Source of the DNA: Tabrizicola sp.
GTDB lineage: Bacteria; Pseudomonadota; Alphaproteobacteria; Rhodobacterales; Rhodobacteraceae
Length of the DNA stretch: 39,099 nt
Direction of reading: 5' to 3'
Assembly (NCBI RefSeq): GCF_016792905.1
Contig: NZ_JAEULP010000011.1
Location: 1 to 39,099 of the forward strand
In this document: piece by piece, positions 1 to 39,099 of the stretch
Position numbering within the stretch: position 1 is the stretch's first letter
How the letters are laid out: each line of letters begins with the position of its first letter
Notes under the pieces: model-generated
Database searches by the model: none
Seen by the model: only the letters and a program-made list of their open reading frames with translations
Told to the model about the DNA's origin: nothing
Position numbers and translations under genes: made by a program

Positions 1-349
1 CTGCGCTTCCGACTGTGAGGTCGAGAAGCGGGACAATCGTCCCAGCCGTCATAGTGTGAGTTCAAGCGCGTCTTAATTTTGTGAATATAATCAATATGTT
101 AATTTGGAGAAGGTTGGATATCAGGCCCACTCCCTCCGCCACATCCACCTAGCCTGCTGAAAAGTCTTGCGGATTTTCCCCCACCCTGCGCGGGATGCTT
201 CCTGGACGCTCCCCTCGCCTTGCCGGTTCTGCACTCCGTCGTCCTGAAGATCGGTCGCGATTTCGATTGACAGCGAGGCGGCGGATTTGTCCACTTGGTC
301 AAGGAAGCGGTCAGACGACTCTTCGATAACAATCACAGGGAGATGGATA
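1..349. other. Left-edge intergenic region, no gene seen
   Basis: No credible coding region was found here on either strand; the open frames have no plausible start context or family resemblance. An AT-rich patch at about 71-112 stands out from the GC-rich surroundings and includes TATAAT at 86-91, a possible -10 for the downstream peptide-transport operon, but no good -35 lies 16-18 bases before it. The ribosome-binding site of the first gene, AGGGAG, is at 337-342. Confidence 0.5.
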
Positions 350-1951
350 ATGCAGTTGACGCATGGATTTGCCCGTGCCGCGGCCATGGCAGTGCTGATG
401 ATGGGCACCTCGCCGATGGCGCTGATGGCGGAAACCCCCGCCGATACGCTGGTCGTCGCCGACGCGATCGACGACATCGTGTCGATCGACCCGCACGAGG
501 CCTTCGAATTTTCCGGCGTGGACCTGAACAACAACGTCTACGACACCCTGGTCGAGCTTGATCCGGCCAAGCCGGGCGAACTGGTGCCGGGCCTTGCGGA
601 AAGCTGGTCGGTCGCCGATGACGGCATGACCTATACCTTCAAGATCAAGTCCGGCATCACCTTCAGCAGCGGCAACCCGCTGACCGCCGAAGATGCCGCG
701 GGAAGCCTCCGCCGCGTGGTCAAGCTGAACAAGACCCCGGCCTTCATCATCACACAGTTCGGCCTGACGCCGGAAAACGTCGACCAGATGATCACCTTCG
801 AGGGCGATACGGTGACGCTGAAGACCGACAAGGCCTATGCGCCGTCCTTCGTCTACAACTGCCTGACGGCGGGCGTCGCCAACATCGTCGACATGAAGAC
901 GGTGATGGAGCACGAGGTCGACGGCGACATGGGCAACGCCTGGCTCAAGGCCAACAGCGCGGGGACCGGGGCCTATATCCTTAAGTCGTTCAAGCCGAAC
1001 GAAGGCTATGTGCTCGAGGCGCGCCAGGGCCATTGGCGCGGCGACGCGAAGATCAAGAATGTCTTCATGCAGCACATCCCCGAAGGTGCGACCGAACGTC
1101 TCCTGCTGGAAAAGGGTGACATCGACATCGCGCGCGAGATGACCCCGACCGACATCGAGGGCATCGCCGGCAATGCCGACCTCAAGGTTCAAGGCGACGT
1201 GGGTGGCCAGGTCTACTATCTGGCGCTGAACCAGAAGAAGGCCGAACTGGCGAACCCCAAGGTGCAAGAGGCGATGCGTTGGGCCATCGACTACACCGGC
1301 ATGCAGGATTCGATCCTGAAGGGCCAGTGGGTCGTCCACCAGGATTTCCTGCCGCTGGGCTTCCTTGGCGCGCTCGACGAGAACCCCTATTCGCTGGACA
1401 TCGAGAAAGCCAAGGCGCTGATGGCCGAATCCGGGCTGACCCTGCCGGTCGACATCGGATTCACCGTCCGCAACAACCAGGAACGCCTGGACATCGCTAC
1501 CTCGATCCAGAACACCTTCTCGCAGATCGGGATCAACCTGGTGCTCGACGTGGGCGATGGCAAGCAGGGCCTCGAAACCTATCGCGGCCGCAAGCATGAC
1601 ATCACGCTGCAGACCTGGGGGCCGGACTATCCCGACCCGCATACCAACGCCTCGACCTTCGCGATGAACCCCGACAACAGCGACGCGGCGAATGCGACCG
1701 GCTATCTCGCCTGGCGGACCGCCTGGGATCCGGGCGCCGAACTCAACGCCGAAACCGCCGCCGCGGTCGAGGAGAAGGACAGTGCCAAGCGGGCCGAGAT
1801 GTACGGCGACATCCAGCGCAAGGTGCGTGACAATTCGGCCTTCGTCCTGATGTTCCAGCAGGCCCGCCAGGACGCGATGCGCGCCAATGTCTCGGGCTTC
1901 TATGCCGGCGGCGCGACCGACTCGGCAAGCTACTGGACCGTGACCAAGTAA
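350..1951 (+). CDS. Peptide ABC transporter substrate-binding protein (DppA/OppA family)
   Basis: Periplasmic binding protein (533 aa) of a peptide-type ABC importer, SBP_bac_5 family. The open frame extends upstream to 287, but ATG 350 was chosen because AGGGAG sits 7 bases before it and the product then starts with a classical signal peptide: MQLTHGFAR, a hydrophobic stretch and an ALMAET cleavage region near residue 25. The mature part shows family hallmarks: YDTLVELDP, GLAESWSVADDGMTYTFKIKSGITF, and a C-terminal region rich in aromatic residues (TWGPDYPDPHTNAS). It is first of six co-directional genes, followed by a strong intercistronic hairpin and then two permeases, two ATPases and a dipeptidase. 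That context favours di- or short peptides as ligand over nickel or opines, but the specificity is inferred. Confidence 0.9.
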   Translation: MQLTHGFARAAAMAVLMMGTSPMALMAETPADTLVVADAIDDIVSIDPHEAFEFSGVDLNNNVYDTLVELDPAKPGELVPGLAESWSVADDGMTYTFKIKSGITFSSGNPLTAEDAAGSLRRVVKLNKTPAFIITQFGLTPENVDQMITFEGDTVTLKTDKAYAPSFVYNCLTAGVANIVDMKTVMEHEVDGDMGNAWLKANSAGTGAYILKSFKPNEGYVLEARQGHWRGDAKIKNVFMQHIPEGATERLLLEKGDIDIAREMTPTDIEGIAGNADLKVQGDVGGQVYYLALNQKKAELANPKVQEAMRWAIDYTGMQDSILKGQWVVHQDFLPLGFLGALDENPYSLDIEKAKALMAESGLTLPVDIGFTVRNNQERLDIATSIQNTFSQIGINLVLDVGDGKQGLETYRGRKHDITLQTWGPDYPDPHTNASTFAMNPDNSDAANATGYLAWRTAWDPGAELNAETAAAVEEKDSAKRAEMYGDIQRKVRDNSAFVLMFQQARQDAMRANVSGFYAGGATDSASYWTVTK

Positions 1952-1957
1952 GCGACC

Positions 1958-1985
1958 GGGGCCGCCGCCTTCCTGCGGCGGCCCC
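1958..1985 (+). promoter_or_regulatory. Intercistronic hairpin between binding protein and permease
   Basis: Perfect 11-bp inverted repeat: GGGGCCGCCGC at 1958-1968 and GCGGCGGCCCC at 1975-1985, with a 6-base loop. It begins 6 bases after the binding-protein stop and ends 8 bases before the permease ATG; no T-run follows. Such stems behind ABC binding-protein genes often protect the upstream mRNA from 3' decay and lower permease output. Here it also takes up the place where a Shine-Dalgarno for the permease would lie. Confidence 0.6.
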
Positions 1986-1993
1986 CAACCGCA

Positions 1994-3058
1994 ATGACCG
2001 GTACACCCGCTCCGCCCCGTGACAACCCGCTGCCGCGCCTCGCGCGCCAGTTGGCGATTGGCCTTTTCACCCTGGCGATCACGATCCTTGGTCTCCTTCT
2101 CGTCACTTTTGTCATCGGGCGGGTGGTGCCGATCGACCCGGTCCTCTCGATCGTCGGCGAACGCGCGACCGAGGCGCAGATGCAAGCGATCCGCGACAAG
2201 CTGGGCCTTGATCTGCCGATGTGGCAGCAGTTCTACATCTATGTCCGCGACGCCATGCAGGGCGACCTTGGAACCTCGATCCGCACCGGCGAAAGCATTT
2301 CCGCCGAGATTGCCCGCTACTTCCCCGCCACGCTGGAGCTTGCAACGCTCGGCACCATCTTCGGGACGCTCGTGGGCGTGCCGGCCGGCGTGCTTGCCGC
2401 CACCCGCCCCGGCAGCATCGCGGACCAGATCGTCCGGGTGATCGGCCTCATGGGCTACTCGATGCCGATCTTCTGGCTGGGGCTGATCGGGCTTCTGGTG
2501 TTCTACGGCCAGCTGGACTGGGTCGCCGGGCCCGGACGTCTGGACCCGACCTATGACATGATGATGGAATTCACCCTGACCAGCTACACCGGGATGATCC
2601 TGATCGATTCCGCGCTGAACGGTGCCTGGGATGTGTTTGCGAACGCCGTCAGCCACATCATCCTGCCCGCCGGACTGCTGGGCTATGTCTCGATGGCCTA
2701 CATCAGCCGGATGACCCGCAGTTTCATGATGAATGAACTCGGCCAGGAATACATTACCACCGCCCGGGTCAAGGGAATGCCGGAATGGCGGGTGATCTGG
2801 GTCCATGCGATGAAGAACGTGCTTGTGCCGCTCATCACCGTCATCGCCCTGTCTTACGCCTACCTTCTGGAAGGATCGGTCCTGACCGAGACGATCTTCG
2901 CCTGGCCCGGCCTTGGCAGCTACATCACCGACGCGCTCTTTGCCGCGGACATGCCCGCCGTGCTGGGAGGTACCGTGGTGGTCGGCGTGGCCTTCGTGAC
3001 CCTGAACATGGTGTCCGACATCATCTACCGCCTTGTCGACCCAAGGGCGCGGACATGA
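1994..3058 (+). CDS. Peptide ABC transporter permease, DppB type
   Basis: Inner-membrane permease subunit (354 aa) of the peptide importer. An N-terminal membrane helix (about residues 20-42) is followed by the periplasmic segment typical of DppB/OppB (DPVLSIVGERATEAQMQAIRDKLGLD, then GDLGTSIRTGESI), five further helices and the cytoplasmic EAA loop near residue 250, EYITTARVKGMPEWRVIWVHAMKN, which contacts the ATPases. ATG 1994 has no clear Shine-Dalgarno and lies 8 bases after the intercistronic stem, so translation may be weak relative to the binding protein. Its TGA overlaps the next ATG (ATGA at 3055-3058), implying translational coupling. Confidence 0.92.
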   Translation: MTGTPAPPRDNPLPRLARQLAIGLFTLAITILGLLLVTFVIGRVVPIDPVLSIVGERATEAQMQAIRDKLGLDLPMWQQFYIYVRDAMQGDLGTSIRTGESISAEIARYFPATLELATLGTIFGTLVGVPAGVLAATRPGSIADQIVRVIGLMGYSMPIFWLGLIGLLVFYGQLDWVAGPGRLDPTYDMMMEFTLTSYTGMILIDSALNGAWDVFANAVSHIILPAGLLGYVSMAYISRMTRSFMMNELGQEYITTARVKGMPEWRVIWVHAMKNVLVPLITVIALSYAYLLEGSVLTETIFAWPGLGSYITDALFAADMPAVLGGTVVVGVAFVTLNMVSDIIYRLVDPRART

Positions 3059-3960
3059 CCGCGCTTCGCGCCTGGCTGCAAGACCCAAGCCCGACCTCGC
3101 GTCGGCAGGCCCGGCTCGGGCAGTTGTGGCTGGCCTGGCTCCGCATCCGCCGCAACCGGCTGGCGATGGCGGGGCTGATCATCGTCGCCATCCTGCTGCT
3201 CGTCGCGGCTCTGGCGCCCTGGATCGCCCCGCATGATCCCTTCGTGCAGAACCTGGCCAACCGGCTGAGGCCGCCGGGCACCCCCGGCTACATTCTTGGC
3301 ACCGACGATTTCGGGCGCGACATCCTGTCCCGTATCATCTACGGCGCGCGGATCACGCTCTACATCATCGCACTGGTCGCCGTGACGGCCCCGGTCCTCG
3401 GCCTTCTGGTCGGCACCGTCGCGGGCTACTTCGGGGGCTGGATCGACGCCGTCCTGATGCGGCTGACCGACATCTTCCTCGCCTTCCCCCGGTTGATCCT
3501 GGCGCTTGCCCTTGTCGCCGTCCTCGGACCGGGGATCGAGAACGCCGTCCTCGCCATCGCGCTGACCGCCTGGCCGCCCTATGCCCGCGTCGCCCGGGCC
3601 GAGACGCTGACCATCCGCGGCTCGGACTACATCTCCGCCGTCAAGCTGCAGGGTGCAGGCGCCCCCCGCATCATCCTCGGCCATGTCGTGCCGATGTGCC
3701 TGCCCTCGGTCATCATCCGCGTCACGCTCGACATGGCAGGGGTGATCCTGATCGCGGCCGGCCTCGGCTTCCTCGGCCTTGGCGTCCAGCCACCGCAACC
3801 GGAATGGGGGCTGATGATCTCGTCGGGCCGCAAGTTCCTGTTCGAGCAATGGTGGGTTGCCACCATGCCAGGTCTTGCCATCTTCATGGTCTCGCTCGGC
3901 TTCAACCTTCTGGGCGATGGCTTGCGCGACGTCCTCGATCCGAAGAGCGCCCCGAAATGA
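3055..3960 (+). CDS. Peptide ABC transporter permease, DppC type
   Basis: Second inner-membrane permease (301 aa). It has the cytoplasmic N-terminal extension with RRNRLAMAGLIIV leading into the first membrane helix, the family motif LGTDDFGRDILSRIIYGAR (about residues 80-100), five more hydrophobic segments, and an EAA loop around residues 190-215 (YISAVKLQGAGAPRIILGHVVP). The C-terminal part contains EWGLMISSGRKFLF and LGFNLLGDGLRDVLDP, both usual in DppC/OppC. The start was set at ATG 3055 because it overlaps the preceding stop, although the open frame runs further upstream. It ends in another ATGA overlap with the first ATPase gene. Confidence 0.92.
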   Translation: MTALRAWLQDPSPTSRRQARLGQLWLAWLRIRRNRLAMAGLIIVAILLLVAALAPWIAPHDPFVQNLANRLRPPGTPGYILGTDDFGRDILSRIIYGARITLYIIALVAVTAPVLGLLVGTVAGYFGGWIDAVLMRLTDIFLAFPRLILALALVAVLGPGIENAVLAIALTAWPPYARVARAETLTIRGSDYISAVKLQGAGAPRIILGHVVPMCLPSVIIRVTLDMAGVILIAAGLGFLGLGVQPPQPEWGLMISSGRKFLFEQWWVATMPGLAIFMVSLGFNLLGDGLRDVLDPKSAPK

Positions 3961-4787
3961 CCCTGCTCGACGTCCAGAACCTGCGCGTGACCTTCGACAC
4001 CGAGACCGGCCCGGTCCAGGCCGTGCGCGGGGTCTCCTTCTCGCTTGGCCGCGAGCGCCTTGGCATCGTCGGCGAAAGCGGTTCCGGCAAGACGATGACC
4101 GGCCGCGCCGTCCTGCGCCTGATCCGCCCGCCCGGCCGGATCGAGGCGGACCGCATGGTCTTCGACGGGCAGGACCTGATGCAGGCCTCGGAACGCGACA
4201 TGCGCGCACTTCGCGGGAAGCGGATCGGCATGGTCATGCAGGACCCGAAATACAGCCTGAACCCGGTGATGACGGTCGGCGACCAGCTGACCGAAGGCTT
4301 GCGCCGCCGCGACGGCCTTGGTCGCCGCGATGCCGAGGCGAAGGCCATCGCCGCGCTGACGGCGGTGCATATCCGCGATCCCGCCCGGGTGATGGAGGCC
4401 TACCCGCACGAACTGTCGGGGGGCATGGGCCAGCGCGTGATGATCGCGATGATGCTGATCCCCGAACCCGACCTCCTGATTGCCGACGAACCCACCTCGG
4501 CCCTCGACGTCACCGTCCAGGCCGAGGTCCTGTCGATTCTCGACGGCTTGGTGCGCGAACGTGGCATGGGCCTGATCTTCATCAGCCACGACCTGCGCCT
4601 CGTCGCGCGTTTCTGCGACCGGGTTCTGGTGATGTACAAGGGCAAGGTGGTCGAGGAACTCCTGGCGAAGAACCTCCTGGACGCGCAGCACCCCTATACC
4701 CGCGGCCTGCTGAACTGCCTGCCGCGCATCGGCGGCCCGCGCGGCCCCCTGCCCGCGCTTGACCGCTCGGGGGCCTGGGCGCAATGA
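3957..4787 (+). CDS. Peptide ABC transporter ATP-binding protein, DppD type
   Basis: First ATPase subunit (276 aa), powering import at the cytoplasmic face. Visible motifs are Walker A GESGSGKT (about residues 38-45), Q-loop MVMQDPKYSLNP, signature LSGGMGQR, Walker B LLIADEPTSALD and the switch histidine ISHD. The C-terminus has the oligopeptide-type extension (HPYTRGLLNCLP) seen in DppD/OppD, although the family's usual cysteine-rich FeS segment is not obvious and the protein is shorter than the roughly 330-aa DppD. ATG 3957 overlaps the DppC stop. The gene ends with ATGA into the second ATPase. Confidence 0.9.
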   Translation: MTLLDVQNLRVTFDTETGPVQAVRGVSFSLGRERLGIVGESGSGKTMTGRAVLRLIRPPGRIEADRMVFDGQDLMQASERDMRALRGKRIGMVMQDPKYSLNPVMTVGDQLTEGLRRRDGLGRRDAEAKAIAALTAVHIRDPARVMEAYPHELSGGMGQRVMIAMMLIPEPDLLIADEPTSALDVTVQAEVLSILDGLVRERGMGLIFISHDLRLVARFCDRVLVMYKGKVVEELLAKNLLDAQHPYTRGLLNCLPRIGGPRGPLPALDRSGAWAQ

Positions 4788-5554
4788 GCCTGATCGAGAT
4801 CGACCACCTCTCCGTGACCTTCCGCTCCAAGGGCCGCGAGGTCCATGCCGTCGAGGACGTCAGCTTCAGCGTCGAGCAGGGCGAAAGCTTCGGCCTCGTC
4901 GGCGAAAGCGGATCGGGCAAGTCGACGATCCTTCGCGCGATCTGCGGGCTGGCCCCGGTCACGGCCGGCACGATCCGCATCGACGGCGCATCACTACCCG
5001 CCCCGCGCGGGCCCGATTTCGCGACACGGGTGCAGATGGTCTTCCAGGACCCCTATGCCAGCCTCCACCCCCGCCACACCATCGACCGGACGCTGTCGGA
5101 ACCGCTCGCCATCCACGGCATTTCCGGGTCCGACGCCCGTGTAGTCAAGGCGCTGGAGGATGTTGGCCTGCCCGCCGCCTTCCGCTTCCGCTATCCGCAC
5201 CAGCTGTCCGGCGGCCAGCGCCAGCGCGTCGCCATCGCCCGCGCGCTGATGCTGGAGCCGACGATCCTCCTCCTCGACGAACCCACCTCCGCGCTCGATG
5301 CCTCGGTGCAGGCCGAAGTCCTGAATCTTCTCGACCGGCTGCGGGCCGCGCGCGGGCTGACCTTCCTGATGGTCAGCCACGACCTCGCGGTGATCGACCA
5401 CATGTGCGACCGCATCCTCGTCATGCAGAACGGTCGCGCGGTGGAACAGATGCCGCGCGAGGCCCTGGCCGAGGCCCGGATGACCACGCCCTACGCCCGC
5501 AGCCTGTTCGATGCCAGCGCCGACCGGATGCTTGGCGGCCCGGCGAGGCCCTGA
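4784..5554 (+). CDS. Peptide ABC transporter ATP-binding protein, DppF type
   Basis: Second ATPase subunit (256 aa), expected to pair with the DppD-type subunit. Motifs: Walker A GESGSGKS, Q-loop MVFQDPYASLHPRHTI (the DPYASLHP form is typical of DppF/OppF), signature LSGGQRQR, Walker B ILLLDEPTSALD and H-loop VSHD. It is shorter at the C-terminus than a typical DppF of about 320 aa and ends soon after the TPYARSLFDA segment. The start overlaps the previous stop by four bases; two bases after its own stop comes the ATG of the dipeptidase, so transport and peptide cleavage are encoded on one transcript. Confidence 0.9.
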   Translation: MSLIEIDHLSVTFRSKGREVHAVEDVSFSVEQGESFGLVGESGSGKSTILRAICGLAPVTAGTIRIDGASLPAPRGPDFATRVQMVFQDPYASLHPRHTIDRTLSEPLAIHGISGSDARVVKALEDVGLPAAFRFRYPHQLSGGQRQRVAIARALMLEPTILLLDEPTSALDASVQAEVLNLLDRLRAARGLTFLMVSHDLAVIDHMCDRILVMQNGRAVEQMPREALAEARMTTPYARSLFDASADRMLGGPARP

Positions 5555-5556
5555 CG

Positions 5557-6609
5557 ATGATCCCGGTCTTCGACGGCCACAACGACCTGCTCTTCCGTCT
5601 CCTGCAGGATCCCGCCCGGCGCGAGGCGATCTTCCTCACCGGCGAAGGCAAGGGCCATCTCGACCTGCCCCGCATGCGGGGTGCGGGCTTTGCCGGCGGT
5701 TTCTTCGCGATCTACCTGCCCTCGCCCACCGCGCATGACGACGCCGACTATCAGGCACGGATGGAAAACCCGCCCTACACCCTGCCGCTCCCCGACCTCA
5801 TCCCCTACGCCGACGCCATCCTCCCGGCCATCACCCTGGCCGGGCATCTCCTGTGGATGGAACGGGAAAGCGGCGGCACCCTGAAGATCTGCCGCACGGC
5901 TGCCGAGCTGCGCGATTGCCTCGCCTCCGGCACCATCGCCGCGATCATGCATATGGAGGGCGCCGAGGCGATCGACGAAAGCCTCGACGCGCTGCACGTC
6001 TTCCACGCCATCGGCCTGCGCTCCCTTGGCCCGGTCTGGTCGCGGCCCACCATCTTCGGCCATGGCGTGCCCTTCGCCTTTCCCTCCAGCCCCGACACCG
6101 GGCCGGGCCTGACCGATGCGGGCCAGCGCCTTGTGCGCGAATGCAACCGGCTGAAGATCATGCTCGACCTCAGCCACATGAACGAGGCCGGCTTCAACGA
6201 CGTGGCCCGGCTCTCCGACGCTCCGCTGGTCGCCACCCATTCCAATGCCCACGCCCTCTGCCCCTCCAGCCGCAACCTGACCGACCGGCAGCTTGCGATG
6301 ATCCGCGACAGCGGCGGCATGGTGGGGCTGAACTTCTCGGTTTCGTTCCTGCGTCCCGATGGCCGCCGCATCGCCGAAACCGGCTGGGATGCGATCCTGC
6401 GTCAGATGGACCATCTGCTGCGGCAGGTGGGCGAGGATCACCTTGGCTTCGGGTCGGACTACGATGGCTGCACCACGCCCGATGTCATCGGCGACGTGAC
6501 CGGCCTGCCGCGGCTTCTCCAGGCGCTGGCCGACCACGGCTATGACCGCCCGCTTCTGGAAAAGCTCGCGCATCGCAACTGGCTGGCGCTTCTGGACCGG
6601 ACGCTCTGA
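5557..6609 (+). CDS. Membrane dipeptidase family protein (peptidase M19, renal-dipeptidase-like)
   Basis: Zinc dipeptidase (350 aa) of the M19 amidohydrolase-fold family, which cleaves dipeptides, often with tolerance for a D-residue at the C-terminal position. The binuclear metal site is recognisable in order: DGHND near residues 6-10 (His and Asp ligands), HMEGAE near 130 (bridging Glu), DLSHMN and ATHSNAHAL (His ligands), then GSDYDG near the C-terminus. There is no signal peptide, so action on imported peptides in the cytoplasm is likely. Its position two bases after the last ATPase gene supports a peptide import-and-digest operon; the exact substrate cannot be read from the sequence. Confidence 0.9.
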   Translation: MIPVFDGHNDLLFRLLQDPARREAIFLTGEGKGHLDLPRMRGAGFAGGFFAIYLPSPTAHDDADYQARMENPPYTLPLPDLIPYADAILPAITLAGHLLWMERESGGTLKICRTAAELRDCLASGTIAAIMHMEGAEAIDESLDALHVFHAIGLRSLGPVWSRPTIFGHGVPFAFPSSPDTGPGLTDAGQRLVRECNRLKIMLDLSHMNEAGFNDVARLSDAPLVATHSNAHALCPSSRNLTDRQLAMIRDSGGMVGLNFSVSFLRPDGRRIAETGWDAILRQMDHLLRQVGEDHLGFGSDYDGCTTPDVIGDVTGLPRLLQALADHGYDRPLLEKLAHRNWLALLDRTL

Positions 6610-6621
6610 CCCCGCGCGGGG
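6610..6621. terminator. Short GC palindrome between convergent genes
   Basis: CCCCGCGCGGGG at 6610-6621 lies directly after the dipeptidase stop and 3 bases before the stop of the convergent ArsR gene. It can form a four-pair stem with a GCGC loop on either transcript. No T-run follows, so a role as bidirectional terminator is only a suggestion. Confidence 0.3.
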
Positions 6622-6624
6622 CCG

Positions 6625-6939
6625 TCAGTGCCGCTTGCAGAAGGTGTCGCGCAAGGCGGTGACGATCACCGCCACCTCCTCGCGCGCCAACTGGTAGATC
6701 ACGCTCTTGCCCTCGCGCCGGGTCTGCACGATGCCCTCGGCGCGAAGCCGCATCAGCTGCTGCGAGACGCTGACCGGGCTTGTCCCCAGCGCCTCGGCGA
6801 GCTGCGTCACGCTCAATTCGCCGTCGACCAGACAGCAGAGGATCTGCAACCGCCCCTCATGCGACAGCGACTTCAGCAGCGCCACCGCCTTCGAGGCCTG
6901 TTCCGGCGTGCCGCCGAAGCCTTCCAGAATCTCCGCCAT
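6625..6939 (-). CDS. ArsR-family regulator of BigR/SqrR type (persulfide sensor)
   Basis: Small winged-helix repressor (104 aa). The start was set at 6939 (MAEILEGFGG), which has a GAGG ribosome-binding site and gives normal ArsR length; the frame is open up to 6990. The recognition helix region reads TSPVSVSQQLMRLRAEGIV, and the wing is TRREGKSVIYQL. Cysteines at 35/36 in the LQILCCL helix and at 101 near the C-terminus are 65-66 residues apart, matching the redox pair of SqrR (C41/C107) and BigR (C42/C108), which form a tetrasulfide link in the presence of reactive sulfur. There is no metal-site CxC motif of ArsR/SmtB. Its neighbours, a YgaP-like protein and an SQR-like flavoprotein, fit sulfide sensing. 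It appears to be the last gene of the operon it may control. Confidence 0.82.
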   Translation of the reverse strand: MAEILEGFGGTPEQASKAVALLKSLSHEGRLQILCCLVDGELSVTQLAEALGTSPVSVSQQLMRLRAEGIVQTRREGKSVIYQLAREEVAVIVTALRDTFCKRH

Positions 6940-6961
6940 CTTCGCCCTCACTCGCCCGATC

Positions 6962-7165
6962 CTATTCGAACGCGCAGCCCTTCTTAACACCCATCGCCCG
7001 GAACACCATCGCCGCCGGGCAGAAGCCGGTGAACGAGGATTGCAAGAGGTTCAGCCCGACGAAAACCGTCAGCCAGACGAAAAGCGGCGAGACCCAGACC
7101 GTCAGCACTACGCTGAGCAACACCATGACTCCCGCGAACCGCAGAACCGCAGTATCTATCGACAT
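6962..7165 (-). CDS. YgaP-like membrane protein, DUF2892
   Basis: Small inner-membrane protein (67 aa) of the DUF2892 family, equivalent to the membrane domain of the rhodanese YgaP but without a rhodanese domain. Two hydrophobic segments are visible (about residues 9-26 and 28-45), followed by the family motif LLQSSFTGFCPAAMVFRAMG and a second cysteine near the end. A strong ribosome-binding site (AAGGA) precedes ATG 7165, 4 bases after the upstream SQR-like gene ends. DUF2892 proteins are frequent partners of BigR/SqrR regulators and sulfide-detoxification genes; its biochemical role is unknown. Confidence 0.85.
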   Translation of the reverse strand: MSIDTAVLRFAGVMVLLSVVLTVWVSPLFVWLTVFVGLNLLQSSFTGFCPAAMVFRAMGVKKGCAFE

Positions 7166-7169
7166 TTCC

Positions 7170-8456
7170 TTATCCTTTCGTGGTTTCTTTCAGCTTGTCG
7201 ATCCCCAGCGCCTTCAGCGCGAGGTGTTCATAGAAGGGCTCCGACTGGCCCTTGCGCAGCTTGCGCAGGAAGTATTTCTCGAACCCCGCCTTCGCCAGAT
7301 GCACCCATTTGCCCGAGGACGACCAGTTGACGTTGCGCGGCGGGATCTGCGGCTGGGCCACAAAGGCGATGCCCCCGTCGCCGAAGTCCGCCAGGCAGAC
7401 GGCGTTCCAGCTTCCCACGCTGTCCGGTTCCTTGCCCCGCACGATGTTGCCGATGTTCATCGCCGTGGCCGTGACCATCGATTCAATCATGAAGCCGGTC
7501 TTCGGCACGCCGCAGGGCACCGGCGTCGGCCCCATCGGCGGGATCGCGACGCAGACGCCGACCGCGAAGACGTTCGGGTATTTCGGGTTCCGCTGGTGCT
7601 TGTCGACGATGGTGAAGCCACGCGGGTTCGACAGCCCCTCGATCCCCGCCACCGGCTTGATCCCCCGGAAGGCGGGCAGCATCATCGAAAAGGCAAAGGG
7701 CAGGTCCTTCTCGGCCTTCGCCACACCATCCTCGCCGACTTCCTCGACGAACATGTGGCCCTCCTCCACCCGCTTGATCCGGGTATTGGTCATCCACTTG
7801 ATGTGCTTCTCGCGCATCTGGCTTTCCAGAAGCCCCTTGGTGTCGCCCACCCCGTCCAGCCCCAGATGGCCGATATAGGGCTCGGGAGTGACAAAGGTCA
7901 TCGGCACCCGGTCGCGCACCTTGGCCCGGCGCAGCGCCGTCTCAAGGATGAACAGGAACTCGTAGGCCGGACCGAAACAGCTCGCCCCCTGCGCCGCGCC
8001 GATCACCACCGGGCCGGGATTGGCGACCAGCTTCTCGAACACCGTCTTCGCCGCCTCGGCATGGTCGATATGACAGATCGACTGGGTAAACCCGCCATGC
8101 GGACCCAGCCCCGGCACCTCGTCGAAGGCCAGCTCCGGCCCGGTCGCGATCACCAGATAGTCGTAACTGACCGACTTCCCACCGACCAGCGCGATCCGGT
8201 TCTCCTCCGGGTGCAGGCGTTCGGCGGCCACCGGGATGAACCCGATCCCCTTCTTCGCCATCACCGGCGCCAGGTCGACCGTAATGTCCTCGCGCCCCCG
8301 CCAGCCGACCGCAATCCAGGGGTTCGACGGCACGAAGTGATAGGTCGGATCCTTGGTGACGACCGTCACCTTGTCCTCGGGCCTCAGCTGGTCCTGCAAC
8401 TCGTAAGCCATGATGGCGCCGCCCAACCCGGCCCCCAGAACAACGACATGTGCCAT
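7170..8456 (-). CDS. Sulfide:quinone oxidoreductase-like FAD protein
   Basis: Flavoprotein (428 aa) of the SQR/flavocytochrome c sulfide dehydrogenase family, likely oxidising sulfide at the membrane and passing electrons to quinone. An N-terminal dinucleotide-binding motif VVVLGAGLGG is at residues 5-13, ATGPELAFD marks the second FAD segment, and PNVFAVGVCV the third. Cysteines at about residues 128 (SICHIDHAE) and 160 (GASCFGPAYEF) match the spacing of two catalytic cysteines in Rhodobacter capsulatus Sqr (127 and 159); further cysteines are at about 302 and 315 (PVPCGVPKTGFMIESM). The C-terminal part has an amphipathic FEKYFLRKLR region as in membrane-bound SQRs. A strong GAGGAGG ribosome-binding site precedes ATG 8456. 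The SQR subtype is unclear. Confidence 0.8.
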   Translation of the reverse strand: MAHVVVLGAGLGGAIMAYELQDQLRPEDKVTVVTKDPTYHFVPSNPWIAVGWRGREDITVDLAPVMAKKGIGFIPVAAERLHPEENRIALVGGKSVSYDYLVIATGPELAFDEVPGLGPHGGFTQSICHIDHAEAAKTVFEKLVANPGPVVIGAAQGASCFGPAYEFLFILETALRRAKVRDRVPMTFVTPEPYIGHLGLDGVGDTKGLLESQMREKHIKWMTNTRIKRVEEGHMFVEEVGEDGVAKAEKDLPFAFSMMLPAFRGIKPVAGIEGLSNPRGFTIVDKHQRNPKYPNVFAVGVCVAIPPMGPTPVPCGVPKTGFMIESMVTATAMNIGNIVRGKEPDSVGSWNAVCLADFGDGGIAFVAQPQIPPRNVNWSSSGKWVHLAKAGFEKYFLRKLRKGQSEPFYEHLALKALGIDKLKETTKG

Positions 8457-8474
8457 TTCAGTCTCCTCCTCTGA

Positions 8475-11400
8475 TCAGGCTGTGACGGTCGCCGCCGTGC
8501 CCGCCTCGGTGCGGAACACGCGGTAGATCGCCGGGATGACAAGCACGGTCAGCAGCGTCGATGTCAGCAGACCGAAGAGCAGCGAAATCGCGAGACCCTG
8601 GAAGATCGGGTCCGCCAGGATCACCACCGCACCGATCATGGCGGCGATGGCGGTCAAAAGGATCGGCTTGAACCGGATCGCGCCCGCCTCGATCAACAGG
8701 TCCACCGTCACCCCGCCGCCGTGCCGGATGAAGTCGACCAGCAGGATCGAGTTGCGCACGATGATCCCCGCCAGCGCGATGAACCCGATCATGGACGTGG
8801 CGCTGAACGGCGCGCCGAACAGCCAGTGCCCGGCCATGATCCCCAGGAACGTCAGCGGGATCGGCGTCAGGATCACCAGCGGCAGCCGGAACGACCCGAA
8901 CTGCGCCACGACCAGGATGTAGATGCCCAGAAGCGCCACCCCGAACGCCGCCCCCATGTCGCGGAAGGTGACGAAGGTGACTTCCCACTCGCCGTCCCAC
9001 AGCAGCGTGACCTTGCCCTCGTCCTCCGGCTGGCCGTGCAGGCTGACGACGGGCTTGGTGCCTTCCGGCCAGTCCATCGCCTCGATCCGGTCGGCCACCG
9101 CCAGCATCCCGTACAAGGGCGCCTCGAACTCCCCCGCCAGCTCCGCCGTCACCATCTCGGCATCGCGGCCGTTGTGGCGGAAGACCGGATAGCTCGCGGC
9201 CTCCTCGCCGACCGTCACCACATCGCCCAGTTCCACCACCCCCCGCGCGCCCGGCAGGGCGTTGGCCGGAATCGGCGTCGTCAGGAACCGCTCGTCCATG
9301 ACCCGGTCCGCCCTGTCGCGCCCCACCACCAGCGGGATCGGCAAGCGCCCCTCGCCGCGGTGCGAGTAGCCGACCGTCCGGCCCCCGTTCAGAGCCGCCA
9401 GCGTGTCGAACACGTCCGCTTCCTGCACCGAATAGAACTCCAGATCATCGGAGGAGATCACCGCCCGCAGCCGCCGCGCCTGCACCCCGAAACTGTCGTC
9501 CACATCCACGATGAACGGCACCGCCTCGAACACCTGCCGGATCATCCCCGCCGCCGTCCGCCGCGTCGCCGCATCCGGCCCGTAGACCTCGGCCAGAAGC
9601 GTCGCGATCACCGGCGGCCCCGGCGGCGGCTCCACCACCTTCAGGCTGGTCCCCGCAGGCACCGCCAGCCCGGCCAGCCGCTGCCGCAGGTCCAGCGCAA
9701 TCGCATGGCTCTCCCGGTCGCGGTCCGCCTTGCCCACAAGGTTGATCGCCACTTCCCCCAGCTGCGGCTCAGCCCGCAGGTAGTAGTGCCGCACCAACCC
9801 GTTGAAATTGAACGGCGCCGGGGTGCCCGCATAGGTCTGCACCGATGTCACCTCCGGCAGCCCCAGCACCACATCCGCCACATCCCGCGCCACCCGGTCG
9901 GTCGCTTCGACCGAAGACCCCTCGGGCAGGTCGATCACCACCGACAGCTCCGACTTGTTGTCGAAGGGCAAAAGCTTCACCGTCACGTCGCGGGTGTAGA
10001 GGAGCCCCAGCGACCCGAAGGACAAACCCGCCGTCACCAGCAGGAACCCCAGGCTGCGCCCCTTCGTCGCCAGCACCGGCCGCGCCACCGCCCGGTAGCC
10101 CCGCGCCAGCCATCCGCCGTGATGCCCTGCCCCGCCGTGCCCCGCGCCACGCCCGGCGATCTTCACCATCAGCCAGGGGGTGATGATCACCGCCACGAAG
10201 AAGGAAAAGATCATCGCCGCCGAGGCATTGGCCGGGATCGGCGACATGTAGGGCCCCATCAGCCCGCTCACGAACAGCATCGGCAAGAGCGCCACCACCA
10301 CCGTCAGCGTCGCCACGATGGTCGGGTTCCCGACCTCCGCCACCGCCGCAATCGCCGCCTCGACCCGCGAGCCCTTGCGGTCCAGCCCCCAATGCCGGTC
10401 GATGTTCTCGATCACCACGATGGCGTCGTCGACCAGGATGCCGATACTGAAGATCAGCGCGAACAGCGACACCCGGTTCAGCGTGAACCCCATCACCCAG
10501 GCCGCGAACAGCGTCAGCAGGATCGTCACCGGAATGACGATCGCCACCACCCCCGCCTCACGCCAGCCGATCGCGAGCCACACCAGCGCGATGATCGACA
10601 CCGTCGCCAGCCCCAGATGGAACAAGAGCTCGTTCGCCTTCTCGTTCGCCGTCTCGCCATAGTCGCGCGTGACCGTCACCGTCACGCCCTCGGGGATCAG
10701 CTTCGGCTCCAGGGCCTCCACCCGGTGCAGCACGGCTTCCGCCACCACCACCGCATTCGCCCCCGCCCGCTTGGCCACCGCCAGCGTCACCGCCGGGCCA
10801 GCCTCGCCCCCCTTCGCCCGGTGCGACACCACGACATCCCGCGTGTTCTCCACATACCGCACCGCCGCCACGTCGCGGACATAGACCGCCCGCCCGTCCC
10901 GCGTCGTCACCAGCAGGTTCGCCACCTCGGCCGGAGCCGTCAGCGTCTCCCCCGACACCAGATCGACCATCTGCCCCCGGTCGCGCAGCTTGCCGGTGTT
11001 CAAAACCCGGTTCGCCTGCGCCACCTTCCCCGCCAGTTGCTGCAAGGTCACGCCATAGAGCGCCAGCCGATCCGGGTCCGGCTCGATGCGGATCGCGTCC
11101 TGCGCATCGCCAACCAGATAGGTCAGCCCCACATCCCCGGTCTTCGCCACCTCGGTCTGCATGACCCGCGCAATCCGCGTCAGGTCATTCGCCCCAAGCC
11201 CCCCGCCCGAAAGGGTCAGCGTCAGGATCGCCACATCGTCGATCCCCCGCCCCACGATCAGCGGCTCCGGAATCCCCACCGGAATCCGGTCGATATTCGC
11301 CCTTACCTTGTCATGTACCCGCAGGATCGCATCCTCGGCCCGCGTCCCCACCTCGAACCGCGCCGTCACCAGCACCGCGTCGTCATGGGTCTGCGAATAG

Positions 11401-11666
11401 ACATGCTCGACCCCGTTGATCCCCTTGACGATCACCTCCAAAGGCTCCGTCACCAGCTTGACCGCATCCTCGGCCTTCAGCCCCGGCGCCTGGACATGGA
11501 TGTCCACCATCGGAACCGAGATCTGCGGCTCCTCCTCCCGCGGCAGGCTGATCAAGGCGACCAGCCCCGCCGCCAGCGCGGCCAGAATGAACAGGGGCGT
11601 CAGGGCCGAGCCGATGAAGGCCCGCGTCAGCCCCCCGGCGATGCCCAAGGGGTGCCTGTCACTCAT
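8475..11666 (-). CDS. RND efflux pump inner-membrane subunit (HAE1/AcrB-like)
   Basis: Proton-driven RND permease (1063 aa) of full family length. ATG 11666 (MSDRHPLGIAGG) gives an 8-base overlap with the preceding adaptor gene and a start just before the first membrane helix. Seen in order: helix one, then LPREEEPQISVPMVDI and APGLKAEDAVKLVTEPLE of the first porter domain; the TM4 proton-relay motif GILVDDAIVVIENI; a cytoplasmic linker; the second large periplasmic domain with DVTVKLLPFDNKSELSVVIDLPEG; and a closing group of five helices. The motifs are those of hydrophobe/amphiphile exporters rather than CzcA metal pumps. No outer-membrane TolC-like partner is encoded in the window. Location between an adaptor gene and an SQR-like gene under a BigR-like regulator suggests a link to sulfur stress; the substrate is unknown. 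Confidence 0.9.
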   Translation of the reverse strand: MSDRHPLGIAGGLTRAFIGSALTPLFILAALAAGLVALISLPREEEPQISVPMVDIHVQAPGLKAEDAVKLVTEPLEVIVKGINGVEHVYSQTHDDAVLVTARFEVGTRAEDAILRVHDKVRANIDRIPVGIPEPLIVGRGIDDVAILTLTLSGGGLGANDLTRIARVMQTEVAKTGDVGLTYLVGDAQDAIRIEPDPDRLALYGVTLQQLAGKVAQANRVLNTGKLRDRGQMVDLVSGETLTAPAEVANLLVTTRDGRAVYVRDVAAVRYVENTRDVVVSHRAKGGEAGPAVTLAVAKRAGANAVVVAEAVLHRVEALEPKLIPEGVTVTVTRDYGETANEKANELLFHLGLATVSIIALVWLAIGWREAGVVAIVIPVTILLTLFAAWVMGFTLNRVSLFALIFSIGILVDDAIVVIENIDRHWGLDRKGSRVEAAIAAVAEVGNPTIVATLTVVVALLPMLFVSGLMGPYMSPIPANASAAMIFSFFVAVIITPWLMVKIAGRGAGHGGAGHHGGWLARGYRAVARPVLATKGRSLGFLLVTAGLSFGSLGLLYTRDVTVKLLPFDNKSELSVVIDLPEGSSVEATDRVARDVADVVLGLPEVTSVQTYAGTPAPFNFNGLVRHYYLRAEPQLGEVAINLVGKADRDRESHAIALDLRQRLAGLAVPAGTSLKVVEPPPGPPVIATLLAEVYGPDAATRRTAAGMIRQVFEAVPFIVDVDDSFGVQARRLRAVISSDDLEFYSVQEADVFDTLAALNGGRTVGYSHRGEGRLPIPLVVGRDRADRVMDERFLTTPIPANALPGARGVVELGDVVTVGEEAASYPVFRHNGRDAEMVTAELAGEFEAPLYGMLAVADRIEAMDWPEGTKPVVSLHGQPEDEGKVTLLWDGEWEVTFVTFRDMGAAFGVALLGIYILVVAQFGSFRLPLVILTPIPLTFLGIMAGHWLFGAPFSATSMIGFIALAGIIVRNSILLVDFIRHGGGVTVDLLIEAGAIRFKPILLTAIAAMIGAVVILADPIFQGLAISLLFGLLTSTLLTVLVIPAIYRVFRTEAGTAATVTA

Positions 11667-12654
11667 GGCCCACCTCGGAGGCCGGAACCACAACATCACC
11701 CGCCGACAGGCCCGAGATCACCTCGACCATCTCTACCCCGTCCACCACCTGCGCCTCGCCCGGCACGATGGTTCGCAGCGCCGCACCGTCCGCCCCCTGA
11801 ACCCCGACGAAATCCAGCCCCGCCCGCGTCACCACATCCGCTTTCGGCACCAAGAGCGCCTTGCGTTCGCCGACCGGCAGCCGCACCAGCATCCGAGCGC
11901 CGACAAAGCTGTCCGGCAGGCCTTCAATCTCCACATCGGCAACCACCCGGCCGCCCTCGATCAGCGGATAAACCCGGGCGAGCCGCCCCTCCCGGTCCTC
12001 GCCCCCTTCGGACACCCGGATCGCATCCCCCGCCGTCAGTGCCGTCGCATGCCGCTCCGGCACCGCGATGCGCAGGAACGTTCCGCCCCCACCGACAACG
12101 GCAACCACTTCGCCCGGCATCACCACCGCGCCCTTGGTCTGCGGCACATCCAGCACCCGCCCCGCCACCGGGGCCAGCACCACGCCCTCCTTGGCCTGCT
12201 GCGCCACCACCTCGGCCTGCGCGTCCAACGAGGCGATCTGTCCCGTCAGCACATCGACCTGTGTCCGCAGCGCATCGACCCGCTGCGTCGTGGTGACGCC
12301 GTTCTTCAGCAAATCCTCGCCGCGCTGCAAATCCGCCCCTGCATTCGCCAGTTGCGCCGCCAGCGCCTCCTTCTGAGCCGCCAGCGCCGCGAGCTGGAAA
12401 TCGAGCTTGTCATCGACGATCCGCGCCAGCTCTTGCCCGGCCTCGACCAGATCGCCCTCGGCCGCCGACAGCGCGACCAGAGTGCCCCCGATCCGCGCCC
12501 GTGCCGGTATCCGGTCCCGCGCCTCGACCGTGCCGTAGACCGCCTTCCATTCCGTCACCGTGACCGGGGCCAGCGTCACCGGCTCGGCACCCACCGGCAG
12601 GGCGGCCGCGCCAAGCATGAGGGAAAGCAGCAGATGTCCGGGCAGTCGGGCCAT
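11659..12654 (-). CDS. RND efflux periplasmic adaptor (membrane fusion protein)
   Basis: Adaptor subunit (331 aa) linking the RND pump to an outer-membrane channel. ATG 12654 was chosen because GGAG lies 10 bases upstream and the product starts with a signal peptide (MARLPGHLLLSLMLGAAALPVGAEP). ATG 12684 and TTG 12690 are in frame but abut the operator and have no Shine-Dalgarno. Domains in order: lipoyl half (RARIGGTLVALSAAEGDLVEAGQELARI), a coiled-coil hairpin rich in Ala, Gln and Leu (about residues 80-150), lipoyl second half (VLAPVAGRVLDVPQTKGAVVMPGE), beta-barrel and membrane-proximal domains. It is the first gene of the minus-strand operon and overlaps the pump gene by 8 bases. Confidence 0.88.
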   Translation of the reverse strand: MARLPGHLLLSLMLGAAALPVGAEPVTLAPVTVTEWKAVYGTVEARDRIPARARIGGTLVALSAAEGDLVEAGQELARIVDDKLDFQLAALAAQKEALAAQLANAGADLQRGEDLLKNGVTTTQRVDALRTQVDVLTGQIASLDAQAEVVAQQAKEGVVLAPVAGRVLDVPQTKGAVVMPGEVVAVVGGGGTFLRIAVPERHATALTAGDAIRVSEGGEDREGRLARVYPLIEGGRVVADVEIEGLPDSFVGARMLVRLPVGERKALLVPKADVVTRAGLDFVGVQGADGAALRTIVPGEAQVVDGVEMVEVISGLSAGDVVVPASEVGHE

Positions 12655-12686
12655 GCGAGTCGGTCTCCGTATTTGCCTTAACATAT

Positions 12687-12706
12687 GCAAAGCTTACAAG
12701 CTTAGC
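12687..12706. promoter_or_regulatory. Near-perfect 20-bp palindrome, candidate operator of the efflux/sulfide operon
   Basis: GCAAAGCTTACAAGCTTAGC reads as two 9-base arms around a 2-base centre with only one mismatched pair. It lies 32 bases upstream of the adaptor start, and just downstream (minus direction) of the AT-rich string TATTATATT at about 12707-12715, which could hold the -10 element. A repressor bound here would block transcription start. The BigR/SqrR-like protein at the other end of the operon is the obvious candidate, but the motif is not the ATTC-N8-GAAT form reported for SqrR. Confidence 0.55.
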
Positions 12707-12837
12707 AATATAATAGCTGAAACCTTTCCGCCCTCTGCCTTGCCGACAGAAGGTCCGCGCTCAACCCATTGAGTTATTGCAATTTCAGTCGAAAACCGGA
12801 CCGGCGGGTTCCGGCAGTCCCGCCTGCAACCGTCCGA

Positions 12838-13722
12838 TCACGCCCGGGTCAGTACTCCGGCCAGAAAGTCGAAGACCATACGAATCCGCTTGCTGGTCTG
12901 CACCTCCCGGTGCGCGATCAGCCACAGCGGCACCGGAATCCCCGGCCAGTCCGGCAGAACCGGCTCCAGCCCGACCATCCGGTCAGCAAACACCGTCGGC
13001 GTCACTGCGATCCCAAGGCCCCGCTCGGCCATCCCGGCCAGCACCAGCCCGTTGTCCGTCACATGCCGGAAATTCCGCCGCGTGACCGGCAACCCGAAGG
13101 CATTCAGCGTCGCCACCAGCCGCTCAACCGGCGCAAAGCCCAGAAGGTCATGCCCCGCAAGGTCCTCCGGCACCGCAGGTCGCCCCCTGCGGTCCAGATA
13201 CCGGCCAGAGGCATAAAGCCGCGCCCGCCAATCCCCCACCTGCCGCCCGATCAGCTCCGGCTCGTCCGGGCGCAGATGCCGGATCGCAATATCCGCCTCG
13301 CGCCGTTGCAGGTCGCTGATGGTGTTCGACGCCAGCACCTCGACCTCGATCCCCGGAGCCACCTCCTGCAACTCTGCCAGCAGCGGCACCAGCACATAGA
13401 CCGCAAACGCATCGCTGGCGCTGATCGTGACCCGCCCCTCCAGCGCCTGCGACTGCCCCGCCGCAAGTGAAATCCGCCCCGCCGCCGCCCCCATGTCGCG
13501 GAAATGGTCCAGCAAATCTCGCCCCGTGTCGGTCAGCACCAGCGCCCGACCGACCCGCTCGAAGAGCACGACGCCAAGGTCCGCCTCCAGCCCCGCCACC
13601 TGCCGCGACAGGGTGGGCTGAGTCAGCCCCAGGGCCCTGGCGGCCTTCGAAAGACTGCCCGCCTCGACCGTCGCCAGAAAGGCGCGGGCCTGCGTCCAGT
13701 CGAAGGGGATATGCTGATTCAT
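12838..13722 (-). CDS. LysR-family transcriptional regulator
   Basis: LysR-type regulator (294 aa), normal family length. ATG 13722 gives MNQHIPFDWTQARAF and the winged HTH FLATVEAGSLSKAARALGLTQPTLSRQVAGLEADLG (about residues 14-50); ATG 13734 is an in-frame alternative four codons upstream. The open frame further upstream is antisense to the divergent gene and was left out. The effector-binding domain contains GRVTISASDAFAVYVLVPLLAEL and ADIAIRH. The WTQARAFLATVE start resembles the GcvA/AmpR-like subgroup common in proteobacteria. It is transcribed divergently from the DUF2306 gene over an 87-base gap, so that gene is a likely target. Inducer unknown. Confidence 0.9.
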   Translation of the reverse strand: MNQHIPFDWTQARAFLATVEAGSLSKAARALGLTQPTLSRQVAGLEADLGVVLFERVGRALVLTDTGRDLLDHFRDMGAAAGRISLAAGQSQALEGRVTISASDAFAVYVLVPLLAELQEVAPGIEVEVLASNTISDLQRREADIAIRHLRPDEPELIGRQVGDWRARLYASGRYLDRRGRPAVPEDLAGHDLLGFAPVERLVATLNAFGLPVTRRNFRHVTDNGLVLAGMAERGLGIAVTPTVFADRMVGLEPVLPDWPGIPVPLWLIAHREVQTSKRIRMVFDFLAGVLTRA

Positions 13723-13734
13723 GCAAATATGCAT
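13721..13734. promoter_or_regulatory. Imperfect palindrome at the LysR start
   Basis: ATGCAAATATGCAT overlaps the start codon of the LysR gene: five-base arms ATGCA/TGCAT around AATA. A second short inverted repeat (GCCGATCTTCGGC, 13743-13755) lies 9 bases away in the divergent promoter region. Either could contribute to LysR binding; neither is a clear T-N11-A box, so this is a tentative call. Confidence 0.3.
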
Positions 13735-13809
13735 AACACACAGCCGATCTTCGGCAATATCGACATGATCCGCGCATGTGTATTTCTGCTTCACGCAAAG
13801 GAGGTTCCC

Positions 13810-14472
13810 ATGCCCCGCACCGTCACCCGCCCCGACTGGCTTGTCCCCGCGGCACTGATCCTCCTCGCCCTCGTGCCCATGATTGCCGGGATGGCGCGCC
13901 TCAACGACCTCGCCACCGGCACCGCCTCGTCCGAGACCGCCCGGTCCCATGCAGCACCCCTGCCCGTCGTGCTCCATATCATCGGCGCTACAATCTACGC
14001 CCTGCTCGGGGCCTTCCAGTTTACGTCAGCCCGACACACGAAATGGCACCGCGTCGCGGGACGCGTCGCTTTCCCGATGGGCCTTCTCGCCGCCTCCAGC
14101 GGCATCTGGATGACCCTGACCTACCCTTGGGCCAACGCGGACGGGGAAGCGGTCTACGTCGCCCGCCTGATCTTCGGTGCGGGCATGGCCGTGGCCCTTA
14201 TCCTCGGCGTGACCACGATCCTGCGGGGCGACGTGGCAGCCCACCGGGCCTGGATGCTCCGCGCCTATGCCATCGGGATGGGCGCAGGCACGCAGGTTTT
14301 CACCCACATGCCGTGGTTCCTGCTGGTCGGTCCGCCGACCGAAGGCCCCCGCGCGGTGATGATGATCGGTGCCTGGGTACTGAACCTGGCCGTCGCCGAG
14401 TGGATCATCGCCAACGACAAACGGCGCGCCGGACCTACTCCGACACGCCGCCCAATTCTTAATTTTCTATGA
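13810..14472 (+). CDS. DUF2306 family membrane protein
   Basis: Predicted polytopic inner-membrane protein (220 aa). ATG 13810 has an excellent ribosome-binding site, AAAGGAGG at 13797-13804. Hydrophobic segments are visible at about residues 12-28, 52-68, 90-106, 118-136, 150-170 and 180-198. Conserved family features include HIIGATIYALLGAFQF, KWHRVAGRVAFPMGL, and AHRAWMLRAYAIGMGAGTQVFT, with histidines reminiscent of heme or metal ligands. The function of DUF2306 is not established. The divergent LysR regulator is the likely controller. The gene ends 61 bases before the convergent aminotransferase, with a terminator for the opposite strand in between. Confidence 0.8.
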   Translation: MPRTVTRPDWLVPAALILLALVPMIAGMARLNDLATGTASSETARSHAAPLPVVLHIIGATIYALLGAFQFTSARHTKWHRVAGRVAFPMGLLAASSGIWMTLTYPWANADGEAVYVARLIFGAGMAVALILGVTTILRGDVAAHRAWMLRAYAIGMGAGTQVFTHMPWFLLVGPPTEGPRAVMMIGAWVLNLAVAEWIIANDKRRAGPTPTRRPILNFL

Positions 14473-14507
14473 ACGTCCGCGACCAAGCCATTGATATCAA
14501 AGGCTCG

Positions 14508-14530
14508 AAAAATCTGTCCACCGTGGACAG
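14508..14530 (-). terminator. Rho-independent terminator of the class III aminotransferase
   Basis: On the minus strand, two bases after the aminotransferase stop codon, CTGTCCACGGTGGACAG folds into a seven-pair stem with a CGG loop and is followed at once by ATTTTT (AAAAA at 14508-14512 on the plus strand). This is a clear intrinsic terminator. Confidence 0.8.
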
Positions 14531-14532
14531 TG

Positions 14533-15927
14533 TCAGGCCGCGACCCACAGCCCCTCGTCCTTGACGATCTTGTAGGCCTCGTCCAGCGACTTTTTCGCCC
14601 GTTCAATCAGCACGTCGATCTCGGCCGGAGTGATCACCAGCGGCGGGGCGATGATCATCCGGTCCCCCACATGCCGCATGATCAGGTTGTTCGCGAAGCA
14701 GCGCTCCCGGGTCTTGAAGCCGACGGTCCCCGCTTCCGAAGCGAACTTGGCCCGCGTCGCCTTGTTCGGGGTCAGCGCGATGGACCCCATCAGCCCGACC
14801 AGCTTCGCCTCCCCCACCATCGGATGCTCCGCCAGCTTCTCCCAGCGCTCTTTCAGATAGGGATGCGCCACGTCCCGGACATGCTCGACGATCTTCTCGT
14901 CCTGCATGATCCGCAGGTTCTCCAGCGCCACCGCGCAGGCGACCGGGTGGCCGCTATAGGTGTAGCCGTGGAAAAACTCCCCGCCCCCGCCGACGACCTC
15001 GGCCACCTCGTCACAGACAATCGACCCGCCAATCGGCGCGTAGCCCGACGACAGCCCCTTCGCGATGGTCATGATATGCGGCCTGATCCCGAAGGTCTGG
15101 CTGCCGAACCACTCCCCCGTCCGTCCGAACCCGGTGATCACCTCGTCGGCAATCAACAGGATGCCGTACTTGTCACAGATCCGCTGGATTTCCGGCCAGT
15201 AGGTCCGCGGCGGCACGATCACCCCGCCCGCGCCCTGGATCGGCTCGCCGATGAAGGCCGCCACGTTGTCCGGCCCGACCTGGAGGATCTTCTCCTCCAG
15301 CTCCCGCGCGCGCAGCAGGCCGAACTCGTCCTCCGGCATGTCGCCGCCCTCCGCCCACCAGTAGGGCTGGCCGATATGCTCGATCCCGTCGATCTTGCCG
15401 CCATGCGCATGGATCGGCTTCATGCCCCCCAGCGAGCCGCCGCCCATGGTCGAGCCATGATACCCGTTCCACCGCGCGATGATCGTCTTGCGCCAGGGCA
15501 TGCCCTTGACGTCCCAGTAGCGCCGCACGAGGCGGATGTTGGTGTCGTTCGCCTCGGACCCCGACCCGGCGAAGAACACATGGTTGAGATCACCCGGCGC
15601 CAGCTTCGCAATCTCCGCCGCCAGCGCAATCGCGGGCACATGGGTCGTCTGGAAGAAGGTGTTGTAATAGGCCAGCTCTTCCATCTGCCGCGCCGCGACC
15701 TGGGCCAGTTCCTTCCGGCCATAGCCGATGTTCACGCACCAGAGACCCGCCATCCCGTCAAGGATCCGGTTCCCCTCGCTGTCGGTCAGCCAGACCCCCT
15801 CGCCCCGGGTGATGACCCGCGCGCCCTTGGCGGCCAAGGCCGCCTTGTCGGTGAAGGGATGGAAGTGGTGCGCGGCGTCCAGGCGCTGCAATTCGGCGGT
15901 CGGCAGGTGGTTGGTGATCATGTTCAT
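14533..15927 (-). CDS. Class III aminotransferase (omega-amino acid/polyamine:pyruvate type)
   Basis: PLP-dependent aminotransferase (464 aa), fold type I, class III. ATG 15927 (MNMITNHLPTAELQRLDAAHH) has GAGG nine bases upstream; the longer frame to 15990 has no start signal. Conserved parts: HHFHPFTD near the N-terminus, GMAGLWCVNIGYGR, the phosphate-binding FFAGSGSEANDTNIRL, the aromatic YHGSTMGGGSLGG, LLIADEVITGFGRTG with the PLP-N1 Asp, and TIAKGLSSGYAPIGG with the Schiff-base Lys. The overall pattern resembles putrescine- or beta-alanine:pyruvate aminotransferases such as SpuC; ornithine or GABA enzymes differ at the N-terminus. Its upstream region carries TGATCA palindromes shared with the adjacent GntR gene. 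The exact amino donor is inferred only. Confidence 0.88.
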   Translation of the reverse strand: MNMITNHLPTAELQRLDAAHHFHPFTDKAALAAKGARVITRGEGVWLTDSEGNRILDGMAGLWCVNIGYGRKELAQVAARQMEELAYYNTFFQTTHVPAIALAAEIAKLAPGDLNHVFFAGSGSEANDTNIRLVRRYWDVKGMPWRKTIIARWNGYHGSTMGGGSLGGMKPIHAHGGKIDGIEHIGQPYWWAEGGDMPEDEFGLLRARELEEKILQVGPDNVAAFIGEPIQGAGGVIVPPRTYWPEIQRICDKYGILLIADEVITGFGRTGEWFGSQTFGIRPHIMTIAKGLSSGYAPIGGSIVCDEVAEVVGGGGEFFHGYTYSGHPVACAVALENLRIMQDEKIVEHVRDVAHPYLKERWEKLAEHPMVGEAKLVGLMGSIALTPNKATRAKFASEAGTVGFKTRERCFANNLIMRHVGDRMIIAPPLVITPAEIDVLIERAKKSLDEAYKIVKDEGLWVAA

Positions 15928-15983
15928 GGGAAGTGACCTCGCGGAATCGGCAGGGCCAGATGCCCCGTCTTTGCGGCAGGATA

Positions 15984-15991
15984 TGATCAAA
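15984..15991. promoter_or_regulatory. Half-conserved TGATCAAA site upstream of the aminotransferase
   Basis: TGATCAAA at 15984-15991, preceded by ATA, lies 57 bases upstream of the aminotransferase start and 25 bases from the fuller palindrome at 16009-16022. The same core occurs twice before the GntR gene, so it probably belongs to the same operator set. Confidence 0.45.
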
Positions 15992-16008
15992 CGCCCCGGG
16001 GTTCAAGA

Positions 16009-16022
16009 AATTTGATCAAATT
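16009..16022. promoter_or_regulatory. Perfect 14-bp palindrome, candidate GntR operator
   Basis: AATTTGATCAAATT is a perfect inverted repeat about 82 bases upstream of the aminotransferase start. The TTGATCAA core is repeated in front of the GntR gene (16867-16874) and, more loosely, at 15984 and 16882. FCD-type GntR proteins usually bind short palindromes of this size, so this is the likely operator linking the regulator to the aminotransferase. Confidence 0.6.
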
Positions 16023-16039
16023 ATTTCGCGCCAATGAAG

Positions 16040-16136
16040 CCTTTCACATTTGCCCAAATATCCCCGCCGGAGGCATCGCGAGGAGGAGGGTGCAAGCCCC
16101 GACGACGAGACAAAGAGTCTTCGCGCCGCAAGGCGC
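16040..16136. repeat. Dispersed intergenic repeat, copy A
   Basis: The 27 bases at 16040-16066 (beginning CCTTTCACATTTGCCC, then AAATATCC) match 34782-34808 at 25 of 27 positions. Similarity continues loosely to a short hairpin GCGCC-GCAA-GGCGC at 16123-16136. It lies between the aminotransferase promoter and the end of the GntR gene. Related strings are, from memory, common between genes in Rhodobacterales. It codes for nothing recognisable. Confidence 0.55.
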
Positions 16137-16155
16137 TCAATTTGGCAGGTGCCGG

Positions 16156-16812
16156 TCAGTGACCCTCGGCCAGGGCCTGCCGCACATGCTCGATGCCCTG
16201 CTGGATGTCGCGCCGGATCGCCTCGGCCAACGCAGCCGCATCCCCCGCCCGCATTGCAGCGATCGCCTCACGATGCAGGTCGGGCGCCACATCGCGGCCA
16301 TATCGGTCGATCACCGCCCGCAAACTCGGCCCCGCCCGCAGCCACAACGACCGAGCAAGGTCCAGCAGAACCGGGGCCTCCGCCGCCTCATAGAGCGCAA
16401 AGTGGAAGGCATGGTTCCCTGCCAGGTAGTCCGGCAGCTTGCCCGCAGCAATGGCCCGGTTTACCGCCCCGTCGATAGCCTCCAGTCGGTCGATCTGCAC
16501 CGCCGTCAGCTTCGGCCCGGCCAGTTCGGCGAGCTTCGGCTCGATCGCAAGCCGCGCGAAAGCAACCTGTTCCAGCATCTCTGCCGACAGTTCCGGCACC
16601 GCCACCCGCCGGTTGCCCTGCGGCAGCAACGCGCCCTCCGCCGTCAGCCGCCGGATCGCCTCTCGCACCGGGGTCATGCCCGCGCCAAGATCGGCGATCA
16701 GCCCCTGGATCGTGACCGGGGCGCCCGGCGCCAGATGCCCGAACAGGATCATGTCGCGCAGGCGCGCATATGTGACCTCGTGGCTGGGTATCTTCCGGCT
16801 GTCCGCGTCCAT
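16156..16812 (-). CDS. GntR-family regulator with FCD domain
   Basis: FadR-subfamily GntR regulator (218 aa). The N-terminal winged helix spans about residues 12-75 with ARLRDMILFGHLAPGAPVTIQGLIADLGAGMTPVREAIRRLTAEGAL; the C-terminal all-helical FCD ligand domain follows (ARLAIEPKLAEL, and the metal-ligand-type pattern NHAFHFALYEAA and DLHREAIAAMRAGDAAAL). Start ATG 16812 is near the usual distance from the HTH. Two TGATCA-core palindromes lie 55-80 bases upstream, and two more precede the aminotransferase downstream, so autoregulation and control of amine or amino-acid use are likely. Effector unknown. Confidence 0.9.
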   Translation of the reverse strand: MDADSRKIPSHEVTYARLRDMILFGHLAPGAPVTIQGLIADLGAGMTPVREAIRRLTAEGALLPQGNRRVAVPELSAEMLEQVAFARLAIEPKLAELAGPKLTAVQIDRLEAIDGAVNRAIAAGKLPDYLAGNHAFHFALYEAAEAPVLLDLARSLWLRAGPSLRAVIDRYGRDVAPDLHREAIAAMRAGDAAALAEAIRRDIQQGIEHVRQALAEGH

Positions 16813-16866
16813 CGGGGCCCCTTTCGCTTCGCCCCTTTATGACGGCATCCGCCCGGCAATCAAGAG

Positions 16867-16890
16867 TTGATCAAATCCGTCTGATCAAAT
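16867..16890. promoter_or_regulatory. Tandem TGATCA operators upstream of the GntR gene
   Basis: Two copies: TTGATCAA at 16867-16874 and CTGATCAAAT at 16881-16890, 14-15 bases apart centre to centre. They fill the gap between the GH43 stop codon and the GntR gene, 55-78 bases before its start codon. They share the core with 15984-15991 and 16009-16022, which supports binding of one regulator at both promoters. Confidence 0.55.
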
Positions 16891-16892
16891 CC

Positions 16893-18467
16893 TCAATCCG
16901 CTTTGGGCGCATAGCGGAACCGCGTCACATCCACCGTCCAGCCCTGCCCGGTCAGGTCATGTGCAACAACGCCGACGAACGCCCCGGTGAACGACGCATG
17001 TTCCCCACGCCCGCCCTCGTCCGAGACGACCGAGGCATCCAGCTCCGGTCCGACCGGCACCCCGTTCACGCTGAAGCGCTGCACCGCCCGGTCGACCGCC
17101 ACGCCCAGCGTGACCTTGCCCTCCGCCACCGGGAACCGCCCGTGGAAAGCCAGCGCCTCGCCCGGCCAGTCGCCCTCGCAAGAAACCAGAACCACCACCC
17201 GGCTATCTCCCTCGCGCGTGACCAAGGCCGCATGGAACTTGTGCCGGTTGTAGTAGGTGATCAGCCCGGCCGCCCGCTGCCAGTTGGGAGGGTCGGCGAC
17301 CACATCGCACTCTGCAGCATAGGCCGGTTCGTCCTGACGCCGAGCGACCAGCGACTGCTCGAACCATGACCCTAGGCTCTCCCGCCCGATCAGCCGAAGG
17401 GCGCTGCCTGTCAGGGTGAACAGTCGCTCGGGATGCGGCGTCCGCAGCCACTGGAACTCCATCGGCAGGTCGGGACCGGTGAAGTCATGCTCCACCACCC
17501 CCGGCACCAACCGGGCCACCGGAAGGTCGATGGTCGACGGCGGCACCATTCCCCCGTCCTTCAGCCAAAGCCAGTCGTCACGCCAGACGACCTCGGCCAA
17601 CCCGGTCTCCCGCCCCGTCGAGCAGAACGGCCCGCGCGCGCCCTGCTGCGGCCGCCCGCACAAGAAGGAATGCCAATACCGCCCGTCATGCCCTTCGACA
17701 TACTGCCCGTGCCCCATCCGCTGGATCGGGCTTCCCTGATCGAACCGCGCGGTGATCACATGCTTCTGCGGATGGGTCTCGTAAGGCCCCCGGATGACCC
17801 GCGACCGCGCCAGCGTCACGGCATGGTCATAGCCGGTGCCACCCTCGGCGGTCGTCAGGTAATAATACGCGCCGCGCCGGAACAGATGCGGCGCCTCGGT
17901 CAGGCCAAAGTCCGTCCCGGTGTAGATCGTCGTGACCTCGCCCAGAAGTCCCTCCTCCGGGTGCCATTCCTGCAACTCGATCCCGTCGAAGCGGTCATGT
18001 GCCGGGTTCAGGCCGGTGCCCTTTTCCCGATGGTTCCAGCGCATGTTGAGGAACCACTTCCGCCCGTCGCGGTCATGGAAGAGCGAGGGGTCGAAGCCTG
18101 AGGACGTGACGTAGATCGGGTCAGACCAGTCGCCGTCCACGCTCGCGCAGGTGACGATGTAGTTGTGCGCATCCTTGAACGCCCCGTCCAGCCGCTTGAC
18201 GTCGGTGTAGACCAGCCAGAACCGTCCGTCGGCGTGGCTCAGACAGGGCGCCCAGATGCCGCAGCTGTCGGGGTTGCCCCGCATGTCCAACTGGCTTGCC
18301 CGCCGCAATGGTCGCGCCACCAGCCGCCAGTTCACCAGATCGCGGGAATGGTGGATCTGCACCCCCGGGTACCATTCGAAGGTCGAAGTCGCGATATAGT
18401 AGTCCTCGCCCACCCGACAGAAACTGGGGTCGGCGTTGAAGCCGCGGATCACCGGGTTTTCCAGCAT
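16893..18467 (-). CDS. Glycoside hydrolase family 43 (beta-xylosidase-like)
   Basis: Five-bladed beta-propeller glycosidase with a C-terminal beta-sandwich (524 aa), of the GH43 beta-xylosidase/arabinofuranosidase type. The start MLENPVIRGFNADPSF carries the catalytic base Asp (residue 13) typical of the family; GFDPSLFHDRDG holds the pKa-modulating Asp, and TDFGLTEAPHLFRRGAYYY the general-acid Glu. From about residue 320 the GH43 C-terminal domain follows (FQWLRTPHPERLF, YYNRHKFHAALVTREGD). There is no signal peptide, so it acts on imported oligosaccharides. An AAGGAG site precedes ATG 18467. It is the last enzyme gene of the minus-strand carbohydrate operon; specificity (xylosides versus arabinosides) cannot be settled by reading. 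Confidence 0.88.
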   Translation of the reverse strand: MLENPVIRGFNADPSFCRVGEDYYIATSTFEWYPGVQIHHSRDLVNWRLVARPLRRASQLDMRGNPDSCGIWAPCLSHADGRFWLVYTDVKRLDGAFKDAHNYIVTCASVDGDWSDPIYVTSSGFDPSLFHDRDGRKWFLNMRWNHREKGTGLNPAHDRFDGIELQEWHPEEGLLGEVTTIYTGTDFGLTEAPHLFRRGAYYYLTTAEGGTGYDHAVTLARSRVIRGPYETHPQKHVITARFDQGSPIQRMGHGQYVEGHDGRYWHSFLCGRPQQGARGPFCSTGRETGLAEVVWRDDWLWLKDGGMVPPSTIDLPVARLVPGVVEHDFTGPDLPMEFQWLRTPHPERLFTLTGSALRLIGRESLGSWFEQSLVARRQDEPAYAAECDVVADPPNWQRAAGLITYYNRHKFHAALVTREGDSRVVVLVSCEGDWPGEALAFHGRFPVAEGKVTLGVAVDRAVQRFSVNGVPVGPELDASVVSDEGGRGEHASFTGAFVGVVAHDLTGQGWTVDVTRFRYAPKAD

Positions 18468-18492
18468 TCTTGGCTCCTTCAGCGCTAAGGCA

Positions 18493-18520
18493 GGCGGAAG
18501 GATCCCTCAATCCCTCCGCC
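18493..18520 (-). other. Hairpin between dehydrogenase and GH43 genes
   Basis: GGCGGAAGG at 18493-18501 faces CCCTCCGCC at 18512-18520 (one mismatch, 10-base loop), in the 95-base gap between two genes of the operon. No T-run follows on the minus strand, so it more likely affects mRNA stability or partial termination than ending the operon. Confidence 0.35.
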
Positions 18521-18562
18521 CGCCGGATCTGCCCGGCAGGGAGGCGTCAGGGCATGACCCGC

Positions 18563-19696
18563 TCAGCGCAGCAGCGCCCGCGCCTCGTCCGGCGACAGCG
18601 CCGCAGGTCGGGTGCAGGTGGTGGTCAGCGTCACGAATTGCCCCGTCTCGCCCGATTTCAGGCAGGCGGTCATCACGTCCACCCCATGCAGCGCGCGTTC
18701 CAGCGAACAGCGCGCATCGCGCCCGCCCTGCAATGCCGCGACCATGTCGGCCAGCCCCGCCGTCCGATAGTTCGCCAGGGGTCCGCGATCAGGATGCTCC
18801 TGGTTCGGAACGCCAAACGGATGGTCCCACGGATCAAGCTCCGTCAGGCTGCCGTCCTTGCCGCCGATCTCCACCGCGCCACCGAAGAAGTTGGGGTCGG
18901 GGACATAGAGGGTGCCCTCGGTGCCATACAGCTCGAAATGGTTTCGCTTGTGGTGCCAGACGTCCCAGCTGGTCGACAGGTTGATCGTCGCGCCGTTGTG
19001 GAACTCCAGCAGGGCATGGATGTTGGTCGGCGTCTTTACCGGCACCGTCTCGCCTTCGCGCGGGCCGTTCGAGATCACCCGTTCCGCCTGGGCGGATGAG
19101 GTCAGCGCCCCCACCCGCTTCACCGGACCCAGGAAGTTGACCAGGTCCGCCACATAGTAGGGACCAAGGTCCAGCATCGGTCCGGCCCCCGGCAGGAAGA
19201 AGAAATCCGGGTTCGGATGCCAGTGTTCCATCCCGTGATTCAGCACCGCCGCAGAGCCCGAGGTGATCTGGCCCACGCGGCCCTCGTCCAGCACCGCCCG
19301 CGCCTGCTGGTGCGCACCGCCAAGGAAGGTATCGGGCGCACAGCCCACCGCCAGCCCCTTGGCCTTGGCCAGGTCGCGCAGCGCCACGCCTTGCTCCAGC
19401 GTCAGGACCAGCGGCTTTTCGGAATAGGCGTGCTTGCCCGCCTCCAGAATGCGCTTCGTCACCGCGTAATGCGCGTCCGGGATGGTGAGGTTGATCACCA
19501 CGTCCACGTCCTTGTTCGCCAGCAGGTCATCGACCGACTGGGCGCGGGTGCCGAACTCCTCCGCCCGCGCCTTGGCTGCGTCCATGTTCACGTCGGCAAC
19601 CGACCGTACCTCCAGCCCCTTGAACAGGGGCGCCAGCCGCAGATAGCTGGTCGAGATATTGCCCGCCCCGATGATGCCGATTCCAAGATTTGCCAT
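18563..19696 (-). CDS. Gfo/Idh/MocA family oxidoreductase (first copy)
   Basis: NAD(P)-dependent sugar oxidoreductase (377 aa). A Rossmann fold opens with GIGIIGAGNIS (residues 5-15), followed by the conserved YSEKPLVLTLEQG with the catalytic Lys near 95. The C-terminal alpha/beta domain has MLDLGPYYVADLVNFLGPV, the usual substrate-site region. A GAGGAA site precedes ATG 19696. The gene lies 12 bases after the end of a TIM-barrel isomerase gene in the same operon. A second such isomerase/dehydrogenase pair is encoded on the plus arm (28419-30635), but the two dehydrogenases differ clearly in sequence. Family members oxidise sugars or glycosides, frequently at C3; the substrate here is unknown. 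Confidence 0.88.
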   Translation of the reverse strand: MANLGIGIIGAGNISTSYLRLAPLFKGLEVRSVADVNMDAAKARAEEFGTRAQSVDDLLANKDVDVVINLTIPDAHYAVTKRILEAGKHAYSEKPLVLTLEQGVALRDLAKAKGLAVGCAPDTFLGGAHQQARAVLDEGRVGQITSGSAAVLNHGMEHWHPNPDFFFLPGAGPMLDLGPYYVADLVNFLGPVKRVGALTSSAQAERVISNGPREGETVPVKTPTNIHALLEFHNGATINLSTSWDVWHHKRNHFELYGTEGTLYVPDPNFFGGAVEIGGKDGSLTELDPWDHPFGVPNQEHPDRGPLANYRTAGLADMVAALQGGRDARCSLERALHGVDVMTACLKSGETGQFVTLTTTCTRPAALSPDEARALLR

Positions 19697-19708
19697 TTTC
19701 GCTATTCC

Positions 19709-20458
19709 TCAGAGTGCCTTGGCCGACGCAAGCGAGCGAGTCGCGAACCGCGCGTCGTCCTTCGGGTTGTCGTGTTCCATGACGAAGTGCTTCACGCCGA
19801 TCTCCTTCAGCGCCGCCATGATCGTCTTCCAGTCCACCGTGCCATAGCCAAGGTCGGACCAGCCATCCTCATCCTTGTTCTCGCCCGCCGGGGCGATGTC
19901 CTTCACATGCGCCGCGGTGATCCGGTCCTTGTACTTCTCGATCCATGAGAGGGGGTCCGCCCCGCCACGGATCACCCAGGCCACGTCCATCTCCCATTCC
20001 AGACCCGGCCCGCCTTCGAAGATGCGGTCCTGCGGCATCGAGCCGTCGGACAGCGCCCTGAACTCGAAGTCGTGGTTGTGCCAGCCGAAGCTGTAGCCCG
20101 CCGCCTTGTAGGGCGCGCCCGCCTTCTGCAATCGCGCCCCGAACGCCGTCCACCCCGCCGCATCGGTGGGCCGGTCCTCGGGCAGCACATAGGGGCAATA
20201 AAGCCGCTCCATCTTCAGCGCCTTGGCGATGCCCAGCACCTTGTCGACCTCGGTTTCCAGTTGCGCGAGGCCGAAATGCCCGGTCGGCATGGTCAGCCCG
20301 GTGGCCTTCAGCCCCTCCTGCGTTGCCGCCACCGCCGCATCGTCGGCATAAAGCGCGCCGTAGCCTTCCACCGCCCCATAGCCGGCCTTCGACACCATCT
20401 CGAAGGTCCGCGACATGGGCGGGAAGTTGCGCGAGGAATAAAGCTGGTAGCTGAACAT
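19709..20458 (-). CDS. Xylose-isomerase-like TIM-barrel protein (sugar isomerase/epimerase)
   Basis: AP-endonuclease-2/xylose-isomerase-like TIM barrel (249 aa), the IolE/hydroxypyruvate isomerase superfamily. The chain starts MFSYQLYSSRNFPPMSRTFEMVSKAGYGAVEGYG. Divalent-metal ligand positions of the fold appear in GWHNHDFEF, EWEMDVAWV, AAHVKDIAP and FVMEHDNP. ATG 20458 is preceded by AAAGGAT. It lies 14 bases after the GH2 gene and 12 bases before the Gfo/Idh gene, in the same transcript. Known members isomerise or epimerise sugars or, in oxidative glycoside pathways, act on 3-keto-glycosides; the role here is inferred from context only. Confidence 0.85.
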   Translation of the reverse strand: MFSYQLYSSRNFPPMSRTFEMVSKAGYGAVEGYGALYADDAAVAATQEGLKATGLTMPTGHFGLAQLETEVDKVLGIAKALKMERLYCPYVLPEDRPTDAAGWTAFGARLQKAGAPYKAAGYSFGWHNHDFEFRALSDGSMPQDRIFEGGPGLEWEMDVAWVIRGGADPLSWIEKYKDRITAAHVKDIAPAGENKDEDGWSDLGYGTVDWKTIMAALKEIGVKHFVMEHDNPKDDARFATRSLASAKAL

Positions 20459-20472
20459 GGGATATCCTTTCG

Positions 20473-22851
20473 TCAGGCGCCGTAAGTGGCGGAATGGAGG
20501 TCTCGGAAGGTGAAGCGGGGCACCGCCGAGGGGTCCTCGGGGGTGAAGATGATCGTGGCGGGGAAGCCGGGAAACAGCGTCACGGCGTTGGTCGAGAAGC
20601 GGCCCGGCACTTCAGATTCCACCGCAACAAACGGAGCGAGTGCCTTGACCTGCAAGGTCAAATTCCACACTCCACCCCCTTGCCGCATCTCGGCGGTAAG
20701 GCCCGACGGCAAAAGGTCGTAGGCCTTCCAGGGCTTCGGCGCATGGACATCCCCGCCCTGCGCATCGCCCGACCAGGTGAAGGCCAGCACCTCCCCCGCC
20801 CCCAGTGCATCCGGGGACAAGGTCAGCACCGGCACTGCCGCGTCCGTCGGCACAGTGACGGTCGCCTCGGCCAGCTTCCGTGTGGAGCCATCCATCGCCG
20901 CCGCGCGTGCCGTGACGGTGATCGTCGCAACCTCTGCCCGGTCATTGACAGCCCGCAGTTCGATCCCGCCATCCTTCGGCACCGCCACCACCGTCACGGG
21001 CGCGTAGAACCGCGCGGCCATGTGGTGCAGCAGCTTCCAGTTGCCGCCGTGATCGAGGCTCGACCAGCTGCAAACCGGCCAGGTGTCGTTCAGCTGCCAG
21101 TAGAGCGTCCCCATGCAATGCGGCTTCAGGCTCCGCCAATGCGTCACCGCGGTCTTGATCGCCAGCCCCTGTTGCACCTGGGACAGGTAGACGAAATTCG
21201 GGAAATCCACCGGAAAGCGGAAGTAGCGGAACATCGTCTCCGCAATCCGCGCGTTGCCGCCTGCGTTCTTCTGGTGGCTCTCCATCACCGGGCTGGCGAT
21301 GTTCCAGTCCGCAGGGCTCGCAAATCGCCGGATCGCCGACAGCGAGGGATAGGACTGGAAGCCGAACTCCGAACAGAACCGGGGGCTGACGTCGCGATAG
21401 TGGTCGAAGTCGCGCCCCTCGTGCCAGACCGACCAGAAATGCATGTCGCCGGACGAGTCGTCATGCCAGGCATCGCCGAAGGACATGGGTCCGGGTGAGG
21501 GCGAGGAGGGCCACCAGTTCGAACCAGGCGATGCAATGTCCAACGCCTCCTCGATCGTGCGGTTGAGACGATCGTAGGAGGCAAGGTAGCGGTCCCGGTT
21601 GGCACGGCTCTCCGGGAACCACGTCAATGCCCCGATCAATTCATTGTCGCCACACCAGAGAGCAATGCAGGCATGGTGATGCAAACGATCAACATTGCTG
21701 ACAACTTCCGCGAACACCCCAGCGAGGAATTCACCCGTCGATGGGTAGAGATTGCAGGCGAACATAAAGTCCTGCCAGACCATCAGGCCCAGTTCGTCGC
21801 AGAGGTCGTAAAACCAGTCCGGCTCGTATCGGCCGCCACCCCAGACACGGATCATGTTCATGTTGGCGTCGACAGCGGATTGTAGCAGGTCGCGCGTCGC
21901 GTCGAGCGTGATGTTTGACGCCAGCGCGTCCTGCGGAATCCAGTTGGCCCCCTTGGCAAAGACATCGCGCCCGTTAACCCGAAACTTGAAACCGGTGCCT
22001 TCGCCGTCGCCTTCTCTCACCAGTTCGATGGACCGAAAGCCAATGCGGCGGACCACCTTCACAGCGTCATAGCAGATGGACAGATCGTGCAGCGGTTGCT
22101 GCCCCTGACCCGCGGGCCACCACAGGCTTGGTCTTTCAACAGTCAGAGATGCCCATGCAAGACCCTCGGAAAACTCCATCTGCTGCGTCTGCCCACACAG
22201 CGAGATGGTAGCCGATGCAACTTCCAGCGCCTGCGCCCGAACTGAAACCGTCACGCGGTCATGCTCGTGCGTCTGCCTGATCTTTATGTTGTAAAGCTCC
22301 GGCTTCCGTTCCACCACCAACCTTACATCGCCATAAACTCCGAACGGGGCCAGCGCGATGTTCCAGTCCCAACCAAAGTCACAAGCCGGTTTCCGCAGCA
22401 TATTCCCATTCGGGATCGGGCAGTTCTGCGCGGCATAGGGAATGTAGAACGGCATCCCGGCCTGCCGCCTCGCTCCCTCCCGGACCGGAGAGGCGAAGCG
22501 GATGCTGATCTCGTTTTCACCCAGCTTCAGCACGTCCGACAACCCGGCGACATATCGCCGGAACATGTTCTCGGCCCTCAGCACCGACTGCCCATTCACG
22601 AAGACCTCGGCAACCGTGTCCAGCATGTCGATTTCCAGCGCCAGATCGGTCCGGTCCACCGTAAACGACCGCGTCGCCACCCAATCCCGCTCCGCCACCC
22701 AACGGCAGTCATACTCGTTCCGCCCCCAGTACGGGTCGGGCAGCACCCCGGCCTTGACCAGCGCGGAAATCCCGTCGCCCGGCAGGTCGAAGTCAACGAC
22801 ATGGGCGCCGCTTTCGTCCGAAAGCGTCCAGCACCCCGCCAGATCAAGCAT
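20473..22851 (-). CDS. Glycoside hydrolase family 2, beta-mannosidase-like
   Basis: Retaining GH2 glycosidase (792 aa). The N-terminal sugar-binding jelly roll includes DPYWGRNEYDCRWVAERDW, typical of beta-mannosidases; then an Ig-like domain, and a TIM barrel with GANWIPQDALAS, MIRVWGGGRYEPDWFYDLCDELG, acid/base Glu in ALWCGDNE (GNNE in most relatives), and nucleophile Glu in RFCSEFGFQSYPS. Then come LYWQLNDTWPVCSWSSLD and C-terminal beta domains. There is no signal peptide. The N-terminal two thirds (about 21,500-22,600) looks less GC-rich than the C-terminal part and neighbours, hinting at a recombined gene. Two bases separate its ATG from the ATPase gene stop. Beta-mannosidase is the best guess; related exo-glycosidase activity is possible. 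Confidence 0.88.
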   Translation of the reverse strand: MLDLAGCWTLSDESGAHVVDFDLPGDGISALVKAGVLPDPYWGRNEYDCRWVAERDWVATRSFTVDRTDLALEIDMLDTVAEVFVNGQSVLRAENMFRRYVAGLSDVLKLGENEISIRFASPVREGARRQAGMPFYIPYAAQNCPIPNGNMLRKPACDFGWDWNIALAPFGVYGDVRLVVERKPELYNIKIRQTHEHDRVTVSVRAQALEVASATISLCGQTQQMEFSEGLAWASLTVERPSLWWPAGQGQQPLHDLSICYDAVKVVRRIGFRSIELVREGDGEGTGFKFRVNGRDVFAKGANWIPQDALASNITLDATRDLLQSAVDANMNMIRVWGGGRYEPDWFYDLCDELGLMVWQDFMFACNLYPSTGEFLAGVFAEVVSNVDRLHHHACIALWCGDNELIGALTWFPESRANRDRYLASYDRLNRTIEEALDIASPGSNWWPSSPSPGPMSFGDAWHDDSSGDMHFWSVWHEGRDFDHYRDVSPRFCSEFGFQSYPSLSAIRRFASPADWNIASPVMESHQKNAGGNARIAETMFRYFRFPVDFPNFVYLSQVQQGLAIKTAVTHWRSLKPHCMGTLYWQLNDTWPVCSWSSLDHGGNWKLLHHMAARFYAPVTVVAVPKDGGIELRAVNDRAEVATITVTARAAAMDGSTRKLAEATVTVPTDAAVPVLTLSPDALGAGEVLAFTWSGDAQGGDVHAPKPWKAYDLLPSGLTAEMRQGGGVWNLTLQVKALAPFVAVESEVPGRFSTNAVTLFPGFPATIIFTPEDPSAVPRFTFRDLHSATYGA

Positions 22852-22853
22852 TG

Positions 22854-23933
22854 TCAGATCCTCTGTTCCGTCTTCGCGTCAAAGAGCGAGGCCTTGGAAA
22901 TATCGAGGCCCAGATGCACTTTCGTGCCTGCGGGCAACCGGCCCTCGACAGGCACCCGCACGCTCATGTTCGCCCCTTCGGCCTTCAGCCACAAAAGGCT
23001 GTCGGCCCCCAGATGCTCGTCGATCTCCACCTCTGCCGGGATCGACGGTCCGGTCGGCGGCTTGGTCGACACCGTGATATGCTCCGGCCTGACCCCCAGG
23101 ATCGCCTGGTCCCGCTCCAGCACCGCGCCCCCGTCATAGCCCGCCAGGTCGATCTTCGTCGCCCCGAACAGGAAGGCGCGGCCCCCGTCCACCGTCCGCC
23201 CCTTCAGGAAGTTCATCGACGGGCTGCCGATGAACCCCGCCACGAACAGGTTCGACGGGCGGTTGTAGATTTCCAAGGGCGCTGCAAGCTGCTGGATCAC
23301 GCCGCCCTTCATCACAGCGATCCGGTCGGCGAGCGTCAGCGCCTCGATCTGGTCATGCGTCACATAGACCATCGTGTTGCCCAGCTGGTTGTGCAGGCGC
23401 TTGATCTCGACCCGCAGCTCGCTGCGAAGCTTTGCGTCGAGGTTCGAGAGAGGTTCATCGAACAGGAACACGTCCACGTCCCTGACCAGCGCCCGCCCGA
23501 TGGCCACCCGCTGCCGCTGACCGCCGGACAGCGCCGCCGGTTTCCGGTCCAGCAGCGGCTGGATCTGCAAGATCTCCGCCGCCCGGGCGATGCGCTTGTC
23601 GATCTCGGCCTGCGGAACCTTGGCGTTCTTCAGGCCAAAGGACAGGTTCCCCCGCACCGTCATCTGCGGGTACAGCGCATAGGACTGGAACACCATGCCG
23701 ATGCCGCGCTCCGACGGCTCGGCCCAGGTGACGTTCTTGCCCTTGATCCAGATCTGCCCGTCAGTGATGTCCAGAAGCCCCGCGAGGCAATTCAGCAGCG
23801 TCGACTTCCCGCAGCCCGACGGGCCCAGCAGCACGACGAACTCACCTTCCGCCACGTCCAGGTTCATGTTCTTCAGGACCGAGATAGACCCGAAATTCAG
23901 CGTCAGGTCCTTGACTTCAATCGAATTTCCCAT
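22854..23933 (-). CDS. Sugar ABC transporter ATP-binding protein (MalK/UgpC type)
   Basis: ATPase of a CUT1 carbohydrate importer (359 aa). Motifs: Walker A LGPSGCGKST, Q-loop MVFQSYALYPQMTV, signature LSGGQRQRVAIGRALVRD, Walker B FLFDEPLSNLDAKLR and H-loop YVTHDQ. From about residue 240 the MalK-type regulatory TOBE domain follows (NLFVAGFIGSPSMNFL, ILGVRPEHI). It is downstream of two permease genes and the binding-protein gene, and 2 bases before the GH2 gene, so import and cleavage genes share a transcript. Such ATPases are often shared by several transporters. Confidence 0.93.
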   Translation of the reverse strand: MGNSIEVKDLTLNFGSISVLKNMNLDVAEGEFVVLLGPSGCGKSTLLNCLAGLLDITDGQIWIKGKNVTWAEPSERGIGMVFQSYALYPQMTVRGNLSFGLKNAKVPQAEIDKRIARAAEILQIQPLLDRKPAALSGGQRQRVAIGRALVRDVDVFLFDEPLSNLDAKLRSELRVEIKRLHNQLGNTMVYVTHDQIEALTLADRIAVMKGGVIQQLAAPLEIYNRPSNLFVAGFIGSPSMNFLKGRTVDGGRAFLFGATKIDLAGYDGGAVLERDQAILGVRPEHITVSTKPPTGPSIPAEVEIDEHLGADSLLWLKAEGANMSVRVPVEGRLPAGTKVHLGLDISKASLFDAKTEQRI

Positions 23934-23936
23934 GTG

Positions 23937-24839
23937 TCAGCCTTTCACGGCACCGGCGGCGATACCGCGCACGAAGAGTTTGCCCGAGACGAAGTAGACG
24001 ATCAGCGGCACAAGGCCGGTCAGCACGGTCGCGGCCATGTTGACGTTGTATTCCTTCACCCCCTGGACCGAGTTGACGATGTTGTTCAGTTGAACCGTCA
24101 TCGGGTAGAGGTCGGGCTTGGTGAAGACGACCCCGAACAGGAAGTCGTTCCAGATGCCGGTGACCTGCAGGATCAGCGCCACCACGAAGATCGGCAGCGA
24201 CATCGGCAGCATGATCCGAAGGTAGATGCCCCAGAACCCGGCCCCGTCGACGCGGGCGGCCTTGAAGAGTTCCTCCGGGATCGAGCTGAAATAGTTGCGG
24301 AAGAGAAGCGTCAGGATCGGCATCCCGAAGATCGTGTGCACGATGATCAGCCCCCAGAGCGTGCCGTAGATCCCCATTTCGCGCAGCAGGATCACGATCG
24401 GATACAGCATGATCTGATAGGGGATGAACGACCCGAAGATCAGGATGGTGAAGAAGATGTCCGACCCCTTGAACCGCCAGTTGATCAGCGCATAGCCATT
24501 CACCGAGGCGATGATGATCGAGATGACCACCGAAGGCACCGTGATCAGGACCGAGTTCCAGAACCCCCGCGAAAGCCCGTCGCAGTTCAGGCCGGTACAG
24601 GCCTCCTTCCAGGCCTTGACCCAGGGCTGGAAGGTGACTTCCACCGGAGGCGCGAAGATGTTGCCAAGGCGGACTTCGGGCATGCCCTTCAGGCTGGTCA
24701 TCACCATCACCCAGAGGGGCAGAAGGTAGTAGACGCAGACCACGATCAGGATGCCGTAAAGCATGATGTTGCGGCCGCTCAGTACCTTCCTGGGCTTGGC
24801 GCCACGGGGGCCGGACATGGTCATGGAGGTGTCAGCCAT
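23937..24839 (-). CDS. Sugar ABC transporter permease (MalG type)
   Basis: Inner-membrane permease (300 aa) of the CUT1 importer. An N-terminal tail leads to a first helix (NIMLYGILIVVCVYYLLPLWVMV), then five more hydrophobic segments. The EAA loop reads EELFKAARVDGAGFWGIYLRIMLPMS near residue 205. The segment VTFQPWVKAWKEACTGLNCDGLSRGFWNSVLI is a typical MalG-like periplasmic part and contains two cysteines that could pair. Its first bases overlap the end of the MalF-type permease gene by 8 bases. Confidence 0.92.
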   Translation of the reverse strand: MADTSMTMSGPRGAKPRKVLSGRNIMLYGILIVVCVYYLLPLWVMVMTSLKGMPEVRLGNIFAPPVEVTFQPWVKAWKEACTGLNCDGLSRGFWNSVLITVPSVVISIIIASVNGYALINWRFKGSDIFFTILIFGSFIPYQIMLYPIVILLREMGIYGTLWGLIIVHTIFGMPILTLLFRNYFSSIPEELFKAARVDGAGFWGIYLRIMLPMSLPIFVVALILQVTGIWNDFLFGVVFTKPDLYPMTVQLNNIVNSVQGVKEYNVNMAATVLTGLVPLIVYFVSGKLFVRGIAAGAVKG

Positions 24840-25728
24840 GCTTCTTGCCTCCGAATTCCAGATAGGCCCAGGGGATCAGCACGATCAGCACGCTGAGAAG
24901 CATCATGGTGGAGGCCGCGAACCCCTGCCCCAGGTTCTGCGCCTGAAACATGTAGTCGTAGACATACATCGCCGGCACCTGACTGGCGTTGCCCCCAGGG
25001 CCTCCCGAGGTCATCGCGACCACCAGGTCGTAAAGCCGGATGATGCCGGATGCGACGATCACCAGTGTGGTGATGAACACCGCACGCATCATCGGGATGA
25101 TCACCACGACATAGGTCTTCCAGGTTGGAATGCCGTCAACACGGGTAGCCTTCCAGATATCCTCGTCAATGCCGCGCAGGCCCGCCAGCATCAGGCACAT
25201 CACGAAACCGGTGCCCTGCCACAGCCCCGCGATCAGAAGACCGTACAGCACGGTATCGGGGTTGTTCAGCGGGTCGAAGGTGAAGCTGGTCCAGCCGAGG
25301 CTCCGCACGATGCCCTCGATGCCGAACTGCGGGTTCAGGATCCACTGCCAGACCAGACCCGTCACGATGAAGGACAGCGCGAAGGGGTACAGCATGATGG
25401 TCCGGAACGTGTCCTCGTAGCGGATTTTCTGGTCCATCAGAACCGCAAGAACGAAGCCCATCACCACGGTGAAGACCAGCGACATCACGCCATAGAACAA
25501 CAGGTTCTCGATCGAGATCGTCCAGCGGCTGGCGGCCCATAGCCGCTCATACTGGTCGAAGCCGACGAACTTCAGCTTCGGCAGCAGTTTCGAGTTGGTG
25601 AAGGAATAGACGACGGTCCAGATCGTGCCGCCCAGGAAGACCACCAGCGCCGTGGCGATCATCGGAATTGCCGCGATCTTTGCACTGATGTTGCGGGTCC
25701 ATCGCGCCCGCGCCTGCGTTTCTGCCAT
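24832..25728 (-). CDS. Sugar ABC transporter permease (MalF type)
   Basis: Inner-membrane permease (298 aa) paired with the MalG-type subunit. After a basic N-terminus come six hydrophobic segments, starting with IAAIPMIATALVVFLGGTIWTVVYSF. The EAA loop reads EDIWKATRVDGIPTWKTYVVVIIPMM near residue 205. FVGFDQYERLW and NPDTVLYGLLIAGLWQGTGF are usual in sugar MalF-like permeases that lack the large MalF insertion. It lies 78 bases downstream of the binding-protein gene, with a terminator-like stem in that gap. Confidence 0.92.
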   Translation of the reverse strand: MAETQARARWTRNISAKIAAIPMIATALVVFLGGTIWTVVYSFTNSKLLPKLKFVGFDQYERLWAASRWTISIENLLFYGVMSLVFTVVMGFVLAVLMDQKIRYEDTFRTIMLYPFALSFIVTGLVWQWILNPQFGIEGIVRSLGWTSFTFDPLNNPDTVLYGLLIAGLWQGTGFVMCLMLAGLRGIDEDIWKATRVDGIPTWKTYVVVIIPMMRAVFITTLVIVASGIIRLYDLVVAMTSGGPGGNASQVPAMYVYDYMFQAQNLGQGFAASTMMLLSVLIVLIPWAYLEFGGKKHG

Positions 25729-25759
25729 CGGCCCTGCCCCCCGGTTGCCGTTCAGGTAG

Positions 25760-25789
25760 AAAAGGGGCCGCCCGTTCCCAGGCAGCCCC
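25760..25789 (-). terminator. Terminator-like stem after the sugar-binding-protein gene
   Basis: On the minus strand a nine-pair stem (plus-strand arms GGGGCCGCC at 25764-25772 and GGCAGCCCC at 25781-25789, one G-U pair) with an 8-base loop is followed by TTTT (25760-25763). It lies between the binding protein and the first permease. This is a familiar arrangement for partial termination or 3' protection that keeps the binding protein in excess over the membrane subunits. Confidence 0.6.
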
Positions 25790-25806
25790 CGGTCATCAAG
25801 ACCGTC

Positions 25807-27030
25807 TCAAAGACCCGACTTCAGGATTTCCACCCATTTGGCCTGGGCTTCGTCGGCGGGCATGTCCGACTTCCAGAATTCGACCATCAGGTCCTCGGCC
25901 TGCTTCTGCACGTCCGGGTTCCAGTTCATGTCGCCCGACGGGACGATGTTGCCACCGGCCAGGATCTTCAGGCCCTTCTTCATGCAGTCGTTGGCGGCCG
26001 ACAGGTCGACGTCGCCGCGGATCGGCAAGGAGCCTTTCTTCAGGTTGAACGCGACCTGCACTTCCGGGCTGACCAGCAGGGCCGCCAGACGCTTCTGCGC
26101 CGCTTCCTTGTCCGGATCGTCCAGTTTCGGGAAGTAGAAGGCGTCGCCTCCGGTCGAGATGTATTCGTTCAGGCCCAGACCCGGCAGGCAGGTATAGTCC
26201 TTGCCCGCAACCTTGCCCGCAACCTGGAATTCACCCTGCGCCCAGTCGCCCATGATCTGGCCGGCCGCTTCGCCGGTGATCACCAGGTTCGTCGCCTGGT
26301 TCCAGTCCTGCACCGTCGACTTCGCCGCCAGCTTGCGGGCATCCGCCGCAGCCTGGAAGACCTTGGCGTATTCCGGCCCGGCCGCCACGTCCATGTTCTT
26401 GTCGATGTTCACGGCCTTCCAGGCATCAAGCCCGGCCACCGCGATCTGCATCGCGCCGAAGGCCAGGTTCGACTGCCAGGGCTGGTTGCCCAGCGCCAGC
26501 GGAATCTTGCCCGCTGCTTCGACCTGCGGGGCGGTCGCCACGAATTCGTTCCAGTTGGCCGGAACCGGCAGTCCCAGGTCCTCGTAGACCTTGTTGTTCA
26601 GCCACAGCCATTCCGGCGAGTGGATGTTCACCGGCGCGCAGTAGATCTTGCCGTCGACGGTGCAGGCGTCCAGCAGCGACGGCGGATAGACCACGTCCTT
26701 CCAGTGGTTCGCTTCCGCCACATCGGTCAGGTCCAGCATCAGCCCGGCTTCGACCAGTTCCAGCGCCTGCTGGCCGTGGTTGAACTGGGTCGCGCCCATC
26801 GGGTCGCCGCCGGTGATGCGGCTGATCATGATCGGACGCGCCGTGCCGCCGCCGCCCGCGATCGCGCCGTCGACCCATTTGTCGCCCGAAGCGTCGAACG
26901 CCTTGGCCAGCTCGGCCACCGCCGCAGCCTCGCCGCCGCTCGTCCACCAATGCGTGACTTCAAGCTCGGTCGCCATGGCGGGCATCGCCACGGTTGCACA
27001 CAAAAGCGCCGTCAGTTTCTTCAGTTTCAT
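25807..27030 (-). CDS. Sugar ABC transporter substrate-binding protein (CUT1)
   Basis: Periplasmic sugar-binding protein (407 aa), SBP family 1. The signal peptide MKLKKLTALLCATVAMPAMA is cut before TELEVTHWWTSGGE. The strings AGGGGTARPIMISRITGGDPMGATQFNHGQQALEL and GQIMGDWAQGEF resemble glucose/mannose-type binding proteins (GtsA-like). Several cysteines (LLDACTVDGKIYC, DYTCLPG, ANDCMKKG) may form disulfides. A GGGAGG site precedes ATG 27030. It is the first gene of the minus-strand carbohydrate operon, whose promoter region holds two palindromic operators. The ligand is probably a mannose/glucose- or xylose-containing oligosaccharide, judged from the glycosidases downstream. Confidence 0.9.
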   Translation of the reverse strand: MKLKKLTALLCATVAMPAMATELEVTHWWTSGGEAAAVAELAKAFDASGDKWVDGAIAGGGGTARPIMISRITGGDPMGATQFNHGQQALELVEAGLMLDLTDVAEANHWKDVVYPPSLLDACTVDGKIYCAPVNIHSPEWLWLNNKVYEDLGLPVPANWNEFVATAPQVEAAGKIPLALGNQPWQSNLAFGAMQIAVAGLDAWKAVNIDKNMDVAAGPEYAKVFQAAADARKLAAKSTVQDWNQATNLVITGEAAGQIMGDWAQGEFQVAGKVAGKDYTCLPGLGLNEYISTGGDAFYFPKLDDPDKEAAQKRLAALLVSPEVQVAFNLKKGSLPIRGDVDLSAANDCMKKGLKILAGGNIVPSGDMNWNPDVQKQAEDLMVEFWKSDMPADEAQAKWVEILKSGL

Positions 27031-27043
27031 CCGTTCCTCCCGG

Positions 27044-27063
27044 TTTCTAAATCGTTATAGAAA
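27044..27063. promoter_or_regulatory. LacI-type operator, proximal site
   Basis: TTTCTAAATCGTTATAGAAA is an imperfect palindrome (six outer bases perfect on each side, central CG) 13 bases before the sugar-binding-protein gene. The central CG is typical of LacI/GalR-family operators. The centre is 21 bp, two helical turns, from the second site at 27068-27081. Confidence 0.6.
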
Positions 27064-27067
27064 CAGC

Positions 27068-27081
27068 CTATAACGTTATAG
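27068..27081. promoter_or_regulatory. LacI-type operator, distal site, over a candidate promoter
   Basis: CTATAACGTTATAG is a perfect 14-bp palindrome with central CG. It overlaps a possible minus-strand promoter, TTGATC (27089-27094) - 16 bases - TATAGG (27067-27072). The divergent LacI-family gene starts 271 bases away. Binding at both sites would cover the promoter and the transcription start of the transporter operon. Confidence 0.65.
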
Positions 27082-27351
27082 TTTTGTCGATCAACACATC
27101 TTTTCGCTTGTTTGCCCCCTCGCCCCAAGTTTTGATCGGGGGGTAAATCCACGCGATTCCGCGTGGTGTCCCGCGCCGGAAGAGACCGATGCCGCAGTGC
27201 CGAAATCCCGCTGAAACGCTTGCCGGACTGGCACTTGCCTTCTCGCGACGGCCGCGGGTTTCTGCATCTGCGAAGGTAGCGCTATCATCCGAATCAGCGG
27301 AATCGCTTTCCGCGATCGGCGGGCGGTATCCTGGCGAAAGAGAGGCGTGTG

Positions 27352-28422
27352 ATGCCGCTCCCCTCTGATCCGCCTCCACTCCCGTTCCCCGATTCGGGCC
27401 CCGAGCGTCCGACGCTCAAGACCATCGCCGCCGCGACCGGCCTCGCCGTCGCCACCGTTTCCCGCGCGCTCAAGGATGCCCCCGACATCGGCGAGGACAC
27501 CAAGCGCCGCGTCCGCGAGACCGCCGCCCGGCTCGGCTACCGCCCGAACCGCGCGGGCGTCCGCCTGCGCACCGGCAAGACCAATGTCATCGCGCTGGTC
27601 CTGTCGACCGAAACCGACGTGATGAACCATACCTCGCGCCTGATCTATTCCATCGCCTCTGCCCTGCGCGGCACCGCCTACCATCTCGTCGTGATGCCCT
27701 TCTTTCCCGACCAGGACCCGATGGAACCGATCCGCTACCTGGTCGAGACCGAAAGTGCCGACGGGGTGATCCTGAACCAGACCAAGGAAGACGATCCCCG
27801 CATCCGCTACATGACCGAACGGCACTTCCCCTTTGCCGCGCATGGCCGCACCAGCATGGGCCTTGACCACCCCTATTTCGACTTCGACAACGAGGCCTTC
27901 GCCCGCCTTGCCGTGCGGACCTTGGTTGGGCGCAGACGGCACCGCCTCCTGCTCGTGCCCCCGCCCCGCTCCCACATGTATTCGCGGCACATGATCTACG
28001 GCTTTTCGGACGAGGCCGCACTTCTTGGCGCACCGTTCGAAATCGCCGCCACCGTGACCTCGGACAGTGGCGGCGATCCGGTGGAAGCCGCCGTCTTCGC
28101 GCGCTTCGCTGAACCGAATGCGCCCGACGGCCTCCTGCTCGGGTCCACAACCGCCGCCATGGCCGCCATCGCCGCCGCCGAACGCAGCGGCCGTTTGCTC
28201 GGCCGCGACTTCGATGTCGTCGCGAAAGAGGCAGTGCCGATGCTGCGCCGCTTCCGGCAGGACATCATCATCATCCGCGAAGACGTTGGCCGCGCAGGGG
28301 AATTCCTCGCCCGCGCCCTCGTCGCCGCCATCGAGAAACGCGACTGGGCCGACCAGCAGGGGCTGGAGGTGCCGGACAAGGTGGACATGGGTCCGAACGG
28401 GCAAACAGGAGAACGAAGATGA
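27352..28422 (+). CDS. LacI-family transcriptional regulator
   Basis: LacI/GalR regulator (356 aa). ATG 27352 follows AGAGG by six bases; GTG 27349 is a possible alternative. After a proline-rich N-terminal tail of about 20 residues comes the HTH TLKTIAAATGLAVATVSRALKDAPDIGEDTKRRVRETAARLGYRPN, including the hinge region. The effector domain is periplasmic-binding-protein-like (NVIALVLSTETDVMNHT, ADGVILNQTKEDDPRI). It is transcribed away from the transporter operon and overlaps the next isomerase gene by ATGA, so regulator, isomerase and dehydrogenase share an mRNA. A small hairpin (27297-27313) lies upstream. Likely a repressor acting at the palindromes at 27044-27081; the inducing sugar is unknown. 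Confidence 0.9.
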   Translation: MPLPSDPPPLPFPDSGPERPTLKTIAAATGLAVATVSRALKDAPDIGEDTKRRVRETAARLGYRPNRAGVRLRTGKTNVIALVLSTETDVMNHTSRLIYSIASALRGTAYHLVVMPFFPDQDPMEPIRYLVETESADGVILNQTKEDDPRIRYMTERHFPFAAHGRTSMGLDHPYFDFDNEAFARLAVRTLVGRRRHRLLLVPPPRSHMYSRHMIYGFSDEAALLGAPFEIAATVTSDSGGDPVEAAVFARFAEPNAPDGLLLGSTTAAMAAIAAAERSGRLLGRDFDVVAKEAVPMLRRFRQDIIIIREDVGRAGEFLARALVAAIEKRDWADQQGLEVPDKVDMGPNGQTGERR

Positions 28423-29474
28423 AGACGATCAAGGGACCGGCTCTGTTCCTGGCGCAATTCGCGGGCGATGCCGCGCCGTTCAACTCGTGGAAGTCCATCA
28501 CCCGCTGGGCCGCCGATTGCGGCTATGTCGGTGTGCAGGTTCCCAGCTGGGACGGCCGGTTGTTCGATCTGGAAAAGGCAGCGGCATCAAAGGCCTGGTG
28601 CGACGAGTTCAAGGGAGTTGCGAAGGACGCCGGGATCGGGGTGACAGAGCTGTCCACCCACCTGCAAGGCCAGCTCGTCGCCGTCCATCCTGCCTATGAC
28701 ACCGCCTTCGACGGCTTCGCCGCCCCGGCCGTGCGAGGAAACCCCAGGGCCCGTGCCGACTGGGCGGTGGATCAGGTGAAGAAAGCGCTGACCGCCTCGA
28801 AGAACCTCGGCCTCAGCGCCCAGGCCACTTTCTCCGGTGCGCTCGCCTGGCCCTACCTCTACCCTTGGCCGCAGCGCCCTGCGGGTCTCGTCGAGGAGGC
28901 CTTCGACGAACTTGCCCGCCGCTGGCTGCCGATCCTGAACCACGCCGAGGATTGCGGCGTCGACCTCGCTTTCGAAATCCACCCCGGCGAGGACCTGCAT
29001 GACGGCATCAGCTACGAGATGTTCCTCGACCGCGTGAAGGGCCATGCCCGCGCGAACATGCTTTACGATCCCTCGCACTATGTCCTGCAACATCTTGATT
29101 ACCTGGAACACATCGACATCTACCACGACCGCATCCGCATGTTCCACGTCAAGGACGCCGAGCTGAACCCCACCGGTCGCCAGGGCGTCTACGGCGGCTT
29201 CCAGTCATGGGTGAACCGCGCGGGACGCTTCCGCTCCCCCGGCGACGGGCAGGTCGATTTCGGCGGCATCTTCTCGAAGCTCACGCAATATGGCTTTGAC
29301 GGCTGGGCGGTCGTGGAATGGGAATGCTGCCTGAAACACCCCGAGGACGGTGCCCGCGAAGGCGCGGCCTTTGTCGACGCGCATATCATCCGCGTGACCG
29401 AGAAGGCCTTTGACGATTTCGCGGATGCGGGTACAGATGTTACCGCTAACAGACGCATGCTTGGACTGGAGTAA
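28419..29474 (+). CDS. Xylose-isomerase-like TIM-barrel protein (second copy, longer)
   Basis: Sugar isomerase/epimerase-superfamily TIM barrel (351 aa), about 100 residues longer than the copy at 19709-20458. Metal-ligand positions of the fold are visible in order: LAFEIHPGEDL (Glu), MLYDPSHYVL (Asp/His), RMFHVKDAEL (His/Asp) and WAVVEWECC (Glu). The start overlaps the LacI stop (ATGA), so expression is coupled to the regulator, and the Gfo/Idh gene begins 3 bases after its stop. Its tight linkage to a dehydrogenase repeats the isomerase-dehydrogenase arrangement of the minus arm. Isomerisation of a keto-sugar or cleavage of a keto-glycoside are both possible. Confidence 0.87.
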   Translation: MKTIKGPALFLAQFAGDAAPFNSWKSITRWAADCGYVGVQVPSWDGRLFDLEKAAASKAWCDEFKGVAKDAGIGVTELSTHLQGQLVAVHPAYDTAFDGFAAPAVRGNPRARADWAVDQVKKALTASKNLGLSAQATFSGALAWPYLYPWPQRPAGLVEEAFDELARRWLPILNHAEDCGVDLAFEIHPGEDLHDGISYEMFLDRVKGHARANMLYDPSHYVLQHLDYLEHIDIYHDRIRMFHVKDAELNPTGRQGVYGGFQSWVNRAGRFRSPGDGQVDFGGIFSKLTQYGFDGWAVVEWECCLKHPEDGAREGAAFVDAHIIRVTEKAFDDFADAGTDVTANRRMLGLE

Positions 29475-29477
29475 GCC

Positions 29478-30635
29478 ATGATCGACGCCGCCCATACCGC
29501 CCGCCCCGAACGTCTCCGCCTTGGCATGGTCGGCGGGGGACGCGACGCCTTCATCGGCGCCGTCCACCGCATCGCGGCGCGGATCGACGATCAATATGAA
29601 CTGGTTGCAGGCGCCTTCTCCTCGAACCCGGAAAAGGCCCTCGCCTCCGCGCAAGACCTTGGCGTGCCCCGCGCCTACACCAGCTTTGCGGAAATGGCCG
29701 CCAAGGAAGCCCGCCGCAAGGACGGGATCGACGCCGTCGCCATCGTCACGCCGAACCACATGCACGCCCCCGTCGCGATGCAATTCCTGAAACGCGGCAT
29801 CCATGTCATCTGCGACAAGCCGCTGACCGCCACCCTGCCCGAGGCGAAGAAGCTTGCCAAAGCCGCCGAGGCCTCCGGCGTCGTCTTCGCGCTGACCCAC
29901 AACTACACCGGCTATCCGATGATCCGGCAGGCCAAGGCGATGATCGCGAACGGCGACCTTGGCGAGATCCGCCTCGTCAACGTGGAATACATCCAGGACT
30001 GGCTGACCGAGGCGGTCGACAACAAGCAGGCCGACTGGCGCACCGACCCCGCCCGCTCCGGCGTCGGCGGCTCGACCGGCGACATCGGCACCCATGCCTT
30101 CAACCTTGCGAATTTCGTCTCGGGCCTAACGCTTGACACCCTTGCCGCCGACCTGACGGCCTTCGTCCCCGGTCGCCGCGTCGATGACAACGGCCATGTC
30201 CTGATGCGCTACAAGGGGGGTGCCAAGGGCATGCTCTGGTGCAGCCAGGTCGCGCCCGGCAACGAGAACGGGTTGCGCCTGCGCGTCTATGGCTCGAAGG
30301 GCGGTCTCGAATGGGCGCAGGAGGATCCGAACTACCTCTGGTTCACCCCCTTCGGGCAAGAGAAACGCAAGATCACCCGCGGCGGCGCCGGATCGGGCCC
30401 CGAGGCGGCCCGTGTCACCCGTGTCCCCCCCGGCCACCCCGAAGGCTACCTGGAAGGCTTCGCCAACATCTACAGCGAAGCCGCCCGCGCCATCCGCGCC
30501 GCCAAGACCGGCACCCCGGTCCCGCCCGCCACCACCTTTCCCGGCCTGAAAGAGGGCCTCGAAGGCGTGGCCTTCGTCGACGCCTGCGCCCGCTCCTCGG
30601 CCCGGAACGGCGCCTGGGTGGGGCTGAACCTCTAG
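29478..30635 (+). CDS. Gfo/Idh/MocA family oxidoreductase (second copy)
   Basis: NAD(P)-dependent oxidoreductase (385 aa). The Rossmann motif LGMVGGGRDAFIGAVH (about residues 15-30) differs from the first copy; AIVTPNHMHAPVA and VICDKPLTATLPEAKK with the catalytic Lys follow. The substrate domain has GGSTGDIGTHAFNLANFVSG (Asp and His of the active site) and QDWLTEAVDNKQADWRTDP. GGAG precedes ATG 29478. It closes the plus-strand LacI operon and ends 5 bases before a long hairpin that separates it from the convergent TrgB gene. The GGGRDAFIGAVHR signature is shared by relatives usually annotated as sugar or inositol dehydrogenases, but the substrate is unproven. Confidence 0.88.
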   Translation: MIDAAHTARPERLRLGMVGGGRDAFIGAVHRIAARIDDQYELVAGAFSSNPEKALASAQDLGVPRAYTSFAEMAAKEARRKDGIDAVAIVTPNHMHAPVAMQFLKRGIHVICDKPLTATLPEAKKLAKAAEASGVVFALTHNYTGYPMIRQAKAMIANGDLGEIRLVNVEYIQDWLTEAVDNKQADWRTDPARSGVGGSTGDIGTHAFNLANFVSGLTLDTLAADLTAFVPGRRVDDNGHVLMRYKGGAKGMLWCSQVAPGNENGLRLRVYGSKGGLEWAQEDPNYLWFTPFGQEKRKITRGGAGSGPEAARVTRVPPGHPEGYLEGFANIYSEAARAIRAAKTGTPVPPATTFPGLKEGLEGVAFVDACARSSARNGAWVGLNL

Positions 30636-30640
30636 AAGTG

Positions 30641-30691
30641 GTGGGTTGGCACCCAGCCTACAGGCGCTTTGTAGGGTGGGTGCCAACCCAC
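30641..30691. terminator. 21-bp inverted repeat between convergent genes (REP-like, bidirectional terminator)
   Basis: Arms 30641-30661 and 30671-30691 pair over 21 positions with one mismatch around a 9-base loop. The repeat lies 5 bases after the Gfo/Idh stop and 1 base before the TrgB stop, exactly filling the gap. The motif GGGTGGGTGCCAACCCACC is of a kind I recall between genes in many proteobacteria, so it may be a repetitive extragenic element used as terminator for both transcripts. No T-run is present. Confidence 0.6.
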
Positions 30692-30692
30692 C

Positions 30693-31574
30693 TTACCGCG
30701 CAGCCCGCAACCGTCCCCGTTCCCGCTGCAACCACAGCGCAGTCAGCAACAGCGGCGCATTTCCGATCTCACCCGAGGCCATGACCTCGACCAGCCGGTC
30801 GAAAGACAGAAGGTGGCCCTTGATGTCCTCCGCCTCCTCCGCCGCGCCGAACACCCCCGCCATCCCGTCCGGCAGGTCACAAAGCGCGACGTAGGAAAAG
30901 AGATACTCCGTCACCGCCCCCGGCGTCGGGTAATATTCGGCCACCTTCTCCAGCATGCCCAGGCTCAGCCCGGCTTCCTCCACCGCCTCGCGCCGCGCGG
31001 CTTCTTCCGGCGTCTCGCCCGGGTCGATCCGACCCGCGATCGCCTCAAGCTGCCAGGGCAGCGGATCGCCACGCCCGAACGGGCCCATGCGGAACTGCTC
31101 GATCACAAGCACCCGGTCGCGCAAGGGATCATAGGGCAGCACCGTCACAGCATCGCCGACGACGAAGACTTCCCGCCGCAGCGAGGGGCTCATCCCGCCG
31201 TCGAAGCGACCGTGCCGCAGCTGGTGAACATCGACGCCGAAGAACCCGGCATGCGACGGCTCCGGCACCCCGGCTTCCACCGCGCCCGATCCCGCCCGCA
31301 GTCCGCGCCCCGGCGCCCGGGCGGCCCGGACCCGGCTCGCCGCCTCGACCCGCAGCGATGCAAGCCGCGACGCCACCTGCCCGGGCGTCTGTCTCCCGCA
31401 AGCCCGCATCACCAGCCCGGCCAGCGCCAGAGCCTCGGCCCCGTCGTCCGGCAGACTGGCACCCGCCATGACCGTACCGAAGAACCGAAGCCGCCCTGCC
31501 GCCTCGGTCCCCTCGCGGCCAGCCGTCACCACCGCCCGCAATTCGGGCGGCCAGTCCTCCAGCGGCGGGGTCAT
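30693..31574 (-). CDS. trgB: TrgB-like NUDIX hydrolase
   Basis: NUDIX enzyme (293 aa) matching the arrangement of TrgB, which with TrgA was linked to tellurite resistance in R. sphaeroides. The long frame extends to 31835, but residues before ATG 31574 (MTPPLEDWPPEL) are antisense-like arginine-rich text over trgA. An N-terminal domain of about 150 residues of unclear role precedes the ADP-ribose-pyrophosphatase-like NUDIX fold: VTVLPYDPLRDRVLVIEQFRMGPF, then PWQLEAIAGRIDPGETPEEAARREAVEEAGL, which contains the NUDIX box REAVEEAG with catalytic glutamates. The gene starts 1 base after the trgA stop. The biochemical link between ADP-ribose-type hydrolysis and tellurite resistance is not understood. 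Confidence 0.8.
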   Translation of the reverse strand: MTPPLEDWPPELRAVVTAGREGTEAAGRLRFFGTVMAGASLPDDGAEALALAGLVMRACGRQTPGQVASRLASLRVEAASRVRAARAPGRGLRAGSGAVEAGVPEPSHAGFFGVDVHQLRHGRFDGGMSPSLRREVFVVGDAVTVLPYDPLRDRVLVIEQFRMGPFGRGDPLPWQLEAIAGRIDPGETPEEAARREAVEEAGLSLGMLEKVAEYYPTPGAVTEYLFSYVALCDLPDGMAGVFGAAEEAEDIKGHLLSFDRLVEVMASGEIGNAPLLLTALWLQRERGRLRAAR

Positions 31575-31575
31575 G

Positions 31576-32028
31576 CTATTTCCAGCGCCGCCCGGCGTTT
31601 TCCGACAAGAGCCCGCCCACGATCCCGCCGAACAGGATCGTCCCGAACACGCCCAGCGACAACAGCGCCTCGGACCGCCGCGCCATGACCTGGAACACAT
31701 CCAGGATCGCATCCAGCGCCCCGTCGTAGCGCATCTTGACCGAGTTATCGAGCATCTCGCGCAAGGCCAGCAGGAACAGCGCCGCGACCGCCAGAACCAC
31801 CGCCGTCTTGATCCCCGACCCCGCCGCCTCGACATAGCCCCTGCCGACCGAAGGCCCCATCACCATCCAGCCGATGATCGCTCCGATCAGGGCCGCCCAT
31901 TCCCGCATCGGACCGGCAGCCGAAGCATCAGGCATGTTCATCGCGTAGTAGTTCGACATCACCCAGCCCACGACCGCAAAACAGGCTGCGGCCACAAGCT
32001 TGGCGCCGGTCGGCATTGGTGTCGCCAT
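31576..32028 (-). CDS. trgA: TrgA family membrane protein
   Basis: Small inner-membrane protein (150 aa) resembling the Rhodobacter TrgA family. Four hydrophobic segments are visible: about residues 8-26, 43-58, 72-90 and 120-138. Typical pieces are MPTGAKLVAAACFAVVGWVMS, GPMREWAALIGAIIGWMVMGP, and the C-terminal GTILFGGIVGGLLSENAGRRWK. GAGGG, inside the end of the methyltransferase gene, serves as ribosome-binding site for ATG 32028. It sits between the cyclopropane-synthase-type gene (10-base gap) and trgB (1-base gap). TrgA's mechanism is unknown; membrane position and company with photolyase and lipid-modifying genes suggest a general oxidative or envelope stress role. Confidence 0.78.
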   Translation of the reverse strand: MATPMPTGAKLVAAACFAVVGWVMSNYYAMNMPDASAAGPMREWAALIGAIIGWMVMGPSVGRGYVEAAGSGIKTAVVLAVAALFLLALREMLDNSVKMRYDGALDAILDVFQVMARRSEALLSLGVFGTILFGGIVGGLLSENAGRRWK

Positions 32029-32038
32029 TCGGGAACCC

Positions 32039-33253
32039 TCAGCTGGGACGCGTCACCGTGATCTGCGTCACATCGCAGTTTCCACCCTGGAACGCCCCCG
32101 CGCAAGAGGTCAGGTAGAATTCCCACATCCGCTTGAAACGATCATCGAATCCCAGCTTCTTTACCTCGCCCCAGCGCTCCACAAAGGCCTCGTGCCAGCG
32201 CCGCAGCGTCAGGCTGTAGCTCTCGCCGAACTCGATCGACCCCTTGACCCGCAGCCCCGCCCGCTCCACCTCCGCCCGCAACACCGAAGGCGCCGGCAAC
32301 TTGCCGCCCGGAAAGATGTGCTTCTGGATGAAATCCACGCTGCGGCGGTACATCTGCCAGCGCGCCTCGGCCACCGTGATGATCTGCAAGGTGGCGTTCC
32401 GCCCTGGCTTCAGCCGCTCGCGCAGCGTGTCGAAATAGACCGGCCAGTAATGCTCGCCCACCGCCTCGAACATCTCGATCGAGGCAATGCCGTCATAGCT
32501 GCCGCGTTCGTCGCGGTAGTCCTGCAGCTTGATCTCCACCCGGTCGGCAAGCCCGGCCCGCGCGATGCGCTCCACGGCAAAATCGTGCTGCGCCTGGCTG
32601 ATCGTCAGGCCCGTGACCCGAAGCCCGCGCTCGCTCGCCGCATATTCGGCGAACCCGCCCCAGCCGCAGCCGATCTCCAGCACATGCTCGCCCGGCCGCG
32701 CGCCCATCTGGTCGATCAGGCTGGCATATTTACGCGACTGGGCCGCATCCAGGCTTTCCTGCCCGGTCTCGAACAGCGCCGAGGAATAGGTCATCGTCTC
32801 GTCCAGCCACAGCTGGTAGAAGTCGTTCCCCAGATCATAGTGATAGGCGATGTTCTTCCTCGCCTGCCGCCTCGTATTCGACTGCATCCAGAAGCGCAGC
32901 CGCTCATAGGCCCGCACCAGGCTCATGCCGGGGAAACTGTCGCCGACGATGTTGTTCACCGGGCGCTGGATCAGGTCAAGAAAGGCCTGCAGGTCGGGCG
33001 TCGTCCACCAGCCATCCAGATAGGCGTCGCAGAAGCCCAGGTCGCCTTCGCGCACCAGCCGCGCAAAGAGATCGTCATGGCGCACCTCGATCTCGGCGGC
33101 AACGCCAGGCGCCTTGCCTTCGGCGCGAAAGCGGCGCCCGTCGGGCATCACGAAGTCAAGCCGCCCTTCGCCCAGCCGCCCGGCGATTTCGAAGACCGTG
33201 GCGAACCAGCGCGGCAGGCCGGCCTGTCCTTTCACCGTCGTCAGCACGTCCAT
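32039..33253 (-). CDS. cfa: Cyclopropane-fatty-acyl-phospholipid synthase family methyltransferase
   Basis: SAM-dependent enzyme (404 aa) that adds a methylene or methyl group to unsaturated acyl chains of membrane phospholipids. ATG 33253 (MDVLTTVKG) follows AGGAGGG by 8 bases; the much longer frame upstream is antisense-like text over the photolyase gene. Features: an N-terminal lipid-binding region (GDLGFCDAYLDGWWTTPDLQAFLDL), AYHYDLGNDFYQLWLDETMTYSSALF, SAM site VLEIGCGWGGFAEYAA, GLTISQAQHDFA, SIEMFEAVGEHYW, and FIQKHIFPGGKLP. Length is close to E. coli Cfa (382 aa). It is second in the photolyase operon. Relatives in Rhodobacter also make methylated precursors of furan fatty acids, so that function is an alternative. 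Confidence 0.86.
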   Translation of the reverse strand: MDVLTTVKGQAGLPRWFATVFEIAGRLGEGRLDFVMPDGRRFRAEGKAPGVAAEIEVRHDDLFARLVREGDLGFCDAYLDGWWTTPDLQAFLDLIQRPVNNIVGDSFPGMSLVRAYERLRFWMQSNTRRQARKNIAYHYDLGNDFYQLWLDETMTYSSALFETGQESLDAAQSRKYASLIDQMGARPGEHVLEIGCGWGGFAEYAASERGLRVTGLTISQAQHDFAVERIARAGLADRVEIKLQDYRDERGSYDGIASIEMFEAVGEHYWPVYFDTLRERLKPGRNATLQIITVAEARWQMYRRSVDFIQKHIFPGGKLPAPSVLRAEVERAGLRVKGSIEFGESYSLTLRRWHEAFVERWGEVKKLGFDDRFKRMWEFYLTSCAGAFQGGNCDVTQITVTRPS

Positions 33254-33312
33254 CGGCCCACCCTCCTGGGTCTCTGTCGCTGGCACCAGTTTCACCAAAG
33301 TCCGCTCGTCGC

Positions 33313-34725
33313 TCAAGCCCTTCCTGCGCCATATGCCGCAAGGGCACGCGCGCGGCCCTCGGCCAGGTCGACGACCGGCGCGGGATAGGCCTGCCCCGGC
33401 GCCAGCCGCCACGCGCGCGGCACCGCCTCGAAGAATGCCATCGCCTCGGGCCCTGGCGCCGTGGACAGTTCGGCCAGGAAGCGTCGGCGATAGCGCCCTT
33501 CGGCGTCGAACTTCTCCGCCTGCCCCGCCGGGTTGAAGATACGGAAGAAGGGCGCAGAATCCGGGCCCGAGCCCGCCACCCATTGCCAGCCCATCGCGTT
33601 CGCCGCCGGATCCCAGTCGGTCAGGCAGTCGGCGAACCAGTCCTGCCCGACGCGCCAATGCGTCATGAGGTGTTTCGTCAGGTAGCTCGCGGCGATCATC
33701 CGCGCCCGGTTGTGCATCGTGCCCGTCACGAACATCTCGCGCATCGCCGCATCGACGAAGGGCTCGCCCGTCATCCCCCGCCGCCAGCGTTCCGCCTCCC
33801 CGTTGTCGCCCCGCCAGGGGAAGGCGTCCCACTCCCGCCGCCAGTTTTCGCTCACGATGCCGGGCGTATGGTGCATCAGGTGATAGCTGAACTCGCGCCA
33901 GGCCAGTTCGCGCAGGAAGCTCTCCGCCCCCGCCCGCCCCTCGTCCCGCGCCCGCAGCCCCGCATGCCAGACCTCGCGGATGCCGATCTCGCCACAGGTC
34001 AGGTTCTCCGACAGGCGCGAGGTTCCCGCGACCGCCGGGTAATCCCGCATCTCGGAATAACGGTCGACCGGCCCCTCCATAAACACCTGCAGCCGGTCCC
34101 GAGCCGCCGCTTCGCCCACCGCCTGATACCGGGCCACCACCGCCGCGCCCCGGTTCATCGCGGCACCAAGCCGCCAATCGTCCAGCCGCTCGCTCGCGGG
34201 CCAGCGGTCCACCCCGCGCAGCCGCGTCGGCGCGACGGACGGCGCCGCCACCGGCAGCCCCCGTGTTGCCTTCCAATAGGGCGTGAACACCCTGTAGAAC
34301 CCGCCCTGCCCGGTCTCCACCGCCCAGGGCTCGTGCAGAAGGTGCCCCGCAAAACTCCGCGCCTCCAGCCCCTCCGCCTTCAGCGCCGCCTTGACCACGG
34401 TATCCCGCGCCACGCTCGCCGGGTCGCAGAGCCGCGACCACCAGACCCCGCCCGCCCCCGTCTCGGCCACAAGGGCACGCAACACCTCCAGCGCAGGCCC
34501 GCGCCGCAGGGTCATCCGCACTCCCAGCGCTTCCATCGCCTTGCCAAACGCCTCAACCGCCAGCCCCAGCCGCCATTTCTGCGCCGCGCCCAAAGCCTCG
34601 GTCTCCGGGTCCAGCACGAAGACCGGCAGCAACGGCCGCGCCGAAGCCGCCGCCGCCGCCAGCATCGGCTGGTCCGCAAGCCGCAGGTCGCGGCGCAGCC
34701 ACAGGATCAACGGACTGTCGCTCAT
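33313..34725 (-). CDS. phr: Deoxyribodipyrimidine photolyase (class I CPD type)
   Basis: Light-driven DNA repair flavoprotein (470 aa). ATG 34725 gives MSDSPLILWLRRDLRLADQP, the canonical N-terminus of the photolyase/cryptochrome family; GAGAGGG lies a few bases upstream. The N-terminal alpha/beta antenna domain is followed by the helical FAD domain: TSRLSENLTCGEIGIREVWH, ELAWREFSYHLMHHTPG, EPFVDAAMREMFVTGTMHNRARMIAASYLTKHL, and DWDPAANAMGWQWVAGSGPDSAPFFRIFNP with tryptophans of the electron-transfer chain. It heads an operon with cfa, trgA and trgB behind a candidate sigma-E-type promoter. In R. sphaeroides the photolyase gene phrA is RpoE-dependent, which fits. Confidence 0.92.
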   Translation of the reverse strand: MSDSPLILWLRRDLRLADQPMLAAAAASARPLLPVFVLDPETEALGAAQKWRLGLAVEAFGKAMEALGVRMTLRRGPALEVLRALVAETGAGGVWWSRLCDPASVARDTVVKAALKAEGLEARSFAGHLLHEPWAVETGQGGFYRVFTPYWKATRGLPVAAPSVAPTRLRGVDRWPASERLDDWRLGAAMNRGAAVVARYQAVGEAAARDRLQVFMEGPVDRYSEMRDYPAVAGTSRLSENLTCGEIGIREVWHAGLRARDEGRAGAESFLRELAWREFSYHLMHHTPGIVSENWRREWDAFPWRGDNGEAERWRRGMTGEPFVDAAMREMFVTGTMHNRARMIAASYLTKHLMTHWRVGQDWFADCLTDWDPAANAMGWQWVAGSGPDSAPFFRIFNPAGQAEKFDAEGRYRRRFLAELSTAPGPEAMAFFEAVPRAWRLAPGQAYPAPVVDLAEGRARALAAYGAGRA

Positions 34726-34744
34726 GCCATACCCTCTCACCCGC

Positions 34745-34774
34745 AGAATACGCGACGTCAACAGAGCCGGATCA
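34745..34774 (-). promoter_or_regulatory. Candidate RpoE (ECF, singlet-oxygen) promoter for the photolyase operon
   Basis: On the minus strand TGATCC (34769-34774) is followed after 18 bases by TATTCT (34745-34750), 20 bases before the photolyase ATG. TGATCC is the -35 recognised by R. sphaeroides RpoE, the ChrR-controlled sigma factor of the singlet-oxygen response, at similar spacing. It gives a leader of about 13 bases including the ribosome-binding site. Confidence 0.6.
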
Positions 34775-34781
34775 CCCAAAC

Positions 34782-34867
34782 CCTTTCACATTGGCCCAAA
34801 TATCCTCGGGGGTTTGGGGGTGGAAAACCCCCAACGCCGTCCCTTGCGCACCCTTCGCGCAAGGGAC
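34782..34867. repeat. Dispersed intergenic repeat, copy B, with two hairpins
   Basis: The 27 bases at 34782-34808 match 16040-16066 at 25 of 27 positions. Two hairpins follow: TTGGGGGT/ACCCCCAA (34814-34821 with 34827-34834) and the perfect 11-bp GTCCCTTGCGC/GCGCAAGGGAC (34839-34849 with 34857-34867). The unit fills the gap between the photolyase promoter and the end of the class V aminotransferase gene and may act as a terminator for the latter. No coding potential is seen. Confidence 0.6.
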
Positions 34868-34908
34868 AAACGCAAAGGCTTGCGCGCCAGCGCTCCTTTA
34901 GGCTGACC

Positions 34909-36135
34909 TCACAACACCCGGTCCAGCGCCGCGATCAGCCGCGCCACCTCATCGGCCGAGGTGTAGTGCACCGCCGACATCCGCAGCACGCCCTTCTCCC
35001 GGTCGATCCCCAGCGCCTCCAGCGGCCGCACCGCGTAGAAATCCCCGGCCCAGCAGGCGATCCCGTTGCGGCCCAGCTCCTCCGACACCGGCTCGGCCGC
35101 TTGGGTAAGCTCCACCGCCACCGTCGGCGCCCGCCGCCCGGCGTCCCGCGGCCCCAGCAGCCGCACGTCATTGCGGCCCGCAAGGTAGTCGAGCAGCGGC
35201 TGGATCACCGCAACTTCCTGTGCCCGCATCAGGTCATGCACCCCCCGGTTCCGCGCCGCCGCATCGCCGCCGACGCCATGCCGCGCCGCCAGCGCGTCGA
35301 TGTAGTCCGCCATCCCGGCGCAGGCCGCGACCTGCGCATGGTCCGGCCCTGCGGGCGTGTGCCGTTTGTACAGGACCCCGTGATTGAAGAAATGCGCCTG
35401 CCCCGGCAGTTCGAAGCCAAAGCCTTCTCGGATCACCATGATCCCCTGATGCGGGCCATAGGTCTTGTAGGCCGAGAACAGGTAGACATCGCAACCCAGG
35501 GCGGGCACGTCCGGGAACCCGTGCGGCGCGTAGCTCACCCCGTCCACCACCGTCCTCGCCCCCGCCGCGCGCGCCAGCGCACAGATCGCCGCCACGTCGT
35601 TGATCTCGGCGATGACGTTGGAACAATGCGGGAAGCAGACCAGCTTCACCTTCCCGTCCGCCAGCAGCGCGTCCAGCGTCTCCAGGTCCAGGGATCCCGT
35701 CGCCGGGTCCAGCGTCCACTCCCTGACCTCGATCCCCTCTTCGGCCAGCCGCCGCCAGACGCCCGAGTTCGCCTCGTGGTCCTGGTTCGTCACCACGACG
35801 GCGCCGCCCGTCCCCGCCAGCCGCTTCCGCACCGCTTGCGCCAGCACATAGGTATTGGCGCTGGTCGAAGGCCCGAACGACACCTCCTCCCGCGCCACAC
35901 CCATCATCGCCGCCAGCCGGGTCCGCGCCTCGTCCATCTCGGCGCCGCCCGCCTGCGCCCCTGGATAGGGCCCATAGGGCTGCACCTTGCGGTCGCGGTA
36001 GAACCGGGTCAGCCGGTCCACCACCTGCACGCAGGGGTAGCTGCCCCCCGCGTTCTCGAAGAAGGCATGGCTCGACAGCACCGGCGAACGGAACGCCGGA
36101 AACTGCGAACGGACGAAATCAAGATCAAGCGCCAT
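34909..36135 (-). CDS. Class V aminotransferase / cysteine-desulfurase-like PLP enzyme
   Basis: PLP enzyme (408 aa) of aminotransferase class V, in the group labelled cysteine-desulfurase-like or isopenicillin-N-epimerase-like. ATG 36135 (MALDLDFVRSQFPAF) has AGGAG 8 bases upstream; the frame to 36543 runs through the structured leader and is not used. Motifs: FFENAGGSYPCVQVVDRL, VSFGPSTSANTYVLAQ, the His in NQDHEANSGVWRRLAEEG, CFPHCSNVIAEIND, VVDGVSYAPHGFPD with the PLP-N1 Asp, and YLFSAYKTYGPHQG with the Schiff-base Lys. A loop cysteine for persulfide transfer, as in SufS, is not apparent, so true desulfurase activity is doubtful. It is a monocistronic gene behind an unusual leader and divergent from a PotD-type gene. 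Confidence 0.85.
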   Translation of the reverse strand: MALDLDFVRSQFPAFRSPVLSSHAFFENAGGSYPCVQVVDRLTRFYRDRKVQPYGPYPGAQAGGAEMDEARTRLAAMMGVAREEVSFGPSTSANTYVLAQAVRKRLAGTGGAVVVTNQDHEANSGVWRRLAEEGIEVREWTLDPATGSLDLETLDALLADGKVKLVCFPHCSNVIAEINDVAAICALARAAGARTVVDGVSYAPHGFPDVPALGCDVYLFSAYKTYGPHQGIMVIREGFGFELPGQAHFFNHGVLYKRHTPAGPDHAQVAACAGMADYIDALAARHGVGGDAAARNRGVHDLMRAQEVAVIQPLLDYLAGRNDVRLLGPRDAGRRAPTVAVELTQAAEPVSEELGRNGIACWAGDFYAVRPLEALGIDREKGVLRMSAVHYTSADEVARLIAALDRVL

Positions 36136-36155
36136 CCTGCGGCTCCTCGTTTGGG

Positions 36156-36276
36156 CCGCGGACCGGATACCTGCGCGAGGCGGGGATATCCCGGTCCGCG
36201 GCAGGTCTTCCAGCCAGACCGACGGATGTCTCCCCACCGGCCAGTGCCGGGCTTTCCCGGCATCACCGCAAGACCT
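36156..36276 (-). ncRNA. Structured 5' leader, candidate cis-regulatory RNA of unknown class
   Basis: Upstream of the class V aminotransferase the minus-strand leader has two adjoining folded units. Unit 1 (36203-36276): a perfect 7-bp closing helix (AAGACCT at 36270-36276 with AGGTCTT at 36203-36209 on the plus strand) encloses a 7-bp hairpin (36245-36251 with 36256-36262) and a possible second arm. Unit 2 (36156-36201): a perfect 11-bp stem, CCGCGGACCGG with CCGGTCCGCGG, around a 24-base loop, ending 8 bases before the ribosome-binding site (36144-36148). The aptamer-plus-platform layout resembles a riboswitch, but no known class was recognised, and no T-run follows unit 2. Confidence 0.5.
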
Positions 36277-36545
36277 AGCGTCCCGCGCCGCGCCCCGCAA
36301 TCCCCTCCGCAAGCAATCCCGCCCATCCCCGGCCGAATCGCTGCCCGAAGCGGCAGGCTGCCCCCGCGTCACCCGGGCATGTGGCACTTTCTTCGGCACA
36401 GGCCGCAAATTTCCCTTGTCCTTTCGCCCGCCGCCTCCCAACTTCGCTGCATTGGGACGGGGCCGAGGGGGCCCGCGCCCCCAACAGCTTGACAACAAAA
36501 CCGGGGCCGCCGCCGGGCGCGCCGCCGACCCACAGAGGAGCAACC

Positions 36546-37592
36546 ATGACCCGTCACAGCCTTTCCCTGTTCAGCGCCGCCTCGGTCCTGGCATTCTCCG
36601 TCGCCGCCCACGCGGCCGACCCCGAGCTTACCGTGCTCGACTGGGCCGGCTGGGAAATCGACGGGATGCTGCAACCCTATGTCGACAAGAACGGCGACAA
36701 GCCCAGCTACGTCTTCTTCGCCGATGATGACGAGGCCTTCCAGAAAGTGTCCTCGGGCTTCAAGGCCGACGTGGTCCATCCCTGCGCCGCCGCCGTTCCG
36801 CGCTACCGCGACGCCGGCCTGATCGAGCCCTGGGATGTCTCGAAGATCCCGGAGTTCGCCAACATCCCCGAGCGGCTGACCAAGCCCTTCACCGATGACC
36901 AGGGCGTCTGGTTCGTGCCGACCGACTATGCCTACACCGCCATCGCCTACAACGCCGAGACGGTCCCGGTCGAGGACGTGGCCACGATCCAGGTCTTCGC
37001 CTCGGACAAGTACGCCGGTCGCATCGCGCTGCCCGACAACACCGACGACGTCTGGTCGCTCGCCTTCATGGCGACCGGCGTGACGTCGTGGGACAACGTG
37101 ACCGACGAACAGTTCCAGGCCGCCGCCGACTGGCTGCGCAAGGTGCACCCGAACGTCCGCGCCTACTGGTCCGACCCGTCCGAGCTGTCGCAGCTCATGG
37201 CCTCGGGCGAGGTGCAGGTCGCCTGGTCCTGGAACGACCCGGTCGCGATCCTGACGGCCGAGAAATTCCCCGTCGGCTTCAACCGGGCACCCGCCGAAGG
37301 TGCCGCCACCTGGTACTGCGGCTTCGTCAACATCAAGGACGGCCCCGGCAAGGAAGACAAGGCCTATGACTTCATGAATTCGCTTCTCGCGCATTCCTCG
37401 GCCCAGCCGCTGCTCGACGCCATCGGCTACTCGCTGTCGAACGACGCCGCGATGGCCGAAATCCCGGCCGAGGCGCTGAAGGCCGCCTATGTCGACCCTG
37501 TGACGACGCCGCTTTTCGTGCAGTCGCCGCCGACAAACGAATTGCGCGAAAAGATGATCGAGGAATTCGAGCTGATCAAATCGGGGTTCTGA
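36546..37592 (+). CDS. PotD-type extracellular substrate-binding protein
   Basis: Periplasmic binding protein (348 aa) of the spermidine/putrescine (PotD/PotF) family. ATG 36546 follows AGAGGAG; the signal peptide MTRHSLSLFSAASVLAFSVAAHA is cut before ADPELTVLDWAGWE. Family pieces: ADDDEAFQKVSSGFKADVVHPC, WFVPTDYAYTAIAYNAETV, LSQLMASGEVQVAWSWNDPVAIL, and YCGFVNIKDGPGKEDKAYDFMNSLL. It is followed by a strong terminator and no permease or ATPase gene is near, so it is an orphan subunit within this window. The 269-base upstream gap (36277-36545) has no gene; a TTGACA at 36489 lacks a matching -10. Ligand may be a polyamine or another small cation or amino-acid derivative. Confidence 0.88.
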   Translation: MTRHSLSLFSAASVLAFSVAAHAADPELTVLDWAGWEIDGMLQPYVDKNGDKPSYVFFADDDEAFQKVSSGFKADVVHPCAAAVPRYRDAGLIEPWDVSKIPEFANIPERLTKPFTDDQGVWFVPTDYAYTAIAYNAETVPVEDVATIQVFASDKYAGRIALPDNTDDVWSLAFMATGVTSWDNVTDEQFQAAADWLRKVHPNVRAYWSDPSELSQLMASGEVQVAWSWNDPVAILTAEKFPVGFNRAPAEGAATWYCGFVNIKDGPGKEDKAYDFMNSLLAHSSAQPLLDAIGYSLSNDAAMAEIPAEALKAAYVDPVTTPLFVQSPPTNELREKMIEEFELIKSGF

Positions 37593-37615
37593 AGCCTAAT
37601 CGTAAGACCACTGAG

Positions 37616-37642
37616 ACGCCCGGGGGAAACTTCGGGCGTTTT
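37616..37642 (+). terminator. Rho-independent terminator of the PotD-type gene
   Basis: ACGCCCG (37616-37622) and CGGGCGT (37633-37639) form a seven-pair stem with a 10-base loop, followed by TTTTC. It begins 23 bases after the stop codon. It also marks the left border of a less GC-rich patch. Confidence 0.85.
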
Positions 37643-37657
37643 CATTGAGGATTCGGA

Positions 37658-38074
37658 CTATGTTGCTACACGTTCAAGAAGCCCAAGCAGGGCATTTCTC
37701 TCGTCCTGACTGAGGCGCCCGAAAACCTCGTCCTGGACATCAGCCATCACGCGGTCAAGTTGACCCGTAGTCGCCACTCCGGCATCCGTGAGCGACACCA
37801 GGACCTTTCGACCGTGGTTAGGGTCTTTCTTCCTCGACACAAGCCCCCGGATCTCAAGTCTCCGGACAGTATGGGTAACGTCTCGGGGATCCAGCACTGC
37901 TGCGTTGCCGAGTTCGGCTTGACTTAGCTCATTGGTATGGGCGAGAGCCGAAAGGCATCGGTACTCGTATCCATCAACCCCAGCACTTTCTAGGTGGTGT
38001 CGCAGTATCTGGTGCGATCTCGTCACAGCAGAACTCAAGATCCAGGTCGGGTGCGAAGTGAGAGGCCAAGTCAT
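37658..38074 (-). CDS. MarR-family transcriptional regulator
   Basis: MarR-type winged-helix repressor (138 aa), full length. The helical N-terminus (LSSAVTRSHQILRHHLESAGVDGYEYRCLSAL) is followed by the HTH ELSQAELGNAAVLDPRDVTHTVRRLEIRGLVSR, the wing KKDPNHGRKVLVSLTDAG and the C-terminal dimer helices (LDRVMADVQDEVFGRLSQDERNALLGLLERV). No cysteine suggesting a redox switch is placed in the usual OhrR position. It starts at ATG 38074 with only a weak GGA ribosome-binding site and is divergent from the gene at 38141 across tandem palindromes, so it probably represses both. Codon use is less GC-rich than in the rest of the window, suggesting later acquisition. Confidence 0.9.
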   Translation of the reverse strand: MTWPLTSHPTWILSSAVTRSHQILRHHLESAGVDGYEYRCLSALAHTNELSQAELGNAAVLDPRDVTHTVRRLEIRGLVSRKKDPNHGRKVLVSLTDAGVATTGQLDRVMADVQDEVFGRLSQDERNALLGLLERVAT

Positions 38075-38080
38075 TTCCAG

Positions 38081-38123
38081 TTGCCTTATCTTGGTATTAC
38101 CAATATTGTCTTGGTATCGCCAA
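38081..38123 (+). promoter_or_regulatory. Promoter with tandem MarR-type operators
   Basis: A plausible plus-strand promoter, TTGCCT (38081-38086) - 17 bases - TATTGT (38104-38109), has the perfect palindrome TTGGTATTACCAA (38091-38103) in its spacer and the related TTGGTATCGCCAA (38111-38123) at the transcription start, 20 bp centre to centre. The first site ends 17 bases upstream of the divergent marR start, so one protein could control both genes. Confidence 0.7.
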
Positions 38124-38140
38124 CATCCTAGGAGGAAATG

Positions 38141-38563
38141 ATGTCAATGGCACCCCCTTTGCCAACTGTGATTGGCCCGACAGAGAATGCCTTGCGCGCA
38201 TTACTTCTCAAGACACTGGCAACGACCCGTATCAAAAGCTATTCGGCCTGGGTGATCCTCAATTCAGCAAGCAACCAGGATACACCATCACTAGGTGGCA
38301 GATGGCGGAACACAGTTGCAAACGCCCTCAAAGTTGAGCTGGACGTGGTTGACGACACAATCATTCAACTTTGCGATGACGGGTTAGTCGATAGTGATGG
38401 GCAGTTGACTGCGCTTGGCACCACTGAACCGACCGAAGGACGCGCCGCAGTCTCCGGCGCGACGGCTCGCTTGGTTGAAGGTCTTGGTGAAGAAGACCAA
38501 AGGACCGCGCGTCTCGTGCTTGACCACATTCGTCGCAAGGCGGACGAATTGCTGGGGCCGTGA
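38141..38563 (+). CDS. Small MarR-like winged-helix protein (putative)
   Basis: Protein of 140 aa, not firmly recognised. ATG 38141 was preferred to the adjoining ATG 38138 because AGGAGG (38130-38135) then has a 5-base spacing. The C-terminal half, VDSDGQLTALG then GATARLVEGLGEEDQRTARLVLDHIRRKADELL, looks like the wing end and dimer helices of MarR proteins; the N-terminal half (ENALRALLLKTLATTRIKSYSAWVILNSAS) fits the first MarR helices. The HTH is weakly conserved, so it may bind DNA poorly or act as partner or antagonist of the divergent MarR protein. Its base composition matches the low-GC patch. No enzyme or transporter target lies beside it. Confidence 0.65.
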   Translation: MSMAPPLPTVIGPTENALRALLLKTLATTRIKSYSAWVILNSASNQDTPSLGGRWRNTVANALKVELDVVDDTIIQLCDDGLVDSDGQLTALGTTEPTEGRAAVSGATARLVEGLGEEDQRTARLVLDHIRRKADELLGP

Positions 38564-38598
38564 CGCTCGCGGACAGCAAGCGTAGCAACTGTCATTCA

Positions 38599-38640
38599 GC
38601 AAATGGCAAGGAGCCTGACATCACGCACCCTGCCATTTGC
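38599..38640. repeat. Inverted repeat at the right border of the low-GC patch
   Basis: GCAAATGGCA (38599-38608) and TGCCATTTGC (38631-38640) form a perfect 10-bp inverted repeat with a 22-base centre. It begins 36 bases after the MarR-like gene and ends where similarity to the transposase remnant stops. It could be a terminator for the plus-strand gene (no T-run) or a trace of the event that cut the transposase gene. Confidence 0.5.
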
Positions 38641-38713
38641 GCCCACGGTCAGCCAAAGCCACGGTGAAGAAGACCGATGCTCCGGGAACGCGGGGGCGGA
38701 GGTATCGCGACAT
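38621..38713 (-). pseudogene. Remnant of a REP-associated tyrosine transposase (IS200-like, RAYT)
   Basis: From ATG 38713 the frame reads MSRYLRPRVPGASVFFTVAL and continues ADRG before unrelated residues and a stop at 38621. The RYxRPRxPGAxxFFTVxLADR pattern is the N-terminus of RAYT (Y1) transposases, which are normally about 150-230 residues; only about 25 remain and the catalytic His-x-His and Tyr are lost. The break coincides with the inverted repeat at 38631-38640 and the start of the low-GC patch. It reads away from the tmRNA gene. The identification rests on a short segment. Confidence 0.6.
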
Positions 38714-38816
38714 GCCGGCAGCAATAGAACGCAAACCTTGCCAAATCCTTAACGACCGCAGCCAACTCATTGCTTTCAAACCGTATTCCGAAAATGCCCA
38801 CCGTGGACACCCGCCC

Positions 38817-38845
38817 TTGCACCCCCCGCCCCCGCCCCCTATATT
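38817..38845 (+). promoter_or_regulatory. Sigma-70-type promoter of the tmRNA gene
   Basis: TTGCAC (38817-38822) and TATATT (38840-38845) are separated by 17 bases of C-rich sequence. Both hexamers are close to the housekeeping consensus, as expected for a strongly expressed stable RNA; the transcript would start near 38852. Confidence 0.75.
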
Positions 38846-38851
38846 GATCCC

Positions 38852-39099
38852 TGTCGGGGGCAACCCCGACTATGGCGATAAACGCACCTGTAATAATCGG
38901 CTCGGACCCGGGGGCGGTACCCGGCGGCTCCACCAAATCCCGTTCGTTGCGGGGGCAAGGGGCCGAAATAGGATCGACGAACGACCAAAGAGGCCAGCTT
39001 TCGCTCGGTGAGGTACCACCGTTATCGGTCCATGATCACAGTTGCCAACGACAACCGTGCTCCGGTGGCGCTGGCCGCGTAAGCGGCTCGCAAGACCAA
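38852..39099 (+). ncRNA. ssrA: Circularly permuted two-piece tmRNA (ssrA), truncated by the window end
   Basis: Rescues stalled ribosomes by trans-translation. The acceptor piece comes first (about 38852-38935): a 5' hairpin GTCGGGG-GCAA-CCCCGAC, a T-arm CCGGG/CCCGG with an unusual GGCGGTA loop, and the 3' end CGGCTCCACCA with CCA at 38933-38935. A 23-base spacer (38936-38958) is followed by the coding piece starting GGGGCCGAAATAGGATCGACG at 38959. GGGGCCG pairs with CGGCTCC and includes the G3-U pair that alanyl-tRNA synthetase recognises. The tag frame 39044-39082 encodes ANDNRAPVALAA and ends in TAA; this hydrophobic ALAA tail is the ClpXP degron. The permuted order is established for alphaproteobacteria. 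The 3' part of the coding piece lies beyond the window. Confidence 0.93.

Follow-up and report, generated by a model that had tools for sequence, protein, structure and literature searches.

The class V PLP-dependent enzyme gene of this Tabrizicola sp. is preceded by a conserved leader element that extends from about position 36264 to 36139 on the minus strand of the window (the whole 39,099-nucleotide stretch of DNA analysed here), and we put at roughly 0.55 the probability that this is a conserved, uncatalogued cis-acting leader RNA working as a riboswitch-type translational OFF switch. Read 5' to 3', the element is made up of three hairpins, P1, P2 and P3, and a switching region that reaches the ribosome-binding site (Table 1). 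The original prediction had described an aptamer unit followed by an expression platform, acting in cis and perhaps on translation. A structured leader with competing helices by the Shine-Dalgarno (SD) sequence is indeed present, and conservation, covariation, fixed position and the helices by the SD all argue for a cis-acting role, probably on translation; the internal anatomy that had been proposed, that of the first unit in particular, does not hold. Sequence comparison speaks directly for the element itself, for P2 (and P1 in the wider set of leaders), for two partners of the P4 5' arm, for complementarity to the SD and for the association with the gene.

Table 1. Features of the leader and of the flanking genes (positions in the window).
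Feature	Position	Strand	Pairing or remarks
Inferred promoter	36272..36300	-	-35 TTGCGG 36300-36295, 17-nt spacer, -10 TAGGTC 36277-36272
Hairpin P1	36246..36261	-	36261-36256 with 36251-36246
Hairpin P2	36217..36242	-	36242-36233 with 36226-36217
Core hairpin P3	36200..36215	-	GGCUGGAAGACCUGCC, GGC-U-GG-AAGA-CC-U-GCC; nearly invariant
P4	36155..36202	-	36202-36193 with 36164-36155; first three bases common to P3 3' strand
Alternative near hairpin	36174..36200	-	36200-36196 with 36178-36174 and 36192-36190 with 36184-36182; same 5' arm as P4
Putative SD sequestor	36139..36159	-	36159-36153 with 36146-36139; SD GGAG 36146-36143 inside
Class V PLP-dependent enzyme gene, VC1184-like	34909..36135	-	start codon at 36135; Pfam Aminotran_5
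PotD/PotF-like binding-protein gene	36546-37592	+	divergent from the PLP gene, with the leader between them

The region 36130-36290 folds at -88.2 kcal/mol (z -2.93), beating 200 of 200 shuffles. We sought orthologues of the PLP gene in 61 genomes, its own included, and a covariance model of the first part of the element (R1, 79 positions) matches 26 of the 32 genomes of the same genus; of the other six, five possess the gene but no element, and the last, which is 59% complete, gave no gene match. In the same-genus alignment the conserved block is found in 24 of 27 cut leaders, the three without the element (L021, L025 and L027) being excluded from the 24-row alignments. Two leaders outside these 27 (L024 and L028) lack the element on reading, and L030 holds a fragment of the gene, the remainder of which (L061) carries it.

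Double-sided changes are seen at 8 of the 10 pairs of P2 among the 24 leaders and at 9 of 10 in an alignment of 48 leaders; conservation and covariation are found in P2 and also in P4. G-U pairs are frequent in P2 (at columns 38/63, G-U is the commonest pair of the 24 leaders), and this bears on the idea that a transcription factor uses the core as its DNA operator. The core is a nearly invariant, imperfect inverted repeat (GGC-TGG-AAGA-CCTGCC) that follows a promoter-like sequence between two divergent genes, as an operator might. However, P2 covaries, and its many G-U pairs are sensible in the transcribed strand alone, which indicates that the transcribed strand folds and therefore argues against an operator. 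The 18-mer of the P3 core, CTGGCTGGAAGACCTGCC, has one exact copy in its own genome, at this leader; with up to two mismatches it occurs at 103 places in the 32 same-genus genomes, against 133 for the reversed control. We regard an operator as very improbable.

P1 has double-sided changes at all six of its pairs in the 48-leader, model-fitted alignment, against just one of six in the same-genus MAFFT alignment (n = 24); when RNAalifold folds the whole leader, the three inner pairs of P1 are retained and its three outer bases pair with the gene start. The 48 leaders are the R1 matches with E <= 0.003 out of 56 sources, and the figures that they yield lean towards the model because the alignment was fitted to it: 94.8% of cells are paired, against 78.3% when shuffled and at most 59.7% when slid, the covariation score is 0.370, against 0.112 for shuffles and at most 0.053 when slid, and 15 of 21 pairs have double-sided changes. 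In the same alignment P3 has 99.6% of its cells paired, with hardly any variation, and no pair of P3 has double-sided changes in the same-genus alignment; because its sequence barely varies, its pairing is without proof from covariation. The CU linker and the AAGA loop do not vary at all, and a pseudoknot between them is a possibility that we considered. The marks by which riboswitches are recognised are an aptamer-like domain, covarying helices, a place in the 5' leader and the same strand as the gene, and the element has each of them.

A 7-bp helix (36270-36276 with 36203-36209) had been proposed to close the first unit around a stable hairpin. The two arms are complementary, yet all seven pairs are present in just 2 of the 24 same-genus leaders, so the helix is not conserved; its 5' arm lies in a conserved -10-like element and its 3' arm in P3. 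The stable hairpin that it was thought to enclose consists in fact of two hairpins, P1 and P2.

Upstream of P1 lies a promoter-like sequence whose TTGC and TA are invariant in 24 of 24 same-genus leaders. The pattern TT[GT][AC]-N16-18-TA...T directly precedes the element in 42 of 55 leaders (L108, which is short upstream, and the false L126 match being excluded), against 0.76% of 10,719 random control windows, and among 45 looser matches the TA stands 10 or 11 bases ahead of the model start in 42. Given this fixed spacing, transcription probably starts at the base of P1, at about 36264 (+/-2), which is upstream of 36200, as it must be if the first unit is to belong to the mRNA. A generic E. 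coli-type scan found no promoter at the leader, so that we infer this start from conservation. Element-less leaders of the same genus (L021, L024, L025, L027 and L028) all carry TTGACC about 40-50 nt ahead of the start codon, and several element-less leaders share the stretch CATCCATGG after it; it is as if a short-leader promoter had replaced the switch in these genomes.

Two explanations would do without a sensor or without a structured RNA. In many leaders one reading frame across the core spells WLEDLPR, and some of the changes look synonymous, as if an upstream open reading frame encoded a leader peptide (...WLEDLPR...). Against this, that frame has an ATG, GTG or TTG inside the transcript and before the core in 17 of 55 leaders (ATG in 6 of 55), compared with 21 and 27 for the other frames (excluding L105, whose core the pattern did not match, and the false L126 match), insertions and deletions within P1 and P2 cause frameshifts, and the majority of changes are compatible with the pairing of P3 and P4; a leader peptide is hardly credible. 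The other explanation accepts the structure and denies the sensing, the leader being a constitutive 5' stabiliser, an RNA thermometer or a target of small RNAs (through the AAGA or GAGACA loops, for example). A stable, GC-rich fold close to the 5' end would suit such a role, as would the P2 loop GAGACA, which is mostly kept within the genus; in distant genera, however, this loop shows no conservation, and a stabiliser needs neither a core that is nearly invariant across many genera nor alternative helices. We think a non-sensing structure improbable.

The alternative helices are found in the switching region, between P3 and the start codon. The 11-bp stem of the original prediction (36191-36201 with 36156-36166) is present and conserved in kind, and corresponds to our P4, whose 10-pair version has 85.4% of its cells paired in the 24 leaders; shifting it by 1-3 columns leaves 33.8-43.8%. 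The 5' arm of P4 has a second partner nearby, with which it forms a near hairpin with 94.8% of cells paired. Both pairings covary at column 86, where 7 of the 24 leaders have A in place of G: the G/A change is accompanied by a C/U change at column 145 for P4 (six A-U sequences) and at column 112 for the near hairpin (seven A-U sequences), such that the A86 leaders have U at column 112 in 7 of 7 and at column 145 in 6 of 7. As one base cannot serve both, P4 and the near hairpin are mutually exclusive at this column. On the best gene tree column 86 has changed at least six times, but with 1 of 21 inner branches starred this tree has poor resolution, which makes the number of independent events soft.

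The putative SD sequestor has 95.2% of its cells paired, against 33-56% for slid versions; covariation is seen at one of its seven pairs, and 66 of 500 shuffles do equally well. Given the full leader, RNAalifold independently predicts the SD sequestor, together with P2, P3 and the near hairpin. The GGC/GCC triplets common to P4, P3 and the sequestor (columns 79-83, 148-150 and 164-166) are the point at which these helices exclude one another. Thermodynamic computation on 23 of the 24 leaders (L022 was left out) gives a mean sequestor probability of 0.54 when unconstrained, 0.85 when P3 is forced and 0.33 when P3 is blocked; with P3, the probability is higher by at least 0.1 in 17 of the 23 leaders, within 0.03 in six and lower in none.

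These helices suggest a switch in which GGC and GCC triplets would exchange partners. Transcription would begin at the base of P1, at about 36264, and P1, P2 and the nearly invariant P3 would form the sensing domain. The GCC that closes P3 can alternatively pair with the GGC that ends the 3' arm of P4, and this GGC could instead pair with the GCC right after the SD. Were P3 kept closed, as binding of a ligand presumably would do, P4 would be shortened and the freed GGC would pair across the SD, blocking translation; were P3 to open, the full P4 could form and the sequestor would be lost. The best-supported reading is accordingly worded as bound = OFF, with a stabilised P3 leading to a sequestered ribosome-binding site. 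Some of the computed results count against the switch model. The SD is largely base-paired in all three computations (mean unpaired 0.27, 0.29 and 0.26), P4 and the sequestor compete at their GGC ends alone, and when P3 is forced in the leader of the window itself, the sequestor (probability 1.0) forms alongside the remainder of P4 (0.80). The switching region is different in distant genera, where sequestration of the SD is not evident by eye. In Cypionkella-type leaders (L117, L121 and L123) a 5' arm CACGGCC after P3 could, by eye, pair with either CCGTGG or GGGCCGT downstream, a pair of alternative partners that differs from that of Tabrizicola.

Beyond the genus, a covariance model built from the 48 leaders (R2) matches 37 of 394 genomes of the family at E <= 0.05, far fewer than the 273 of 394 that carry the PLP gene at E <= 1e-100. 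For each of the best 18 family matches (E <= 5.4e-4), the gene that follows is this class V PLP gene. Among the 30 family matches for which there is sequence, which are the ones judged here (nine loci by eye from sequence, with eight further places outside the count), 24 stand before the PLP gene and six elsewhere; the six (L189, L191, L194, L196, L198 and L199) are taken as chance. R2 matches in 385 genomes of the class consist of the window's own leader and L201 and L202, neither of which has a PLP gene; these two we likewise attribute to chance. Among the best 80 orthologous loci listed, 31 leaders match R2 at E <= 0.012, 15 of them being among the 48 training rows and others coming from the same genomes under other names; the matching loci listed include Tabrizicola, Paracoccus sp. 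IB05, Cypionkella aquatica, Fertoeibacter niger, Aliiroseovarius, Marivivens and Leisingera.

Weaker and misplaced matches were also encountered. When the 40 leaders without an in-place family match were searched for diverged copies with filters off, L223, L203, L208 and L235 gave weak matches in the right place and on the right strand (E 0.00012 to 0.046), the rest being weaker or elsewhere than these four. L048, L060 and L051 scored 23.2, 16.7 and 12.5 bits. Matches away from leaders among the orthologous loci listed (L165, L153, L126 at 3268-3334, L134, L147, L175 and L177) are taken as chance. An R2 match in a genome of the same genus (L098, G030 contig 88) equals in score, at 37.4 bits, the weak true copies; it lies inside a long open reading frame with no PLP homologue nearby and is probably a chance match too.

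No convincing copy before another gene was found in the 394 family and 385 class genomes. As one gene family alone is known to carry the element, a leader bound by a protein stays a candidate: some RNA-binding protein, which may be the PLP enzyme, would bind P3 (and P1/P2) and control translation via the same competing helices, and P3, a short and nearly invariant hairpin, suits a protein-binding site. On the other hand, two more conserved hairpins and long-range competing helices exceed what most protein-binding sites have, and we know of no RNA-binding role in the class V PLP enzyme family, which also counts against this explanation; we judge it somewhat unlikely. For the bound partner we favour a small molecule over a protein by about two to one, and a small molecule would then be the putative ligand of the leader.

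As far as Rfam 15 and the open literature covered here go, the leader is an uncatalogued family, orphan and riboswitch-like. At gathering thresholds Rfam 15 matches the whole window with two tmRNA models alone, both at 38813-39099, where an alphaproteobacterial permuted tmRNA gene on the plus strand is cut by the window end. In the leader itself four matches appear at E <= 10, all far under threshold, in agreement with the earlier statement that it fits none of the consensus cores of the cobalamin, SAM, SAH, TPP, glycine, ZTP and fluoride classes, and the loci of 15 relatives have two matches at E <= 10, none in a leader. The B12 box of cobalamin riboswitches is AGCCAGGAGACCUGCC, which part of the element, GGAAGACCUGCC, resembles. 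A cobalamin riboswitch (RF00174) was rejected on the grounds that a search of the whole genome gave no RF00174 match at the leader at E <= 10; the genome has four matches at this level, none on the window's contig, of which two are over the cut-off, and R2 finds no match at those two loci.

Several described elements share features with the leader. The SAM/SAH riboswitch (RF01727), in the part of its description covered here, is likewise confined to Rhodobacterales and directly upstream of one kind of gene (PMC2864571), but that gene is metK, and RF01727 has no match here at gathering or at E <= 10. HRC-8-4, mainly between cco operons, and uORFC-8-2, before cysS, are also conserved intergenic elements of Rhodobacterales only, for which no class V PLP neighbour is described in the sections covered (PMC8632094). 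A riboswitch candidate directly before a putative amino acid aminotransferase gene is similar in its placement; as far as the covered portion of its report goes, it is a three-stem junction with very few highly conserved nucleotides (PMC11109978), in contrast to the successive hairpins and nearly invariant core seen here, and is set apart by this description. The open full texts covered, these three partly, contain no Rhodobacterales motif associated with a class V PLP gene; supplementary lists and most subscription papers were outside the scope of this search, so that an earlier record is possible. Apart from a paper on acuI, literature on the gene cluster and on Rhodobacter leaders yielded nothing relevant.

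What might the leader sense? The PLP enzyme scores 257 bits with TIGR01976, under the cut-off of 352 bits. Its best solved relative is FGM3 (9x4u, 144 bits), followed by cysteine desulfurases (up to 104 bits) and UstD (99 bits); a search of plasmids found three distant homologues. FGM3 is described, in the excerpts covered, as a PLP-dependent lyase that catalyses retro-aldol cleavage of 4-hydroxyarginine (PMC10967133, PMC10367076). At the 31 listed element loci, some of them short upstream, the binding-protein gene is divergent in 26, an acuI homologue occurs in eight and dmdA in two (Aliiroseovarius and Leisingera). NCBIfam confirms dmdA and the acrylyl-CoA reductase family, with the AcuI equivalog model just under its cut-off, and Pfam detects a BCCT fragment in the Leisingera locus. 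A long same-strand BCCT match stands just upstream in 13 of the 49 listed loci without the element. In roseobacter loci such as L150 and L155, the PLP gene is near dmdA, an acuI homologue, BCCT, photolyase and cyclopropane fatty acid synthase genes in varying combinations. DMSP induces dmdA-acuI in Ruegeria, and acrylate acts as a co-inducer, according to the part of the source covered (PMC3338564). Since the enzyme gene is accompanied by an acryloyl-CoA reductase homologue, dmdA or BCCT in some genera, the sensed metabolite may belong to DMSP/acrylate metabolism, DMSP being a marine sulfur compound; these neighbours are a hint and provide leads, and are no evidence of the ligand. We put forward tentatively, as a possibility rather than an expectation, that the leader is a new riboswitch class of Rhodobacteraceae, in which a compact three-hairpin aptamer would sense a metabolite of the pathway of a retro-aldol- or desulfinase-like PLP enzyme, maybe one of DMSP/acrylate metabolism.

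On the other side of the PLP gene, upstream of a photolyase gene (34725-33313), the minus strand has TGATCC-N16-CGTATT at 34774-34747, which resembles the RpoE/ChrR (singlet-oxygen) promoter. Among 57 relatives, 34 have a similar pattern no more than 150 bases upstream of their photolyase gene, compared with 2% of control windows, and on this enrichment a stress promoter of its own probably drives the photolyase gene.

Because the P4 5' arm has alternative partners that covary with it, single-base changes could test the proposed switch. Orphan riboswitch candidates point to important metabolites that nobody has looked for, and in this case the identity of the ligand would directly suggest the substrate or product of the PLP enzyme.
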